Below are positions 1 to 64,000 of a DNA stretch of 64,000 nucleotides, in pieces. Position 1 is the stretch's first letter; each line of letters opens with the position of its first letter. The notes under the pieces were generated by a model. That model ran no database searches. It saw only the letters and a list, made by a program, of their open reading frames with translations, and was not told where the DNA came from. Source of the DNA: Candidatus Gastranaerophilales bacterium (GTDB lineage: Bacteria; Cyanobacteriota; Vampirovibrionia; Gastranaerophilales; Gastranaerophilaceae). A program made the position numbers and the translations under genes. The DNA is taken from assembly GCA_947589115.1 (NCBI GenBank), contig CANPZP010000001.1:1-64000 (forward strand). Direction: 5' to 3'.

Positions 1-34
1 GAATAAATACAATAAAACCATCCCAAAACAGTGA

Positions 35-2353
35 TTAAAAAATTTCATTTGAAATTTTATTTTCTTTCATATCATATGTTTTTATTTTCAACTTTTTTTC
101 ATCCAAGGTAAGAGCATAAATGAGTTTATTTTCGGCATTAAAAAATGTTTTATCCTTATGAGAAGTAAATAAAGGAACATACGGGATATAAAATTCATCA
201 GCAAGACGAAATAAAGACTTATTATCCCGAGAAAATGCGACGGCAAAATTTGCGGTATTTTTACCGATACATTGTAAATTCGGAGTTTCTAAAGGCGGCC
301 CCGCCGGTGTAGTTCTTGCCGGATTTTTCGGATTTGATATTACACCTGTTGAGCGCAAAAGTGTCAGATTAATTTTATTTTTTTCAACTTCATACTCTTG
401 ATTCCCTTTAGTTATAAGTATAAAGTCCTGAGCTTTCATAAATCTCTGCATCGGAGAAGTATTTGGCTTTACTTCTTTTCCTTTTGTTTTCGGCAGATTA
501 TCGTATATATTAAAATCAGGATTAAAGTTTCTTTTAGTTATTCCGAATAAATCTTCATTATAAGTAGTTGTTATTTTTTCTTTTAAATTAAAACCTATTT
601 TCAGAAGATGATTTTTACTTTTATTATTCCAATTTACGAAAAATTCAATAAATTCACTTTGATTATACAAAATTATGTCGATATTTAATTTATGTTTTAT
701 GCTTTTTTTCGTTCTTCCTTTTTTCGTTGAATTTTGCGGTATATCAATCAGGTAATTCAAAGAAAGAATACACCTTATTTTATTTGTTTCTTTTAATTCA
801 ACTTTGGATAATTCAGCGGATATGGGCTTATCTCCCTTTAAAGCTCCGAAATTATAACTATCTCCTATATCTGCGATATCCGTTATTGAAATGAAGTCTT
901 TATATTGTTTATTGTTTTTTTTGTCCGTCAGTATTATTTTATTGTTTTTTATTTCAAATTTAATAAATTTATTTTCAATAGAATTTTTTGCGGTTTTCAA
1001 ATATGTTGTTTTACATAAAGTATTTTTATCTATATTTTTAAGTGAAAAAGGCGCTATATTTTTAACATCTATTAAATATTTATATATTTTTTTATAATCT
1101 TCGGTAACAGGAATTTCATTAATATTATATAATTTTTCATCCGTGAACCCGAAAGAAGAAGCAATTTTTACGGCATTCATCCATTTGGGAAGCTGTTTAT
1201 CCGTATTAATTTCTATAACTCCGCTATAATTAAAAGAAGAAAGGTTAATAACCGAAAGAGAACCGTTATTTGAAGATAAATCTCTTACGACCCGTTTAAT
1301 AACACCAAGAGAAACATCATCAGTTTCACTGAATCTTAACATTACTTGTTTATCCATACTATCCGTGCCGCATCCGTAAATGCTGTCATGGGCATGATTT
1401 TGGATTAATTTTTTATAAGCGTAATTTATTTCGTTTTGTTTATTTAAAGAATTATAAAAATATGTGCCGATGGCATTTAAAGGCTCTGCAATACGGCTTA
1501 AGAGCCATTGAGAACGTGCATTTGCCTGTTTTACGTATATTCTTGAGGAATAAACACCGGGAAGTATAAAATTTAAAGAGTTATCTAAAAATTCTCCTTT
1601 AACTTTTTTTCTTGTTTTTATTTTTTTAAAGTATTCAAAGGGAGAAGCTATTTTTATATTATAATCCGTATAAATATTGTTCAAATCTTTAATTTGAGCC
1701 ATAACATTTTCAGGCGGACAAAGATGATCCGCACCTATTGGAAGTAATACATTTTCGCCGCTTTTAACGGAAATTTTGTCAATATATTTTTTTAATAATT
1801 CAGCTTTTTTTTGAATAGGGAGGTTAAGGTTTAAAAAATCCTGAAAATAGCCTTGAATCAGATTAGTAACTTTAATGCCGTCCCAATCCAAATCTGCGGG
1901 CAAATCACCGATTCCACGCCATAAACAAGCTTTATCGATATTATAAAATTTAAGAATGGGGATAACAGAGGCGCTGTGCCCGAATGTATCGCATAAATAA
2001 CCTAAAAACTCCGTTTCTCCCAGCTCTTTTGATTTATTTAATCCCATTTCCATGTTTCTGCAATAACATTCTCCGGATACGAGAAAACTGTCAGTACTGC
2101 AATAAAACGGACCTATTCTTAACTTTTTTTGTTCCGTTAATTTTTTTATTAAATTGTAATTATAAGGCTTAATTTCAAGATAATCTTCCAAGGCACATGT
2201 TTGACCGTCAAAATAAAAACAATCCAATTTATTGGTTTGCAGCATGTTTAAAATACAATCAAATACTTCTATCAGTCTTAATCTGAAATCTTCAAAATCT
2301 CTATACCATTCTCTGTCCCAGTGAGAATGTACATAAGCCGTTACTTCTTTCAT
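35..2353 (-). CDS. GH38 family alpha-mannosidase
   Basis: Glycoside hydrolase family 38 enzyme, 772 aa, that would remove alpha-linked mannose from glycans or mannosylglycerate-like compounds. Seen: an N-terminal HSHWDREW motif (residues 9-16, metal ligands likely H11 and D13), CDTFGH at 121-126 with D122 as probable nucleophile, and QNHAHDSIYGCG near 318-329 carrying the C-terminal metal histidine. The N-terminal half resembles bacterial MngB-type sequences more than long lysosomal enzymes. No signal peptide, so probably cytosolic. The start sits almost on the catalytic motif, so it is secure even though no SD is visible; a TATAAA box lies 8 nt before the ATG. It is divergent from malQ. Substrate cannot be told from sequence. 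Confidence 0.9.
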   Translation of the reverse strand: MKEVTAYVHSHWDREWYRDFEDFRLRLIEVFDCILNMLQTNKLDCFYFDGQTCALEDYLEIKPYNYNLIKKLTEQKKLRIGPFYCSTDSFLVSGECYCRNMEMGLNKSKELGETEFLGYLCDTFGHSASVIPILKFYNIDKACLWRGIGDLPADLDWDGIKVTNLIQGYFQDFLNLNLPIQKKAELLKKYIDKISVKSGENVLLPIGADHLCPPENVMAQIKDLNNIYTDYNIKIASPFEYFKKIKTRKKVKGEFLDNSLNFILPGVYSSRIYVKQANARSQWLLSRIAEPLNAIGTYFYNSLNKQNEINYAYKKLIQNHAHDSIYGCGTDSMDKQVMLRFSETDDVSLGVIKRVVRDLSSNNGSLSVINLSSFNYSGVIEINTDKQLPKWMNAVKIASSFGFTDEKLYNINEIPVTEDYKKIYKYLIDVKNIAPFSLKNIDKNTLCKTTYLKTAKNSIENKFIKFEIKNNKIILTDKKNNKQYKDFISITDIADIGDSYNFGALKGDKPISAELSKVELKETNKIRCILSLNYLIDIPQNSTKKGRTKKSIKHKLNIDIILYNQSEFIEFFVNWNNKSKNHLLKIGFNLKEKITTTYNEDLFGITKRNFNPDFNIYDNLPKTKGKEVKPNTSPMQRFMKAQDFILITKGNQEYEVEKNKINLTLLRSTGVISNPKNPARTTPAGPPLETPNLQCIGKNTANFAVAFSRDNKSLFRLADEFYIPYVPLFTSHKDKTFFNAENKLIYALTLDEKKLKIKTYDMKENKISNEIF

Positions 2354-2402
2354 ATTTTGATTTTATAATTTTTTATAATACTTTTCAAGATTCAATTGAT
2401 AC

Positions 2403-2431
2403 TTGTAAAATATTATTTAAGATTATAAAAT
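2403..2431 (+). promoter_or_regulatory. Probable promoter of the malQ operon
   Basis: TTGTAA at 2403-2408 and TAAAAT at 2426-2431 are separated by 17 bp and lie 33 bp before the malQ start, in the divergent gap with the GH38 gene. Confidence 0.5.
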
Positions 2432-2464
2432 TAAAAAGTATATTTATTTAAGGATATGTAAATT

Positions 2465-4381
2465 ATGACTTATTGCAATGAACAAAGTAAATCACCATTT
2501 TTAAGCAAAGAAAAGAAAAACATAATTCAAAATGCATTAAAAGTGCTGGGGAAAAAGCATATGGCATTTATAGCACATGCTAACAGTTTTCCTGCCGAAC
2601 CCGGAAAAAATACAGGCTTCGGAAGCATTAACTCAAACAGTGCAAAAAAATTAATAGATTTTCTTTCCGGAGTATTTACCGATATTCAGCTTGGGCCTGC
2701 GGGAAAAACTAAATCCATTGATGCTTCACCATATACAGGAACAATCTTTTCCGGCAATCCTTTATTTATTGACTTAGAGCAGCTTACCTCTAACGAATGG
2801 TTTAATATTTTATCAGTTGAAACCTACAATAAAATAACGGAAAACAATCCCAATAAAAACACAAATAAAACCGCATATTCTTATATTTTTGACTTACAGG
2901 AAAAAGCATTAAAAGAGGCATTTAATAATTTTAAAAATACTGACTGTAAAGAATTAAAACTAAAATTTGAGGAATATAAAGAAAAAAATAAATTCTGGCT
3001 TGAAAAAGATTCATTATATGAAGCATTAACAGAAGAACATGGCAACGATTATTGGCCGATGTGGGAAAATGAAGAAGATAAATCATTATTTAATCCTCAA
3101 AATGAAGAACAAAAAATACAATATGCAAAAAGGATAAAAGAATTACAGGCAAAATATTCAGATTTAATAGATTTTTATTCTTTCTGCCAATTCGTAATAT
3201 CAATCCAAAACGATAAATCCAGAGAATATGCGCTCTCAAAAGGCATTAAAATGATAGCTGACAGACAAGTTGCATTTTCAGACAGAGATAATTGGGCATA
3301 TCAATCATACTTTTTAAAAGGCTGGTACTTAGGCTGCCCGCCTGACTATTTTTCAGAGGACGGACAAATGTGGGGATTCCCCGTTATGGACCCCGAAAAA
3401 CTATTTAATAAAGATGGTTCTTTGGGTGAAGGCGGATTACTCATGAAAGAATTATACAAAAAAATGTTCAGAGAAAACCCAGGCGGTGTGAGGATTGACC
3501 ATATGGTAGGATTAATAGACCCTTGGGTTTACGTTGCCGGAAAAAAACCAAAAATAGAAGAAGGGGCCGGAAGATTATATTCTTCGCCGGAACATCCTAT
3601 TTTATCCAAATACGCTATTGCGACCTTGGAGGATTTAAATCCTGAAGTTGAAGCGGATAAAGAAGAACGTATAATAAAACTGACAGAAGAACAGATAAAA
3701 AAATACGGAGCATTGGTTGAAAAAATTGTTATCGGTGCTGCAAAAGAAGTAGGACTTGATAAAGATTCCATTGTTTGTGAGGATTTAGGAACACTTACAT
3801 ATCCTGTCGTAAGTGTTATGAAAGAATACGACCTTCAGGGTATGAAATTAATACAGTTTGTAGTACCCGAAAACGAAAAGCATCCGTACAGATGCAAGAA
3901 TATAACTCCAAGAAGCTGGGCAATGGTAGGTACTCACGATAATGAGCCTATAAGAATGTGGGCTGACCAAACAGTTAACACGGAAGCAGGTTATTTAAAC
4001 GGGAAAAATCTGGCGGAAGATTTAATGCCGGAGGCTTCTGATGAAGAAAAAGAAGAGTGTGCGGTCAGATGTTCCAAGGATTCAGCTTATTTAACTCAAA
4101 GAAAATTTGTTGAACTGTTTGCTTGTAAAGCTGAAAATGTTCAAATATTCTTTACGGATTTTCTTGGATTATATGACGTATACAACCGCCCCGGAACATC
4201 GGGAGAGCAAAATTGGTCACTTAGAATACCCGATAATTATGAAGAAGTATACTGTAATAATCTTAAAGAAGGTACCGCTTTGAATCTTGCATTAATTTTA
4301 AAACTCGCTATTGAGGCAAGAGGAAGTGAATTTGCTTCTTTACATCAAGATACTATAAAACAGCTTGAAAGTTTAATTTAA
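2465..4381 (+). CDS. malQ: 4-alpha-glucanotransferase (GH77, amylomaltase)
   Basis: Transfers alpha-1,4-glucan segments between malto-oligosaccharides and releases glucose, in glycogen or maltodextrin metabolism in the cytoplasm. Seen: GVRIDHMVG with the expected nucleophile D345, VCEDLG with the expected acid/base E439, and GTHDNE further on holding the third catalytic Asp. The protein is 638 aa, longer than the roughly 500-aa bacterial type, with extra sequence around residues 130-200. The start has AAGGA 11 nt upstream. First gene of a tight run malQ-queD-uppP-punA (gaps 9, 3 and 1 nt), so all four are probably co-transcribed although their pathways differ. Confidence 0.92.
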   Translation: MTYCNEQSKSPFLSKEKKNIIQNALKVLGKKHMAFIAHANSFPAEPGKNTGFGSINSNSAKKLIDFLSGVFTDIQLGPAGKTKSIDASPYTGTIFSGNPLFIDLEQLTSNEWFNILSVETYNKITENNPNKNTNKTAYSYIFDLQEKALKEAFNNFKNTDCKELKLKFEEYKEKNKFWLEKDSLYEALTEEHGNDYWPMWENEEDKSLFNPQNEEQKIQYAKRIKELQAKYSDLIDFYSFCQFVISIQNDKSREYALSKGIKMIADRQVAFSDRDNWAYQSYFLKGWYLGCPPDYFSEDGQMWGFPVMDPEKLFNKDGSLGEGGLLMKELYKKMFRENPGGVRIDHMVGLIDPWVYVAGKKPKIEEGAGRLYSSPEHPILSKYAIATLEDLNPEVEADKEERIIKLTEEQIKKYGALVEKIVIGAAKEVGLDKDSIVCEDLGTLTYPVVSVMKEYDLQGMKLIQFVVPENEKHPYRCKNITPRSWAMVGTHDNEPIRMWADQTVNTEAGYLNGKNLAEDLMPEASDEEKEECAVRCSKDSAYLTQRKFVELFACKAENVQIFFTDFLGLYDVYNRPGTSGEQNWSLRIPDNYEEVYCNNLKEGTALNLALILKLAIEARGSEFASLHQDTIKQLESLI

Positions 4382-4390
4382 GGAAATAAT

Positions 4391-4750
4391 ATGCATGAAT
4401 TAAAAGTTGAAAGTTCATTTTCTGCTGCGCATCACTTGTTAAACTATAACGGAGAATGTGAAAATCAACACGGACATAATTGGAAGGTTGAAGCTTATTT
4501 TAGAGGGAGTAATCTTGATAAGTCTAATTTACTTATAGATTTCAAACTTTTAAAAAAGGAGCTTAACGGCATATTGAATAATCTTGATCATAAAGATATC
4601 AATACTTTAGAAGAATTTAAAGGTATCAGCCCATCAAGCGAAATATTATCCAAATACATTTATAAAAAATTAAAAGAAAGAATACCTTCAACATATAAAA
4701 TATCAGTCTGGGAAACGCAATTTGCTTGCGCAAGCTATTTTGAGGAGTAA
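4391..4750 (+). CDS. queD: 6-carboxytetrahydropterin synthase (QueD/PTPS family)
   Basis: Converts 7,8-dihydroneopterin triphosphate to 6-carboxy-5,6,7,8-tetrahydropterin in queuosine/7-deazaguanine synthesis. Seen: a 119-aa single-domain protein with the PTPS zinc histidines in SAAHHL (residues 11-16) and HGH (27-29), and the CxxxHGH spacing that puts catalytic Cys23 before the HGH pair, the QueD signature. WET near the C-terminus supplies the pterin-anchoring Glu. AGGA lies 8 nt before the ATG. Other queuosine genes (queC, queE, queF) are not in this window. Confidence 0.9.
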   Translation: MHELKVESSFSAAHHLLNYNGECENQHGHNWKVEAYFRGSNLDKSNLLIDFKLLKKELNGILNNLDHKDINTLEEFKGISPSSEILSKYIYKKLKERIPSTYKISVWETQFACASYFEE

Positions 4751-4753
4751 TAA

Positions 4754-5608
4754 ATGCATATTATACAAGCAATAATTATGGGTATAGTTCAAGGATTAAG
4801 CGAATTTTTGCCTATTTCAAGCTCGGCACACCTTGTAATTTTTTCAAATCTTTATAAAGTATTTGTAGATGATTCAATTACGGAACAATCTTCACAAGAA
4901 ATATTTCTTGATATAATGCTTCACCTCGGTACTTTAATTGCCGTGTTAATTTACTTCAGAAAAGATATTTATAATATTATCAAATCTTTATTTCAAAGTA
5001 TAAAAACAAAAGACTTTTCAGATGAAAATTCCAAAACGGGGTTATATATTTTAATAGGTACTGTATTTACGGTTTTAGTTGCATTCCCGCTTAAAGAAAC
5101 AGCCGAAAAATTGGTATTTAAACCGATAGAAGTCGGTGCATTATTAATTTTAACCGGAATTTTCCTGCTGGGAAGCGAATTTTATTCTAAAAGACAGCAG
5201 GAAAAATCAGATATAATAGATTTTAAAACCTCGGTAATAATGGCAATTTTTCAAGGAATAGCAGCATTACCCGGATTTTCACGCTCGGGATTAACCATTG
5301 CTTCTGCGTTATTTAATAAAAAAACAAGGGTAGCGGCGGCAAGATATTCATTTTTATTGAGTATTCCTATTATACTCGGAGCTTCTACGGTTTATCCTTT
5401 AATTAAGATAAATTTTCATGAATTTAGTGAATATAACTGGACGGCTATTATATCGGGAACTATTGTATCCGCCATTGTCGGGTATTTATGTATAAAGTAT
5501 TTTCTAAAATTTCTTAATAAATATTCACTGTCATTTTTCGGATATTATTGTATGATTATAGGGTTTTTAACTTTCGGATTTTTTACTTTTATATCAATGG
5601 GGTTATAA
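4754..5608 (+). CDS. uppP: Undecaprenyl-diphosphatase UppP (BacA)
   Basis: Integral membrane phosphatase that recycles undecaprenyl diphosphate to the monophosphate carrier used for peptidoglycan and surface polysaccharide. Seen: 284 aa, many hydrophobic helices, the QGLSEFLPISSSAH motif at residues 13-26 (E17 and the Ser cluster) and PGFSRSG at 173-179 with the conserved Arg. GAGGAG precedes the ATG closely and the gene starts 3 nt after queD. In this class the enzyme also gives tolerance to bacitracin. Its place beside other envelope genes in the window fits its role. Confidence 0.95.
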   Translation: MHIIQAIIMGIVQGLSEFLPISSSAHLVIFSNLYKVFVDDSITEQSSQEIFLDIMLHLGTLIAVLIYFRKDIYNIIKSLFQSIKTKDFSDENSKTGLYILIGTVFTVLVAFPLKETAEKLVFKPIEVGALLILTGIFLLGSEFYSKRQQEKSDIIDFKTSVIMAIFQGIAALPGFSRSGLTIASALFNKKTRVAAARYSFLLSIPIILGASTVYPLIKINFHEFSEYNWTAIISGTIVSAIVGYLCIKYFLKFLNKYSLSFFGYYCMIIGFLTFGFFTFISMGL

Positions 5609-5609
5609 A

Positions 5610-6410
5610 ATGAATTTAACGGTAAATTATATTAAAGAAAAAATAGGAAATTTTACACCGGAATTAGGTATAATTCTCGGCTCGGGGCTTGGTGATTTCG
5701 CAGATGGCTTAAAATCCGTAATTATACCCTATAATGATATACCGGGATTTGAAAAATCAAATGTCAAAGGGCATAAAGGTCAATTGGTTTTTGCCGAACC
5801 GTACGGAAAAAAACTCATAATAATGCAAGGCAGATATCATTTCTATGAAGGTTATTCAATGCAGACAATTACTTACCCCATAAAAATTATGAAAAAATTA
5901 GGGGTAAAAACACTCATAATAACAAATGCTGCAGGCGCAATATCAAAAGACTTCAATCCTTCTGATTTAATGTTTATAACCGACCATATTAATTTTATGG
6001 GTTCTAATCCGTTAATGGGAGTTAATGATGACAACTTGGGAACAAGGTTCCCCGATATGAGTGAAATATATTCAAAAGATTTAATTTTAAAAGCAAAAAA
6101 TACGGCTGAAAAATTAAACATTAATTACCAAACAGGCGTGTATGCGGCAACTACGGGGCCAAGTTATGAAACGCCCGCAGAAATAAAAATGTATCAAATT
6201 ATGGGCGCTAATGCCGTCGGAATGTCAACCGCACCTGAGGCTATTGTTGCTAACTATTGCGGAATAAAAGTCTTGGGTATTAGCTGTATTACTAATTATG
6301 CTGCAGGTGTCACAGATTCCGTACTTAACCATGAAGAAGTTATACATACCGCTAACTTAGTTAAAGATAACTTTAAAAATCTTTTAAATGAACTTATTAA
6401 AATCATTTAA
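5610..6410 (+). CDS. punA: Purine nucleoside phosphorylase (type I, inosine/guanosine)
   Basis: Phosphorolyses inosine and guanosine to the free base and ribose-1-phosphate. Seen: 266 aa, phosphate-binding GSGLGDF near residue 24, GRYHFYEGY, TNAAGA, and the AVGMSTAPE base-site segment, all in the order of the low-molecular-weight trimeric PNP family. It starts 1 nt after the uppP stop, with a GGGG stretch inside uppP as SD. It is convergent with hpt, which would salvage the hypoxanthine and guanine it releases, so the two probably act in sequence although they are in different operons. Confidence 0.92.
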   Translation: MNLTVNYIKEKIGNFTPELGIILGSGLGDFADGLKSVIIPYNDIPGFEKSNVKGHKGQLVFAEPYGKKLIIMQGRYHFYEGYSMQTITYPIKIMKKLGVKTLIITNAAGAISKDFNPSDLMFITDHINFMGSNPLMGVNDDNLGTRFPDMSEIYSKDLILKAKNTAEKLNINYQTGVYAATTGPSYETPAEIKMYQIMGANAVGMSTAPEAIVANYCGIKVLGISCITNYAAGVTDSVLNHEEVIHTANLVKDNFKNLLNELIKII

Positions 6411-6460
6411 TTCTGTTTAGTATTCTATCAAAAGCTCATACCCGCTTTGTATATACTCAT

Positions 6461-7006
6461 TTAATTCGGAAAATATCCTATATAAGGTAAATTCCTAAAA
6501 TATCCTTTATAATCAAGCCCATAACCGACCACGAATTTATCATCTATTTCAAATCCGTAAAAATCAGGCTCTATTTCAACCTGTCTTGCACATTTTTTAT
6601 TTAATAATGATACAAATAATAATTTTTTAGGATGATGTTTGATTTTAAATAAATCGGTAAGGAATCTTGCTGTTAAGCCGGTATCTATTATATCTTCAAC
6701 TATTAATACGTTCTTATCATCCAGATTAGGCAGGGTTAAATCTATTGCCTGTAAATTATTTGTCGATTTTGTTTCATTTCCGTAACTTGATATTCTTATA
6801 AATTCCATTTGAATATTATGGCTAAAACGTTTTACCAAATCACTGCAAAACATTACAGAACCTTTTAATACGCATATTACATATATATCTTCATCCGTGG
6901 AAAACGAATTTTCTATATTTCGGGAAAGAATATTTAATTTTTGCTGAATTTCATCCTCTGTTATTAATACTTTTAAATCGGCTATATCTTTATCAAGCAT
7001 CGTCAT
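6461..7006 (-). CDS. hpt: Hypoxanthine(-guanine) phosphoribosyltransferase
   Basis: Converts hypoxanthine or guanine plus PRPP to IMP or GMP. Seen: 181 aa with the PRPP-binding segment VLIVEDIIDTG near residues 100-110, a metal/PPi loop LKGSVMF, and a C-terminal VVGYGLDY segment of the purine site. The start overlaps the end of tilS by 14 nt; a second ATG two codons in (MTM) is also possible. The tilS-hpt pairing is a common conserved arrangement in bacteria, usually followed by ftsH, which is absent here. Confidence 0.93.
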   Translation of the reverse strand: MTMLDKDIADLKVLITEDEIQQKLNILSRNIENSFSTDEDIYVICVLKGSVMFCSDLVKRFSHNIQMEFIRISSYGNETKSTNNLQAIDLTLPNLDDKNVLIVEDIIDTGLTARFLTDLFKIKHHPKKLLFVSLLNKKCARQVEIEPDFYGFEIDDKFVVGYGLDYKGYFRNLPYIGYFPN

Positions 7007-8360
7007 TATCTATATTCTCCATTTTTAGTATATGTGTAGGTATTACATCGGTTCTTAATTTTTCACTTAAGCCGACACCTACAACCCACAAAACCTCTTT
7101 GCCTTTACATAATAATACTGTATTATCACGGTCATGTTCAGGAATATTCTTATTAATAAAATACTTTTTAAGCTTCATTTTACCTTGCATTCCGAAAGGC
7201 TGGATAATATCTCCGTTTCTTCTTGTTCTTAATGTCAGAGGAAATTCAATATTGGTTAAGTCCACATACGCACATTTACTTATTGATTTAGGATATTTTT
7301 CCACTTTTTTATTCGTTTCTTTTACGGTAATTCTGTATTTCCCGCCAAAATTATATGTTCCCGGGGATTTTACACATACCTCATCCTCTATTTTTTTATA
7401 ATTATCGGAATGTACAAAATAAGTATATTTATGAGAAACAAATAACCACAAATCATTCCTTACGGAAAGGGTTTTACCGGTTTTTGACTTTTGGTTTTCC
7501 GTTATAAAATTTATTAATTCCTGTATCTTTGAAAAACTTGGTTCTATATCGTTATTTACCAGCAATTTATATACAAAATGCTGTTTAATGGCGGAATTTA
7601 ATATAAGAAAATTCTGCGTAAGCCACTTATTACCTATAGTTATTTGATTTTCAATGTTTTGCATTAATTCATTTATTACTTTATTATTACCTGAGGCAAT
7701 ATCGGCAAGTGTAATTAATGAATTTTCAATATTGGGATTTATAAGCTTTATGGCAGGCATGATATTATGCCTTATATTATTTCTGGCATATTTAGTATTA
7801 GCATTACTGGAATCATTATTGGGATAAAGTTCATTTTTTATGCAATATTCTTCAATATCACGTCTTGAAAAATTAAGAATTGGTCTTATAACTTTAAAAC
7901 CGCCTAAATCACGTAATTCCCTTATACCCTCCAGTCCGTTTAATCCGGTACCTTTTATAATTCTGTATAAAATGGTTTCAGCATTATCACTTTTAGTGTG
8001 AGCCGTTAATATAGCATCCGCTTCAAAATCCTGAGCACATCTTTTAAAGAAATCATATCTCATTTCACGAGCAACTAATTCAGAAGCTTTTACACCCTCT
8101 TGAAGTGTATCAGATATGAAAGTAATATCGTTTTCTTCGCAAAAGGCAAGACATCGTTCTTTCTCGGCTTCTGATTCCTTACCACGCCAATTATGATTTA
8201 AATGCGCCGCAACCAGTAAAAATCCGTACTCTTTTGAAAGCTTATTCATAATATCTAACAGACACATTGAATCCCAACCGCCTGAAAATCCGACAATAAA
8301 CGTACTTTCACACGAAATATTTACATACTTCTTCAGGATATTTTTTACTGTTTCTATCAT
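6993..8360 (-). CDS. tilS: tRNA(Ile)-lysidine synthetase TilS
   Basis: Modifies C34 of tRNA-Ile(CAU) to lysidine so that it reads AUA and accepts Ile; essential for decoding. Seen: N-terminal PP-loop ATPase motif SGGWDS at residues 26-31, HLNHNWRG and AHTKSDNAET typical of the N-type PP-loop domain, and C-terminal TilS domains up to residue 455. The ATG has no SD. Instead an extended -10 box ends 6 nt before the ATG, so the mRNA is probably leaderless. The C-terminal portion resembles the usual substrate-binding domains. Downstream hpt overlaps by 14 nt. Confidence 0.93.
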   Translation of the reverse strand: MIETVKNILKKYVNISCESTFIVGFSGGWDSMCLLDIMNKLSKEYGFLLVAAHLNHNWRGKESEAEKERCLAFCEENDITFISDTLQEGVKASELVAREMRYDFFKRCAQDFEADAILTAHTKSDNAETILYRIIKGTGLNGLEGIRELRDLGGFKVIRPILNFSRRDIEEYCIKNELYPNNDSSNANTKYARNNIRHNIMPAIKLINPNIENSLITLADIASGNNKVINELMQNIENQITIGNKWLTQNFLILNSAIKQHFVYKLLVNNDIEPSFSKIQELINFITENQKSKTGKTLSVRNDLWLFVSHKYTYFVHSDNYKKIEDEVCVKSPGTYNFGGKYRITVKETNKKVEKYPKSISKCAYVDLTNIEFPLTLRTRRNGDIIQPFGMQGKMKLKKYFINKNIPEHDRDNTVLLCKGKEVLWVVGVGLSEKLRTDVIPTHILKMENIDNDDA

Positions 8361-8366
8361 TCTTAT

Positions 8367-8375
8367 ATTATAGCA
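8367..8375 (-). promoter_or_regulatory. Extended -10 promoter of tilS, giving a leaderless mRNA
   Basis: On the minus strand TGCTATAAT is followed by 6 nt and then the tilS ATG, so initiation at the usual distance would fall on the ATG itself. No clear -35 box is seen; TTGTAT lies 20 bp upstream. Confidence 0.55.
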
Positions 8376-8413
8376 GATTTATTGGCTTTTTTATACAAAA
8401 AATACAGTAAAAA

Positions 8414-9250
8414 TTATTTATCAGTAAGTAAAAATAAGCTTACAAGGTCATTTATTTGATTAACGCTCTTTTGGTACTCTTGAACTGATTGTTCAAGCTG
8501 CATTATATTTGTTTTATATTCCTGTATCTTTAATAAACACTCTCTTGTAGAACTGTTCAATTCTTCCTGAACTTCTTGTGCTTCTTTTAAAACACCGTTC
8601 ATAGGAATACCCATAGCTTCCATGGTCTGCCTTATAATTTGAGCACCTGTTTGTTTTGTAACTCCAACAGGAAGCGTTGAAATCAAACTCTTTAATTTTG
8701 CAACATTAGAGGGTATGCTTATTTGCCCGTTTATTATTGCAGCTCTTTGTATTTGCTCCTTTTCAACACTTATTTGCGGCTGATTATTAATGGGAGATTG
8801 TACAAATGCACTTATAGGTATTGATTGAGAGGCAACTTCCTTAACCGGCGTATTATTTATAACGGGTTTTTCTTCATGTTTTACTTCACTTGAAACGGGA
8901 AGTTCATTTATTAACTCATCAAATTCATCCGCTTTTAATGGTTCAACGGGTTTAGCTTCAGCCTTTACCTCAACAGCTGCATCAGGTGTAATCGATATAT
9001 TATTATCGGTTAAATCGTCTAAAACGTTTAAGTCAGGCTCTTCTTCAATTATTAAACTGTCTAAAGAATCAGCTCCGTTTGAAGATTCCTGAAATTGTAA
9101 TTCCTCTATATCATTTATTTCCGTTAACGGAAGTTCATTACTTATATTATTATTATTTTCCTGAACCGGAGTTATATCTGCTTCGGCTTGTCTTTTTAAT
9201 GCTTCAACTATCTTTTTACCTACACCGTCAGGAAGTTGATTTCTTGTCAT
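8414..9250 (-). CDS. Acidic low-complexity protein with C-terminal coiled coil, unknown function
   Basis: Not recognised. 278 aa, no signal peptide or membrane segment. The N-terminal 30 residues look like a short folded stretch (GVGKKIVEALKRQAE); residues 35-160 are rich in Glu, Asp, Asn, Pro and Val and probably disordered; residues 165-278 are better ordered, with a Thr/Gly/Gln segment (KQTGAQIIRQTMEAMG) followed by a coiled coil through the C-terminus. Such a tail suggests a scaffold or partner-binding protein, which is inference only. The start has AGGAAAG upstream. It stands between tilS and a parvulin on the same strand with short gaps, possibly one operon. Confidence 0.6.
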   Translation of the reverse strand: MTRNQLPDGVGKKIVEALKRQAEADITPVQENNNNISNELPLTEINDIEELQFQESSNGADSLDSLIIEEEPDLNVLDDLTDNNISITPDAAVEVKAEAKPVEPLKADEFDELINELPVSSEVKHEEKPVINNTPVKEVASQSIPISAFVQSPINNQPQISVEKEQIQRAAIINGQISIPSNVAKLKSLISTLPVGVTKQTGAQIIRQTMEAMGIPMNGVLKEAQEVQEELNSSTRECLLKIQEYKTNIMQLEQSVQEYQKSVNQINDLVSLFLLTDK

Positions 9251-9295
9251 AATCTTTCCTCTTTTTTTGAATGCTTGAATTATATCTGAAAAAAA

Positions 9296-9739
9296 TTATT
9301 TATTCAATAACTTATCAATTTCTTTATCATCAAGATAATATTTACGTTCGAAATTCTCTTTATCCGAAAAATAACGAATATCATAAACTTTAGCCAAATG
9401 CCATCCTGCTTGAGTTTTTATTGGCTCTGATATTACCATTTTGGGCATATTGAAAACAACATCCTCAAATTCTTTAAACATTCTGCCGTGTTCATTATAT
9501 CCTAAATCTCCCTCATATTCGCTTGACGGACACTTTGAATACTTTTTCGCAGCCTCTTCAAAAGTTATTTCTTTGGCTTCTATTTTATTTTTTATATCTT
9601 TTGCTTCCTGCTCGCTATTAACAAGTATATGACTTGTTTTTATTTCCTTTTTGTCTAGCCCTTTGTTGAAATATGTTATCGGAAAATATATACAAAACAA
9701 AACTAATACTAAACAAAATAATTTCAGAATATTTTTCAT
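9296..9739 (-). CDS. Membrane-anchored parvulin-type peptidyl-prolyl isomerase
   Basis: PpiC-type isomerase that would help fold exported proteins. Seen: an N-terminal hydrophobic segment (KLFCLVLVLFCIYF) that acts as signal anchor, then KTSHILVNSEQEA, GDLGYNEHGRM and KTQAGWHLAKVYD, the parvulin order, ending at 147 aa. The longest frame starts 36 nt earlier, but GAGGT lies just before the ATG at 9739 and the earlier starts would run through it, so the shorter form is chosen. A second, larger parvulin lipoprotein is encoded at 19.4-20.5 kb. The N-terminal chain-binding region is minimal. Confidence 0.85.
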   Translation of the reverse strand: MKNILKLFCLVLVLFCIYFPITYFNKGLDKKEIKTSHILVNSEQEAKDIKNKIEAKEITFEEAAKKYSKCPSSEYEGDLGYNEHGRMFKEFEDVVFNMPKMVISEPIKTQAGWHLAKVYDIRYFSDKENFERKYYLDDKEIDKLLNK

Positions 9740-9784
9740 AAATAACCTCATACCATAATATAAATAATTATACATTAAATTTTT

Positions 9785-10705
9785 TTAAACGGCTAATTTA
9801 TCAAAAGCCAATAATGCAGCACCTATCATGCCGGAATAATTCCCGGAGAGTGCATGCTTTATCTTCACTTTAGATACAACAATCTCATTATTTACTTCGT
9901 TTTCCGCCTCTTCAACATTAATAAATTCACCCATACCTCCGGAAATAATAATACTTTCGGTATCAAATATATTTACAATATTTATTAATCCCGTTATTAT
10001 ATCTTTTTTCCATATATTAAATACTTTTATACTATACTCATCTTTATCTTTTACACCTTGAATAATATCATATGTAGTAATATCGGCAGGATTTTTATCT
10101 TTAAAAACAGAAGATTTAAAAGATTCATCATTTAAAGCCGTTTCATAAGCCGTAAATTTTAGCCCGGAGCCTGAAGCATAACTTTCCCAACAGTCTTTTC
10201 GTCCGCAAGTACAAATTCTTCCCCTTGAATTTATTTTCATACTCCCTATTTCACCCGCTTTTCCGGATTTACCTCTAAGTAATTTACCGTTAATAATGAA
10301 TCCGCCTCCGACTCCTGTGCCTAAAGTTATTGTTACTGTGTTATTATCACCTTTTGCGGCACCAATTTTATATTCCGCCCAAGCTGCGGCATTTGCATCA
10401 TTTTCAACAAATACGGGCTTTTTACTTAATTGTGTAAAATCCAGTTGATTATACCCTTCGGGCATGTTAGGCGTTGATGACTCAACTTTTATATTATCTA
10501 AATTTACGGCGCCTGCCGTGGCGATTGCCACACCTTGCGTTTCTTCATCATATTCTTTAATTATCTTTTTAAATAATTCTTTTAACTCTGATATTGTTTT
10601 TGGTGTATATTCACGTTTTATCTCACTCTCCAAAACTCCGTTTTCATTTATAACGGAATATACAATCTTTGTACCTCCGACATCCATAGCTAAAATCTTT
10701 TTCAT
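9785..10705 (-). CDS. nanK: ROK family sugar kinase, probable N-acetylmannosamine kinase
   Basis: ROK kinase, 306 aa. Seen: DVGGTKI phosphate-binding loop at residues 7-13, VENDANAAAWAE with the catalytic Asp, GTGVGGGFI, and the zinc site CTCGRKDCWE that marks the ROK family. The adjacent upstream gene is nanE, whose product consumes ManNAc-6-phosphate, which argues for ManNAc as substrate; glucose or another hexosamine remains possible. It begins 2 nt after nanE ends. No N-acetylneuraminate lyase (nanA) or sialidase is in the window, so the source of ManNAc is not shown. Confidence 0.8.
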   Translation of the reverse strand: MKKILAMDVGGTKIVYSVINENGVLESEIKREYTPKTISELKELFKKIIKEYDEETQGVAIATAGAVNLDNIKVESSTPNMPEGYNQLDFTQLSKKPVFVENDANAAAWAEYKIGAAKGDNNTVTITLGTGVGGGFIINGKLLRGKSGKAGEIGSMKINSRGRICTCGRKDCWESYASGSGLKFTAYETALNDESFKSSVFKDKNPADITTYDIIQGVKDKDEYSIKVFNIWKKDIITGLINIVNIFDTESIIISGGMGEFINVEEAENEVNNEIVVSKVKIKHALSGNYSGMIGAALLAFDKLAV

Positions 10706-10707
10706 TT

Positions 10708-11388
10708 TTACTCTCTTTCAATAAATCGTTTAACTATTAACTGCGGTCGGGTAACCGCAGAACCTATAACAACACTATAAGCACCTATTTCAAATGCTTT
10801 ATCTACTTCTTTCGGCTCCCATATTCTTCCTTCCAATATTACGGGAATATTAACCTCATTAACCAGTTTTTCCAACAATTCAAAATCAGGACCTTTAATA
10901 TTTTTGTCAGAATATGTCGTATAACCTGATAAAGTTGTAGACACTATATCAAAACCCATTTTTGCGGCATTTATTCCTTCTTCATATGTTGAAATATCCG
11001 CCATTGCTGCCTTATTTGCTGATTTTATACAATCTAATATTTCTTCAAGACTTTCATTGGGTCTTTTTCTCAATGTGGCATCAAGCGCAATAATATCGGC
11101 ACCCGCTTCTATTAAATTTTGAGCATCCCCTTTTGACGGAGTTATATATACAACATCCATCCAATTTTCAGGCAGCTTTTCAGGTTTTGTTATACCTATT
11201 ACGGGAATATCAAACATCTTTTTTGCATTCTTTATATCACGTACACCTGCCAGCCTTAGTGCTTTTGCACCTCCTCTTACAACTGATGCCATCATCGCAT
11301 TCATACATTCCTCTTTATATAACGGCTCATTGGGCATCGCTTGTACTGATATTATTACTTGATTTTTTATTTTATCCGTTATTTTCAT
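10708..11388 (-). CDS. nanE: N-acetylmannosamine-6-phosphate 2-epimerase
   Basis: Converts ManNAc-6-P to GlcNAc-6-P, feeding sialic acid or ManNAc carbon into amino-sugar metabolism. Seen: 226 aa TIM-barrel protein with VSVQAMPNEPLY near the N-terminus, RLAGVRDI, GADIIALDAT with catalytic-site residues, DISTYEEG, and VILEGRIWEP plus VVIGSAVTRP at the end, which match the NanE family throughout. No SD is seen before the ATG. It pairs with the ROK kinase downstream and is followed at distance by the pfp gene on the same strand, separated by a terminator-like hairpin. Confidence 0.92.
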   Translation of the reverse strand: MKITDKIKNQVIISVQAMPNEPLYKEECMNAMMASVVRGGAKALRLAGVRDIKNAKKMFDIPVIGITKPEKLPENWMDVVYITPSKGDAQNLIEAGADIIALDATLRKRPNESLEEILDCIKSANKAAMADISTYEEGINAAKMGFDIVSTTLSGYTTYSDKNIKGPDFELLEKLVNEVNIPVILEGRIWEPKEVDKAFEIGAYSVVIGSAVTRPQLIVKRFIERE

Positions 11389-11430
11389 AATTTTATTTTA
11401 CTTTTTTTATATTCAGGTTGCAAGATTAAA

Positions 11431-11458
11431 GAAATACCGCTTAATAAAGCGGTATTTC
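11431..11458 (-). terminator. Terminator hairpin after pfp
   Basis: Perfect 12-bp stem with a 4-nt loop lies 20 nt after the pfp stop and is followed on the minus strand by TTTAATCTT. It separates pfp from nanE. Confidence 0.7.
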
Positions 11459-11478
11459 TATTTATTATTATCAATATA

Positions 11479-13158
11479 CTATACGGCAGCTAATTTGGAA
11501 GCATTTTCAAGTTTTAAAGTTTCCGTTGTTAAATCACATACACTTGAAGGCCCGAAATATTGAATAGACCCCGGGAATAAATATTTATCCTGATAAGCCC
11601 ATATTTCTCTGTTTTGTTCAAGCTTCTTGAAAACCGGCCCGTCTAATTCAACAAGTGCCTTTTTAATAACAGGTTTAAAAGCACCGTGGCGTTTTTCCAT
11701 ATTCATCATCATTGTTAAAGGAACACCGCCTGCTACCCATTGTGATGCCGGTAATGACAGATTCTTTACTGATGATAAGTATCCCGTTAAACCGAATTTT
11801 ATTAACGCAAATGCGTTATAACCTAACGAATAACAATAATCGGCATCAAAATTGGACGGGAATGCGCATCTTCCTTCATATCCGAAGAAATGGCACTGCG
11901 TTGAAAATTTTCCGTTATATTTTCCTTCTTTTTTCATTTCATTCAGTTTTGTATTTACCATTTCAATTAATAATTTTTCAGTTTCAATTTTAGAAACCTG
12001 AACATTACCGTGAGGATCTCTATCCATTAATAACTGTTGTTTTATCATAACGGGAAGCGAGGTAAATACTTTTGAATCTTCCGAATTTAATTTATTTTTA
12101 ATAATATCAAATTTAGTGTTTTCATCAGCATTTTTATAACTTGCATCATTTTCAAGCTCAGCTAAAGTATCATTCAGATTGGAAATCATAGCTTTAATTT
12201 CGGGAATAAATTCTATTAAACCTTCAGGAATTAAAGCAATACCGAAATTTTTACCCATTTCGGCTCTTTTTGCAACAATATCTGCCATATAATTAACAAT
12301 ACTGTTTAAAGACAATTTTTTTGCTTCAACTTCTTCCGAAATTAAAGTTATATTAGGCTGAGTTTGAAGAGCAACTTCAAGTCCCACATGTGTTGCACTT
12401 CTTCCCATTAATTTAATAAAATGCCAATACTTTTTAGCACTGTTTGCATCTCTTAAAATATTTCCGACAAGCTCAGCATATGTTTTTGTTGCAGTATCAA
12501 AACCGAAAGATATTTCTATTTGGTCATTTTTCAGGTCGCCGTCTATGGTTTTCGGACACCCTATTACCTGAATATCCGCATTATTTTTAACAAACCATTC
12601 CGCTAGCATTGCTGCGTTTGTATTTGAATCATCTCCGCCTATTATTACCACACCTGAAATACCTAAATCTTTACATACTTTCAATGATTTTTGGAATTGT
12701 TCTTCGGTTTCTAATTTTGTTCTGCCGGAACCTATAATGTCAAAACCGCCGGTATTTCTGTATGAATTAATTTTTTCATCCGTAAATTCAATATAATTTC
12801 CGTCTATAATACCCGAAGGACCTCCTAAAAATCCGTACAATTTATTTTCCGGGTTTGCTTGTTTCAAAGCATCATATAAACCTGCTATTACGTTATGCCC
12901 TCCGGGAGCTTGCCCGCCTGACAATATTACTCCTATATTTCTTTTTCCGCTTGCTTCCGTGTTCGTGGAAGTATTAAATGTAACTATTGGTTTACCGTAC
13001 GTATTTTTAAAAAGTTCTTTTATTTGCTCGGCATCTTTAACCGATTCGGTTTTGTTCCCTTCAGTCATTGTAAGATTATTTATTCCGCCGGCTAATGATG
13101 CGGGAAGCTTCGGCTGATATTTTAATCTCTCAATTTGCAGTGAAGATAATTCTTTCAT
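11479..13158 (-). CDS. pfp: PPi-dependent 6-phosphofructokinase, long form
   Basis: Catalyses the reversible phosphorylation of fructose-6-phosphate with pyrophosphate, so glycolysis saves ATP and can run backwards. Seen: 559 aa, the long clade; [12 protein letters not shown] near residue 80, [10 protein letters not shown] in which the second Asp of GGDD marks PPi rather than ATP use, [10 protein letters not shown], and [23 protein letters not shown] precedes the ATG by about 9 nt. An extended -10 box lies 39 nt upstream. It is monocistronic, bounded by a hairpin. Usual in anaerobes, plants, spirochaetes and Chlamydiae. Confidence 0.94.
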
Positions 13159-13196
13159 ATTCTTTTACTCCGTTTTTTGTGACTCAATACAATCAA

Positions 13197-13205
13197 ATTG
13201 TACCA
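13197..13205 (-). promoter_or_regulatory. Extended -10 promoter of pfp
   Basis: Minus-strand TGGTACAAT carries the TGn extension; no good -35 box at 17 bp. Confidence 0.4.
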
Positions 13206-13292
13206 CAAAATCATTATTTATCGGTATATTTTATCCTACAGGGGAATAACTTTTTCGACTTATTGTTAAATAATTATCCAAAAGGCAATGTT

Positions 13293-13649
13293 ATGAATAT
13301 TATTAAATGTTTTATTTTATTAATGATTATTACTCTAAGTATTAACTCGGCATTTGCATATAAATATTCAGAACAAGATAAAGAAAAATTTTATAATGCT
13401 TTTTTAGAGGGTTATTACACGGAAATGGAAAAATCCGTAAATAAATTAAATATAGACCAATCTAAAAAAACAAAATTCATGACCGAATTAAAAAAACGTA
13501 CAAATAAAGAAGATTTAATAAATTCATCATGGAGCTGTATACAAAAGTATCCGATACAGCACATCGTACCTGCATCTGTCATCTGCACGGCAGAATGGAC
13601 AACTCATCAAACAGAAAGAAATAAAGATTTATTTGAATTGTTAAAATAG
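13293..13649 (+). CDS. Small secreted protein, unknown function
   Basis: Not recognised. The reading frame is open further upstream, but AAAGG 7 nt before the ATG at 13293 and a clean signal peptide (IIKCFILLMIITLSINSAFA) directly after it decide this start. The product is 118 aa with a mature part of about 97 residues that is charged, mostly helical, and has two Cys (in SSWSCIQKYP and SVICTAEW) that could form a disulfide in the periplasm. It stands alone between two minus-strand genes. Its size and form resemble small helical periplasmic proteins, but no family can be named. Confidence 0.65.
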   Translation: MNIIKCFILLMIITLSINSAFAYKYSEQDKEKFYNAFLEGYYTEMEKSVNKLNIDQSKKTKFMTELKKRTNKEDLINSSWSCIQKYPIQHIVPASVICTAEWTTHQTERNKDLFELLK

Positions 13650-13697
13650 TATTCGCTATATCAATTTATTTTGGCTGATTGCCGATATATGAATTTT

Positions 13698-14801
13698 CTA
13701 AATTATAAATTTACCGTTTTCATATATAAGAACACCATCCGCATATATTTTTCCGGAATTTTTCATATTTTTGATTAAATCCCAATGAAGCCCCGAAATA
13801 TTTTTACCGCCTGTTTCAGGGTATGAAGCACCTGCCGCCATATGTATTGAGCCGCCTATTTTCTCATCAAATAATATATTTCCGGTAACATCTTGAATCA
13901 TATCATTTGTCCCTATGGCAATTTCGCCTACAAATCTTGAACCTTCATCCATATCAAGCATACTGTTTAAAAATTCTTCACCTTTTTCAGCTTTTGCATC
14001 AATAATTTTACCGCCCTTTAAAGTTAAAAGAACTTTTTGAGCTTCATTACCTCTGTATATCTGAGGAAAATCAAAATATATTTGACCTTCTGCACTATCT
14101 TCAACAGGAGATGTATATACTTCTCCGTCCGGAAAATTGCACTCACCGGCACAACTCTTCCATATCCTGCCTTTTACATTAAAGGTTATATCTGTTTTTT
14201 CTCCCTCAATCCTTATTGTTGATTTTGTATTTAAATAATCAGCTATTTTTTGTTGAAATATACCTATTTCCTGCCATTTTTTAACGGGATCGTCAAGATA
14301 TAAATAACATGAATTAATTAAAAACTCAGTATATTCATCTAAGGACATTTTTGCTTCTTGAGCTAAAGCCTGCGTAGGAAAATCAGCAATAACCCATTTT
14401 AAATCCCCTTCACTTGAGCGTTTAAGCATCTTTTCGGATAAATGTTTCATTGCGCCGGAACGCTTTGCAAGCTTCTTGGAATCACTTCTTGCCATATTTT
14501 TTACATTAAACGGTGCACCTATAGATATTAAATTTTTTGCTTTTTCATATTCCAATTCCGTCATGGGGTCAACGTATTTAAGTTGTTCATCTGATGCATT
14601 TTTTATAAATACCTCATTTAAGCCTTCCACACCTGTTCTTACGACAGGATAAGCACCCTTTAATAATACCTGCTTATATATCTCTTTAACTAAATGATGT
14701 GATAAGTAAGAATCAGTACGTATTACGGTTAATTCTCCTTTTTGAACTTTTACGGAATAATCAACCAGAACTTTTGCATATTTTTCCCATAACGTATTCA
14801 T
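13698..14801 (-). CDS. M29 family metallo-aminopeptidase (AmpS/PepS type)
   Basis: Cytosolic aminopeptidase with broad N-terminal specificity. Seen: 367 aa, slightly shorter than the usual 400-410. The metal site segments are present: GECNFPDGEVYTSP (Glu ligand), a central FVGEIAIGTN, and GGSIHMAAGASYPETGG followed by GLHWDLI with the final His-x-Asp pair. GAGG in the tail of lpxA serves as SD and the gene begins 4 nt after lpxA stops, so it is the last gene of the lpx operon. Its link to lipid A synthesis is not obvious; it may simply be carried by the transcript. Confidence 0.87.
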   Translation of the reverse strand: MNTLWEKYAKVLVDYSVKVQKGELTVIRTDSYLSHHLVKEIYKQVLLKGAYPVVRTGVEGLNEVFIKNASDEQLKYVDPMTELEYEKAKNLISIGAPFNVKNMARSDSKKLAKRSGAMKHLSEKMLKRSSEGDLKWVIADFPTQALAQEAKMSLDEYTEFLINSCYLYLDDPVKKWQEIGIFQQKIADYLNTKSTIRIEGEKTDITFNVKGRIWKSCAGECNFPDGEVYTSPVEDSAEGQIYFDFPQIYRGNEAQKVLLTLKGGKIIDAKAEKGEEFLNSMLDMDEGSRFVGEIAIGTNDMIQDVTGNILFDEKIGGSIHMAAGASYPETGGKNISGLHWDLIKNMKNSGKIYADGVLIYENGKFII

Positions 14802-14805
14802 TTAT

Positions 14806-15609
14806 CTATACCTCATCATTTTGTAATGTATTTAATCTGCCAAGATATATACCTCTTTTAGAAGTTTTAATAAATTCAACAATTCTCATAACATTTTTAT
14901 CATCAGAATACTTCTCTTCCAGCATTTTAACAACGTTAGAAAGAGTAGTTTTTCTTGATTCAATTAATTTATAAGCCTCTCTTATGTTTTTTATTTCTTC
15001 AGAAGAGAAACCTCTTCTTTTAAGTCCGATAACATTAGGGCCATGAAGAACAGCAGGAGCGCTTGCAACTTTTGCAAACGGAGGTATATCCATTCTGGCA
15101 GCTGAAAATCCTGAAACTATTACATATTCACCTATTCTTATATTTTGATGATATACACTCATACCGCCTAAGAATGCACCTTTTCCGACATGACAATGCC
15201 CGCCTATAGTTGCTAAGTTTGCAAATATTGCTTCATCCTCAACAACACAGTTATGAGCTACATGACTTGATGCCATAAACATACATTTATCGCCCACTTT
15301 TGTTATTGAACCTTCTTCTCCGGCGCCTCTGTTAATTGTTACGTATTCTTTTATTATACAATTTTTACCGATTATGGCTTTTGTTTTCTGCCCTTTATAA
15401 CTTAAATCCTGAGGTGCAGTTCCTATACTCGCAAACGGATATATTATTGTACCGTCACCGATTTCACAATATTCCAAATACGCATTAGCTATAATTTTTA
15501 CATTTTCACCTAATACTACATCCTCGCCTATTATAACGTTAGGGCCTATTTCACAACTTTGAGGAACTACCGCATTCTCTGATATTATTGCTGTTTTATG
15601 TATTGCCAT
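14806..15609 (-). CDS. lpxA: Acyl-ACP--UDP-GlcNAc O-acyltransferase LpxA
   Basis: First step of lipid A synthesis: moves a 3-hydroxyacyl chain from ACP to the 3-OH of UDP-GlcNAc. Seen: 267 aa, left-handed parallel beta-helix hexapeptide repeats from residue 1 to about 185 (IGPNVIIGEDVVLGENVKI, ASSHVAHNCVVEDEAI), with the catalytic His in SHVAHNCV, then a helical C-terminal domain (GLKRRGFSSEEI) typical of LpxA. Fifteen nt separate it from fabZ. With lpxC and lpxD it shows that the organism can start lipid A and has an outer membrane; lpxB is not in the window. Confidence 0.95.
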   Translation of the reverse strand: MAIHKTAIISENAVVPQSCEIGPNVIIGEDVVLGENVKIIANAYLEYCEIGDGTIIYPFASIGTAPQDLSYKGQKTKAIIGKNCIIKEYVTINRGAGEEGSITKVGDKCMFMASSHVAHNCVVEDEAIFANLATIGGHCHVGKGAFLGGMSVYHQNIRIGEYVIVSGFSAARMDIPPFAKVASAPAVLHGPNVIGLKRRGFSSEEIKNIREAYKLIESRKTTLSNVVKMLEEKYSDDKNVMRIVEFIKTSKRGIYLGRLNTLQNDEV

Positions 15610-15624
15610 TATTATAAATCCTTC

Positions 15625-16080
15625 TTATCTGTTACCGACAATTGAAAACATTAAATCTGCTTCAACCGCTAATTGACCGTTCACAAAACCTTTTGTATGA
15701 GTTTTTGCTATCGGGCCTTTTACTTTTATTAATTCTGCTTCTATCTCAAATTTATCGCCGGGAATAATTTGTTTTCTGAATCTTACACCGTCTATACCGG
15801 CATATAAAAATAATTTATCTTTGTATTCAGGTAATGGAATAAGGCAGCCTGCCGATACTTGAGCCATTGCTTCAAGTTGTAAGACTCCCGGGAAAACAGG
15901 ATTCCCCGGAAAATGTCCCGTAAAAAACGCTTCATTTACAGTTAAATTCTTATATCCTTTACAATACTTTCCGGGAACACACTCTGTTATTCTGTCTACC
16001 ATTATAAAAGGATATCTGTGAGGTATTAAATCCATTATCCCTTTAATATCAAACTGTAATACATTTTCTTCTGCCATCAT
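15625..16080 (-). CDS. fabZ: 3-hydroxyacyl-ACP dehydratase FabZ
   Basis: Dehydrates 3-hydroxyacyl-ACP in fatty acid elongation and competes with LpxA for the same substrate, which explains its place inside the lpx operon. Seen: 151 aa hot-dog fold with IMDLIPHRYPFIMVDRI and the active-site stretch HFPGNPVFPGVLQLEAMAQ carrying the catalytic His and Glu. Its start overlaps the lpxC stop in an ATGA junction. Length and motifs are standard. Confidence 0.95.
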   Translation of the reverse strand: MMAEENVLQFDIKGIMDLIPHRYPFIMVDRITECVPGKYCKGYKNLTVNEAFFTGHFPGNPVFPGVLQLEAMAQVSAGCLIPLPEYKDKLFLYAGIDGVRFRKQIIPGDKFEIEAELIKVKGPIAKTHTKGFVNGQLAVEADLMFSIVGNR

Positions 16081-16883
16081 GCCTCCATAATTATACTATC
16101 TTTTAACTCTTTTGCTATAATTGTATGAACGGTATGCCCAGCTTCTTTTGCTATAATTTGAGCATTAAAATTCATTACATTACATCCCGCCAGATAAAAA
16201 TCACCTATTAAATCCAAAATTTTATGTTTTATAGGTTCATATTCCGACCTTAGTTCTACCGTATACCCATCATCCGTTAATCCTACCGTATTTTCTAAAC
16301 ATGCTCCTCGGGCATATCCTGCTTTTTGAAGCATTTCCAATTCGGATAAATAACCGAAAGTTCTTGCCTCGATTATTTCTTTTATATTTTCAGTATTTAA
16401 ACTTACCCATCTGTTCTTTAAATCTTTATGTCTGAAATTAACACTATACGTAATATTTAACTTATCAGAAGGTAATACAACAAGATAGGTATTATCATTT
16501 AAATATTTTAAAGGCTCTTTTAACGTATATGAATTTATTTTTATATTTTCCGTTCCGACGGAATCTATTGCGCTGACCCATTCTTTCGAACTTCCGTCTA
16601 ATATGGGCAGTTCATAATGATTTAAATATACATCCAAAGAATCTATATTTCTGAGTGCACAGGCAGCCATAAAATGCTCTATAAGTACTACCTTAATATC
16701 ATTATTTCCGATAACCGTACAATGCTGAGTTGATACAACATTTTTTATATCAGCTTCAATAACCTTTTCATTTACATGGAATCTTATTCCTTTTTTATCC
16801 GAAGGGCAAAGCACCGCCTCAGAGGGAACTCCGGTCATTAAAGCAACTGATTTTAAAGTAATATCTTTTTTTATTGTTCCCAT
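16077..16883 (-). CDS. lpxC: UDP-3-O-acyl-N-acetylglucosamine deacetylase LpxC
   Basis: Zinc deacetylase and the committed step of lipid A synthesis. Seen: 268 aa, shorter than the about 300 of Proteobacteria. LIEHFMAACALRNID holds the first zinc His, KHKILDLIGD has the HxxxD pair that supplies the other zinc ligands, and GHTVHT near the C-terminus carries the general-acid His. LPILDGSSKEW is the conserved mid segment. It starts 2 nt after lpxD and overlaps fabZ by 4 nt. In cyanobacteria-related genomes LpxC and FabZ are adjacent but separate, as here. Confidence 0.94.
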   Translation of the reverse strand: MGTIKKDITLKSVALMTGVPSEAVLCPSDKKGIRFHVNEKVIEADIKNVVSTQHCTVIGNNDIKVVLIEHFMAACALRNIDSLDVYLNHYELPILDGSSKEWVSAIDSVGTENIKINSYTLKEPLKYLNDNTYLVVLPSDKLNITYSVNFRHKDLKNRWVSLNTENIKEIIEARTFGYLSELEMLQKAGYARGACLENTVGLTDDGYTVELRSEYEPIKHKILDLIGDFYLAGCNVMNFNAQIIAKEAGHTVHTIIAKELKDSIIMEA

Positions 16884-16885
16884 TA

Positions 16886-17974
16886 TTAATCCTTTAACAG
16901 ATGCTCATAATCCTTAAATTTATTTACTAAATCTTCGGCTTTTTTCATAGTTTTCATTTGTTTAATAAAGTCTTTTCTAGGAACGGCAGGTGCGCCTATT
17001 AAAATTGATTTTTCGGGGAAACTTCTTGTTATTCCGGCTTTTGCCATTACAATAGAGTCGCTTCCTATTTCAATATGGTCAGCCATACCTACTTGTCCGG
17101 CTATTACAACTCTGTCGCCTATCTTACAACTTCCTGCTATACCGACTTGAGAAACAATCATACAGCCTTTACCGATTTTACAATTATGCCCTATCTGAAC
17201 TAAATTATCAATTTTAGTCTGCTCGCCTATTACCGTATTTTCTATTGTACCTTTATCAATACAAGTATTAGCACCTATTTCAACATCATCCCCTATTACA
17301 ACCGAGCCTATAGAAGGTATTTTATATATTTTTTGGTCGGTATTATCTTCCTTAACATTTCCTTCTTGTCTTGCATTTTCAACATTATTCGGATTTTCGG
17401 TAACAAAACTGAAACCGTCTGCGGCTATACTTACTCCGTGTTGTAATATAACTTTATTACCTATAATGGCATTATCACCTATATTACATCCCGGATGAAA
17501 TAAACAATTTTCACCAATTTGAACGGAACGTCCTATATATGTATTTGCAAGAATTTTAGTATTCTTTCCTATTGATACATTTCTTGATACAACAACATTA
17601 GGGCCTATTGAAACATTTTCACCGAGTTTTGCCGTTGGATGAACAGTAGCAGTCGGATGTATTCCGGAAGTTGATTCAGGAGGCATATAAAATAAATGAA
17701 GCAGCTTCATCATAGCTAAACGGGGACGTTCCGCTTCTATTGTCGATATTAATTCCGAAGTTACACCGATTGGAACTAAGGCAGCTTTAGCTTTTGTTTG
17801 GGATAAATTATCTATCTCATCTTCATTCAATGCTAAGGCTAAGGTTGATTCATCCGCCAATAACGGAGGCCCTATTCTTGAGATTTTTACATCCTCTACC
17901 TTTGTTAACATTCCCCCTACTATTTCAGATATCTCTTCTAATGAATACTCTTTCATTGTATCTATATCCCTCAT
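16886..17974 (-). CDS. lpxD: UDP-3-O-acylglucosamine N-acyltransferase LpxD
   Basis: Adds the N-linked 3-hydroxyacyl chain, third step of lipid A synthesis. Seen: 362 aa, N-terminal uridine-binding domain to about residue 100, then hexapeptide beta-helix repeats ([36 protein letters not shown]) with the catalytic His in QIGHNC, and a C-terminal helix. It is extended by an insert near residues 195-215 between repeats. AGAGGAA lies 8 nt before the first ATG, which favours that start over a Met six codons later. First gene of lpxD-lpxC-fabZ-lpxA-M29. Confidence 0.94.
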
Positions 17975-18001
17975 ATTTATATTCCTCTTTTGCTTATACT
18001 T

Positions 18002-18030
18002 ATTTTAATACGAGGGCAGGGAAAATACAA
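18002..18030 (-). promoter_or_regulatory. Promoter of the lpxD operon
   Basis: Minus-strand TTGTAT (18030-18025) and TAAAAT (18007-18002) with exactly 17 bp between them, 28 bp upstream of the lpxD start. It abuts the 37-bp repeat copy at 18032. Confidence 0.65.
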
Positions 18031-18031
18031 T

Positions 18032-18068
18032 TTTTTTATTCAAAATCAAATAAATCTTTTACTTTTAT
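18032..18068 (-). repeat. 37-bp direct repeat, copy A (stray XRE gene tail)
   Basis: Identical over 37 bp to 18343-18379, which is the last codons and stop of the XRE repressor gene. Copy A has no start codon or upstream part, so it is a detached gene end. The unit spacing is 311 bp. Confidence 0.9.
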
Positions 18069-18087
18069 CTAATCTAAGGAATAAATA

Positions 18088-18198
18088 TTATTTATTTTCT
18101 GTCTTTTTCTCAATAGGAGTAACTTTATTAAAAGTATAAGTTACCATAACTGCCAATATAATTAATGCAATAGCACCTATAATAAAATTATAATCCAT
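18088..18198 (-). CDS. 36-aa single-pass membrane protein
   Basis: Short gene below usual size cut-offs. It reads MDYNFIIGAIALIILAVMVT and ends with a charged tail KKTENK. Seen: GGGAG 9 nt before the ATG, one hydrophobic helix of about 19 residues starting near residue 5, then a short polar C-terminus with three Lys. The combination of a good SD, clean transmembrane helix and stop makes a real peptide likely. It sits between two copies of the 37-bp XRE-tail repeat and downstream of the XRE gene on the same strand. No family recognised; it could be a small membrane regulator or a toxin-like peptide, which is speculation. Confidence 0.6.
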   Translation of the reverse strand: MDYNFIIGAIALIILAVMVTYTFNKVTPIEKKTENK

Positions 18199-18342
18199 AT
18201 TAAATATCTCCCACAAGCTTTTTTATTTTATTATTGATATAAATAAATTTATTTAAAAATATAAAATCAAAATAAATACCGACCATATATAAAAAGATAA
18301 ATTATTTTATCATATTTAAAAGTATAAATAAATAAATATTAA

Positions 18343-18379
18343 TTTTTTATTCAAAATCAAATAAATCTTTTACTTTTAT
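18343..18379 (-). repeat. 37-bp direct repeat, copy B (3' end of XRE gene)
   Basis: Covers the coding end (KVKDLFDFE and stop) of the XRE gene plus 4 nt after it; identical to 18032-18068. Confidence 0.9.
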
Positions 18380-18559
18380 ATTAAGATTATCTGCTATAAT
18401 TTTTAATTTTGATACCGTAATATCGGTTTGGGCTGTTTCGATTAAACTTATCATTGAACGAGAAATACCATTTATTCCTAAATCATCTTGAGTTAAGTTT
18501 TTGCCTGCTCTTAACTTTTTAAGGTGTTTTGCAAATTTTTGTAAATATTCCTTGTTCAT
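18347..18559 (-). CDS. XRE-family helix-turn-helix repressor
   Basis: Small DNA-binding regulator of 70 aa. Seen: a Cro/C1 helix-turn-helix from about residue 8 (LKKLRAGKNLTQDDLGINGISRS) with the recognition helix SRSMISLIETA and the usual following helices (LKIIADNLNIKVKDLF). The ATG at 18559 is preferred to the one 33 nt earlier because the XRE fold begins right after it; no SD is seen, and a TATAAC box lies 13 nt upstream, so the leader would be very short. Divergent from the 72-aa gene, with direct repeats between them that could be its operator. Likely regulates itself and its neighbour. Confidence 0.8.
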   Translation of the reverse strand: MNKEYLQKFAKHLKKLRAGKNLTQDDLGINGISRSMISLIETAQTDITVSKLKIIADNLNIKVKDLFDFE

Positions 18560-18577
18560 GTAATTATTGTTAGTTAT

Positions 18578-18609
18578 ACTAGCATTAATCACAACTAATC
18601 ACACTAGCA
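18578..18609. promoter_or_regulatory. Direct repeats in XRE divergent region, candidate operator
   Basis: ACTAGCA occurs at 18578-18584 and 18603-18609, and TAATCAC at 18586-18592 and 18596-18602, the latter 10 bp apart, one helical turn. They overlap the probable -10 of the XRE gene and precede the 72-aa gene. Confidence 0.45.
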
Positions 18610-18623
18610 AAGAGAAGTGTAAT

Positions 18624-18842
18624 ATGAAAAAGAACAATGATTTGAACCTTAGCGAAAAAGCCGCTGATATAGGTATTAAACTTGAACGGATAAGCACACT
18701 TATGGATTTTATGGAAAAAGCTCTGGAAGGAGAAGTCGAAGTTAAACCTAAAAAATTAGTCAGTTTAAGTTATATAATTAATGATTATTTATCTGAAGTC
18801 ATTACAAAATTTGATGAACTTGAATGTATTATAAACAATTAA
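18624..18842 (+). CDS. 72-aa acidic helical protein, unknown function
   Basis: Not recognised. Starts at the ATG at 18624 behind AGAGAAG, rather than 57 nt earlier where the frame opens inside the divergent regulatory region. The protein is mostly helical, with GIKLERISTLMDFMEKALEGE and a second helix SYIINDYLSEVITKFDELECI. One Cys, no signal peptide. Divergent from the XRE gene across repeats that look like an operator, so it may be the XRE target. The stop overlaps that of rfaE2 by 3 nt on the other strand. The pair might be a toxin-antitoxin or a simple regulator-target unit; no toxin motif is visible. Confidence 0.6.
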   Translation: MKKNNDLNLSEKAADIGIKLERISTLMDFMEKALEGEVEVKPKKLVSLSYIINDYLSEVITKFDELECIINN

Positions 18843-19303
18843 CTCTTTCTCATCTTTTCAATAATGGAAGTGGTGGATTTACCCTCTACAAAACTTATGA
18901 ACTCTATTCTGCCCCCGTTTTCCATTATCCCCTTTGCCTCGGGCAGAGTTTCTATTGTATAATCCGCACCTTTTGTATGAACATCAGGTTTTATTTGAAG
19001 TAATAAGTCTAAAGGAGAATCTTCATCAAATAAAACAACATAATCCACACTTCTTAAAGCGCTCAAAACCTCAGCACGGTCATTTTCATTATTAACGGGA
19101 CGTCCTTCTCCTTTTATGCTTCTTACGGATTTATCCGAATTTAAAGCCACTATTAAAACATCCCCAAAGCTTTTTGCTTTTTCAAGATATCTCACATGCC
19201 CGACATGGAGTATATCAAAACAACCGTTTGTTGTAACAATTGTTTTATTCTCACCTCGTAATTTTTTTAATAAAGCTTCAAGCTCTGTTTGTTTTATAAG
19301 CAT
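18839..19303 (-). CDS. rfaE2: D-glycero-beta-D-manno-heptose 1-phosphate adenylyltransferase
   Basis: Adenylyltransferase that makes ADP-heptose for the LPS inner core. Seen: 154 aa, TTNGCFDILHVGHVRYL with the HxGH nucleotidyltransferase motif, ALNSDKSVRSIKGEGRP, and C-terminal VEGKSTTSIIEKM with the second ATP-site motif, all as in the stand-alone C-terminal half of HldE. The kinase half (rfaE1) is not adjacent. GAGG precedes the ATG. Fits the lipid A genes 1 kb away. Confidence 0.9.
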   Translation of the reverse strand: MLIKQTELEALLKKLRGENKTIVTTNGCFDILHVGHVRYLEKAKSFGDVLIVALNSDKSVRSIKGEGRPVNNENDRAEVLSALRSVDYVVLFDEDSPLDLLLQIKPDVHTKGADYTIETLPEAKGIMENGGRIEFISFVEGKSTTSIIEKMRKS

Positions 19304-19313
19304 ATAACCTCAC

Positions 19314-19339
19314 AAAAAACGGGACAATAATTGTCCCGT
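19314..19339 (-). terminator. Rho-independent terminator after the parvulin lipoprotein gene
   Basis: Stem ACGGGACAAT with its complement, minimal loop, followed on the minus strand by a run of T; 17 nt after the stop of the PrsA/SurA-like gene and upstream of rfaE2. Confidence 0.85.
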
Positions 19340-19355
19340 TATGTTTTCTGATAAA

Positions 19356-20501
19356 CTATTTCTTTTCAGCTTCCGGAGCTGTTTGGTTTAATGTTTGCTG
19401 TAATTCCGGATTATCCGAAGCTGCTTCTTTTATTTTCTTTTGGATATTTTCAGGATTATAATCTTCATTTAAAAATTCAATTTTAGCTTCATTTTTTAAC
19501 GATTCGATTTTATTTTTCAGTATATCCACTTTATCTTGATTTTCAAGATAGTTAATAATATCTTTTTTGCTTTCCTTAAATGATAATTGACCTGCTTCAG
19601 ACCTGTCAGTGACCATAATAATATGATATCCGTAAGGAGTTTGAACAACCTCGCTTATAGTATTAGGCTTCATTGAAAATGCTTTATTTGCAAAAGCTTC
19701 AACCATTTCATCCTTACCGAAGAAACCTAAATCTCCGCCTCTTATTGCGGTTGCGGAATCTTGTGAATTTTCTTTTGCAACTTTAGCAAAAGTATTCGGA
19801 GCCTTCTTTACTTTTGCAAGTAATGATTCTGCTGATTTCTTTGCTAAATCCATTTGTTCCTGAACTTTTTTCTCTAATTCTTCATCTGTTATATCTTTAT
19901 TTTCTTCTTTTATTTTTGTTCTGAATTGTTCGGGATTTGCACTTATTAATATATGAGAAGCTCTGACTCTTTTTGGATATTTGAATTTATCTATATTTTC
20001 ATCATAGTATTTTTTTGCTTCTTTTTCTCCTATAGATACCATTGCTATTGAATCTACGAATTTCTTTAATTTAATTTCATCTTCTAAGTCTTTTTTAAAT
20101 TGGTCATATGTTACGGCATTTGTTTTTAATATTTGTACTAATTGGTCTTTTGAACCGAATTTTGATACTATATCTTTTTCCGCTTTTTCAACTTCTTCTT
20201 TTGAAGCAGTTATTTTTCTTTTTTCCATCTCATCTGTTAAAAGCGCTTTCACTATTAATTCGGACATTACTTTTTCTCTCATCATAAGAGCAAATACGTT
20301 ATTCGGATCTGATTTTAAATCAATACCCATTTGAGTAAACATATTATTTGATGTCACTGATTCGTATGCCTTATCATATTCGCTTTTTGTAATTACAGTA
20401 TTATTAATTTTTACTATATTATCGTTATTTTTCAAGATAGTGCAGCCTGAAAATATAAACATTGCAATCATTGCAAATACTGCTATTTTTATTTTGTTCA
20501 T
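19356..20501 (-). CDS. PrsA/SurA-like peptidyl-prolyl isomerase lipoprotein
   Basis: Lipid-anchored parvulin foldase for exported proteins. Seen: a lipoprotein signal with lipobox FSGC (Cys at residue 20), a SurA-N like region to about 170 (NTVITKSEYDKAYES, VMSELIVKALLTDEM), a parvulin domain at about 180-310 (RASHILISANPEQ, GGDLGFFGKDEMVEAF, PYGYHIIMVTDR), and a helical C-terminal tail. AAGGAG stands before the ATG. It begins 17 nt after mfd ends, so both are probably co-transcribed. In a diderm this class assists outer-membrane or periplasmic protein folding; the lipobox residue at +2 is Thr, compatible with outer-membrane sorting. Confidence 0.9.
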   Translation of the reverse strand: MNKIKIAVFAMIAMFIFSGCTILKNNDNIVKINNTVITKSEYDKAYESVTSNNMFTQMGIDLKSDPNNVFALMMREKVMSELIVKALLTDEMEKRKITASKEEVEKAEKDIVSKFGSKDQLVQILKTNAVTYDQFKKDLEDEIKLKKFVDSIAMVSIGEKEAKKYYDENIDKFKYPKRVRASHILISANPEQFRTKIKEENKDITDEELEKKVQEQMDLAKKSAESLLAKVKKAPNTFAKVAKENSQDSATAIRGGDLGFFGKDEMVEAFANKAFSMKPNTISEVVQTPYGYHIIMVTDRSEAGQLSFKESKKDIINYLENQDKVDILKNKIESLKNEAKIEFLNEDYNPENIQKKIKEAASDNPELQQTLNQTAPEAEKK

Positions 20502-20518
20502 TTTTTACATCTCCTTTT

Positions 20519-23500
20519 TTAATTTTTATTTAATGAACCGTATTCATTTCCGATTTTAATTATATGATAAAATAAATTTGAAAGAATGTTAAATAAATCT
20601 TCAAAATTTAAATACGCTCTATTCAAAATTAATATGCTATTACCTTCTCTGCAAGTATTTGGGGCAATTGTATACTTTATATATTTCGTAATATTCTTAT
20701 CCGCTTTTGATGCTATTATATTCCACTCCCCTCTTGACAGGGAAGTATAAATCCTGATTGAAGAGTCTGTTTCCCTTACGGAAGTTATACCTGCGTTTGA
20801 TGCCAATATTCTTAGTTTTACTAATTTTATCAGATTTTCAACGGGTAAAGACATTTTTGAAAATCTGTCTTTCCATTCCGATTGAATAGCATCAAGTTCC
20901 GTTTCCGATTTAACATCACTTAATCGTTTATATTCAATCATTTTTTGTTCCTTTGAACCTACCCATTCATCCGGAATGTATGCAGTTACATTTATATCAA
21001 CTATACTCGGCTTATATTCTTCTGATTTTCCTTCCTGTATCTCATTTACGGCTTCTTCCAATAATCTGCAGTACGTATCAAATCCGACATTTACCATTTG
21101 TCCGTGTTGTTTTGTACCTAAAACATTACCCACACCTCTAATTTCAATATCTCTCATTGCTATTTGATAGCCGCTTCCCAGTGTTGTAAATTCTTTTATG
21201 TATTTCAAACGTTTTATTGCATCCGGTGTTAATTCTTTTGATTTTTTATATAAACAGTAGCAAAATGCTTGTCGGTCAGTTCTTCCAACTCTTCCCCTTA
21301 TTTGATATAACTGAGCCAAGCCGAATTTATCCGCATCATGTATTATCATTGTATTAGCATTCGGTATATCTAATCCGGATTCAATTATTGTTGTACATAA
21401 AAGCACATCATATTCTTTATTCAGAAAATCAGTCATTATGTTTTCAAGTAAATTTTTATCCATTTGCCCGTGTGCAACCGCAAGTCTTATGTTAGGCATT
21501 AAATCTTTTAATTGACGAGCAAATTCATATATACTTTCCACTCTGTTATAAAGATAAAATACCTGTCCTTCCCGCTCTATTTCGTAGTTTATTGCATTTT
21601 TTATTACCGATTCCTTATATTCACACACAAACGTCTTTATAGGAAGTCTGTTAGAGGGAGGAGTATTTATTATACTCATATCTTTTATGCCCGATAATGA
21701 CATATATAAAGTTCTGGGTATGGGAGTGGCAGACATTGTTAATATATCTATATTTTTCTTTAGCCGTTTTAATTTTTCTTTATGGGCAACCCCAAATTTA
21801 TGTTCTTCATCTATTACCAACAAACCTAAATCTTTAAATTGTATATCGTTTTGTAATAGCCTGTGGGTACCTATTACAACATCAATTTCTCCTAAAATCA
21901 GTTTATTAATGATTTCTTTTTGTTCCTTTGATGTTTTAAATCTTGAAAGAAGTTCAACTTTTATCGGAAAAGGTTTAAAACGTTCGGATATTGTTTGATA
22001 GTGCTGCATTGCAAGTATAGTTGTAGGTACAACAACAGCTGCCTGTTTTGATGACATTACGGCTTTAAATATTGCTCTTATTGCAACTTCCGTTTTCCCG
22101 AAACCTACATCCCCGCATATTAATCTGTCCATCGGATTTTCGGATTCCATATCTTCTTTTGTTTCAATTATTGCCTTCATCTGATCAGGAGTCTCCGTAT
22201 ATCCGAAGGAATCCTCCATTTCGTACTGCCATATAGTATCAGGCTCAAATGCAAATCCTTTCGACATTTTTCTTAAGGCATATAAATTTATTAAATCCTT
22301 TGCTACATCTTCTATTGCTTTTTTTACTTTCGTTTTCGTTGTATTCCAATCATTACCGCCCATTTTGGACAATGCGGGCAGTACGTTTCCGCTCCCTCTG
22401 TACCTGCATAACATATTTATTTGTTCCGCAGGTATATGCAATTTATCACCCTGTGCATACTCTATTGTCAAATAATCTTTTTCTTCATTATCAATTACCT
22501 GCTTTGATAAACCTTTAAAAATTCCTATACCATGCACCATATGAACTACATAATCGCCTTCTTTTATATCGTTTAATGACTCTATAAAATCAAGGTTTTC
22601 TCTTCTGTAGTTATATCTTACTCCCGTCAAATCCTTTGAACGCTTATTAAAGAACTCTTTATCCGTTATTATAACTACTTTACAATCTTCTATTATGCTT
22701 CCTGCCAATACTATATTATCCGTTATATATACGGAATTTAATGAGTTAATATCGTCAGAATACGGGATTTCATACTCCCTTAATATTTCTTCCACCCTGT
22801 TCTTATAATCACTTGCACATATCACTTTGTATTTACAAGAAAGTTTCTCTTTAACAAACTTTGCTATATCATCCGGGCCTGATGCAAAATATGGAATTAA
22901 TTCAGTGGTTAATTCAATATTTATATCAAAATCTTCAGATATAAAATTATCAAAATATATTTTTTCAAATCCGCTTATTTCAGTTAGAAATTTGGTCAGA
23001 TTATAATGGGGTATTTTTTCAAAAGGAAGTGTTCTTTTAGTTTTTATATTCTCTTCATACTGCTTTATGAGATTCTCTTCCGTATTTTCATATTTCGATT
23101 TAAACTGGGTATAATCATCAAAAACTATTAGTTTTTCTTTTGATATTAAATTCAATATCATTTTCAAATCGGGATTAAAAACGGGTTCATAGTATTCAAT
23201 TCCTTCAAAATAACATTCATTCTTAACATTTTCAAGAATTTCAGCCTGATATTCTTCTTCAGGGTCTATTTTTATTTTTTTATAAGAATTTTCATCTAAT
23301 ATAAATTTATATACCGGTTGAATTACAGCTTCTTTTACTTTTGTTATGCTTTTTTGTGTTGAATTATCAAAAATTCTTATATCAACAACACTATCCCCCC
23401 ATAACTCAATACGATACGGGTTATCATTGAGAGGATATATATCTATAATATCTCCTCTTACACTAAATTCTCCTATATCTGCAACAAGAGTTTTTCTTTT

Positions 23501-23968
23501 ATATCCTATTTTTACAAGCGTTTTTATAATTTCGGGAATATTAATTTCATTATCAATTTTAATTTTAATACTGTTTTTTTCAATAAAGTTAGCAGTACAA
23601 AATTTTTCAAACAAAGCTTTTTGAGGAATTATTATTATATCCTTTGACTGATTTTTTATAATTTGCACTTGTTTTGCATACTTATATAAATTTTTTGAAT
23701 TGGTATCATATATAGAACCGTCTTGATAGGGAAAAATATCCGCTTCTATATTGAATAATTTTTTTAAGTCATTTTGAAATTTAAGGGCATTTTGTTCCGT
23801 TTCAACTATAAACACTAACTGTTTATTATTTTTAATAACAAGACGGGATAAAATAAACAGCTTTGAACAATTAGTTAATCCGCTTAAGGCAAAAGAATTA
23901 CGCTTTTTTATAAGCGCAGTCATTTTTTCGCTGTAATCACAATTTATATTTTTTATATATTCTCGCAT
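20519..23968 (-). CDS. mfd: Transcription-repair coupling factor Mfd
   Basis: ATP-dependent translocase that removes RNA polymerase stalled at DNA damage and recruits UvrA. Seen: 1149 aa, complete. N-terminal UvrB-like region (QDGSIYDTNSKNL, EFSVRGDIIDIYP), the CarD-type RNA polymerase interaction domain (DYVVHMVHGIGIFKGL), then the helicase core with GDVGFGKTEVA (Walker A), DEEHKFGV (Walker B) and RVGRTDRQAF motif VI, and the C-terminal TRCF domain. The start has no clear SD. Divergent from a small secreted protein gene. Confidence 0.96.
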   Translation of the reverse strand: MREYIKNINCDYSEKMTALIKKRNSFALSGLTNCSKLFILSRLVIKNNKQLVFIVETEQNALKFQNDLKKLFNIEADIFPYQDGSIYDTNSKNLYKYAKQVQIIKNQSKDIIIIPQKALFEKFCTANFIEKNSIKIKIDNEINIPEIIKTLVKIGYKRKTLVADIGEFSVRGDIIDIYPLNDNPYRIELWGDSVVDIRIFDNSTQKSITKVKEAVIQPVYKFILDENSYKKIKIDPEEEYQAEILENVKNECYFEGIEYYEPVFNPDLKMILNLISKEKLIVFDDYTQFKSKYENTEENLIKQYEENIKTKRTLPFEKIPHYNLTKFLTEISGFEKIYFDNFISEDFDINIELTTELIPYFASGPDDIAKFVKEKLSCKYKVICASDYKNRVEEILREYEIPYSDDINSLNSVYITDNIVLAGSIIEDCKVVIITDKEFFNKRSKDLTGVRYNYRRENLDFIESLNDIKEGDYVVHMVHGIGIFKGLSKQVIDNEEKDYLTIEYAQGDKLHIPAEQINMLCRYRGSGNVLPALSKMGGNDWNTTKTKVKKAIEDVAKDLINLYALRKMSKGFAFEPDTIWQYEMEDSFGYTETPDQMKAIIETKEDMESENPMDRLICGDVGFGKTEVAIRAIFKAVMSSKQAAVVVPTTILAMQHYQTISERFKPFPIKVELLSRFKTSKEQKEIINKLILGEIDVVIGTHRLLQNDIQFKDLGLLVIDEEHKFGVAHKEKLKRLKKNIDILTMSATPIPRTLYMSLSGIKDMSIINTPPSNRLPIKTFVCEYKESVIKNAINYEIEREGQVFYLYNRVESIYEFARQLKDLMPNIRLAVAHGQMDKNLLENIMTDFLNKEYDVLLCTTIIESGLDIPNANTMIIHDADKFGLAQLYQIRGRVGRTDRQAFCYCLYKKSKELTPDAIKRLKYIKEFTTLGSGYQIAMRDIEIRGVGNVLGTKQHGQMVNVGFDTYCRLLEEAVNEIQEGKSEEYKPSIVDINVTAYIPDEWVGSKEQKMIEYKRLSDVKSETELDAIQSEWKDRFSKMSLPVENLIKLVKLRILASNAGITSVRETDSSIRIYTSLSRGEWNIIASKADKNITKYIKYTIAPNTCREGNSILILNRAYLNFEDLFNILSNLFYHIIKIGNEYGSLNKN

Positions 23969-24065
23969 TTAATAATTTTAAATCCATCATATAAAATTAT
24001 CAATTATATAAACGATTTAAAGTAATTAATAATAAGTTAATATGTATAACGGGAGAAATAATAAT

Positions 24066-24491
24066 ATGAGAAAACTGTTATTGAGTATATTTTTAATTAC
24101 TTTTTTTAGTGTAAACAGCGCTTATTCAGCAGGCATGGTATATGACCCGAGTGAATTTGTAATAGATGAAAAAACTAACGATATGGGTTCGGTTAAATTA
24201 CCCGACAATGATGAAATAAGTTCAAATATAAAAATCAGTACAAGGCTTGCACAAGAAACAGTATCTCAACAATCCGACAATTTTAACAACGCACTTTTTG
24301 AACTGGACAGTGCGCAAGTTAATATAAGAAATGAATTATTAGATTATAAAGCTAAATATCAAGAGGTTGATACTCAATACCAGCTTATAAAAGAACAACG
24401 TAAAGTTTTAGCGGAACAAATCCGCAATGTTGAAAAACGTGTAAGAGATATTGAACGCAGTAAAAATCAAATAAGAAAAACTATGATATAA
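24066..24491 (+). CDS. Secreted coiled-coil protein, unknown function
   Basis: Not recognised. The start at 24066 is chosen because GGGAG lies 10 nt before it and a signal peptide (LLLSIFLITFFSVNSAYSA) follows immediately; the ATG 24 nt earlier lies upstream of the SD. The product is 141 aa. After cleavage it has a polar N-terminal part and a long coiled coil from about residue 75 to the end (ELLDYKAKYQEVDTQYQLIKEQ). This resembles small periplasmic OmpH/Skp-like helical proteins in form only. It is divergent from mfd and followed by a stem-loop and comEC. Confidence 0.65.
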   Translation: MRKLLLSIFLITFFSVNSAYSAGMVYDPSEFVIDEKTNDMGSVKLPDNDEISSNIKISTRLAQETVSQQSDNFNNALFELDSAQVNIRNELLDYKAKYQEVDTQYQLIKEQRKVLAEQIRNVEKRVRDIERSKNQIRKTMI

Positions 24492-24518
24492 TTATCCTTG
24501 ATAATTAACATTTAAAAC

Positions 24519-24573
24519 ATAATTAAACATTTTGCTCATATCTTATTCAGAGCAGTTATGCTTAATTATTTTT
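24519..24573 (+). terminator. Possible terminator between the coiled-coil gene and comEC
   Basis: ATAATTAA (24519-24526) pairs with TTAATTAT (24562-24569), inside which TGCTC pairs with GAGCA; a short T run follows. AT-rich and weak. Confidence 0.35.
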
Positions 24574-24626
24574 ATTGTTAATTTATAAATGTAATTAACA
24601 CATTTAACTATACCAAGGTGAAAAAG

Positions 24627-26996
24627 ATGTCAAAACAGTCGAAAATTATTATGTTTTCCTGTTTATATATTATGGGAATAATAACATTTTTCTCTGATTT
24701 TATTCCGGGTATTTGTATAATTATTTTTGCTTTACTGTATTTTTTATATTTTAAAAAAATAATTTCGTTTAAATATTTGATATCACTTGTTTTAATATTT
24801 ATATCAGGTATTATAAATACTCATCTAAATTTAAAATACAGTGATGATTTGTCATCATACTCGGATGAAAAAGTAAAAATTGAAGCAAAAGTATTAACGA
24901 TTCCGTCAAACAGTAAACCTGATAAAACAAATTTTTTCGCAAAAGTAACACAAATAACTGCTGAAAATATTGATAAAAAACATATCAATGCTGCTTCCAA
25001 TATAATTATTAATGATAAAACCGAAAAAATAAAGAAAATAAAAATCGGAGATACATTGGAATTGGAAGGCAGAATAAAAACTCCCAATCCCGCACAAAAT
25101 CCTTCTCAATTTGATTATTCAAAATATCTTCAATATAAGAAAATTTTTTCCTCCGTTTATGTTAATACGGAATGGGAAATAAAATCCCAAGCACAAAATT
25201 TAACGGGTAAGGCACTGAGAAACCTTAATGACATAAGAACAAAAATAATAAACATTCACGCAAAAAATATAGATTCTCCGATGCTGGAAATATTAGGCGG
25301 AATTATATTCGGAGATGATGCCGTGAATCCTGACGAAAATATTAAAACAGCTTTTATAAATTCGGGAATATTTCATATACTTGCAGCCTCAGGCATGAAT
25401 GTAACATTAATTTTCGGAATATGGTTTTTCTTTGCACAAAGATTTAAGTTTAATTATAAATTTTCACTGCTGACAGGCATGGCTTTAATTATATTTTATA
25501 CATGTATGACAGGCTTCGGACCTCCGATTATAAGAGCTTCTTTAATGTTAATTTTAATCCTTACAGGTAAACTAATTGACAGAACTACTCCGACCTTAGC
25601 TCTGTTATTTATAGTTGCTTTATTAATGCTCATTTATAATCCTTTAATGATTTTTGATATAGGATTTCAACTCTCATTCACGGTAACTTTTGCACTTATA
25701 TTGAGTTCACCTCTTTTTGTATTTAACTTTAAATATAAGCCCGTTAACTACATATTAGGGGCTTCAATGATACCTGTAGCCGCACAATTCTATGCTGCAC
25801 CTCTACAAATGTACTATTTTAACACCTTTTCTTTATATTCCGTATTCGCAAATATAGCAATAATCCCCGTACTCAGTATTGTATCTTTTATAGGTTTTAT
25901 CAGTTCCATATTAGCCTTAATTCCATATATAGCAAATAAAATATGTTTTGCTGCCGATTTTATTTTAAACCCAATGTTAGTATATATAACTAAAGTTGCA
26001 AACTTCTTTTCTAATCTTCCTTATTCCATTATCTTGGTTCCTAAACCGTCAATTCTTCAATTAATCCTTTACTTTTCTATCATAATTTCAATAACCTGCA
26101 TTATCAGATTTAAATTATTCTCAAAAAAACTATATTTAATATTATCAATACTTGTAATATTCTTTATATCTACACTTATAAAAATACCGCAAAATGATTT
26201 TCAAATGATGTTCTTTTCAGTTGGAAATGCAGATGCAATTTTGTTAAAATCACCTAAAAACGAATATTTCTTAATAGATACGGGTAAACTTAATTACTTG
26301 TCATTAAACTCACAAGCAAAATTTATTATTATTAAATATTTAAGAGATAAAGGGATAAAAAATATTAATTCACTTATAATATCTCATTTTGATTCAGACC
26401 ACGCAGGCGGAAGTATTGATATTCTTAAAAACATAAAAACAGATAATGTCTATTTTACCGATATTTATGAGAATACAAATCTTTCTGACTCAATAATCAA
26501 TTTTATTAAAGATAATAATAAAAATTATAAGATAATCACGGATAAAACAAAAATATACGAAGAAAAAGACTTTGTAATTAATATCATACGCCCCAAAGGA
26601 AAGGATATTATTACGGAAAACGAAAATTCTTTAATTGTACAATGTAAATATAAAGATAAAAATTTTCTATTCATGGGAGATGGCGACATAAAATCATATA
26701 ATTCTCTGCCTCAAAATATGAAAAAGAATATATCCGTTATGAAATCAGGACATCACGGCGCTAAAAATACAATAAATCAGGAAATGATTGATAATACTGA
26801 CATTTTTATTATTTCAACGGGTCCCAACGTATATAACCACCCTAATCCGGAAACAATAAAACTTTTAAATGATAACTCCAAAAAATATTTAAGAACTGAC
26901 TATCATAATGCCATAAATATTAAAGTTAAAAATAACAAAAGAAAAATATACATATATTCTCCCAATAAAAACAAATTTATAAAAACAGATTTGTAA
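24627..26996 (+). CDS. comEC: ComEC/Rec2 DNA uptake channel
   Basis: Inner-membrane channel that carries single-stranded DNA into the cytoplasm during natural transformation. Seen: 789 aa from the ATG at 24627; AAGGTG just upstream is the SD, so the GTG three codons earlier is rejected. N-terminal membrane helices and OB-like region (to about 190), the Competence domain (GIIFGDDAVNPDENIKTAFINSG, LAASGMNV), more helices to about 520, and a C-terminal metallo-beta-lactamase-like domain with SHFDSDHAGG and SGHHGAKN. All three domains are present, so it should be full length. With the type IV pilin-like gene at 48.6 kb it suggests DNA uptake, but comEA and comF are not here. Confidence 0.93.
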   Translation: MSKQSKIIMFSCLYIMGIITFFSDFIPGICIIIFALLYFLYFKKIISFKYLISLVLIFISGIINTHLNLKYSDDLSSYSDEKVKIEAKVLTIPSNSKPDKTNFFAKVTQITAENIDKKHINAASNIIINDKTEKIKKIKIGDTLELEGRIKTPNPAQNPSQFDYSKYLQYKKIFSSVYVNTEWEIKSQAQNLTGKALRNLNDIRTKIINIHAKNIDSPMLEILGGIIFGDDAVNPDENIKTAFINSGIFHILAASGMNVTLIFGIWFFFAQRFKFNYKFSLLTGMALIIFYTCMTGFGPPIIRASLMLILILTGKLIDRTTPTLALLFIVALLMLIYNPLMIFDIGFQLSFTVTFALILSSPLFVFNFKYKPVNYILGASMIPVAAQFYAAPLQMYYFNTFSLYSVFANIAIIPVLSIVSFIGFISSILALIPYIANKICFAADFILNPMLVYITKVANFFSNLPYSIILVPKPSILQLILYFSIIISITCIIRFKLFSKKLYLILSILVIFFISTLIKIPQNDFQMMFFSVGNADAILLKSPKNEYFLIDTGKLNYLSLNSQAKFIIIKYLRDKGIKNINSLIISHFDSDHAGGSIDILKNIKTDNVYFTDIYENTNLSDSIINFIKDNNKNYKIITDKTKIYEEKDFVINIIRPKGKDIITENENSLIVQCKYKDKNFLFMGDGDIKSYNSLPQNMKKNISVMKSGHHGAKNTINQEMIDNTDIFIISTGPNVYNHPNPETIKLLNDNSKKYLRTDYHNAINIKVKNNKRKIYIYSPNKNKFIKTDL

Positions 26997-27096
26997 ACAA
27001 ATGTTACAAAAAATAAAAAATAAATGACAAAATCCTAAAGTTTATTAAAAAACATGTCGATAGTATGTGTGTAACAAACAATAGGAGGAAAGAAAA

Positions 27097-27471
27097 ATGT
27101 CAAGTAACATCAATCCGGTTAACTTCGGAATCAATACGAATTCATACTATAGGCAAGAAGAAAAAGAAGATTTAAACCAAAATACGAGAAATGAGCAATT
27201 ACCCGAAGCCAGACAGCAATACGAAGAAAAAGATGTATTCAACTATCTGACGGCAACATCAGGGTATATACCCGTACAATCAACAAAAACTATTAGAGTA
27301 TCAGAATATGTAACCCCTGAATCCGAATTAAGAATAGAAGATTCTATGAAACAATTCCAAGCGCAATACGAAGATACAATTGCTCAATATCAAAATGAAT
27401 TTCCGGGAATGTCCTATGAAAGCGCACAATATGCAGCATTAAGCGACATCAACAGAAATTATTTAGCATAA
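27097..27471 (+). CDS. Lineage-type protein with N-terminal NPVNFG motif, unknown function
   Basis: Not recognised. 124 aa, strong SD (AGGAGG), no signal peptide or membrane helix. The N-terminus SSNINPVNFGINTNSYY resembles the short leader with a conserved Phe-Gly seen on FKG-type small proteins of this window; the middle is polar and rich in Glu and Gln, and the C-terminal third is helical (EDSMKQFQAQYEDTIAQYQ). Monocistronic: bounded by a gap of 100 nt and a clear terminator. The strong SD suggests high expression. Confidence 0.6.
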   Translation: MSSNINPVNFGINTNSYYRQEEKEDLNQNTRNEQLPEARQQYEEKDVFNYLTATSGYIPVQSTKTIRVSEYVTPESELRIEDSMKQFQAQYEDTIAQYQNEFPGMSYESAQYAALSDINRNYLA

Positions 27472-27516
27472 ATTTAATAACCTCCCCAATCCTAATTATT
27501 GTTTGTTATTTTTACT

Positions 27517-27539
27517 AAGACCGCAATGCGGTCTTTTTC
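27517..27539 (+). terminator. Rho-independent terminator after the NPVNFG protein gene
   Basis: AAGACCGCA/TGCGGTCTT hairpin followed by TTTTT, 45 nt after the stop. Confidence 0.9.
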
Positions 27540-27585
27540 ATTATAATCTTTTTTAAATGTGTATTTTTTCTTGGAAAATCTTTTA

Positions 27586-27594
27586 TGGTATAAT
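27586..27594 (+). promoter_or_regulatory. Extended -10 promoter of the NfnA-like gene
   Basis: TGGTATAAT, TGn extension plus consensus -10, 30 nt upstream of the GTG start; no recognisable -35 at 17 bp. Confidence 0.6.
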
Positions 27595-27624
27595 ATTTCT
27601 AAACACAAAAGGAGGGTACATAAA

Positions 27625-28467
27625 GTGGGTTATAAAATATTAGAAAAAATTGAATTATGCCCCAATCAATACGAATTGAAAATAGAAGCACCATATGTTA
27701 CAAGGAATGCAAAAGCAGGGCAATTCATAATATTCAGAGTTGAAGAAAACGGTGAAAGAGTACCGATAACAATAGCAGATGCGGATAAAGTAAACGGAAT
27801 ATTAACCGTAGTATTTATGGCAGTCGGATATTCAACTAAAAAACTTGCTCAATTAGAAGTAGGGGATGAGATACAAGATGTAGTAGGCCCGTTAGGGAAA
27901 CCTACGGAAATTGAAAAGTACGGAACGGTAGTATGTGTAGCCGGAGGATACGGTGCAGCACCTTGCTTTTTAATATCAAAAGCATTTTATGATGCCGGAA
28001 ATAAAGTTCACATGATAACAGGTGCAAGAAATAAAGATTTATTATTCTGGCAGGATAAAATGAAAACAGCATGTACCGAACTTCATGTTGCAACCGATGA
28101 CGGTTCACTCGGACATAAAGGGTTCGTTACTGAAGTTTTAGCCGATATTATGAATAAAGAAAAGGTAGATTATGTTATAGCCGTAGGACCAATGCCCATG
28201 ATGAGAGCCGTTGCTAATCTGACAAAAGAAAAAGGTATTAAAACGGAAGCAAGTATGAATCCTATTATGATTGACGGTACCGGCATGTGCGGGGCTTGCA
28301 GAGTAACAGTCGGCGGAGAAGTTAAATTTGCCTGCATAGACGGGCCTGATTTTGATGCTCATAAAATAGATTTTGATGAAGTTATTAACAGAACAAAAAT
28401 CTATAAAGATGAAGAAAGAAGAAGAAGTGAAAACTGTAATCTTCTTAAACAAGCACAAAATGTATAA
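27625..28467 (+). CDS. NfnA-like FAD/NAD(P) and [2Fe-2S] electron-transfer subunit
   Basis: Flavoprotein of the ferredoxin-NADP reductase/dihydroorotate dehydrogenase electron-transfer family, which moves electrons between NAD(P)H and an iron-sulfur centre. The GTG at 27625 with GGAGG 9 nt upstream is the start; the ATG 66 nt earlier lies upstream of the promoter. 280 aa. Seen: FAD segment RVPITIADADKV, NAD segment GGYGAAPCF, and C-terminal MCGACRVTVGGEVKFAC with four Cys for a [2Fe-2S] centre. The NfnB/GltA-like partner that usually follows is absent; a 58-aa four-cysteine protein follows instead. Confidence 0.85.
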   Translation: MGYKILEKIELCPNQYELKIEAPYVTRNAKAGQFIIFRVEENGERVPITIADADKVNGILTVVFMAVGYSTKKLAQLEVGDEIQDVVGPLGKPTEIEKYGTVVCVAGGYGAAPCFLISKAFYDAGNKVHMITGARNKDLLFWQDKMKTACTELHVATDDGSLGHKGFVTEVLADIMNKEKVDYVIAVGPMPMMRAVANLTKEKGIKTEASMNPIMIDGTGMCGACRVTVGGEVKFACIDGPDFDAHKIDFDEVINRTKIYKDEERRRSENCNLLKQAQNV

Positions 28468-28499
28468 TTCATATTGGAATTAAGAATAAGGAGAGAATT

Positions 28500-28676
28500 G
28501 TGAGTAAGATACCTGTTTGTCCTTTAATGAGCGCCGGAAGCGATATAAATATTGTTTGTGTTCAGGAAAATTGTGCTTGGTATATGAAAAATTATAAGAC
28601 TTGTTCAGTATATATTCTTGCACACAACGCTGTTTTAGATATTAAAGAAAAACAAGATAAGAAAAATACTCAATAA
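28500..28676 (+). CDS. 58-aa four-cysteine protein
   Basis: Short gene with a GTG start and AGGAG 6 nt upstream, 32 nt after the NfnA-like gene and before a terminator, so it belongs to that operon. Seen: Cys at residues 7, 20, 25 and 35, the first in PVCPLMSAGSD and the next in VCVQENCAWYMKNYKTCSVY, then a helical hydrophobic stretch YILAHNAVLDI and a Lys-rich tail. Four Cys in 29 residues suggest a zinc or iron-sulfur site. I do not know a named function. Position next to an electron-transfer flavoprotein lacking its partner makes a redox role conceivable, by inference. Confidence 0.65.
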   Translation: MSKIPVCPLMSAGSDINIVCVQENCAWYMKNYKTCSVYILAHNAVLDIKEKQDKKNTQ

Positions 28677-28682
28677 AGGTAT

Positions 28683-28714
28683 AAAAAAGCGGTAATTAAA
28701 TTTACCGCTTTTTT
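28683..28714. terminator. Bidirectional terminator between the NfnA operon and mazG
   Basis: AAAAAAGCGGTAA and TTACCGCTTTTTT pair around a short loop, giving a T run on both strands between convergent transcription units. Confidence 0.92.
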
Positions 28715-28724
28715 CAATATTTTT

Positions 28725-29477
28725 TTATTGCTTTTTTGCTTTTTTCCAAAGACAATCCCATTCTTCGAGTGAGAGATTTTCAAGCGGTTTATCAGCATTA
28801 CTTTCCATATATTTAAATCGCTTAATAAATTTTTTATTAGCTTTTAATAAAGCTTGTTCTGCATCAATATTGTTCCATCTGGCAAGATTAACAACGGCAA
28901 AAAGTATATCACCCAATTCTTCTTCTTTATTAACTAAATTATTTGCGTTTTGAAACTCTTTAATTTCAGAAAAAACACAATCATATAAAGAAGCTTCATC
29001 CGGCCACTCAAAACCTGCTTTTACAGCTTTTTTGCTGATTTTTTGTGCGCTCATAAGAGCGGCCTGCGAACGGGAAATACCGTCCATTAAGGAAGTTCTG
29101 TGAGGCTTTTCCTCTTTTTTTAATTTTTCCCAATTATCCAGTATTTCTTCGGTTGATGATGCTTTTACGTTGCCAAAAACATGCGGATGTCTGTGAATAA
29201 GCTTATCGGATATTCCTTTTGCCACATCTTCAATATTAAACTTTTCTTCTTCCTTAGCGATTTGAGAATGTAAAACAACCTGAAGCAAAACATCACCGAG
29301 TTCTTCCTCCAGATGTTTAAAATCATCATCATCTATAGCATCGACTGCTTCATATGCTTCTTCAAGCATATTTTTTTTCAAAGAAGCGTGTGTTTGTTCT
29401 CTGTCCCATTTACATCCGTTTTCACTTCTTAAAATATCTATAATTTCTATTAATCGTTCTAAATTAGGATAATTCAT
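28725..29477 (-). CDS. mazG: Nucleoside triphosphate pyrophosphohydrolase MazG
   Basis: Hydrolyses (d)NTPs to NMP and PPi as a housecleaning enzyme. Seen: 250 aa with two MazG domains: the first with CKWDREQTHASLKKNMLEEAYEA and the metal Glu pairs, HLEEELGDVLLQVV, and the second with KEEELGDILFAVVNLARW. Length and order match the E. coli-like two-domain type. The start lies 3 nt after hisG stops, so it shares that operon; it ends just before a bidirectional terminator. Confidence 0.93.
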   Translation of the reverse strand: MNYPNLERLIEIIDILRSENGCKWDREQTHASLKKNMLEEAYEAVDAIDDDDFKHLEEELGDVLLQVVLHSQIAKEEEKFNIEDVAKGISDKLIHRHPHVFGNVKASSTEEILDNWEKLKKEEKPHRTSLMDGISRSQAALMSAQKISKKAVKAGFEWPDEASLYDCVFSEIKEFQNANNLVNKEEELGDILFAVVNLARWNNIDAEQALLKANKKFIKRFKYMESNADKPLENLSLEEWDCLWKKAKKQ

Positions 29478-29480
29478 AAA

Positions 29481-30347
29481 TTATTTTACCATTTGGTCAA
29501 CCGTCATAATTAAAATACCTTTTCCGCCAAGTTTTTTCAGCTTATCAATACTGTCAAAAACTTTATTGGCATCTACAACAACGTGCATAACAACATTTTT
29601 ATCATCTCCGGATAAAGTCATAATGGTAGGCGAAGAAAGTCCCGGTAAAAATTCACAAGCCTCTTCAAGCGAGCTTTTAGGAATATGCGCCATAAGATAC
29701 TTCTTTTCTCTTGCATCCATTACCGATTTTAATGCTCTTAAAACACCTTGAGTTTTTTCTTTTTTTTCGTCCGATAAGTTTTTATTTGATATAACTATTG
29801 CCGTTGATTCAAGGATTTTATCTATAATTCTTAATTTATTGGATTTTAAAGTTGAACCCGAAGAAGTAATATCCACTACAACATCTGCCAATCCCAATCT
29901 GGGAGTAATTTCCGTTGCACCGGATACTTCAATAATTTTTGGATTTTTTCCTTTTTTTACAAAATATTCTCTTGCAATATTCGGGAAAGACGTCGCAACT
30001 TTAATATTTAAAGGTAAATCCTCTGTATTTAAGTACACATCTTCTTCTTTAACGGCAACAACCATTTCGCAATAACCAAAGTCTAAATCCATTATTTTAT
30101 TAACATCGGATTTAAGTTCAGTTAAAATATCAAAACCGGTAAACCCTATATCAGCAATACCGTTTTCAACAAACATAGGTATATCTTGTGTTCTTACAAA
30201 TATTATCGAAAAATTTTTATCCAAAGTAGTAACTTGTAAAGTTCTTTCGTCTTTTGAGGGGAAATTTAAACCCGCACAATTCAATAAATCATATATTTTT
30301 TCAGATAATCTTCCTTTATTCGGTATTGCAATTTTTAACATATCCAT
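29481..30347 (-). CDS. hisG: ATP phosphoribosyltransferase HisG, long form
   Basis: First step of histidine synthesis. Seen: 288 aa, IAIPNKGRLSE at the N-terminus, DIGFTGFDIL, VVDITSSGSTLKSNKL with the PRPP-binding loop, and a C-terminal domain (about 210-288) that is the regulatory histidine-binding domain of the long form, so HisZ is not needed. No other his gene is near; in this genome the pathway must be scattered. Located between an LCP-family gene and mazG, with 19 and 3 nt gaps. AGAGG lies 10 nt before the first ATG. Confidence 0.93.
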   Translation of the reverse strand: MDMLKIAIPNKGRLSEKIYDLLNCAGLNFPSKDERTLQVTTLDKNFSIIFVRTQDIPMFVENGIADIGFTGFDILTELKSDVNKIMDLDFGYCEMVVAVKEEDVYLNTEDLPLNIKVATSFPNIAREYFVKKGKNPKIIEVSGATEITPRLGLADVVVDITSSGSTLKSNKLRIIDKILESTAIVISNKNLSDEKKEKTQGVLRALKSVMDAREKKYLMAHIPKSSLEEACEFLPGLSSPTIMTLSGDDKNVVMHVVVDANKVFDSIDKLKKLGGKGILIMTVDQMVK

Positions 30348-30366
30348 TTCACACTGCCTCTAATAA

Positions 30367-31707
30367 TTAAATACTTTCTTCTTCCCCTTTTAACATAATA
30401 ACTATATCGGATGTATTACAATATGTTCTTACCGGATTATGAACATATTTTAATCTTGAAATATCGCTTACATCTCTTTGCATTTGTTTAACTATATCTT
30501 TAGTAATCTCGGTATTAAATCCCATAATTTCAGATTTTTCAATCTGATTTGATTTACCGATACAATTAACATCATAGTTCAAAGTTTTAAGTTGTTCTCT
30601 TATTTCATAAGCCTGAGGCTCTTTATCTTTTGAGAAAAGTATACCGACAGAAATTTCATTCTTTTCGGGATTATATTTTTTTCTGTAAATAAGTCTGTTT
30701 ATAACCTGCTGAGTTTTATCAAAATCGAGAATCCAATAACTGATAATACCTTTTTTATTAGGAGCTCCCGGAAGCATCATAAATTCAACTTTATTTAAAT
30801 CTATTTCACGTGCAATAGCAGCATATTGCGACATTTGATAAAGATTTAAATCAGTTCTCGAATAAAGACCTGCAATTTTTAATGCTTCAGGTATCTTTTT
30901 CAGAGCATCGGGAGATTTAATTTTTTCAATCAAAGCTTTTACAAATTTCTGTTGGCGGTGAACTCTTCCGATATCTCCCAAAGAATCTTTTCTGAATCTC
31001 AAATATTCTTCCGCTTCTTGACCATTTAAAACATAATCACCTTTTGGAAGATTAATTTTAAGTTTTGCACTGTAGTCGTTATATTTCATATTTTGGTCAA
31101 TATGAATAGGAATACCGCCAAGTGCATCAATAAGTTTAACAACGCCTTGCGTATTAATAATTACATAATTATGAATTTTTATACCGAAAGTTTCTTCAAT
31201 AGTTTTTTTCGTTAATTCAATACCGCCGATAGCGTAAGCTGCATTAATTTTTTGAACACCGTGTTCATCTGCAAGATATACTTTTGAATCTCTCGGAATA
31301 GAAATGGCATTAACACTTTTGCCGTGAATATCCACACTTAGAATTATAATTGTGTCAGAACGAACACCCGAAAACGGCAATGTATTAGGGCCGTTATTAT
31401 CTACACCCAATAAAAGTATATTTTGATATCTGCTCAACATTTTAAAATTAAACTTTGAAGGTGTTAAATCAGGCCGGCTTTGCTCTTGAAATTTTGCTAT
31501 TTTCATATTGCCCAAACCCATAATATATGCCTGAATCTCATCAAAATGGCGATGTATTAGGGAAACACATGCACATATTAATGCAATTAAAAAGGATATT
31601 ATTACAAATTTCAATGTTGAAATAACGGTTTTTTTAGTATTTTTTTCGCTTTCTTTATACTTTAAAAATACACTATATTGTTCATCTTTATCTTTTAATT
31701 CCGCCAT
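30367..31707 (-). CDS. LytR-CpsA-Psr (LCP) family glycopolymer transferase
   Basis: Membrane enzyme that attaches undecaprenyl-linked glycopolymers to peptidoglycan. Seen: 446 aa, one transmembrane helix at about 29-50, LCP domain about 95-265 with LGVDNNG, SDTIIILSV, ISIPRDSKVYL and the Arg pairs RFRKDSLGDIGRVHRQQ, then a C-terminal LytR_C-like domain at about 350-440. AGAGG before the ATG. First gene of LCP-hisG-mazG. A diderm with LCP is unusual outside Cyanobacteria and relatives, where such enzymes also occur. The target polymer is not known; wecB and uppP in the window fit its pathway. Confidence 0.88.
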   Translation of the reverse strand: MAELKDKDEQYSVFLKYKESEKNTKKTVISTLKFVIISFLIALICACVSLIHRHFDEIQAYIMGLGNMKIAKFQEQSRPDLTPSKFNFKMLSRYQNILLLGVDNNGPNTLPFSGVRSDTIIILSVDIHGKSVNAISIPRDSKVYLADEHGVQKINAAYAIGGIELTKKTIEETFGIKIHNYVIINTQGVVKLIDALGGIPIHIDQNMKYNDYSAKLKINLPKGDYVLNGQEAEEYLRFRKDSLGDIGRVHRQQKFVKALIEKIKSPDALKKIPEALKIAGLYSRTDLNLYQMSQYAAIAREIDLNKVEFMMLPGAPNKKGIISYWILDFDKTQQVINRLIYRKKYNPEKNEISVGILFSKDKEPQAYEIREQLKTLNYDVNCIGKSNQIEKSEIMGFNTEITKDIVKQMQRDVSDISRLKYVHNPVRTYCNTSDIVIMLKGEEESI

Positions 31708-31729
31708 TTTTTTTAGTTTCCTCTTCTGA

Positions 31730-31768
31730 TGGTACTATTGTACTTCAAAAAATATAAAATTAGTACCA
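31730..31768. promoter_or_regulatory. 8-bp inverted repeat upstream of the LCP gene
   Basis: TGGTACTA (31730-31737) and TAGTACCA (31761-31768), 23 bp apart, directly before the SD of the LCP gene. Could be an operator or a 5' leader hairpin. Confidence 0.4.
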
Positions 31769-31800
31769 TACGAATGGGTAATATTCATACAATTATAATT

Positions 31801-33444
31801 TTAAAATAAATTTTTTAAACGATTATATTCATCAATTAAAAACTTTTTAGATTTTTTATGCCGAATAAAATCCCAAGGAAGCTCAAAGTTAATATCAGGA
31901 ACCACATTTGTCAAACCAAAATTATCCAATTGTTTAAGTACATTTTTAAAAGCACCGATACTTCCGCCTTGTTTATATATTTCAATTAAATAAGGAGTTA
32001 AATCTCTTGACCCTAAAGATAAAACGGTTTGGACAAAATCCCATTTTGCACTCCCCGTACGTATTTTAATACCTATTTTTGCGAAAGATTTTTTCAAGTA
32101 TTCAATTTTTTTCTCAAGAATTTTAGTATCTTCACGTTTAGCAAACTGGAATGGTGTTTGCGCTTTAGGTACAAATGTTGAAAAAGCGGGAGTTAATATA
32201 AAACCTTTATTTTTTTGTTTAATTTTTCGGCATAAATCAACAAAAGCATCCAAATCCTGATAAGTTTCTCCGGGCAGCCCAATTATTCCGTATAATTTAA
32301 GTCCGTTAAACCCAAATTTAACCATTTTATCAACCACATTAAGAATATCGGTTTCCGATAAGTTTTTATTAATAATCTTCCGAAGTCTTTCACTGCCTGC
32401 TTCCACTGCAATGGTGGCGGTTTTTTGTCCGCAGCATCTTAACATTTCCAATGTTTTATCGGAAACAAAATCTGCCCTTAATGATGATACACTTACTTCT
32501 AAATCTTTGTGTATTTCAGCTTTTTTTATGATGTAAGAACATATATCATCAATTTGGGGATGAGCGCAGATTAAGGCACCTAAAAGCGCTATTTTATTTG
32601 TATATTTTAATCCTTCGTCTATTTTGGCAATAATTTTTTCATAAGGACAAAATCTTATAGGATTATTAATATAAGCAGTCATACAAAAAGCACAATTTCT
32701 GTTGCATCCACGTTCCACCTCAATTATATATGTATTAGGGAAAAAACTGTTTTGTGTAAGGATAGGAGTTGCAACACACTCTGTTAAAGAAGCCGAAACT
32801 TTTTTTATCGAGTTATCTGATTTAATAATGGATTCCGTATCCGATTTATTATTATGATTAGAGTGTTCATCTTTTAAATCCGGCATTTCAAAATTTTGCT
32901 CACATTCTTTATCATAAATTTTTTCAGAATATTTTAAAGACGGAATATAAACTCCTTCTATATGGGAAATACTTTTTAGCATTTCTTTTTTTGATTTCCC
33001 TTTATTTTGTTTTAAGAGTTCAAAAACTTGAGTAATATACGGTTCAGCATCACCAATCATAATAAAATCAAAGAAGGGAGCAAAAGGCTCGGGGTTAGCG
33101 GTTAAAACAGGACCGCCGCCATATATAAGAGGATAATCTTCTTTTCTTTCTTCAGCCAAAAAAGGAATATTATATTTTTCTAATACTTTTAAAATCCCTA
33201 AATAATCTAATTCAAAAGAAACTGAGAAAGAAAGAATATCAACATCTTCAGGTTTTAAAAAAGTTTTTTCAGTATCAGTAAAAATACGCTCGGCAAAGAT
33301 ACCGTCAATAGAGTCAATATGTTGAAAAACTGTTAAAAACCCCAAAGCCGACATCCCGAAATTATATACAGACGGAAATGCGCACCAAACATTTAATTTC
33401 GGAGTTTGTGTTTTATTTGCGGAATAAAGATATACTTCCTGCAT
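31801..33444 (-). CDS. B12-binding-type radical SAM protein (TIGR03960-like)
   Basis: Radical SAM enzyme with an N-terminal region like the B12-binding Rossmann domain (LSFSVSFELDYLGILKVLE, LIYGGGPVLTANPEP), 547 aa. Seen: the cluster motif CNRNCAFC with C247, C251 and C254, then EAGSERLRKIINKN and GLKLYGIIGLPGETYQDL typical of the barrel. The segment 185-220 is polar and Asn/Ser rich, an insertion. The family is often found as an uncharacterised protein in Firmicutes and Cyanobacteria, at times split or fused to a DUF2344 part that is missing here. Start overlaps the permease stop (TAATG). Substrate unknown. Confidence 0.82.
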   Translation of the reverse strand: MQEVYLYSANKTQTPKLNVWCAFPSVYNFGMSALGFLTVFQHIDSIDGIFAERIFTDTEKTFLKPEDVDILSFSVSFELDYLGILKVLEKYNIPFLAEERKEDYPLIYGGGPVLTANPEPFAPFFDFIMIGDAEPYITQVFELLKQNKGKSKKEMLKSISHIEGVYIPSLKYSEKIYDKECEQNFEMPDLKDEHSNHNNKSDTESIIKSDNSIKKVSASLTECVATPILTQNSFFPNTYIIEVERGCNRNCAFCMTAYINNPIRFCPYEKIIAKIDEGLKYTNKIALLGALICAHPQIDDICSYIIKKAEIHKDLEVSVSSLRADFVSDKTLEMLRCCGQKTATIAVEAGSERLRKIINKNLSETDILNVVDKMVKFGFNGLKLYGIIGLPGETYQDLDAFVDLCRKIKQKNKGFILTPAFSTFVPKAQTPFQFAKREDTKILEKKIEYLKKSFAKIGIKIRTGSAKWDFVQTVLSLGSRDLTPYLIEIYKQGGSIGAFKNVLKQLDNFGLTNVVPDINFELPWDFIRHKKSKKFLIDEYNRLKNLF

Positions 33445-34487
33445 TATTTATCTTCTTCTTTACTTTTATTAATAGTTTTCAAATAAAGTTCATCAAAAAG
33501 AGTTAATAATAAAGCGGCAATAGCCGGAGATAAAATAACACCCCAAACGCCAAGGAATTGAGCTGAAATTAAAAACGCAAATATAATAATTAACGGATGA
33601 AGATTTAAAAATTTTCCGAAAACCAAAGGTCTCACAAAATTATTAGAAACCCATTGAGCTGCAAGGTATACAAGAGCAGCAAGTATAACGGCAACCCAAC
33701 TTATTTGACTTGCACATATTATACCCAATATAAAAGCTATGGTAGGCCCGACAATCGGAACAATATCCAATAACCCGGCAATTAATCCGAGTAAAATAGC
33801 ATACGGAACTTTTATAATTAATAGACCGATTGCCGTAAAAATGGCAACAACGGACATAGAGAGTATTTGAGCTATAACATAACCGCCGACTTTTTTTTCA
33901 ATATTTTCATATACTTCTTTAGCTCTCGGCTTCATTTTAGGCGGAAACATTATCAAAACAGAATCTTTTATCAGATTTTTTTCATTTATCATATAAAAAA
34001 CAATTATTCCTAATGTTACCGTAACGGTAAGAGTTTCCATAATTGTTTTTGTAATATCAATAGATTTACCTACAATATCAGTTGCAACTTGTGATGAAGC
34101 ACTTGTCACAGTATCTAAATTGATATAATGAATAAGGCTTTTTCCCATTATAACTTTACTGCTTAAAAAAGCTTCCGTTTTATTTATATATTCGGGAATA
34201 TTCGATATAAGCTGCTGTATTTCCTGAATACTTATATTAATTATAGGAATCAAGAATAAAATTATAATAAGAATAGTACTTATTATAACTATTGTAGAAG
34301 CAAGTCCTCTTGAAATATATTTACCGGAACTGAGTTTATCAACGGCAGGATTTAATGCACAAGCCAATACAAACGACCCGAATGCCAATAATGCAATAGT
34401 ATTAATTTGCATTATAAACCATATTAAAAATATTACTAATATGGTAAATAATATATTTTTCCAATTAAAATTATTATTCCAAAACAT
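33444..34487 (-). CDS. AI-2E family transporter (PerM-like)
   Basis: Inner-membrane protein of the AI-2E/UPF0118 family. Seen: 347 aa, about eight hydrophobic helices, two at the N-terminus (NILFTILVIFLIWFIM), the central NIKKxVGGYVIAQ-type stretch, GLLDIVPIVGPTIAF and a final set to residue 335. AAGGAGAG before the ATG. The name AI-2E overstates what is known; members have been linked to export of small molecules and to Na+/H+ exchange. It overlaps the radical SAM gene by 1 nt, so the two are co-transcribed. Confidence 0.85.
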   Translation of the reverse strand: MFWNNNFNWKNILFTILVIFLIWFIMQINTIALLAFGSFVLACALNPAVDKLSSGKYISRGLASTIVIISTILIIILFLIPIINISIQEIQQLISNIPEYINKTEAFLSSKVIMGKSLIHYINLDTVTSASSQVATDIVGKSIDITKTIMETLTVTVTLGIIVFYMINEKNLIKDSVLIMFPPKMKPRAKEVYENIEKKVGGYVIAQILSMSVVAIFTAIGLLIIKVPYAILLGLIAGLLDIVPIVGPTIAFILGIICASQISWVAVILAALVYLAAQWVSNNFVRPLVFGKFLNLHPLIIIFAFLISAQFLGVWGVILSPAIAALLLTLFDELYLKTINKSKEEDK

Positions 34488-34553
34488 GATTCTCTCCTTA
34501 ACGGAAAGATTATATCATGCTTTACTTTTAAAGTAATTATCTAATCAAATATA

Positions 34554-34922
34554 TTATGCTAATAAATCATAGACATGTATACTTACACCTTTTTTTGTGT
34601 TGTCTGTATCAGAAAGCTTAAAATGGTTTTTATCAAAGTCAGTATAAAGAGCTTTTGGCTCTTGGGAATCATAAAGTTTAACACCTAATTCTTCTTGAAT
34701 TTTTTGTAAAAGCCTAGAGGCAAATTTTTCATTAATAAGCTGAGCATTCAAATCAGGATTTTCTCTTAAAGTGTCAGAATATATCTTTAAATTATAATCT
34801 TGTTCCGGAGTTGTTTTAATTTCTTTTTGGATAATTTTTTCTCTGTTAACAGAGAATGGATCAGGTTCCCAAGATGTGATTACAGCTCTTCCTTTAAAAG
34901 CAGGTGAATTATTAATTTGCAT
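34554..34922 (-). CDS. FKG-leader protein 1, unknown function
   Basis: Not recognised. 122 aa, no signal peptide or membrane helix. Begins MQINNSPAFKGRAVITSWEP: a short leader ending in FKG, then a basic-beta stretch. A central helical part (LKIYSDTLRENPDLNAQLINEKFASR) precedes a C-terminal segment with alternating hydrophobic residues. AAGGA stands before the ATG. Another protein with the same leader form (MKINSIPSCSFKGRITINEY) lies 330 bp away across tRNA-Ser. Such FKG proteins are, in my recollection, common in Gastranaerophilales; role unknown. Confidence 0.6.
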   Translation of the reverse strand: MQINNSPAFKGRAVITSWEPDPFSVNREKIIQKEIKTTPEQDYNLKIYSDTLRENPDLNAQLINEKFASRLLQKIQEELGVKLYDSQEPKALYTDFDKNHFKLSDTDNTKKGVSIHVYDLLA

Positions 34923-35023
34923 TATTAAATCCTTTCCTTATTAACACTTATGACATAAATCCCCTGAAAATTATAAATTGCCCAAAAGAACAAAAAAAAT
35001 TAAGAAATATTAACAGAAAAATA

Positions 35024-35052
35024 TTGATAAAAAATAAATTCTTTAATAGAAT
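35024..35052 (+). promoter_or_regulatory. Promoter of tRNA-Ser
   Basis: TTGATA (35024-35029), 17 bp, TAGAAT (35047-35052); start would fall about 2 nt before the tRNA. Confidence 0.6.
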
Positions 35053-35060
35053 TTAGACAA

Positions 35061-35147
35061 GGAGAGATGTCCGAGCGGTTTAAGGTGCAAATCTCGAAAA
35101 TTTGTGCAGGGGCAACTCTGCCGAGGGTTCGAATCCCTCTCTCTCCG
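35061..35147 (+). tRNA. tRNA-Ser(CGA)
   Basis: Type II tRNA of 87 nt. Acceptor GGAGAGA/TCTCTCC, anticodon loop CTCGAAA with anticodon CGA (reads UCG), a long variable arm, T arm GAGGG-TTCGAAT-CCCTC, discriminator G. CCA is not encoded, so it must be added. The minus-strand reading frame across it is a shadow. Confidence 0.95.
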
Positions 35148-35201
35148 TTTTGTTCGTGTTTAAAAGCTGCGCTGTAAGCATTTTGCAAAGTTAAATTATA
35201 T

Positions 35202-35221
35202 GTTGGGGTGAAACCCCCAAC
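35202..35221. other. GC-rich hairpin downstream of tRNA-Ser
   Basis: GTTGGGG and CCCCAAC form a 7-bp stem with a 6-nt loop 55 nt after the tRNA; no T run follows on the plus strand. Confidence 0.5.
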
Positions 35222-35250
35222 CTGCTCTTCGTATTAAAATGATAGTTTTA

Positions 35251-35646
35251 TTACATATAATCCGCCGAATTCCATTCGTATAATCTTACAACTTGTCCTT
35301 CGTGCATATTTTTTTGCGACATATATTCATTTGATAAACCGATTTTGTGTCCGCAATGATTAAAATAACTAAAATCCATAAGAGGATTACTTTTTATAGG
35401 CAGTTTAGTTATATAACTAAGGGTATCAATAAAATCTTGAGCTTTTGAAGCAGGAATTTTCTTTCTTGAAACTTCCTTTTGCGGCAATAACCCGCTGCTG
35501 CACAAAGATATAATTTTATCTTCTTGTGTTGACGTATTATACGTAACCGAAGATTTAATATTAGGATTTAATTTAGAGTCTAATTTATATTCATTAATAG
35601 TTATTCTGCCCTTAAATGAACAACTTGGAATTGAATTTATTTTCAT
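35251..35646 (-). CDS. FKG-leader protein 2, unknown function
   Basis: Not recognised. 131 aa, no signal peptide. Starts MKINSIPSCSFKGRITINEY, closely matching the form of the protein across the tRNA gene, then diverges: a Lys/Ser/Asn-rich middle, the helix SKAQDFIDTLSYITKLPI, and a C-terminal HCGHKIGLSNEY with His-Cys-x-His spacing that could bind metal. AAAGG precedes the ATG. The shared leader on otherwise different proteins suggests a targeting or lineage-specific motif rather than homologous function. Confidence 0.6.
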   Translation of the reverse strand: MKINSIPSCSFKGRITINEYKLDSKLNPNIKSSVTYNTSTQEDKIISLCSSGLLPQKEVSRKKIPASKAQDFIDTLSYITKLPIKSNPLMDFSYFNHCGHKIGLSNEYMSQKNMHEGQVVRLYEWNSADYM

Positions 35647-35754
35647 ATTTTACCTTTCTGTACATCAATATAAAAAATAAAAAAATTTTTTTTGCTAACG
35701 GCTATAATATTTGATATATTAATTAAAGTTTAAATCAAACAAAGAGGAATAAAA

Positions 35755-36168
35755 ATGAAATTTCATACAAAATACTTATGGTTTAATACACAAAAACACA
35801 GAGAATATATAAATATTACGGAGGAAGTAGAAGAGGCTTTAAAGGAAAGCGGAATAAAAGAAGGAATGATTTTAGTTAGTGCAATGCATATAACAGCGGG
35901 TATATATGTAAATGATGCGGAATCAGGTTTAATATCCGATATAGATAAATGGCTTGAAGAGCTTGCGCCGTATAATATAAATTATAATCACCACAGAACG
36001 GGAGAAACAAACGGTGACAGTCATTTAAAAAGTTTATTAACAGGTCATGAAGTAATAATTCCCGTGACAAACGGAGAATTAGATTTCGGCCCATGGCAGC
36101 AGGTATATTATGCAGAGTTTGACGGACAAAGAAGAAAACGGGTATTAATTAAGGTTATGGGGGAATAA
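35755..36168 (+). CDS. yjbQ: YjbQ/UPF0047 family protein
   Basis: Small trimeric enzyme-like family with weak thiamin phosphate synthase activity reported for some members. Seen: 137 aa, [48 protein letters not shown] and [24 protein letters not shown], which match the family throughout including the conserved His residues. AGAGGA before the ATG. Overlaps the next gene by one nt (TAATG), so it starts a run of peptidase, and beyond a gap trpS. True function in vivo is unsettled for the family. Confidence 0.88.
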
Positions 36169-36812
36169 TGTATAAAATCGTAAAAACTGCCGTAACAAAA
36201 GAAAGTAATCAAATTAATTTATATGAAACTCAAAATAAGGATTATGAAAAAACAATATTAATAGTCGGAGTTTTTCACGGAGAAGAGCCTCAAGGCGAAT
36301 ATTTAATAAATAAGTATTTAAAAACCGATTTATCCGATATAAAAAACAAATTATTAATAATACCGTGTTTAAATCCTGACGGAAAGAAAAAGAACCAAAG
36401 ACAAAATTCAAACAAAGTGGATTTAAACAGAAATTTTCCGACAAAGAATTGGGAAAAAACCGAAGAGAATGAGTATTTTGGCGGAAATTATCCCGCAAGT
36501 GAAATTGAAACAAAATTTATGACGGAAATTATAGAAAATAATAAAATAGATGCAATACTAAGTATCCATGCACCATTCAAGGTTGTAAATTATGACGGCC
36601 CCGCACAAGAATTAGCTGAAAAAATATCTGAAATAACGGGATATCCTGTACAAAAGGATATAGGATATCCTACCCCCGGAAGTTTCGGTAATTATGCGGG
36701 AGTAGAAAGAAATATTCCTATTATAACACTTGAATTACCGGAAAATGAAGATAATGAAGTTTTATGGCATACAAATAAAGAAGTATTTGAATTTCTGGCA
36801 AATAACTATTAA
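36168..36812 (+). CDS. M14-type zinc carboxypeptidase (MpaA-like)
   Basis: Zinc peptidase of the M14 superfamily, 214 aa. Seen: GVFHGEEPQGE with the HxxE zinc motif, PCLNPDG, KVDLNRNFPTKNW, LSIHAPFKVVNY with the third zinc His, and LELPENED with the catalytic Glu region. This set is that of small cytosolic M14 enzymes like MpaA, which cut the gamma-D-Glu-Dap bond of murein tripeptide; the function here is inferred. No signal peptide. It shares a TAATG junction with yjbQ. Confidence 0.82.
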   Translation: MYKIVKTAVTKESNQINLYETQNKDYEKTILIVGVFHGEEPQGEYLINKYLKTDLSDIKNKLLIIPCLNPDGKKKNQRQNSNKVDLNRNFPTKNWEKTEENEYFGGNYPASEIETKFMTEIIENNKIDAILSIHAPFKVVNYDGPAQELAEKISEITGYPVQKDIGYPTPGSFGNYAGVERNIPIITLELPENEDNEVLWHTNKEVFEFLANNY

Positions 36813-36868
36813 TTAAAGATATTTTTTGTGTATAATTTTATTTGTTAAATTATCAAATGAGGTCTGTA

Positions 36869-37873
36869 ATGGAAAAAATGAATTTAGTATCCGGAATGCG
36901 CTCAACAGGGAAATTACATCTTGGGCATTATATGGGTGTAATCACAAACTGGGTTAATCTTCAAGATGAATACAACTGTTTTTATTTTGTTGCAGACTGG
37001 CATGCATTAACAACAAAATATGATAACACTCAAACTCTAAGGCAGGATAAAATAGATGTAGTACTGGATTGGCTTGCATCAGGTATCAATCCTGAGAAAT
37101 CAACAATATATTTTCAATCAAAAATATTACAGATAGCGGAATTGCATGTATTATTAAGCATGATAACGCCAAACAACTGGGTAGAGCGAGATCCTACATT
37201 AAAGGATATGGTAAAGATATTAAAAAATAAGGATGAAGACAGTAATATCCAATTAAATTACGGATTATTGGGATATCCGATATTAATGTCAGCAGACATA
37301 ATGGCATTAAACGGCGCAATAGTACCCGTAGGAGTAGACCAGTTAGCGCATCTTGAAATAACAAGAGATATCGTAAGAAGATTTAATAATATATATAAAA
37401 CCGATTTATTTAATGAACCCAAACCGAAATTAACTCAAATACCACTATTAATGGGAGTAGACGGACAGAAAATGGGTAAATCATATCATAACGATATAAA
37501 AATATCGGATGACGAAGAAACAACTTCAAAGAAGGTTATGCAGTGTATAACAGACAGAACCCGAGCAAGAAAAGATGACCCCGGACATCCTGACGGATGT
37601 GAAGTTGCATTTAATTATTATAAAATTTTTGCCGATGAACAAACAATACAAAACGTTGAGTGTGAATGCAGAGCGGGCAGACGGGGATGTGCTGATTGTA
37701 AGCGTCAATTGGGTAAAATTATTAATGAAAAATTTGCCCCGATAAGACAAAAACGGGAAGAATTATCAAAAGATATAAATACCGTGTATGATATTATCGA
37801 AGAAGGCAATAAAAAAGCAAGAACGGAAGCAGAAAAAACATTACAAAAGGTAAGGGACGTAATAAACATATAG
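36869..37873 (+). CDS. trpS: Tryptophanyl-tRNA synthetase with probable [4Fe-4S] site
   Basis: Charges tRNA-Trp. The start chosen is the ATG at 36869, with GAGGT 5 nt upstream, not the upstream TTG. 334 aa. Seen: HLGH (17-20, the HIGH motif), KMGKS (201-205, in place of KMSKS), and cysteines at 244, 267, 274 and 277 in an exact C-x22-C-x6-C-x2-C arrangement, with an additional Cys at 265. That spacing is the one reported to bind a [4Fe-4S] cluster in the Thermotoga maritima enzyme, where it helps position the anticodon-binding region. The last 40 residues are helical. Confidence 0.93.
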   Translation: MEKMNLVSGMRSTGKLHLGHYMGVITNWVNLQDEYNCFYFVADWHALTTKYDNTQTLRQDKIDVVLDWLASGINPEKSTIYFQSKILQIAELHVLLSMITPNNWVERDPTLKDMVKILKNKDEDSNIQLNYGLLGYPILMSADIMALNGAIVPVGVDQLAHLEITRDIVRRFNNIYKTDLFNEPKPKLTQIPLLMGVDGQKMGKSYHNDIKISDDEETTSKKVMQCITDRTRARKDDPGHPDGCEVAFNYYKIFADEQTIQNVECECRAGRRGCADCKRQLGKIINEKFAPIRQKREELSKDINTVYDIIEEGNKKARTEAEKTLQKVRDVINI

Positions 37874-37882
37874 AAAGAGCAT

Positions 37883-38563
37883 ATGTCAAGAAAAACAGAA
37901 GTATATGCGGGAGCATACGCAAGCGGAAAATCGGAAACAGCATTAAACAGAGCACTTCAATATGCAAGGGAAGGAAGAAAAATAACTCTTGTTGATTTGG
38001 ATACCGTAGAGCCTGCATATACTTTAAGACCTATAGTAAAACCGTTAACCGAGGCAGGAATAAATGTAATTACACAAGAAGATGCATTCGGGCTGGGAGA
38101 AGCAGCAACCTATGTTACATCAAAGCAAATTAACTGTTTGTCGAATGAAGGAGATATTATAATCGATGTAGGATACGGAGCATCAGGTCTGGACATCTTG
38201 GATATTATTACCAATATTGATAAAGAAGAAAATCTGGAAATATATTTAGTTGTAAATACATCTAAATTTGAAACTTGCAACGAAGAGAATATTCTTGAGT
38301 ATATAACATTTTCGGAAGGTTTGGAAAAACGTCAATGGAAGAAGTTTTCCGGATTTATAAGTAATACGCATTTCGGAAGTGAAACAACGAAAGAAGATGT
38401 AATAAGAGGATACAATATACTGAAAAATGTATCAAAAGAAGTAAACGTTCCGATACGTGCAATAGGTGCGGCAAATTTTCTCGAGGAAGAATTTGAGCAG
38501 CCTGTATATGACGGAGTACCGATATGGTTTTACGAACGCATGATGCCTAATGCACTTTGGTAG
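37883..38563 (+). CDS. P-loop ATPase, unknown function
   Basis: 226 aa, recognised only as a P-loop nucleotide binder. Seen: EVYAGAYASGKSETAL with a Walker A-like GAYASGKSE near residues 10-18, KITLVDLDTVEPAYTLRP where the DLD-VEP pattern resembles MinD/ParA/CobQ-type ATPases, and IIIDVGYGASGLDILDII in place of the switch II. No membrane segment. It lies 9 nt after trpS and 11 nt before wecB, so all three form an operon. Its product may act on a Clp1- or MinD-like substrate; nothing more can be said from sequence. Confidence 0.7.
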   Translation: MSRKTEVYAGAYASGKSETALNRALQYAREGRKITLVDLDTVEPAYTLRPIVKPLTEAGINVITQEDAFGLGEAATYVTSKQINCLSNEGDIIIDVGYGASGLDILDIITNIDKEENLEIYLVVNTSKFETCNEENILEYITFSEGLEKRQWKKFSGFISNTHFGSETTKEDVIRGYNILKNVSKEVNVPIRAIGAANFLEEEFEQPVYDGVPIWFYERMMPNALW

Positions 38564-38574
38564 AAAGGTACACA

Positions 38575-39675
38575 ATGACAAAAAAAGTTTTAACAATATT
38601 CGGAACAAGACCTGAAGCCATAAAGATGGCTCCTTTGGTAAAAGAGCTTGAAAATAGTTCATTGGAAAGTATAGTATGTGTAACGGCTCAGCACAGACAG
38701 ATTTTAGACCAAGTATTAGATTTATTTAAAATAAAACCTGATTTTGACCTTAATATAATGAAAAATAATCAGAATTTATGGTCATTAACAAGTGAAGTAT
38801 TATTAAAAACAAAAGAAGTAATAGAAGAAGTCAAACCGGATATAGTGTTAGTTCATGGTGATACAACAACATCAATGGCGGCTGCATTATCGGCATTCTA
38901 TGCAAAAGTACCGTCGGGACATGTTGAAGCAGGACTGAGGACATTTAATAAATACTACCCGTTTCCGGAAGAAATAAACCGTGTATTTACAGATGCGGTA
39001 TCAAGCTTTCATTTTGCACCGACAGATAAATCCGTAGATAACCTTATTAAATCTCAAGTACCGAAAGAACATATATACAAAACCGGAAATACGGTTATTG
39101 ATGCACTTTTATATACCGTAGAAAATCATAAAGAAGAAGTTGAAGGTTTGAATCTTAATCCGAATTTAAAAACAATATTATTAACGTCGCATAGGCGTGA
39201 AAATTTTGGAGAGCCTATAAGAGAAATATGTAAAGCAATAACAGAGCTTACTAATAAAAATAAAGATATAGAAGTGGTTTATCCCGTACATCCTAATCCG
39301 AATGTAAAAGAGCCGGTATATGAATTATTGAATAATAAGGAAAGAATCCATTTAATAAATCCTTTAGAATACGCTCAGTTTTGTACATTAATGAAAAAAT
39401 CACATATAATATTAACCGATTCGGGAGGAGTACAAGAGGAGGCACCGTCATTAGGCAAGCCTGTTTTAGTATTGCGTGATACGACAGAACGTCCTGAAGC
39501 GGTTGAATACGGTACAGTAAAACTTACAGGTACAAAGAAAGAAAATATTATTTCCGATGTTCAAATGCTTTTAGATAATGATGCGGAATATAAAAAAATG
39601 TCGGAATCAATAAATCCGTACGGTGACGGTTATGCATCAAAACGCATTGTTGATATCCTTATAAATAAGCTTTAA
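38575..39675 (+). CDS. wecB: UDP-N-acetylglucosamine 2-epimerase, non-hydrolysing
   Basis: Interconverts UDP-GlcNAc and UDP-ManNAc for surface polysaccharides. AAAGG before the ATG at 38575 sets the start; the frame opens 18 nt earlier inside the ATPase gene. 366 aa. Seen: FGTRPEAIKMAPLV, VHGDTTTSMAAALSAFYAKVPSGHVEAGLRT, HRRENFGEPI, HPNPNVKEPV and TDSGGVQEEAPSLGKPVLVLRDTTERPE, all family signatures in order. Neighbouring uppP and LCP genes fit a ManNAc-containing glycopolymer, by inference. Confidence 0.95.
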   Translation: MTKKVLTIFGTRPEAIKMAPLVKELENSSLESIVCVTAQHRQILDQVLDLFKIKPDFDLNIMKNNQNLWSLTSEVLLKTKEVIEEVKPDIVLVHGDTTTSMAAALSAFYAKVPSGHVEAGLRTFNKYYPFPEEINRVFTDAVSSFHFAPTDKSVDNLIKSQVPKEHIYKTGNTVIDALLYTVENHKEEVEGLNLNPNLKTILLTSHRRENFGEPIREICKAITELTNKNKDIEVVYPVHPNPNVKEPVYELLNNKERIHLINPLEYAQFCTLMKKSHIILTDSGGVQEEAPSLGKPVLVLRDTTERPEAVEYGTVKLTGTKKENIISDVQMLLDNDAEYKKMSESINPYGDGYASKRIVDILINKL

Positions 39676-39766
39676 TTAAAACTTTTTTATTATTTTTTCT
39701 GCCAAAATGGGGGATAAATTAATCTAAACTTTTGTATATTTTTTATAAATAAGAAAGGAGCATAAA

Positions 39767-40135
39767 ATGCTATACAAAAGTTTAGAAATAGATGAATTAA
39801 TTAATACAAAGGATGTAGAGCGTGAAATTGTTGATTTAATGGAAAATAACGGTTCACATTTAAAATTAATATCATTAAAAAAACATCAAGTTATAGACCC
39901 GCATATGTCACATACAAATGTATGTATATATGTTGCGGAAGGAGAAATAGAACTAACTTTCAGTGCAATAGATAATTGTACATGTTCAGCCTGCGGTTGT
40001 GAAATGCCGGAAACTCCCGATGATGAAGAAAAAAAATATAAAATCAAGAAAAATCAATTATTCTTATTTGAAAAAAATGTTATGCATTCAATAAAAGCAC
40101 TTAAAGATTCCTTATTTCTGGTAGTGAAAATATAA
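39767..40135 (+). CDS. Cupin-fold protein with a Cys-rich insert
   Basis: 122 aa, small single-domain protein with the alternating beta pattern of a cupin (KLISLKKHQVIDPHMSHTNVCIYVAEGEIELTF then QLFLFEKNVMHSIKAL with the second motif His). The usual metal His are partly present (PHMSHTN, MHSI). Between the motifs is an insert with four Cys in CTCSACGCEM, followed by an acidic stretch, which is unusual for a cupin and might bind a second metal. AAAGGAG precedes the ATG; a good terminator follows, so it is monocistronic. Role unknown. Confidence 0.6.
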   Translation: MLYKSLEIDELINTKDVEREIVDLMENNGSHLKLISLKKHQVIDPHMSHTNVCIYVAEGEIELTFSAIDNCTCSACGCEMPETPDDEEKKYKIKKNQLFLFEKNVMHSIKALKDSLFLVVKI

Positions 40136-40172
40136 AAATATTTATAAATATTTATAAATTCATATTTGTAAA

Positions 40173-40199
40173 AAAGACTGCTATAAGCAGTCTTTTTGT
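40173..40199 (+). terminator. Rho-independent terminator after the cupin gene
   Basis: AAAGACTGCT/AGCAGTCTTT hairpin with T run, 40 nt after the stop. Confidence 0.9.
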
Positions 40200-40253
40200 T
40201 GAAAAATTTTATTAATTCAGATTATAATATAAAAATCAAGGAGTCCGGAATTT

Positions 40254-40949
40254 ATGAAAAAGATTTTAATTATAATAGTATCAATGCTGTTTATTTTTTC
40301 ATCCAAAGTATATGCCGTACAGGAAGCACAAATTATTCTTAATGATATGAATATACAAAACAGAATATCCGAAATAGGATTAAAACTGTTAAATGCCAAT
40401 AAAATAGATAAAAGAATAGTATTTGCATATACGAAAGATGATAAACTGATAAAAGGGGAGCCGTCATTAACAAAACGGCAGATAGTAATATATAAAGAGG
40501 GACTCAAATATGTGACCGACGATAATGAACTGGCGGGAATGCTTTCACGTGAGATATGTAAAGCACTTGAATCATACTTAGGGCCTGTGAGAGGATTTGT
40601 CGGTTCCGCCCAAATTAAAGCAGCACCAAAGAAATATGAAATATTTTTTGATAAACGTGCCGTAGATTTAATGGTTATGGCAGGTTATAACCCAATCGGC
40701 TTAATTACGTACATTAATAAATCTGCACCTCAAAAAAGATATGATATTTTTTCATCCCATAATCTTACATCCAAACGATTGGCATATATTTATGAGTATA
40801 TTTATACTAAATACCCTATATTTTTAAAAGAAAATGAATATATAAATACACAGGCATATCAAAATTTTCTTTTAACATCTATGGAAAACAGAAAAAAATT
40901 TCAGGATAAAACAGAAAAAGGATATAAAAACGAGTTAAAATATGAATAA
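40254..40949 (+). CDS. Exported M48-like protein with degenerate zinc site
   Basis: 231 aa with signal peptide (KKILIIIVSMLFIFSSKVYA). The layout is that of an M48 peptidase: NELAGMLSREICKALESYLG around residues 91-110, EIFFDKRAVDLMVMAGYNP at 129-147, and SSHNLTSKRLAYIYEYI at 168-184. The zinc motif HExxH reads REICK (99-103): both His are replaced while Glu is kept. The downstream E130 and D133 remain. It is therefore likely inactive as a protease and may have a chaperone or binding role. AAGGAG lies upstream and the next gene overlaps by 8 nt. Confidence 0.7.
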   Translation: MKKILIIIVSMLFIFSSKVYAVQEAQIILNDMNIQNRISEIGLKLLNANKIDKRIVFAYTKDDKLIKGEPSLTKRQIVIYKEGLKYVTDDNELAGMLSREICKALESYLGPVRGFVGSAQIKAAPKKYEIFFDKRAVDLMVMAGYNPIGLITYINKSAPQKRYDIFSSHNLTSKRLAYIYEYIYTKYPIFLKENEYINTQAYQNFLLTSMENRKKFQDKTEKGYKNELKYE

Positions 40950-41577
40950 GTTATCTAATCAGACATACTACATTGAAGCATGTTCATTATTTAGAAATTT
41001 TCTTAAATATTTTTATTTAATGATAATTTTTTTGTTTTTAAGCATCAATTCAGCAAATGCAATACTTCAGGAAGATACGTTTATAAATGAATCATTAAAA
41101 GAAGTTAATTGCACAATTCCCGAAACAAATTTAAATTACAATTATGAATCTACCGAAAGTATACCTGTAAAACTTCAAATTACAGATAAAATTTCGACAA
41201 AAAAGAACGGGGTATATGACGGAAAAATACTTCAATTTAAAGTAAGAGAAGATGTTTTTTATAATAATGAAATAATATTAAAAAGAGGTCAAATAATAAA
41301 TGCCAAAGTCGGTACATATTTAACAAGAGGTATGAACGGAATACCCGCCGCAATAATTATAGATAATTTTGAAATCCCCGGAATTGATAACAGGCAAGTA
41401 AAAGGAACTTATATAAAAAAAGGGTTAAATCTGACATTATTTGTTCTTCCATTAAAATGGGCATTAACTTTTTTACCTCCGACAGGTTCTTTTACAAATT
41501 TAATATTTGGCGGTAATGCTTCAATCTCACCAAAAGATAGAATTTTAATATATTATTATCCGAATTGGCATTCATAA
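40942..41577 (+). CDS. Exported beta-rich protein, unknown function
   Basis: Not recognised. 211 aa; an N-terminal hydrophobic helix at about 21-40 (FLKYFYLMIIFLFLSINSANA) reads as signal peptide, preceded by an unusually long polar N-tail. The mature part is beta-rich, with VKLQITDKISTKKNGVYDGKILQFKVREDVFYNN and a long hydrophobic strand-loop region near the end (PLKWALTFLPPTGSFTNLIFGG). The start overlaps the M48-like gene by 8 nt, so the two are translationally coupled and probably act together in the envelope. The tail form is like outer-membrane-associated proteins, but no family can be named. Confidence 0.62.
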   Translation: MNKLSNQTYYIEACSLFRNFLKYFYLMIIFLFLSINSANAILQEDTFINESLKEVNCTIPETNLNYNYESTESIPVKLQITDKISTKKNGVYDGKILQFKVREDVFYNNEIILKRGQIINAKVGTYLTRGMNGIPAAIIIDNFEIPGIDNRQVKGTYIKKGLNLTLFVLPLKWALTFLPPTGSFTNLIFGGNASISPKDRILIYYYPNWHS

Positions 41578-41592
41578 TTAATTCTTTTTTTA

Positions 41593-41622
41593 TTGACTTC
41601 GTTGTTCTTTGGTAAGTTAATA
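41593..41622 (+). promoter_or_regulatory. Possible promoter of mscS
   Basis: TTGACT (41593-41598) and TTAATA (41617-41622) 18 bp apart, 29 bp before the GTG start. Confidence 0.4.
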
Positions 41623-41650
41623 AATATATAACGAATCAAGGAGACAAATA

Positions 41651-42502
41651 GTGGAGCAAATTATTAAACAAATACTTTCGGCACATATTACAAAAATAAA
41701 TTTATTTGTAGTCGGAAGAGTTTTTCTGGAAATATTACTGTTTTTTGTAGTATTAAGACTGGTAAATAAAGCATTTATATTATTTTTTGAAAAAATAGTT
41801 TCAAAAATAAATGACGAAGAAGTAAGAAAACAGTATAGAACACTAAGGCAATTAGGTACGTATATAATAGACATACTTATAATACTGTTTTTTGCGACAA
41901 ACATATTAGAGAGTCTTGGTATAGATATGAAACCGATATTGGCAACAGCCGGAGTAGTCGGTGTAGCGGTCGGCTTCGGAGGTAAAAAAATCGTAGAGGA
42001 TATTTTTACGGGATTATCAATAATATTATCAGGTCAGCTAAGACTGGGTGATTTTGTTACGGTTAATAATTCAACCGGCACGGTTGAAAAAATCACTTTA
42101 ACAATGATTGTAATAAGAACTTTTAACGGGGATGTTCATTATTTAAGAAACGGACAAATAGATACGATTATTAACCAGACAAAAGATTACTCATTCCCCG
42201 TATTTAAGGTAGGTGTAGCATATAAATCCGATATCACTCATGTAATAAATGTATTAAATCAGTTAGGTAAAGAATTAAGAGATAATCCCGAATACGGTAA
42301 ATACGTATTATCGGATATAGAAGTATGCGGATTAAATACATTTAATGATTCTTCATTGGAAATACTATACAGAATAAAAACAACACCGCATGAACAATGG
42401 ATGATAAGACGTAAATTTAATCAAATGGTAAAAGAACGGTTTGAACAAGAAGGAATCGAGATACCATTCCCTCAAGTAGTTATACATGAAGAAGCAAAAT
42501 AA
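41651..42502 (+). CDS. mscS: Small-conductance mechanosensitive channel MscS
   Basis: Tension-gated inner-membrane channel that protects from hypo-osmotic shock. GTG start behind AAGGAG. 283 aa. Seen: three hydrophobic helices to about 120, the pore-lining helix ATAGVVGVAVGFGGKKIVEDIF with small residues Gly/Ala, then beta domain GDFVTVNNSTGTVEKITL and the C-terminal vestibule. The family's usual length is about 280. It lies 3 nt before the next gene, so the two are probably co-transcribed. Confidence 0.93.
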   Translation: MEQIIKQILSAHITKINLFVVGRVFLEILLFFVVLRLVNKAFILFFEKIVSKINDEEVRKQYRTLRQLGTYIIDILIILFFATNILESLGIDMKPILATAGVVGVAVGFGGKKIVEDIFTGLSIILSGQLRLGDFVTVNNSTGTVEKITLTMIVIRTFNGDVHYLRNGQIDTIINQTKDYSFPVFKVGVAYKSDITHVINVLNQLGKELRDNPEYGKYVLSDIEVCGLNTFNDSSLEILYRIKTTPHEQWMIRRKFNQMVKERFEQEGIEIPFPQVVIHEEAK

Positions 42503-42505
42503 ATT

Positions 42506-43729
42506 ATGGATAAAGAGAATATAGTTGAGAATGCGGAATTAAAAGTAAAAAAATACTTTGAATACGTTGATAAAGTAAAAGAATATAATCAGGAAAAAGT
42601 ATTAAAAGCATTTTATGATAATAAAATAGGACTGGAACATTTTGCAAGCGTATCCGGATACGGGCATGACGATATGGGAAGAGAAGCTTTGGATAAAGTT
42701 TATGCACAGGTATTCAAGGCGGAAAAAGCAATAGTAAGGAATCATTTTGTATCAGGAACTCATACTCTTGCGTGTGTTTTATTCGGAAACTTAAGGTACG
42801 GAGAAAAGTTAGTTTCCGTGGCGGGTGCTCCTTATGACACAATGGAAGAAGTTATAGGAAAAAGAGGGGATATAAGAGCATCATTAATCGGGCATGGAGT
42901 TAAGTATGACGAAGTACCGTTATTAAATGATAGTGAAGTTGATTTGGAAGGAATAAAGAATAAAATAGATTCTTCCGTAAATATGGTATTAATTCAGCGT
43001 TCAAGAGGATATTCACTGCGAAAATCAATAAACATAGAAACAATAAAGAAGATAACTGAAATAGTAAAGAAAAAGAATCCTAAATGTATATGCTTTGTAG
43101 ATAATTGTTACGGAGAATTTACGCAGAAGGAAGAACCGTTAGAAGCAGGAGCGGATATAATAGCCGGGTCATTAATAAAGAATCCCGGAGGCGGAATAGT
43201 AGAAGCCGGAGGATATATAGCAGGGAAAGAAGAATATGTGAATCAGGCGGCATACAGATTAACAGCTCCCGGAATAGGCTCGGAAGGCGGAGCAATGCTC
43301 AATCAATTAAGATTAATATTTCAAGGATTATTTATGGCGCCTTCAGTAGTGTCAGAAGCAGTAAAAGGTGCAATACTTGCATCTCAGGTTTTTGAAGATA
43401 TCGGCTTCATATCAACTCCAAAACCCGATGAAATAAGAACAGATATAATTCAAACAATAAAATTTTCAAAACCCGAACCCTTATTGGAATTTTGCAAAAC
43501 ATTACAAATGTATTCACCCGTAGAATCATACCTAACTCCGATACCTGATGAAGTACCCGGATATGATAATAAATTAATAATGGCAGGCGGCTCATTTATA
43601 GAAGGGTCAACCATAGAGCTTTCTGCTGACGGGCCATTACGAGAACCGTATGCGGCATATATGCAGGGCGGATTAAATTATGCTCACGTTAAAATAGCAC
43701 TAAAAGGCATTGTCAAAAGGCTTGTTTAA
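42506..43729 (+). CDS. Aluminium-resistance/methionine gamma-lyase-like PLP enzyme
   Basis: PLP-dependent enzyme of the Alum_res (PF06838) family, 407 aa, usually annotated as cystathionine beta-lyase-like. Seen: GYGHDDMGREALDKVYAQVF, NHFVSGTHTLACVLFG, GAPYDTMEEVIG, CFVDNCYGEF and GSLIKNPGGGIVEAGGY, where the Lys is the likely Schiff-base residue, then RLTAPGIGSEGG. Only weak SD. It follows mscS by 3 nt. Typical of Firmicutes and Cyanobacteria; true substrate unknown. Confidence 0.85.
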   Translation: MDKENIVENAELKVKKYFEYVDKVKEYNQEKVLKAFYDNKIGLEHFASVSGYGHDDMGREALDKVYAQVFKAEKAIVRNHFVSGTHTLACVLFGNLRYGEKLVSVAGAPYDTMEEVIGKRGDIRASLIGHGVKYDEVPLLNDSEVDLEGIKNKIDSSVNMVLIQRSRGYSLRKSINIETIKKITEIVKKKNPKCICFVDNCYGEFTQKEEPLEAGADIIAGSLIKNPGGGIVEAGGYIAGKEEYVNQAAYRLTAPGIGSEGGAMLNQLRLIFQGLFMAPSVVSEAVKGAILASQVFEDIGFISTPKPDEIRTDIIQTIKFSKPEPLLEFCKTLQMYSPVESYLTPIPDEVPGYDNKLIMAGGSFIEGSTIELSADGPLREPYAAYMQGGLNYAHVKIALKGIVKRLV

Positions 43730-43734
43730 CTTTC

Positions 43735-43763
43735 TTGACTCTAAGGTATTTAAAGGCTAAAAT
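43735..43763 (+). promoter_or_regulatory. Promoter of accB-accC
   Basis: TTGACT (43735-43740), 17 bp, TAAAAT (43758-43763), 29 bp before the accB ATG. Confidence 0.75.
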
Positions 43764-43792
43764 AATTAAGACGAAATCTTTAAAGGGGTTGT

Positions 43793-44251
43793 ATGAAAGA
43801 ATTTGAAACTGATTATATAAAAAAATTAATTGATATAATGAATAATAACGAACTAACCGAAATTAAACTTCAAGACGGTGAAAATTCACTTGTTATTAAA
43901 GGAAGCGGATATAAACCGGTAATAAAACAAAATAATGAAGAAATTATTTTACCGGAAGAAACAGAAGTTCAGGAAAAACAAGAAAAAGAAGAAGAGAAAA
44001 AGAACCTTGTACCTATTATTTCAAATATGATAGGTTTATATTATTCAAAGCCTTCACCAAAAGATGCACCGTTTGTACAAGTGGGTGATGAAATAAAAGA
44101 AGGTCAAGTCATTTGTATCATAGAAACAATAAAATTAGTAAATAAAATTACCTCCGAAGTATCAGGGAAAGTAGCTGAAATATGTATAGAGGACGGTAAA
44201 CCCGTAGAATACGGACAAGTCATAATGTATATAGAAAAAAATAACGGATAG
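43793..44251 (+). CDS. accB: Biotin carboxyl carrier protein of acetyl-CoA carboxylase
   Basis: Carries biotin-bound carboxyl in acetyl-CoA carboxylase. 152 aa: N-terminal helix, a Glu/Lys-rich linker at about 49-70, then the biotinyl domain (GLYYSKPSPKDAPFVQVGDEIKEGQVICIIE). The target Lys is K114 but its setting is ETIKL instead of the usual EAMKM: Ala is Thr and both Met are Ile and Leu. The Lys and the hairpin geometry are kept. Just upstream of accC (5 nt). GGGG before the ATG. Whether it is still a good BirA substrate needs checking. Confidence 0.9.
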   Translation: MKEFETDYIKKLIDIMNNNELTEIKLQDGENSLVIKGSGYKPVIKQNNEEIILPEETEVQEKQEKEEEKKNLVPIISNMIGLYYSKPSPKDAPFVQVGDEIKEGQVICIIETIKLVNKITSEVSGKVAEICIEDGKPVEYGQVIMYIEKNNG

Positions 44252-44256
44252 GGAAT

Positions 44257-45594
44257 ATGTTTAAAAAAGTATTAATAGCAAACAGAGGGGAAGTTGCACT
44301 AAGAATAATAAGAGCATGCCGGGAAATAGGGATACCGACGGTATCAGTGTATTCACAGGCTGATGCAAATTCACTTCATGTAAGTTTGGCAACAGAAGCG
44401 TATTGTATAGGGGGAAATGAAAGTTCAAAAAGTTATTTAAATATTCCCGCAATAATATCTGCAGCATTAATATCAGGAGCGGATGCAATACATCCCGGAT
44501 ACGGATTTATGTCAGAACGTGCGGATTTCGCAGAAATATGCAAAGAACATAATATAACCTTTATAGGGCCGTCACCCGAATCAATGCAATTAATGGGGGA
44601 TAAAGCTACCGCAAGAAAGACAATGATGTCAAAAAATGTACCCATAACCCCCGGAACAGGAATAATAACTGATATAGAATCAGCAAAAAAATCAGCTGAG
44701 GAGTTTGGATACCCCGTAATAGTAAAAGCAACGGCAGGCGGCGGCGGAAAAGGAATGAGAGTTGCCAATAATCCTGAAGAATTGGAACAAAATATTTCAC
44801 TTTGCAGACAAGAAGCTGAAAAATTTTTCGGGAATCCTGATGTATATATGGAAAAATACCTTGTAAATCCAAGACATATAGAAGTTCAAATTATTGCGGA
44901 TAAATTCGGAAACGTAGTACATTTGGGAGAAAGAGATTGTTCTATCCAAAGACGTCACCAAAAGCTTATAGAAGAAGCTCCCTCGCCGGCTGTTGATGAA
45001 GAAACAAGAAAAAAACTGGGAGATGCAGCTATCCAAGCCGCGAAGGCAGCAAATTATGAAGGGGTCGGAACTATTGAATTTCTTTTAGATAAAGATAAAA
45101 ACTTCTACTTCATGGAGATGAATACAAGACTTCAGGTTGAACACGGTATTACCGAAATGATTTCAAGTGTTGATATCGTCAGAGAACAAATAAATATAGC
45201 GGCAGGTAATAAATTATCATTCAGTCAGGATGATATAAAATTAAAAGGCCACGCAATAGAATGCAGAATAAATGCAGAAGATCCCGACAGAAACTTCCTT
45301 CCCGCACCCGGAGAAATAAACGGTTATATACCGCCCGGCGGATTCGGAGTAAGAGTTGATTCTCATGTCTATTCGGGATATAAAATTCCTCCGTATTATG
45401 ATTCTCTGATAAGCAAGCTAATGTGCTGGGCGCCGACAAGAGAAGAGTGCAGAAGAAGAATGTACAGAGCACTTAAAGAATATGTTATTACCGGAGTTAA
45501 AACTACACTTCCTTTTTATCAGGATTTAATAGAAGATGAAGTTTTTATCAGCGGTAATTTTGATACGGGTTTTATGAATAATTATAAAAAATAA
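44257..45594 (+). CDS. accC: Biotin carboxylase subunit of acetyl-CoA carboxylase
   Basis: ATP-dependent carboxylation of biotin on AccB, the first half-reaction of malonyl-CoA synthesis. 445 aa. Seen: LIANRGEVALRIIRACRE, HPGYGFMSERADFAEIC, glycine-rich ATP loop KATAGGGGKGMRV, HLGERDCSIQRRHQK, FYFMEMNTRLQVEHGITE (usual form EHPVTE) and HAIECRINAEDP. Length and order are standard. SD GGATAGGG. Co-transcribed with accB; accA and accD are not in the window. Confidence 0.95.
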   Translation: MFKKVLIANRGEVALRIIRACREIGIPTVSVYSQADANSLHVSLATEAYCIGGNESSKSYLNIPAIISAALISGADAIHPGYGFMSERADFAEICKEHNITFIGPSPESMQLMGDKATARKTMMSKNVPITPGTGIITDIESAKKSAEEFGYPVIVKATAGGGGKGMRVANNPEELEQNISLCRQEAEKFFGNPDVYMEKYLVNPRHIEVQIIADKFGNVVHLGERDCSIQRRHQKLIEEAPSPAVDEETRKKLGDAAIQAAKAANYEGVGTIEFLLDKDKNFYFMEMNTRLQVEHGITEMISSVDIVREQINIAAGNKLSFSQDDIKLKGHAIECRINAEDPDRNFLPAPGEINGYIPPGGFGVRVDSHVYSGYKIPPYYDSLISKLMCWAPTREECRRRMYRALKEYVITGVKTTLPFYQDLIEDEVFISGNFDTGFMNNYKK

Positions 45595-45622
45595 GAGGGT
45601 AAAACAACCCTCTTTATTATTT
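45594..45622 (+). terminator. Terminator after accC
   Basis: AGAGGGT/ACCCTCT stem with a 6-nt loop begins at the accC stop and is followed by a T-rich tract. Confidence 0.85.
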
Positions 45623-45635
45623 AAGGGAGCCAATT

Positions 45636-46745
45636 ATGAGTGAAGCAGCAAAACCAAAAAAAGAAATGTTAAATTATATAAATGTTTTCAGGGGATTGGC
45701 CATATTGCTTATAATCGCAGGTCATACAATGCAAATAGGCGCAAAAGGAAGTCTTTTAAATAATATTTCTTTTGAAATATTTGCAGGAGGTACTGCTCTT
45801 TTTATTTTTATTTCCGGATTCTTATTTCAACACCTTTCTTATAAATTTGAATACAAAGATTACATGTTAAAAAAATGGAAAAACGTTATAATTCCTTATA
45901 TTATAACTTCCGTTCCCGGAATAATTTTATGTTTAACCATTCCTTTAATATATAAAAATCCATTTGACGGACTTAACCCTATTTTACAAACAGGAATATT
46001 TCTTACTACGGGAAGAGTACATAATGTTCCCGTATGGTTTATTCCGATGATTATTATTTTCTTTATTTTAAGTTATTTTCTGCTCTTTTTAGAAAAAAAG
46101 AATATTCTGTATAAACTCTTGCCAATACTATTTCTCATAACAATATTTATTCCCAGAATGGATATAGAACCTGAATACGTTGTTAATATGGATTATTTAC
46201 ATAAATATTTGGAGTATTTAAAGTATATTTTATCAAGCTTTTGCCACTTTGCTTCCATGTATGTATTCGGAATGTACTTATCAAAATATAAAGAAAAGAT
46301 TGATTCCATTTATAATCAAAGATGGCTGTACATTATTCTCATGCTCTTAACTTCGTGTATAGATGTATTTATAAACAATGAAACGGATATAGTAAACGGA
46401 ACGGTTTCTAAAATTTTTCTTACACTGATTATTTTAGGCTATTTAAAACACTATGATGAAAAAATAAAAAGCATGGTAAAACTAAATCACTGGCTTGACG
46501 TAACTGCAAAATACAGCTTCGGGCTTTTCTTTGTACACTGGTATTTTGTATTCCTGTTTAATTATTTGTTTTCTGTTCCGAGAGTATTACCAATAGACAG
46601 TATTAAACATTTATTTACATCATTAGCCGTTGCATCCGGCAGATATATATTTGTCTTTACATTTAGCTTTTTAACTTTATTTATTATTAAATACATATTA
46701 ACCAAACTAAATGTTAAAAATACCAGAATGATAACGGGAGTTTAA
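45636..46745 (+). CDS. Acyltransferase family 3 membrane protein
   Basis: Integral membrane O-acyltransferase of the Acyl_transf_3 family (OafA/OatA type), 369 aa. Seen: INVFRGLAILLIIAGHTMQI near residue 15-35 with the conserved Arg and the putative catalytic His, then about ten hydrophobic helices to residue 360. No SGNH domain follows, so it is the plain membrane form that may acetylate or succinylate a surface or lipid sugar. AGGGAG before the ATG. It stands between the accC terminator and the oxoamine synthase gene. Confidence 0.85.
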   Translation: MSEAAKPKKEMLNYINVFRGLAILLIIAGHTMQIGAKGSLLNNISFEIFAGGTALFIFISGFLFQHLSYKFEYKDYMLKKWKNVIIPYIITSVPGIILCLTIPLIYKNPFDGLNPILQTGIFLTTGRVHNVPVWFIPMIIIFFILSYFLLFLEKKNILYKLLPILFLITIFIPRMDIEPEYVVNMDYLHKYLEYLKYILSSFCHFASMYVFGMYLSKYKEKIDSIYNQRWLYIILMLLTSCIDVFINNETDIVNGTVSKIFLTLIILGYLKHYDEKIKSMVKLNHWLDVTAKYSFGLFFVHWYFVFLFNYLFSVPRVLPIDSIKHLFTSLAVASGRYIFVFTFSFLTLFIIKYILTKLNVKNTRMITGV

Positions 46746-46929
46746 ATTCCTAAAGAAATGATTCTTAATTTTGGAATAATCAGATTATCCCAAAATTTAT
46801 CAGAATAACTCAATATCCCCCAATTGGGTATATCCTATCAGGTAAGTATTATTTCGAAAAAATCAGTATACAGGATAATATATTTTTAATGCTGATTTAT
46901 AATATTCTGGACAGGGAGGGGAATTTACC

Positions 46930-48195
46930 GTGATAACAAAAAGTAAATGTATAAATATTAAATTTGAGGATTTTATTCACACAGAACAAGGGGAGAACAT
47001 ATTTGACAAGACAGAGCGTGTAAATGAGGTATTATCAAGCCCTGTATTAACCGGAAACGAAGGTTTAGGAATGCAAATAATGCACGAAGTCAGACCTGTA
47101 TCAATAATAAAAGAAAAAGACGGTAAAGAACATAACGTTATAATGCTGGGTTCAAATTCATACTTAAATTTATCAACCCACCCTCAAGTTAAAGAAGGAG
47201 CAAGAAAAGCACTTGAAAAGTACGGATACGGAATGGGTGCGGTTTCAAATTATGCTGGAATAACTCAACTGCACAGAGAACTTGAACTGAGAATAGCTGA
47301 ATTTTATAATACTGAAGATTGTATTGTATTTCCAAGCGGATACGGAACAAATGTAGGAGTTATTTCGGCACTGTGTAATAAAGGTGATGTCATAATAAAC
47401 GACAGTGCAAACCATGCATCAATATTTGACGGCTGCAGACTCTCAGGAGCCGATATAAAAATATATCCTCACGGGGATATGAAGTATTTGGAAAAAATCC
47501 TCTCAAGAATACCAAAAGAACAAACGGGAAGATTAATAATAACAGACGGCGTATTCTCAATGGACGGTGATTTGGCAAAATTAGATAAAATAAAAGAATT
47601 AGCCGATTACTATAACTGCGGGATAATGGTAGATGATGCGCACGGAATAGGAGTTGTAGGCGAAACAGGCAGAGGAAGCGCACAATATTACAAACTTTTG
47701 GGTAAAATAGATTTAAACGTGGGCATGCTCTCTAAAAGCCCCGGAGGGTTAGGAGGCTACTGTGCATCCACAAAAAATATAGTCCAATATTTAAGACTGT
47801 ATGCAAGAAGCTATTTTTTCTCAACGGCACTACCGGCACCTATTGCGGGAGGATTAAACGAAGTATTTAAGCTCCTTATTAATGATAATGCAGGAAGAAC
47901 AAAATTAATAGAAAATACGGAATATTTAAAACAAAAATTATTTGAAAACGGATTTGACATAGGATGCTCTCAAAGTGCCATAGTACCTGTTATGATTTAT
48001 GATGAACAAATTTTATTTAAACTTTATAATGAATTGAGATATGCAGGTGTATATGTAAATATAGTAACTTATCCGGCAGTAAGAAGAAAAGAATGCAGAT
48101 TAAGATTGTGCATGATGAAGGATTTAACAAAAGAACAAATTGATAAAGCGGTAAATATAATCAGCGAAAAAGGGAAAAAATACGGCATAATTTAA
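46930..48195 (+). CDS. Alpha-oxoamine synthase family PLP enzyme (BioF/KBL/SPT-like)
   Basis: PLP enzyme that condenses an amino acid with an acyl-CoA. GTG start, GGGAGGGG SD. 421 aa. Seen: GSNSYLNLSTHPQVKEGA, GYGMGAVSNYAGITQLHRELE, FPSGYGTNVGVISALC, DSANHASIFDG, IITDGVFSMDGDLAKL, MVDDAHGIGVVG and MLSKSPGGLGGYC, where the Lys is the Schiff-base residue. The family makes aminooxoacids: KBL, BioF, ALAS or serine palmitoyltransferase. The long N-terminal extension and absence of a biotin operon favour a lipid (sphingoid base) or other role over BioF, but this is inference. Confidence 0.82.
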   Translation: MITKSKCINIKFEDFIHTEQGENIFDKTERVNEVLSSPVLTGNEGLGMQIMHEVRPVSIIKEKDGKEHNVIMLGSNSYLNLSTHPQVKEGARKALEKYGYGMGAVSNYAGITQLHRELELRIAEFYNTEDCIVFPSGYGTNVGVISALCNKGDVIINDSANHASIFDGCRLSGADIKIYPHGDMKYLEKILSRIPKEQTGRLIITDGVFSMDGDLAKLDKIKELADYYNCGIMVDDAHGIGVVGETGRGSAQYYKLLGKIDLNVGMLSKSPGGLGGYCASTKNIVQYLRLYARSYFFSTALPAPIAGGLNEVFKLLINDNAGRTKLIENTEYLKQKLFENGFDIGCSQSAIVPVMIYDEQILFKLYNELRYAGVYVNIVTYPAVRRKECRLRLCMMKDLTKEQIDKAVNIISEKGKKYGII

Positions 48196-48238
48196 CAGTT
48201 AAATATATTAAAAAAACTTAATAATAATTTTACTGCAC

Positions 48239-48266
48239 TTGACAAGTTTTTAATATATGTCATAAT
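48239..48266 (+). promoter_or_regulatory. Strong promoter of the candidate small RNA
   Basis: Perfect TTGACA (48239-48244) and CATAAT (48261-48266) with a 16-bp spacer. The first plus-strand gene beyond it is at 53.1 kb. Confidence 0.6.
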
Positions 48267-48272
48267 AATAAT

Positions 48273-48403
48273 GTAAGATTTAAGTGTAAGCAAAACACTA
48301 AATGAAACATTACAACCCCGCACACATATAAACTCCTAAATAATAAACACAAAAGAGACCATTAGGATGCAGAAATAGACCACTCAAAAGGTGGCTTTTT
48401 TTT
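48273..48403 (+). ncRNA. Candidate small RNA (about 130 nt)
   Basis: A stand-alone transcription unit between the oxoamine synthase gene and the minus-strand pilin operon. Seen: TTGACA/CATAAT promoter just upstream, a hairpin AGTGT-AAGCAAA-ACACT near 48282-48298, an unpaired C-rich middle, a repeated AGACCA, and an end CCAC-TCAAAAG-GTGG followed by eight T. The only open frame is a 9-codon one without SD. No known RNA family recognised (not tmRNA, 6S or SRP by eye). Confidence 0.5.
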
Positions 48404-48519
48404 ATGCATTTTTTGTTTTTTTTAAAAAAATTTAGCTTTTTGATAAAAATTCGGTATAAATTTTACAAATTTTTTAATTTTAAGTGTTATTTTTACAACT
48501 TTTATATATAAAAATAAAA
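48404..48519. other. AT-rich gap, nothing recognised
   Basis: Very AT-rich, no open frame with SD and no repeat noticed; completes the 371-bp gap between genes. Confidence 0.5.
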
Positions 48520-48546
48520 AATTCTCCCTTTATAAAGGGAGAATTA
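48520..48546. terminator. Terminator after the pilin-like gene (bidirectional)
   Basis: Palindrome AATTCTCCCTTTATAAAGGG continued by AGAATT, A/T runs on both sides; lies 21 nt beyond the pilin stop. Confidence 0.8.
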
Positions 48547-48566
48547 AAAAACAGAATAAAATTCAA

Positions 48567-49769
48567 TTATAAATTAAACCTGAACATCGGCTTTATAGGG
48601 TCAGCATAACATTCGTCATATTGAGCACTTGAACCACCGGGACACACACTTATTACGTTAATACCGTCGCAATAGTCAGGATAAAACTCTCTTTCCTGTT
48701 GGGCTGATAGACAAAACATTGTTTTATAAGAGCTTACCGTGCCTCTTTGAGCATTACCAACACCACCATTATTTGCAAGTGCTTTAACTACATATTGACA
48801 GTTCTTTTGAACCGCTCTGTCTTCTTGCAAATTAGCACCGGAACTTGTTAAACATAACGTATTCAATGGTACGGAATTGTCAGGTTCATCATGTATATTC
48901 GGGGATGTCGAATAAGAATATGCTTTCACTCTTGAATTAAGGTAATTAACATATTTTCCATCTATATATTTATTATCAGCAGCAACTCCAAGCGGGAATA
49001 TAACACCATTATCCAACAACATAAATGTAACAATATCAGGCAGCATGTTAGCATTATTACCGTCATTCTCTTCAGAACTTGGACTTAATAAATTAGGACC
49101 TCTTCTGCCATTTAAATCTATTGCAATAAGCCTAAAACCAAAAGGACTAATATCACTATTTACAGCTCTTCTACTAAAATAATACCTCTGGCCGTTTGTC
49201 GCAGTAAAATTCGGACTATCAGGGTTTAAATCAGTTATGTACGGTACACTATCTCTGTATCCTACATTTCTTAAGGTATTACAATTAACTCCGCCGGCAG
49301 TGTTAGCCATAGCTGCTACACGCTTACAAAAGTTAAAACTACCACTTTCACTTTCATCTGTTACATGAAATGAATTAGCACATAGAGGTATGTTTGTGCC
49401 TGGTTGCAAGCTTGCTTCAGGAACTGTTGAGCCATCATAATCCGGTTTAATAATTCCTAAGGACCATTCACCTTCTGAAATAGTTGGACTACTCACTTTA
49501 GACATAGGCACATAATAACACTTACTTACTATAAAATCCTCTGAACTATCATGAGTGTGACCATTATTCTCAGTGAGCGGAGCTTCAGAGTTTATTTCCC
49601 ACATCGACCTTACTATTGTTTTCATATTTTTCATGGCAAAGTAAGTCAAAGTTGTATATGAGCCTGTAGCTGATTTTATAGCTTTAACGGCTACAGTCAT
49701 TATAAGACCGATAACAACGAAGCAGACCATTAATTCTATCATTGTAAAAGCAGGTTTAAATCTTTTCAT
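48567..49769 (-). CDS. Type IV pilin-like protein with N-terminal methylation motif
   Basis: Exported pilin or pseudopilin, 400 aa, much longer than major pilins. Seen: leader KRFKPA followed by FTMIELMVCFVVIGLIMTV. Cleavage would fall between Ala and Phe, so the -1 residue is Ala rather than the usual Gly; Glu5 is kept. The hydrophobic helix is followed by a large globular domain with many Cys (for example SKCYY, PLCANSF, SFNFCKRV, NCNTLRN), suggesting several disulfides. AAAGG before the ATG. It overlaps the DUF3326 gene by 14 nt. Likely a minor pilin or adhesin; ligand unknown. Confidence 0.82.
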   Translation of the reverse strand: MKRFKPAFTMIELMVCFVVIGLIMTVAVKAIKSATGSYTTLTYFAMKNMKTIVRSMWEINSEAPLTENNGHTHDSSEDFIVSKCYYVPMSKVSSPTISEGEWSLGIIKPDYDGSTVPEASLQPGTNIPLCANSFHVTDESESGSFNFCKRVAAMANTAGGVNCNTLRNVGYRDSVPYITDLNPDSPNFTATNGQRYYFSRRAVNSDISPFGFRLIAIDLNGRRGPNLLSPSSEENDGNNANMLPDIVTFMLLDNGVIFPLGVAADNKYIDGKYVNYLNSRVKAYSYSTSPNIHDEPDNSVPLNTLCLTSSGANLQEDRAVQKNCQYVVKALANNGGVGNAQRGTVSSYKTMFCLSAQQEREFYPDYCDGINVISVCPGGSSAQYDECYADPIKPMFRFNL

Positions 49770-50763
49770 ACAATATATCCTTTAATTTGTTTATACATTC
49801 TTCATATGTTTGTAATTCCATTATATCATTTTTCTTTATAATGTCTTTAGAAATATTCAATATTGATTTATTTTCTTTTATTGCAAAAACCCTTATATTT
49901 TTTTCCAAAGCGTCCAGAACTATTGAAGAGCCTAATGCATTATAAGGCATAATTAAAGCTTTAATATGGCTTACATTAATGTATTGTTCCACATTTTTAT
50001 ATGAAAATAACGGGGAATTTTTAAGAGCGAATAATAAACAAGGAAGAAAAGTCGGAGTAATGTATTCAGCGGCAGCTCTTGGGTCAACTATATTTTTATC
50101 AATATCAATATTTTCAAAAGCGGGAGCATGAACACACATAATACCCAATTCTTTAGTCAGATAATGGGAAACAACCGCTTCAACACCGCCGATAATATCC
50201 ACACCTTGACCAAATTTATAGTTATCTTCAGGCGGTTCATCAAATTTTAAAACAACCGCTATAGCATTCACTCCTTTATCTGATAATTTTTTTCCCGCAT
50301 CTAAAATTGTTTTATTATTAACAACACAACCGGAAGAATTTCCGCTGCTCAATTTAAAAAATTCAACCTTAACCTCTTCATCAGTTATAACGTAATCTAT
50401 AACATTTATTCCGTAAACTGTTTTCATTGCATTAATTGTATTTATATGAACATTCAAAACACCTTGAGAAATAGATTTATCAAAAATAACACCTATTTTA
50501 TTATTTTGAGAAGGAATTAAACCCAAATTTCCTTTAAATAACTGATTTAAAACAAATCCTTCGGTATAGATTATCCCGTTTGTAACACCGGAAAAGCAAG
50601 CCGCATTAACAACATTCGGATTTACAATAACGTTAAAATCTTTAGTAAACATTTTTGCGCTCAAAGAGGCATCACCAGCATATCCGCCTATAGAAGCACC
50701 TATACCCGTAGGAACAACAAAGGCAATTAAGGGTTTTGTTTCATCATAGTTCAACATATTCAT
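49756..50763 (-). CDS. DUF3326 family protein
   Basis: Conserved family of unknown function that I associate with Cyanobacteria. 335 aa, cytosolic. Seen: FVVPTGIGASIGGYAGDASLSAKMF near the N-terminus, NPNVVNAACFSG, GGVEAVVSHYLTKELGIMCVHAPAF and DPRAAAEYITPTFLPC, with several conserved Gly and Asn. The start is uncertain: ATG at 50763 has AAAGG only 3 nt away while ATG at 50757 has it at 9 nt, so 50757 may be the true one. Overlaps both neighbours (20 nt upstream, 14 nt downstream). Confidence 0.8.
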   Translation of the reverse strand: MNMLNYDETKPLIAFVVPTGIGASIGGYAGDASLSAKMFTKDFNVIVNPNVVNAACFSGVTNGIIYTEGFVLNQLFKGNLGLIPSQNNKIGVIFDKSISQGVLNVHINTINAMKTVYGINVIDYVITDEEVKVEFFKLSSGNSSGCVVNNKTILDAGKKLSDKGVNAIAVVLKFDEPPEDNYKFGQGVDIIGGVEAVVSHYLTKELGIMCVHAPAFENIDIDKNIVDPRAAAEYITPTFLPCLLFALKNSPLFSYKNVEQYINVSHIKALIMPYNALGSSIVLDALEKNIRVFAIKENKSILNISKDIIKKNDIMELQTYEECINKLKDILYEKI

Positions 50764-51421
50764 TTGCCTTTAAAGGAATACAAGCCTGACCTTGCGATTC
50801 GATTAAATCTTTAAATTCCTGAATATTAACTTTAATATTATCAAAAGTATTGTAATGCATAGGTATAACCTCTTTAGCCATAAGCATTTTAGCGGCAACG
50901 GCGGCTTGAGGAATATCCATGGTATAAAATCCGCCGACGGGAAGCAAAGCATAATAAGGTTTATAAAGTTCACCTATTAAAGTAAATTCAGACATTAAAC
51001 CCGTATCTCCGGCATGATAAACTGTTGTTCCGTCTATATCGAACAATAATCCGCAAGCAAGTCCGCCATAAGGGAGTTCACTGTTAGAACTTGAATGTAA
51101 AGCGTTAAAGAATCTGACACTGCCCCAATCGAAATCAAGTTTTGCGCCGATATTAACTCCTATTGCTTTTGCGCCTTTTGAAGCACAATAATTTGCAAGT
51201 TCAACAACGGTTATTATGGGTATATTTTTTGACTTAGATATTTCAACAGCATCACCCAAGTGGTCAAAATGAGCATGCGTAACAAATATGTGTGTTATGT
51301 TGTGAGATTTATAATCAAATTTTGCCAATGGATTATTTTTTAAAAACGGGTCAATTAATATACCGTAATTGTCATTTTCAAGATAAAAAGCGCTATGTCC
51401 CAAGTAAGTAAGTTTTCTCAT
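50744..51421 (-). CDS. UPF0173 metal-dependent hydrolase (MBL fold)
   Basis: Small MBL-fold hydrolase of the UPF0173/YtkL family. 225 aa. Seen: YLGHSAFYLENDNYGILIDPFL, FVTHAHFDHLGDAVE with the HxHxDH zinc motif, YHAGDTGLMSE and MHYNTF with the final His. Substrate unknown for the family. AAAGGA before the ATG. First gene of a tightly overlapping trio with DUF3326 and the pilin-like gene, so these three are co-expressed. Confidence 0.9.
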   Translation of the reverse strand: MRKLTYLGHSAFYLENDNYGILIDPFLKNNPLAKFDYKSHNITHIFVTHAHFDHLGDAVEISKSKNIPIITVVELANYCASKGAKAIGVNIGAKLDFDWGSVRFFNALHSSSNSELPYGGLACGLLFDIDGTTVYHAGDTGLMSEFTLIGELYKPYYALLPVGGFYTMDIPQAAVAAKMLMAKEVIPMHYNTFDNIKVNIQEFKDLIESQGQACIPLKANEYVEL

Positions 51422-51485
51422 AATAAATCCTTTATAAATACCGTATTTAAGATTGTATCAAATTTTAATAAAAATTCAAATAAAA

Positions 51486-52025
51486 CTAGCCGAAGAAGAA
51501 ACCTGCAACAATAACCGACATAACTATCCCTATAAAATCAGCGAACAAACCCGTTAAAAGTGCATAACGATATTTTTTGATACCGACTGCGCCGAAATAA
51601 ACTGTTAATACATAGAAAGTAGTTTCACTGCTGCCCATCATAACAGCGGCAAGTTTTGATGTATAGGAATTAATATCGTTATTGGAAACAATATCCGAAA
51701 AGACTCCGAGAGCCGCACTGCCTGATAATGAACGTACAATAGCCAAAGGCAAGATATCAGAAGGAAAACGGATTTTAACCAACAAACCGGACATTATTCC
51801 CGATAAAGCTTCTATAGCGCCTGAGGCTCTAAGCATAGATACAGCAACAATAATTGCAACGAGATAGGGAATAATATTAAAGCTGACTTTAATACCGTCT
51901 TTTGCACCTTCAATAAAAGCTTCATAAACGGGTATTTTCCGTATTATTGCGAAAGTTAAAATAAACAGAATTATTAATGGGAGCGCCCAAAGTGATATTA
52001 GATTAACAATCTCTTTAATTATCAT
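51486..52025 (-). CDS. spmB: SpmB-like membrane protein
   Basis: Integral membrane protein with a nucleoside-recognition/Gate-like domain, 179 aa. Seen: about five hydrophobic helices, AFIEGAKDGIKVSFNIIPYLVAIIVAVSMLRASG, SLSGSAALGVFSDI and MMGSSETTFYVLTVYFGAVG, all as in SpmB. In Bacillus, SpmA and SpmB affect spore core dehydration; many non-sporulating bacteria keep both. It overlaps spmA by 11 nt. Confidence 0.9.
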   Translation of the reverse strand: MIIKEIVNLISLWALPLIILFILTFAIIRKIPVYEAFIEGAKDGIKVSFNIIPYLVAIIVAVSMLRASGAIEALSGIMSGLLVKIRFPSDILPLAIVRSLSGSAALGVFSDIVSNNDINSYTSKLAAVMMGSSETTFYVLTVYFGAVGIKKYRYALLTGLFADFIGIVMSVIVAGFFFG

Positions 52026-52623
52026 AGTTTACCTCGCTAGGTTTTTGAGGCGGGAAAATCTTTTGAAAAATTTTAGAGATAATAATGGCGCAAATAAAAG
52101 AAAAAGAAGTAACAATCAACACGGGGAAAATAATTTCAGTAGGATTTTCAGCCCCCGCAGCCGCCAGAATAGCGATAACCGAAGCAGGTATTAGCTGAAA
52201 TCCGGCAGTATTCATAGCTAAGAGAGTACACATAGAGTTTGATGCACTTTCTTTGTCAATATTAATCTTTTGCATACCTTCCATAGCTTTAATTCCCATA
52301 GGAGTAGCAGCATTAGCCAATCCAAGAGCATTGGCGGAAAAATTCATGGCTACATCCCCAATAATAGGACTATCCTTAGGAATTTCGGGAAAAATTAACT
52401 TAGCAGCCGGTTTTAAAATTTTAGATAAAATTTCAACAATTCCGGATTTCTCGGCAATTTTCATTATCCCAAGCCAAAAAGTCATAATACCGAGTAAAGT
52501 CAATACTATTTTAACAGCAAGTTCAGTACCTGAAAATACAGCATTAGCAACTTCATTAAGCCTTCCGTTTATCGCTCCGAATATTATAGAAATAACTATT
52601 AAAAAATACCAAATATAATTCAT
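52015..52623 (-). CDS. spmA: SpmA-like membrane protein
   Basis: Partner of SpmB, 202 aa. Seen: hydrophobic segments, LTLLGIMTFWLGIMKIAEKSG, MNFSANALGLANAATPMGIKAM and NTAGFQLIPASVIAILAAAG, characteristic of SpmA. No SD is seen; a TATAAT box lies about 16 nt before the ATG, so a short leader is possible. The pair spmA-spmB is complete. Nothing in the window indicates sporulation. Confidence 0.9.
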   Translation of the reverse strand: MNYIWYFLIVISIIFGAINGRLNEVANAVFSGTELAVKIVLTLLGIMTFWLGIMKIAEKSGIVEILSKILKPAAKLIFPEIPKDSPIIGDVAMNFSANALGLANAATPMGIKAMEGMQKINIDKESASNSMCTLLAMNTAGFQLIPASVIAILAAAGAENPTEIIFPVLIVTSFSFICAIIISKIFQKIFPPQKPSEVNYDN

Positions 52624-52750
52624 AAATTTATTTTATTTGATTATAGTTAAAAAATCAAAATATTAAATATTGACGAAAAAACTTTATCATATAATAATTA
52701 ATAAAGAAATAACGGAATCACTTTAAGTACGATAAATAATTTAAAGGAGA

Positions 52751-52781
52751 GGTGGTTCGAGTTTAACAAGAACTTTCCGCC
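52751..52781 (+). other. Stem-loop upstream of tRNA-Leu
   Basis: GGTGG (52751-52755) can pair with CCGCC (52777-52781), with AGTT/AACT inside. It follows AAAGGAGA but no useful open frame. The rest of the 52624-52826 gap is AT-rich without recognised features. Confidence 0.3.
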
Positions 52782-52826
52782 ACAATGTGTTTTTGTATGA
52801 TTGACATTTTAATATTTTATACTCGT

Positions 52827-52907
52827 GTCGTAGTGGCGGAATTGGTATACGCGCACGTTTGAGGGGCGTGTGGATTTTCCTTGCGGGTTCAAGTCCCGCC
52901 TACGACA
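52827..52907 (+). tRNA. tRNA-Leu(GAG)
   Basis: 81-nt type II tRNA. Acceptor GTCGTAG/CTACGAC, anticodon loop TTGAGGG with anticodon GAG (reads CUU and CUC), short variable arm, T arm GCGGG-TTCAAGT-CCCGC, discriminator A. CCA is not encoded. Confidence 0.95.
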
Positions 52908-52930
52908 GTTTTTTTCTACAGAAAAAAACT
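52907..52930 (+). terminator. AT-rich hairpin after tRNA-Leu
   Basis: AGTTTTTTTC pairs with GAAAAAAACT around TACA, starting at the discriminator base. Possible terminator or processing signal. Confidence 0.5.
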
Positions 52931-52969
52931 AAAAATTTTACCTTTATATATTAAGCAGGACTTTCACCG

Positions 52970-53001
52970 TATTGTTTGCTCAATATTATTCGCAAACAAT
53001 A
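52970..53001. repeat. 10-bp perfect inverted repeat after tRNA-Leu
   Basis: TATTGTTTGC and GCAAACAATA with 12 nt between, followed by GGGTTCAGCTTCGCATAC. Part of a 170-bp stretch without genes between tRNA-Leu and the Abi-like gene. Confidence 0.6.
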
Positions 53002-53084
53002 GGGTTCAGCTTCGCATACTTCTCCCGTACGGCATTTAATTCAAAAACTTTTAATAAAAGAAGATAAATGCTTATTGAATATTA

Positions 53085-53093
53085 TGCTATAAT
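53085..53093 (+). promoter_or_regulatory. Extended -10 promoter of the Abi-like gene, leaderless
   Basis: TGCTATAAT, the same nonamer as before tilS, again with exactly 6 nt to the ATG and no SD. Confidence 0.55.
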
Positions 53094-53099
53094 AATTCT

Positions 53100-53774
53100 A
53101 TGGCAAAGGATTTAGAAGAAAATTTAGTAAAATTATTCAGTTCAAATCGTTTGAATTCTTATAAATATGACAATAATGATACCTATTCTATTGTTCTTGA
53201 AAGATATTTATACAATATTGAGTTATCAAAATCTTTGTATCCTTTATTATCTTTTCTTGAAATATCTTTGCGTAATAGAATAAATCAAGCTATTGAAACA
53301 GTTATACAACAGGACTGGTTATTGAAAGAACATAATCAACAGAATATTTTGTTTCCAAATGAATATAAGAAATTACTTGAAGCTAAACAAAAACTTATGA
53401 ATAAAGGACATAAAAATATCGGTAAGGATGATTTAATAGCTGAATTATCATTGGGCTTTTGGATTCATCTGTGTACAAAAAAATATAAAACAGTACTGTG
53501 GCATAAGCCGTGTTTTTTTAGGATAGTATTTGCCGATTATCCCAACTTTTCAGAATTTGATAAACTTAGTAAAATATTTCCTATCTTGCAGCTTATGCTG
53601 AAATTAAGAAACAGAGTATTTCACCACGAAATAATTATAAATCATCCTTATGGAATATATAATTGCTATATGGATTTAAGAAAGCTTTTAAGCTATATAT
53701 CTAAGGATAGTATACAGTACCTTGATAAGATTTGCGACTTCAAAGAAGTTATAACAAAGCAAAAACCTCAGTAA
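53100..53774 (+). CDS. Abi-like HEPN protein, candidate abortive-infection RNase
   Basis: 224 aa, matches the Abi-like (AbiD/AbiF, PF07751) family. Seen: LSFLEISLRNRINQAI near 51-65, ELSLGFWIHLC at 115-125 and LKLRNRVFHHE at 168-177 where R170 and H175 form the RxxxxH HEPN motif of ribonucleases that cut RNA. In phage defence such proteins shut down infected cells, and some act alone, as would be the case here. No SD; it appears leaderless. It follows tRNA-Leu, a frequent site for mobile insertion, but no integrase is present. Confidence 0.8.
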   Translation: MAKDLEENLVKLFSSNRLNSYKYDNNDTYSIVLERYLYNIELSKSLYPLLSFLEISLRNRINQAIETVIQQDWLLKEHNQQNILFPNEYKKLLEAKQKLMNKGHKNIGKDDLIAELSLGFWIHLCTKKYKTVLWHKPCFFRIVFADYPNFSEFDKLSKIFPILQLMLKLRNRVFHHEIIINHPYGIYNCYMDLRKLLSYISKDSIQYLDKICDFKEVITKQKPQ

Positions 53775-53802
53775 CTCAACTTAATGGAAGTCATCTGAGG
53801 TT
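53764..53802 (+). other. Hairpin across the Abi-like gene stop
   Basis: AACCTCAG and CTGAGGTT (8 bp, 23-nt loop) span the stop codon. The rest of the gap to 53985 has no open frame with SD. Confidence 0.4.
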
Positions 53803-53985
53803 GTACACTATTATTATATCCTACAAATAAATATTTGTGAAGTGTCTAGCCTTATTTTGTTACATGGAATTAACTCTTTTCAAGTTTTATAGTTTAAAAA
53901 AGAATAACAATATATAATATGGTGCCACTCTCTAAGCCTAATGTTAAACGTATATTGTAATAAACTTGTGTTGATTTTTTTATTG

Positions 53986-54040
53986 TGTCGATAATATTGA
54001 TATAAAGTTCCAAAGTCGGGAGATTATCGACAGTTTTTTT
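53986..54040 (+). terminator. Long-stem hairpin with T run, possible terminator or small RNA end
   Basis: TGTCGATAAT (53986-53995) pairs perfectly with ATTATCGACA (54023-54032) around 27 nt, then T7. It lies 211 bp after the Abi-like gene and 56 bp before the membrane protein gene. Confidence 0.5.
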
Positions 54041-54096
54041 ATTTTTATTATATTTAATATATAATAATTTAAAGTTTACTAATAAAGATTTACTAA

Positions 54097-55752
54097 ATGA
54101 ATAATATATCTAAAAAATTACAGAGATATAGAATATTTTTTTGTTATTTATATTTTGCAACAGCAATAATATTTTATATATTAATCAAATTTGTCACGCA
54201 ATATACGTGGCTGACCTCCGGTGAAATGTGGGCAGAATCAGTAAATTATTATTATAACTCCATCTCAGGTTCATTTTACAAAATATTATTTTCTACAGAT
54301 TTTGTTTATTGGGCATTCTTTCAAAGAATAATTGCTTATTTAGGGGTATTATTCAGAATACCCGTTGAATATATACCATATTATTATAATGCTTGTGCAT
54401 TAATATTTCCGGGATTATTCGTTGCACCGTTCTGCCTTCCTCTGTTCAGAAGAATTATTCCCAATGATATTTTCAGATTTATAATATGTATTTCATTATT
54501 ATGTCTTAGTGATTTTGAAACTTCCGCTTTTATTAGTTTTACGTATTATTCAATATTTTTTATTACTATAGTATCCATTCTTGCATTTGTGAAAGGAAAA
54601 TATAGTGATATACCTGCCTGGAGCTGGGTTATACCAATACTTATTATTAACAAACCTTCCCATCTTATTCTCATTCCGTTAATGATACTTTTTGCTTTCT
54701 ACTCAAATAAAAGATTTAAACATATAACTGCTGTTTCATGCGTATTGGCTGCTGCACAAGTTGTAAGAATACTATTAAGCATGGAATCTTTACATAAAAA
54801 TAGTAATTTGAGTTTATTCGAAAAATGCTACTATGGTTTGATTGAATTTTTTAAAAATTTACCGTTAATGTTAACCGGAGATTTATATCATCTGCACACA
54901 GTAGAAGAATATATAATTACAGGCTCTATAATCTTTATTGTTATAAGCATAATTATCTACGTATTATACAAAAAATCCAATAAAAAATCGTTTGGACTAT
55001 GCTTTTCCGGTATATGGTTAACCTTATGTAATATAATAATGTTATGGATTTCTCAATACGGAGAATACGAGAATAAACTAATTTTGCATATGACCAGATA
55101 TATGTTTGTTGACTTAATGGGATTCATGTTAGTTTTAATAGGCATATGTGCAGTTATAGAAAAAAAATATAAGAATTTAGGAATGATTATTTATGTAGTA
55201 TGGTTTGTATTTTCAGGCTGGTTAATAACCGGAATTAAAAACAGCATAACACCTGTATTTCCCCATTTCGGTAATTCAAAATGGCAAAAATTAAAAGATG
55301 CATTAAAGTATGACAATCGATACAGATATTGTATTCCTATTGACCCTGATATGTGGGCTTATGAAAAAGATAAATGTATAATAATTAATCAATTTTACAA
55401 TATATCTCCATCAAATGAATTTATTGATGCCGATAACAGGAAATATAAAGTAAAATTGGAAAAATTAAATACTCTAAAATTAAGTTATTTTCTAATTGTT
55501 TTACATCCCATAGAGGATAACAATATAACAGGAAAAGCATTTTTAACATATAAAAACGGTGAAACTGCAGAAATAGAATCGACTGAAAAAATAAACAGTT
55601 ATATAGGAACAATGATTTTTCAAGTACCTGATAAAGATGAAATAATAGATTCCATCAGTTTTCAATTTGATAAACCGGTAAAAATTTATATAAATAAAGA
55701 AATAAAATTCCCCGTCTCAAAATGGTTAGGTGTAAGTAAAGAAATAAATTAA
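54097..55752 (+). CDS. Polytopic membrane protein, GT-C-like, unknown function
   Basis: 551 aa. Seen: about eleven hydrophobic helices from residue 12 to about 390, an acidic DFET and SGEMWAESVNYYYN in the first loop, then a C-terminal soluble beta-rich domain (about 400-551, ending VKIYINKEIKFPVSKW). This form is like GT-C glycosyltransferases or polysaccharide membrane proteins, but no DxD catalytic motif is convincing. No SD. Convergent with the AlgI-like gene (4-nt overlap). By context it may make or modify the same polymer. Confidence 0.62.
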   Translation: MNNISKKLQRYRIFFCYLYFATAIIFYILIKFVTQYTWLTSGEMWAESVNYYYNSISGSFYKILFSTDFVYWAFFQRIIAYLGVLFRIPVEYIPYYYNACALIFPGLFVAPFCLPLFRRIIPNDIFRFIICISLLCLSDFETSAFISFTYYSIFFITIVSILAFVKGKYSDIPAWSWVIPILIINKPSHLILIPLMILFAFYSNKRFKHITAVSCVLAAAQVVRILLSMESLHKNSNLSLFEKCYYGLIEFFKNLPLMLTGDLYHLHTVEEYIITGSIIFIVISIIIYVLYKKSNKKSFGLCFSGIWLTLCNIIMLWISQYGEYENKLILHMTRYMFVDLMGFMLVLIGICAVIEKKYKNLGMIIYVVWFVFSGWLITGIKNSITPVFPHFGNSKWQKLKDALKYDNRYRYCIPIDPDMWAYEKDKCIIINQFYNISPSNEFIDADNRKYKVKLEKLNTLKLSYFLIVLHPIEDNNITGKAFLTYKNGETAEIESTEKINSYIGTMIFQVPDKDEIIDSISFQFDKPVKIYINKEIKFPVSKWLGVSKEIN

Positions 55753-57158
55753 AATCTGAAATAAATAAACGGATTATAAGTATCAGATGCTATTGCCGAA
55801 GCGGACAAGAAAAATAATAAAATAAGCCAAATATTTATTAATATTTTTGTATATTTATTTTTTACCTCTAATATATTTTTGAATACAGGCATGCAGCATA
55901 TTATTGAAGCAATAAATATTATTAATCCCCAGTTATTAACATAATAAGATAATGAATATAAAAATTCTTTTTCGTTAAGCGTTAATAAACCAAACATATT
56001 CATTAAATATTTAAAGGCATAATCAATATTATAAGCCCTAAAAATAACCCATCCGATAATAAAAATAAATATGCAATATATATGTCTGATTAGGTTTACC
56101 CATAAAGAATGTTTTTTTAAATCAAACTCTTTAATATTAAATATTTTTTCAATAATAATAAAAATGCCATGCCAGATACCCCATAAAACAAAAGTCCATT
56201 TAGCTCCGTGCCAAAAACCGGTAAGAATAAAAACGAAACCAAGATTTCTGACAGTTGTTAACATACCGTTTTTATTTCCTCCGAGAGGAATATATACATA
56301 GCGTTTGAACCAGGTAGATAACGATATATGCCACCTGTGCCAAAATTCGGTAACAGATTTTGAAATATACGGATAATTGAAATTTTCCATAAATCTAAAA
56401 CCGAAAATCAAACCTAAACCTATAGCCATATCGGAATATCCGGAGAAATCAAAATAAAGCTGAAAAGTGTAAGCAAATGAACCAATCCAAGCTACTAAAT
56501 GAGAAAAATTATGAGGATTTTGAATAAAAATCTTATCGGCTATTAGTCCCATGGTATTTGCTATGAGCATTTTTTTGGACAGTCCGATAATAAATCTTTT
56601 AACTCCCAAACAAACTTTATCAAAATTAACTTCTCTGGAATCAATTTGTTCTGATATATCATGATATTTAACAATCGGCCCCGCTATAAGCTGCGGAAAT
56701 AAACATATATATAGCGCTAACTTATATATATCTCTTTGCGCTTTTACTTCTCCTCTATAAACGTCAATTACATATGAAATTGCCTGAAAAGTATAAAAAG
56801 ATATTCCAAGCGGCATTATTATAAATAATGTATCTATTTGTAAATTAAATATATTATTTAAATTATCAATTAAGAAATTAAAATATTTAAAATATATTAA
56901 AAAGCTTAAATTCCCGATAATTATAAAAAATAAATATATTTTTTTGAAATCGGGTTTATTTTCAATCAATAAAGCACCGCAATAATTAATCAAAATCGTA
57001 ATGAGCATTATAGAAAGATATTTAGGCTCTCCCCAAGCATAAAATAATATACTTGCCGCCAAAAGTATAGGATTATGAAGTTCTTTTTTTGTAATTAAAT
57101 ATAATAAAAGTACAATCGGTAAAAATATAAAAACAAATGTCATTGAACTAAAAAGCAT
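55749..57158 (-). CDS. MBOAT O-acyltransferase, AlgI-like
   Basis: Integral membrane protein that passes acyl groups (usually acetyl) across the inner membrane for polysaccharide O-acetylation. 469 aa. Seen: FYAWGEPKYLSIML, MPLGISFYTFQAISYVIDVYRGE, FPQLIAGPIVKYHDI, YTFQLYFDFSGYSDMAIG, SVTEFWHRWHISLSTWF and GFWHGAKWTFVLWGIWHG, with the catalytic His in the last. Starts 3 nt after the AlgJ-like gene. Confidence 0.93.
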   Translation of the reverse strand: MLFSSMTFVFIFLPIVLLLYLITKKELHNPILLAASILFYAWGEPKYLSIMLITILINYCGALLIENKPDFKKIYLFFIIIGNLSFLIYFKYFNFLIDNLNNIFNLQIDTLFIIMPLGISFYTFQAISYVIDVYRGEVKAQRDIYKLALYICLFPQLIAGPIVKYHDISEQIDSREVNFDKVCLGVKRFIIGLSKKMLIANTMGLIADKIFIQNPHNFSHLVAWIGSFAYTFQLYFDFSGYSDMAIGLGLIFGFRFMENFNYPYISKSVTEFWHRWHISLSTWFKRYVYIPLGGNKNGMLTTVRNLGFVFILTGFWHGAKWTFVLWGIWHGIFIIIEKIFNIKEFDLKKHSLWVNLIRHIYCIFIFIIGWVIFRAYNIDYAFKYLMNMFGLLTLNEKEFLYSLSYYVNNWGLIIFIASIICCMPVFKNILEVKNKYTKILINIWLILLFFLSASAIASDTYNPFIYFRF

Positions 57159-57161
57159 TTA

Positions 57162-58898
57162 TTACTCCATATTAAACAAATTATGTAATTCTAAAAAATT
57201 ATTATATGTAATGCAAAAAATTATAATATCAGGCTTATAATTCAATATTTCATCTTTATAGTATTTTATTATTTTAAATTCATCTTCCTGTTTAATCCCA
57301 ATAACAGTATTATTTCTCAGTCTTTTAACATTTTTAAAAGTAAAAGGAATAAACTCGGTCAAATTTTCATTTTGACTTGTACCAAGTTGAATAACCCTGT
57401 AGTCAGAACCTTTGGGGTAGTAATACAATTTATTAAAATGATATTTTATATATGTAAGAGTTTGATGCAGATTTTTAAAATCCTTATGAGTGTAATATCT
57501 GTATTTTGTTTTGTGATATTTTTTCATACCAATTAAATTTATATATGAACAACTTTGACCGTAATCATAAGTCCTGAAAACATCCCCTCGCACTAAAGTA
57601 TTATAAGAAAAATTATAATCGGATTCATTCAATATATGAATATCGGAAAAATCTTTAACTATTCTGTTCATTAAGGCTTTGTATCCGATAAAAGCAGCGT
57701 CATCCGTCCAATGATGTTCGGTTTTGAAAAACATAAATTCTTTTTCTGCCCCGTTTTTTAACTCATCATAAGGATATATTATATTAACCTCTCCTTCTGA
57801 ATCTTTATTCTTTAAATATTGCATAAATTTATTATGGTTTGAGGATTTGTTAATATAAAATTTATCGGTATTATATATTTCAACTTTTTTGGGAACAATC
57901 AACACATACAACTTTATTCCGTGGTTATTACAAAATAAATTAAATTTTTTTAATTCTTCATAATTTTTATCTAAATCATTAATATTATATGTATCAAATT
58001 CTGTTAAAGTATATAAAAAACCTGTATTTTTATCATACAAACCTTTATCATTCATGTTTGCAAAATAAAAATATAAAGAATTATATATTTTGATTAATAT
58101 ATCTCTTAAAAAAAATCTGTCACTAAACCATTTATCAAAATTTCTTCCGAAATAAAAATTTATTTCATCTTGATTCGTAATAAAAGGTTTCAATTTGGCA
58201 AGCATTCTGTTTTCCCTGTATGACATTTCACTTTTATCTATATGCAGCATGGGGACAAGCAGAAAAATAAAAAATATAATCAGAAATATTAAATCAGTCT
58301 TTGATTTTCCTTTAATTGTATTGAAATCCGCCGCATAATTCGACAATTTATATGCAAGCAAATACGTTAAAATAACTATTATAATAAACAATTTATAATC
58401 AAAATTTATGTTTGAATAAAGGTTTAATTTGTTATTAAAGGTTATATAAATAATATTATTTAAAGGTTTAAGAACTAATTCATTATTGTTATTTAATACT
58501 TTAGCACCGACTACTTCCGTATTATCAAAATTTTTTATTACATATTCACCGTTTTTTAAGTTTACATTTTTCACCGTTACAGGAAATTCATTCTGAATAT
58601 CCTTTAAAACCAATCTTATTCTTTTGGGGAATTTAGCACCATGAATTTGGAAATTAAAATTTGATGATTTATTTAAATTTATTTCTTTAGTTTCACTTCT
58701 TGTTTTTTTAAATTTATTATCATCTTTTTTATTTAACTGAACTTCAACAGAGCATTTGCCTTTTCCTTCCATATCAATATCAACAGGCATAGAAGAAAAT
58801 TTTAACCAGTATTTATTTGTAAAAAATATAACTGCAATTGTAATTACTATTGAAATAATATTTCTCTTTTTAATTCCGCATAAAGCCTTCAAACTCAT
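57162..58898 (-). CDS. AlgJ/AlgX-like SGNH-type O-acetyltransferase
   Basis: Periplasmic-side partner of the MBOAT protein that moves acetyl to polymer. 578 aa. Seen: N-terminal helix at about 15-28, helices at about 168-187 and 203-218, then a soluble domain with FDKWFSDRFFLRD and EHHWTDDAAF at 394-403 (the HHW Asp/His family signature, DHHW). The first 165 residues form an additional region between helices, larger than in typical AlgJ. Start has no good SD; a 20-bp inverted repeat begins 25 bp upstream. With AlgI it forms an acetylation pair. Confidence 0.82.
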   Translation of the reverse strand: MSLKALCGIKKRNIISIVITIAVIFFTNKYWLKFSSMPVDIDMEGKGKCSVEVQLNKKDDNKFKKTRSETKEINLNKSSNFNFQIHGAKFPKRIRLVLKDIQNEFPVTVKNVNLKNGEYVIKNFDNTEVVGAKVLNNNNELVLKPLNNIIYITFNNKLNLYSNINFDYKLFIIIVILTYLLAYKLSNYAADFNTIKGKSKTDLIFLIIFFIFLLVPMLHIDKSEMSYRENRMLAKLKPFITNQDEINFYFGRNFDKWFSDRFFLRDILIKIYNSLYFYFANMNDKGLYDKNTGFLYTLTEFDTYNINDLDKNYEELKKFNLFCNNHGIKLYVLIVPKKVEIYNTDKFYINKSSNHNKFMQYLKNKDSEGEVNIIYPYDELKNGAEKEFMFFKTEHHWTDDAAFIGYKALMNRIVKDFSDIHILNESDYNFSYNTLVRGDVFRTYDYGQSCSYINLIGMKKYHKTKYRYYTHKDFKNLHQTLTYIKYHFNKLYYYPKGSDYRVIQLGTSQNENLTEFIPFTFKNVKRLRNNTVIGIKQEDEFKIIKYYKDEILNYKPDIIIFCITYNNFLELHNLFNME

Positions 58899-58922
58899 AA
58901 TAATTTTCTTTTTGCATCAAAA

Positions 58923-59071
58923 TATCTATAATGGTGAATAAAGTCTTGAATGCCTATATTTATTAATATTTTGAAAAAAAGAAAAAATGAAAAATATGTT
59001 TTTTAATACAAATTTTTTCAGGAATATTTATGTTATTATTAAGTTATAAAATTTATTCACCATTATAGATA
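58923..59071. repeat. Perfect 20-bp inverted repeat flanking 109 bp
   Basis: TATCTATAATGGTGAATAAA (58923-58942) is exactly complementary to 59052-59071. The 109-bp interior is AT-rich with a TATAAA near 59045. It lies directly upstream of the AlgJ-like gene. Confidence 0.9.
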
Positions 59072-59107
59072 AAATGGCGCAAATAAAAAAATATAATAAT
59101 TAAAAAA

Positions 59108-59632
59108 TTAAAGTTTTTTATTATCGTTTTCGTCATCTTGCAGTTCTTTAGAAATAAGGACTTTAAGAACTCTTGAACCGATGTAAAGCCCGGCACCTAT
59201 GGCAATAACTGCACCTACAGTACTTAAATAAGAAAGTCCGATAGCGCAGCCTAAAGCCGCAGCAATAACTCCGATTTTAAAAGAAGTATCAGCTTCATCC
59301 TTTAATTCGGCTTCTCTTCTTGCTAATTCGGTATTATCAGGTTTTGCCTGTTTTACCAAAATATCCTGTGTCATATTATTCATTGACGAAAATGAAGGCG
59401 CTTTTACGGTAACATTTTGCTCAAAAAATTTAGGAGTCAAAGACTCTAATTTAGCAACTTTACTTTTAACGTCATACAAATCCTGCTGCAGCCTTCCGTC
59501 AAGTTGAACACGGTTATTATTTCTTCTGTCTGAACCGCTTCTTCTGTCAACGGCAACTGGAATATTCTGCTGACGTCTGTCTTTCGCTCCTGAATATTGC
59601 GGATATAGCTTTGATATTTTGCTTAAATACAA
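59108..59632 (-). CDS. DRR-motif membrane protein, unknown function
   Basis: 174 aa, starts at TTG with AAGG 7 nt upstream since no ATG fits. Seen: basic motif DRRSGSDRRNNNR at about residues 29-41, as in small PilZ-associated or response-regulator-linked linkers; a charged helical stretch (DVKSKVAKLE, ELARREAELKDEA); and a C-terminal Gly/Ala-rich transmembrane hairpin (VIAAALGCAIGLSYL, GAVIAIGAGLYIGSRV). Cytosolic tail ends acidic. No family named. Not clearly in one operon with the AlgJ gene, since the inverted repeat lies between. Confidence 0.6.
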   Translation of the reverse strand: MYLSKISKLYPQYSGAKDRRQQNIPVAVDRRSGSDRRNNNRVQLDGRLQQDLYDVKSKVAKLESLTPKFFEQNVTVKAPSFSSMNNMTQDILVKQAKPDNTELARREAELKDEADTSFKIGVIAAALGCAIGLSYLSTVGAVIAIGAGLYIGSRVLKVLISKELQDDENDNKKL

Positions 59633-59778
59633 TTTTCTGCCTTCTTACAATTTCATGAATCTAAAACCTAAACAAGGTATTTTTTGCTATAATTTTGTAA
59701 ATTTTAATAAAATTTACTAATTATTATAACAATATTTTTTAAATTTGTAACTTTAAAAAAATATAGAAATTAAATAAA

Positions 59779-62670
59779 ATGAAAATCTTAAATAATTATG
59801 TAAATAATTATACGAAAATCATAAAATCAGGGAATAATACTGATTCCAATATGTGCTGCCCGAATATACAAAAAGGGAATAAAAATAAAGTAAAATTCAC
59901 TTCGGCAAACGCAATATCACCAATAAATACAAATATACCGATTTCATATGTTAAAACAGGTGAAATATCAATACCCGGTATTAAAGAAAAAGCGAGTGTA
60001 TTTAAACTTGCAAACGGACAAAAAGTTGTAATATTACCAAAAAAAGGTATTACAACCATAGAAACGTTATATAATGTCGGTTCACTAAACGAAAAGGACG
60101 AAGAAAGAGGAATAAGTCATTTCATAGAACATAACCTGTTTAACGGAAGCAAAAATATTGCACCGAAAGAATATGATAAAATAATATCCTCTAAAGGAGG
60201 AAGTTCTAACGCATATACAAGTTTCAGCGTAACGGATTATAATATGCAATTGCAGCTTTTAGATGATAATTCACTTGAAGAAGCAATAAAATTAAATGCA
60301 AATTTAACACAATACCCGACATTCCAAAAAGAACAGCTTGAAAAAGAAAAAGAACCCGTAAAATCAGAAATAGATATGGGTAAAGATTCTCAAGGCAATA
60401 TTGGTAATGAAGTAATTAAAACACTGTTTAATATCACAAGTACATCGGAAAATCTTATAACGGGCGAAAAAAATAATATAAATAATCTGACACAAGAAAA
60501 AGTATTTGATTATTTTAATACATGGTATACGCCTGATAATGCCGTAACAGTTATTACGGGAGATGTAGACGTAAATGAAACCATAAATCTGGTATCAAAA
60601 TATTTTAATAAAACAAATGATTATTCAAAGATAAATCAACGCAAAAATGAACCCATAAAATATTTAGATAAAACCGTGAGAAAAGATGTAATATCAAAAA
60701 ATTCAAATAGTCCGTTAATAAATATGGGATTCGCTATTCCGGAAGGAACCTCCGATAAAGAAAAAAATGAAATACAAATCCTTTTAAATATTTTAACGGC
60801 AAATTCCTCAAGATTATCAAAAGCATTGAGTGATTACGGAATAAGTCTGAATTATTCGTTTGATAAGGTGCAAAATAAGCCTGACGGTGCAATAGCACTT
60901 ATGTTAGAGGTTGAACCTTACAATGAAAAAGATACAGAAAAAATCTTAAAAATTTTATATGACGAAATAACATATATAGCAAACAATCCGCCGACTGATG
61001 AAGAATTACTCGCACAAAAAAATCTTTATATTAAAAATTTAAATGAATTGTCTGAATCAAATGAAAATATAAATGCTCAATTGTTGAAAATAATGACAGA
61101 CGGAGGTAATTTAAATTATTTTACGGATGAAATAAATTATACTTCCAATTTAACAGGTCAAGATATATCAAATGCGGCGAAAAAATTTCTTGATTTAAAT
61201 AAATCTGCAATATGTATATCACACTCAAAAGACTCAACTTCAGAAACAATAAACAATAATTATTCGGAAGCACAAAAACAAAACTTTGTATCATCACAAC
61301 CTATTGTTTATCCGCCAAACAACAACCTTGTATCATTCGGAAACAAATGTGAACCTATAAAAGAAATCGAAACTAAAATAAATAATATTACCGGATACAA
61401 ATTACAGAATAATATTGAAACAAGAATAATACCAAGTAATATAAACAGCCAATCACATTTTACAATAGATTTTTGTAATGAGAATTTAAATGACGTATCA
61501 TCTCCGCTTATGGATATTTTGTCAATATTACTTAACAGGGGAAATGCATTTACAAGTCCGGAAGCAATGAAAGACTTTTTTGATAAAAATAATATTTCAA
61601 ACTATATTACCGTAAATAATAACGGATTAAGTTATACTTACAATTGTTACCCCGAAAATTTACAATCCGCATTGAATTTTGCAAAAACAACCTTATTAAA
61701 TCCAAACTTTACGGAAGAAGAATTTCAAAGAGCAAAGTCAATAATAAAAGATGAATATGAATCATCAATTCCTTCGGCATATAATAAAACGTTAAAAAGT
61801 ACCTGTCCGAATGTTAAATCATTAACAACTACGAAGGAAGAAAATCTTGAAGAACTTGATAAAATAACACTGCAAGATGTAAAAAATCTGTATTCAAAAA
61901 TGACTTTAAACTCTGAAGTCATTGCAACATTATCGGCACCCGTGAAAGAAAATCCTCAATTAACACAAATATTTAATTATGAAATGTCAACGGGATTTCC
62001 GCAATTTCAACCGATAAATTTAAATCATAACGGTCAATACAACATGTATAAACCAAATACTCAAGAGAAAGTATTTACGGAAGCCATAGAAAATTCACAA
62101 GCCCATGTTACACAAACATATACCTTTAAAAAATCCGAAAATATAAGTGATTTGGCTAAAATATCATTACTGAACATCATATTAGGTTCAGGCATGACAT
62201 CAAGATTATTTCTTGACCTGAGAGAAGATAAAAAATTAGCATACAGAGTAACTTCGTATAACACGTATCTTAATGATATAGGCTATTTAAAATTATACAC
62301 CGAAACATCAACCGACAGTATTGACTCAAAAGAAGGGTCGCCTGAAAATATTAATAAATCAATTAATGCATTTAAAAATAATGTACAATTAATAAAAACA
62401 CAAAACGTAACGGCAGAAGAACTGGAAACGGCAAAAAATAAGCTTAAAACCGAAATATTAAGTTCTTTTGAAACCACATCACAGCAGCATGGAATACTAA
62501 CAGACAATTATAAATCGCCATACGGAATAAATTTTTACAGAGAACTGATAAATTCAATAGATAACATAACAGCCGATGACATAAGAATGACTGCAAATTA
62601 TGTTTTTGAAAATCCGCCTGTCATATCAATAGATGCAAGCCAAAAAACATTGGATTCATTAAAGTTATAA
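59779..62670 (+). CDS. M16 family metallopeptidase, two-domain
   Basis: Zinc peptidase of the insulinase/pitrilysin family, 963 aa. Seen: catalytic HFIEH at 114-118 (HxxEH) in the first M16 domain, a Glu-rich stretch KEKEPVKSEIDM (190-200) that supplies the third ligand, and two M16 halves; the second half has no metal motif, as in the paired architecture. There is no signal peptide, yet many relatives are exported; an N-terminal KVKFTSANAISP resembles the FKG-type leader. No clear SD; a TATAGA box lies 11 nt before the ATG. Confidence 0.85.
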   Translation: MKILNNYVNNYTKIIKSGNNTDSNMCCPNIQKGNKNKVKFTSANAISPINTNIPISYVKTGEISIPGIKEKASVFKLANGQKVVILPKKGITTIETLYNVGSLNEKDEERGISHFIEHNLFNGSKNIAPKEYDKIISSKGGSSNAYTSFSVTDYNMQLQLLDDNSLEEAIKLNANLTQYPTFQKEQLEKEKEPVKSEIDMGKDSQGNIGNEVIKTLFNITSTSENLITGEKNNINNLTQEKVFDYFNTWYTPDNAVTVITGDVDVNETINLVSKYFNKTNDYSKINQRKNEPIKYLDKTVRKDVISKNSNSPLINMGFAIPEGTSDKEKNEIQILLNILTANSSRLSKALSDYGISLNYSFDKVQNKPDGAIALMLEVEPYNEKDTEKILKILYDEITYIANNPPTDEELLAQKNLYIKNLNELSESNENINAQLLKIMTDGGNLNYFTDEINYTSNLTGQDISNAAKKFLDLNKSAICISHSKDSTSETINNNYSEAQKQNFVSSQPIVYPPNNNLVSFGNKCEPIKEIETKINNITGYKLQNNIETRIIPSNINSQSHFTIDFCNENLNDVSSPLMDILSILLNRGNAFTSPEAMKDFFDKNNISNYITVNNNGLSYTYNCYPENLQSALNFAKTTLLNPNFTEEEFQRAKSIIKDEYESSIPSAYNKTLKSTCPNVKSLTTTKEENLEELDKITLQDVKNLYSKMTLNSEVIATLSAPVKENPQLTQIFNYEMSTGFPQFQPINLNHNGQYNMYKPNTQEKVFTEAIENSQAHVTQTYTFKKSENISDLAKISLLNIILGSGMTSRLFLDLREDKKLAYRVTSYNTYLNDIGYLKLYTETSTDSIDSKEGSPENINKSINAFKNNVQLIKTQNVTAEELETAKNKLKTEILSSFETTSQQHGILTDNYKSPYGINFYRELINSIDNITADDIRMTANYVFENPPVISIDASQKTLDSLKL

Positions 62671-62694
62671 TTTATCCCTAAAATGAATTATTAA

Positions 62695-64000
<1,306 letters not shown>

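Follow-up and report, generated by a model that had tools for sequence, protein, structure and literature searches.

A probable phase-variable promoter switch upstream of AlgJ/AlgI-like genes, bounded by sites of a recombinase-linked family, in a Gastranaerophilales genome

Several described systems stand close to the locus reported here. The fimS element of Escherichia coli has 9-bp arms, a segment of about 314 bp and adjacent recombinases, and in the Mpi and Tsr systems of Bacteroides capsule promoters, Mpi is a serine recombinase. In Clostridioides difficile, one recombinase, RecV, is required to invert multiple invertible sequences across the genome, and its switches can act after transcription start in a Rho-dependent manner (PMC7446863). 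The gut invertons found with PhaseFinder and PhaseFinderDC present inverted repeats of 10-40 nt, tyrosine-type invertases nearby and surface functions, and Cyanobacteria are unmentioned in that paper (PMC11892184). A study of pneumococcal O-acetylation, in which hsdS inversions are controlled by acetylation (PMC12324116), was discarded as a precedent for the present arrangement, since acetylation is there the controlling step. Searches of the literature on Gastranaerophilales and Melainabacteria returned nothing relevant on phase variation or on invertible elements, and the site motif characterized below was not found described; switches of this kind are known, and for the site family no description seems to exist in the literature searched.

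The window, as the whole analysed stretch of 64,000 nucleotides is called here, lies on contig C1 of a 1.82-Mb genome of Candidatus Gastranaerophilales bacterium (G000); relatives are congeners labelled G001 etc., and the fetched sequence stretches carry L numbers (L129, L154, etc.). The arm TATCTATAATGGTGAATAAA at 58923-58942 of the plus strand recurs as its reverse complement at 59052-59071 of the minus strand, with 20 of 20 positions matching and 109 bp between, and the pair starts 25 bp upstream of an AlgJ/AlgI-like gene pair (Table 1). A previous sequence-only reading had reported this perfect repeat upstream of AlgJ/AlgI genes; its coordinates were exact, and the open reading frames lie where it placed them and are assigned by Pfam to ALGX and MBOAT, but the true unit proved to be larger. 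The similarity between the arms runs on outward to form two 32-bp sites, identical at 27 of 32 positions, each of which is an imperfect dyad, and their outer half-sites are unlike each other (TTTGCATCA / TTTGCGCCA).

Table 1. Features of the predicted switch and its neighbouring genes (positions in the window)
Feature	Position	Strand	Basis or remark
AlgI-like MBOAT O-acyltransferase gene, second in presumed operon	55749..57158	-	ORF; Pfam MBOAT 2.4e-31
AlgJ/AlgX-like SGNH protein gene, first in presumed operon	57162..58898	-	ORF; Pfam ALGX 3.5e-10
Putative left recombination site, 32 bp, TTTGCATCAAAATATCTATAATGGTGAATAAA	58911..58942	+	Inner 20 bp are the reported left arm; second-best match of the foreign-site profile (read on the - strand)
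Putative invertible segment, 109 bp	58943..59051	.	Inner length of 109-110 bp shared with six further family pairs
Predicted extended -10 element TGtTATTAT, within TTTATGTTATTAT (59027-59039)	59031..59039	+	Recurring motif, ending 12 bp inward from the right site
Putative right recombination site, 32 bp, TTTGCGCCATTTTATCTATAATGGTGAATAAA on the - strand	59052..59083	-	Inner 20 bp are the reported right arm; best profile match, 26.6 bits
Conserved gene on the far side of the switch, convergent with the predicted promoter as assembled	59108..59632	-	Adjoins an M16 peptidase gene genus-wide

The inverted repeat taken by itself is unusual, yet not beyond chance at the scale of a whole genome, because its arm-pair score was equalled in 1 of 100 Markov shuffles of the whole window and, when the 209-bp intergenic region alone was shuffled, in 3 of 20,000. 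Beyond the pair, no further copy of the 20-mer arm was found in the 1.82-Mb genome, the sole additional match carrying 3 mismatches, and when 3 mismatches were allowed in the relatives the level of matches was near that of the reversed control. The arm was absent from viral contigs, and exact matches in other genome contigs amounted to two single sites, one in a Prevotella bin and one in a Nitrosarchaeum contig. The segment used as a DNA query in 40-41 congeners gave only weak AT-rich matches and no copies. A miniature transposon (MITE) or other decayed transposon with terminal inverted repeats of 20 to 32 bp, the alternative named by the sequence-only reading, would share the form of a short AT-rich segment within inverted repeats, but the genome holds no copies of the arm beyond this pair, dispersed copies of the segment are missing from the congeners, the sequence flanking 58911 and 59083 shows no target-site duplication, and each arm has internal dyad symmetry and fits the recombinase-linked sites; this explanation was rejected as hardly credible.

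All recombinases of the genome lie outside the window. The sequence-only reading had seen no recombinase gene nearby, which is true of the window, and had suggested searching the genome for serine and tyrosine recombinases; eight of the tyrosine type and two of the serine type were found elsewhere. Five of the eight Phage_integrase-family genes encode just 180-193 aa. The scanned part of this genome came to 324 kb, made up of the window and a further 260 kb of other stretches; there, the clean inverted repeats that rival the window pair in strength adjoin short recombinases (C23:880/1036; C23:16416/17040, a perfect 26-bp repeat with the recombinase inside; C10:57/223; C31:15632/15880), and the window pair is the one strong pair that lacks an adjoining recombinase; C17 and C41 hold, respectively, a pair of lower score and a dispersed repeat, neither of which looks like the strong pairs. 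Three of these loci (C23:880-1063, C10:57-243 and C31:15632-15904) are inverted-repeat switches by short tyrosine recombinases with a different type of site. The recombinase-enclosing repeat at C23:16416-17065 (L136, L129) is placed between two divergently oriented glycosyltransferase genes and resembles the Hin segment in carrying its own recombinase, and similar switches occur in G029, G027, G011 and G001 (L165, L205, L219 and L209). A reverse-transcriptase-like protein with a YVDD motif, encoded near a short tyrosine recombinase of C10 (L131:1815-2705), could belong to a retron-like or other reverse-transcriptase system.

Relatives of the short recombinases were present in 30 of the 41 genomes of the genus, and inverted repeats were found beside 20 of 48 recombinases versus 4 of 124 control pieces (Fisher p = 1.2e-9), mostly just 3′ of the recombinase gene, the detection threshold used yielding a repeat for only those 20 of the 48. 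In G008, two AlgJ-AlgI operons directly follow a recombinase gene, from which the repeat separates them, and on both contigs (C263 and C252) a site of the same family as those of the window sits between the recombinase gene and AlgJ-AlgI. These G008 sites, AATACACCATTTTATCTATTTTGGTGTATAAG and AATGCACCATTTTATCTATTTTGGTGTAAAAG, resemble the right site of the window, TTTGCGCCATTTTATCTATAATGGTGAATAAA, and G008 and window sites alike are imperfect dyads in which CACC...GGTG half-sites surround a TTTATCTAT core. A site profile built solely from seven sites of other genomes, with the window sites excluded, was scanned over 646,522 positions in 324 kb of the own genome, and it ranked the right site of the window first (26.6 bits) and the left site second (20.7 bits), followed by a site belonging to the C23 recombinase (19.3 bits). 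A chance repeat in AT-rich intergenic DNA might be argued from the whole-window shuffles and from the fact that the window was selected for oddities, but the local shuffles reached the score in only 3 of 20,000 cases and such an origin would leave both the match to foreign recombinase sites and the 109-bp spacing unexplained; contradicted by the profile ranking, it was rejected as extremely improbable.

A pattern search of the whole own genome revealed one more matching pair, at C30:17073/17216, and none in the reversed control. A related pattern matched in 9 of 41 genomes of the genus, with a control of 0; this pattern was partly designed from the same sites and the count is no independent test, its independent outcomes being the new pairs, namely the one on C30 of the own genome and three in G034. 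The C30 pair (C30:17071-17244; L257:5071-5244) has 110 bp between its sites and no nearby recombinase. The G034 pairs, on contigs C137, C18 and C41 (L265, L273 and L275), had no recombinase on the fetched stretch, and in their vicinity are an operon for an epimerase and a glycosyltransferase, a gene of the MBOAT family and a further glycosyltransferase gene. Pairs devoid of a recombinase are, in these four cases, a recurring pattern. The inner segment measures 109 or 110 bp in seven pairs (window, own C30, G034 C137, C18 and C41, and G008 C252 and C263), and an eighth pair, in G032, has an inner segment of about 111 bp in a less good register. The window segment aligned with that of G040 in the same orientation, to a degree equalled by 1 of 1000 shuffles, and its similarity to the G008 or C30 segments was not above shuffles. 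In G007, a site is placed directly upstream of AlgJ and the contig stops inside the segment. Contigs G007 C46 and G009 C41 and C117 (L259, L261 and L268) stop inside or just past the segment adjoining a family site, as would be expected if both orientations were present in the population.

The orientation of the window locus is known from one assembly of the species, and the paralogous switches of G008 provided a comparison within the site family. The two AlgJ promoter segments of G008, taken with their sites, aligned better inverted (110) than forward (57), while the AlgJ sides of the same two operons aligned forward (132 versus 34); for the inner segments alone the values were 53 inverted and 22 forward, equalled by 1 of 1000 shuffles. 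In a second paralogous pair of G008 (L154/L201), the recombinase end and the first arm were likewise forward and the segment inverted. The comparisons of L163 with L164 and of L165 with L205 showed the same orientation, and in L219/L209 the flanks do not align. Since the G008 paralogous segments align inverted between forward flanks, paralogous switches of the site family exist in both orientations; the inverted G008 pair could in principle represent an old fixed inversion instead of ongoing switching.

These comparisons also bear on the reading of the dyads as regulatory or transcription signals that act without recombination, be it as intrinsic terminator of the gene at 59108, as paired operators bound by a regulator or, through the TATAAT of the right site, as a fixed AlgJ promoter. 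Indeed, TATAAT is present in both arms, and the right site is scored as a hairpin resembling a terminator, with 7 pairs and a weak T tract (1 versus 0.0 expected). Foreign sites of the family, however, are devoid of TATAAT, paralogous segments occur in opposite orientations, and the same dyads form inverted pairs at fixed spacing beside recombinases. The terminator was set aside, and signals of this kind are very unlikely to account for the sites as a whole.

With regard to the promoter, the sequence-only reading had seen a TATAAA within the segment and no clear full promoter; the latter remark stood, while the key element is predicted to be the TGtTATTAT of Table 1. The corresponding motif, TTTRTGNTATNAT, an extended -10 box, was detected with at most one mismatch in 13 of 25 segments versus 1.7 expected, and its four exact occurrences in 324 kb of the own genome are all intergenic, two of them being in the window segment and the C31 switch. 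A -10 ending at the same 12-bp offset and pointing away from the target was observed in the own C30, G034 C41 and G008 C252 pairs; in G008 C263, as read from the printed sequence, the -10 at this offset points toward AlgJ. The C30 segment carries a promoter-like element, TTGACA-17-TAAAAT, which is directed away from the large secreted repeat-protein gene there and predicts an OFF state. Because a clear -35 is missing from the window element and a simple scan for promoters returned fewer promoter-like sites than in shuffles, the promoter activity of the segment is put forward as a prediction. The window -10 points away from AlgJ, from which the assembled orientation is predicted to be OFF.

As to the enzyme, the own genome holds one intact clade-A recombinase, at C41:10920-11483, beside which no repeat pair resembling an invertible segment was found. 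In a tree of 56 recombinases this protein groups with those of G014, G032, G034 and G008 C263 (support 95/81), and the wider group that holds it also takes in those of G008 C252 and G040 (86/90); a separate group (97/89), with sites of the ACATTTT...TTTTGT kind, is formed by the remaining short recombinases of the genome. The C41 protein preserves all catalytic residues (R41, K65, H135, R138, H161 and Y170). Against the NCBIfam models of tyrosine-type DNA invertases it reached 1.8e-16 and 60.3 bits, below the cut-off of 222, and by this cut-off it is not a member of those families, although it would work in the manner of such an invertase. Its locus, valS followed by a 124-aa gene and the recombinase, is similar to that of G034, where valS and a 125-aa gene are followed by AlgJ, AlgI and the recombinase. 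The simplest history suggested by this arrangement, with no direction of move implied, would be that operon and recombinase became separated and the switch was kept with the operon. Clade, neighbourhood and elimination make it likely that the C41 recombinase flips the window segment.

The comparative evidence, that is, matching sites linked to recombinases, spacing of 109-110 bp, G008 paralogues in opposite orientations and an intact clade-A recombinase, favours the invertible-promoter reading, and the window element is very probably a phase-variable inverton flipped by a recombinase. In the proposed mechanism, the two 32-bp sites, belonging to the family of a FimB-sized tyrosine recombinase, would bound a 109-bp promoter-carrying segment that recombination between them flips. 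In the assembled state the promoter would face away from the AlgJ-AlgI operon (OFF); in the inverted state the -10 box would be placed at 58955-58960 of the minus strand and transcription would start ~50 nt upstream of the AlgJ ATG (ON). The C41 recombinase would act in trans on both the window and C30 switches.

A frozen or decaying inverton, with genuine relic sites that no longer flip after AlgJ-AlgI moved off from the recombinase and with the operon locked OFF or otherwise driven, is unlikely but finds some support in the absence of a recombinase from the window contig, in the new location of AlgJ-AlgI relative to relatives and in the differing outer half-sites, from which the window pair could be partly decayed. 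Nevertheless, the inner 20 bp of the sites are identical, the site family, spacing and promoter offset are retained, the genome keeps an intact clade-A recombinase together with a second recombinase-less pair, and the three recombinase-less pairs of G034 have well-kept sites.

In characterised systems, AlgJ-like and AlgI-like proteins O-acetylate exopolysaccharides, and by analogy the window AlgJ-AlgI pair may O-acetylate a surface polymer; its AlgI is 74% identical to that of G034. The M16 peptidase gene and the gene at 59108 were found together in 29 of 29 fetched loci of other genomes, with AlgJ-AlgI beside them only in the window. The C30 switch is located upstream of an ORF of >1000 aa whose product begins much like a signal peptide and contains repeats rich in Asn and Gly. 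Similar Abi-like proteins are encoded near AlgI in the window (53100-53774) and beside a clade-A recombinase in G040 C119 (L183:3095-3775).

Such a switch would bring to this lineage, in which the literature searched describes no phase-variable promoters, a family of them that is defined by its 32-bp site, constant spacing and recombinase clade, and, if the mechanism is true, one recombinase sets the state of both the O-acetylation operon and a large surface protein. Moreover, the site profile can find switches remote from their recombinase, which would be missed by a search of gene neighbourhoods. It is somewhat probable that this uncultured gut-type lineage has a regulon of invertible promoters, fixed in length at 109-110 bp, for which a single FimB-sized recombinase serves in trans as master switch; surface O-acetylation and a large secreted protein would then be controlled together, and operons would relocate with their switch.

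Compared with the known systems, the locus resembles E. coli fimS in its short segment within inverted repeats, with a predicted promoter, and in the presumed surface trait downstream, and FimB and FimE are, like the enzymes considered here, short tyrosine recombinases (about 180-200 aa) without an N-terminal domain; it differs from fimS in its 32-bp dyad sites, its 109-bp segment and the lack of an adjoining recombinase. RecV offers the parallel of a single enzyme serving several distant switches, as proposed for C41 with C1 and C30, in another organism and with other sites, and the window switch is predicted to work by a movable promoter. The gut invertons of PhaseFinder are similar in repeat size range, tyrosine-type invertases and surface functions. 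The likeness to Bacteroides drawn by the sequence-only reading holds for the form, since the Mpi and Tsr capsule promoters are invertible promoters upstream of surface-polymer genes, but nothing Bacteroides-specific was found: the window element has its kin in its own genus, namely tyrosine recombinases of FimB size, with unrelated sites. The locus would represent a device of an ordinary kind, met where it was not expected and in an uncommon arrangement, as an invertible promoter of a new site family that has no recombinase beside it, and we hold with considerable confidence that it is a recombinase-flipped switch.
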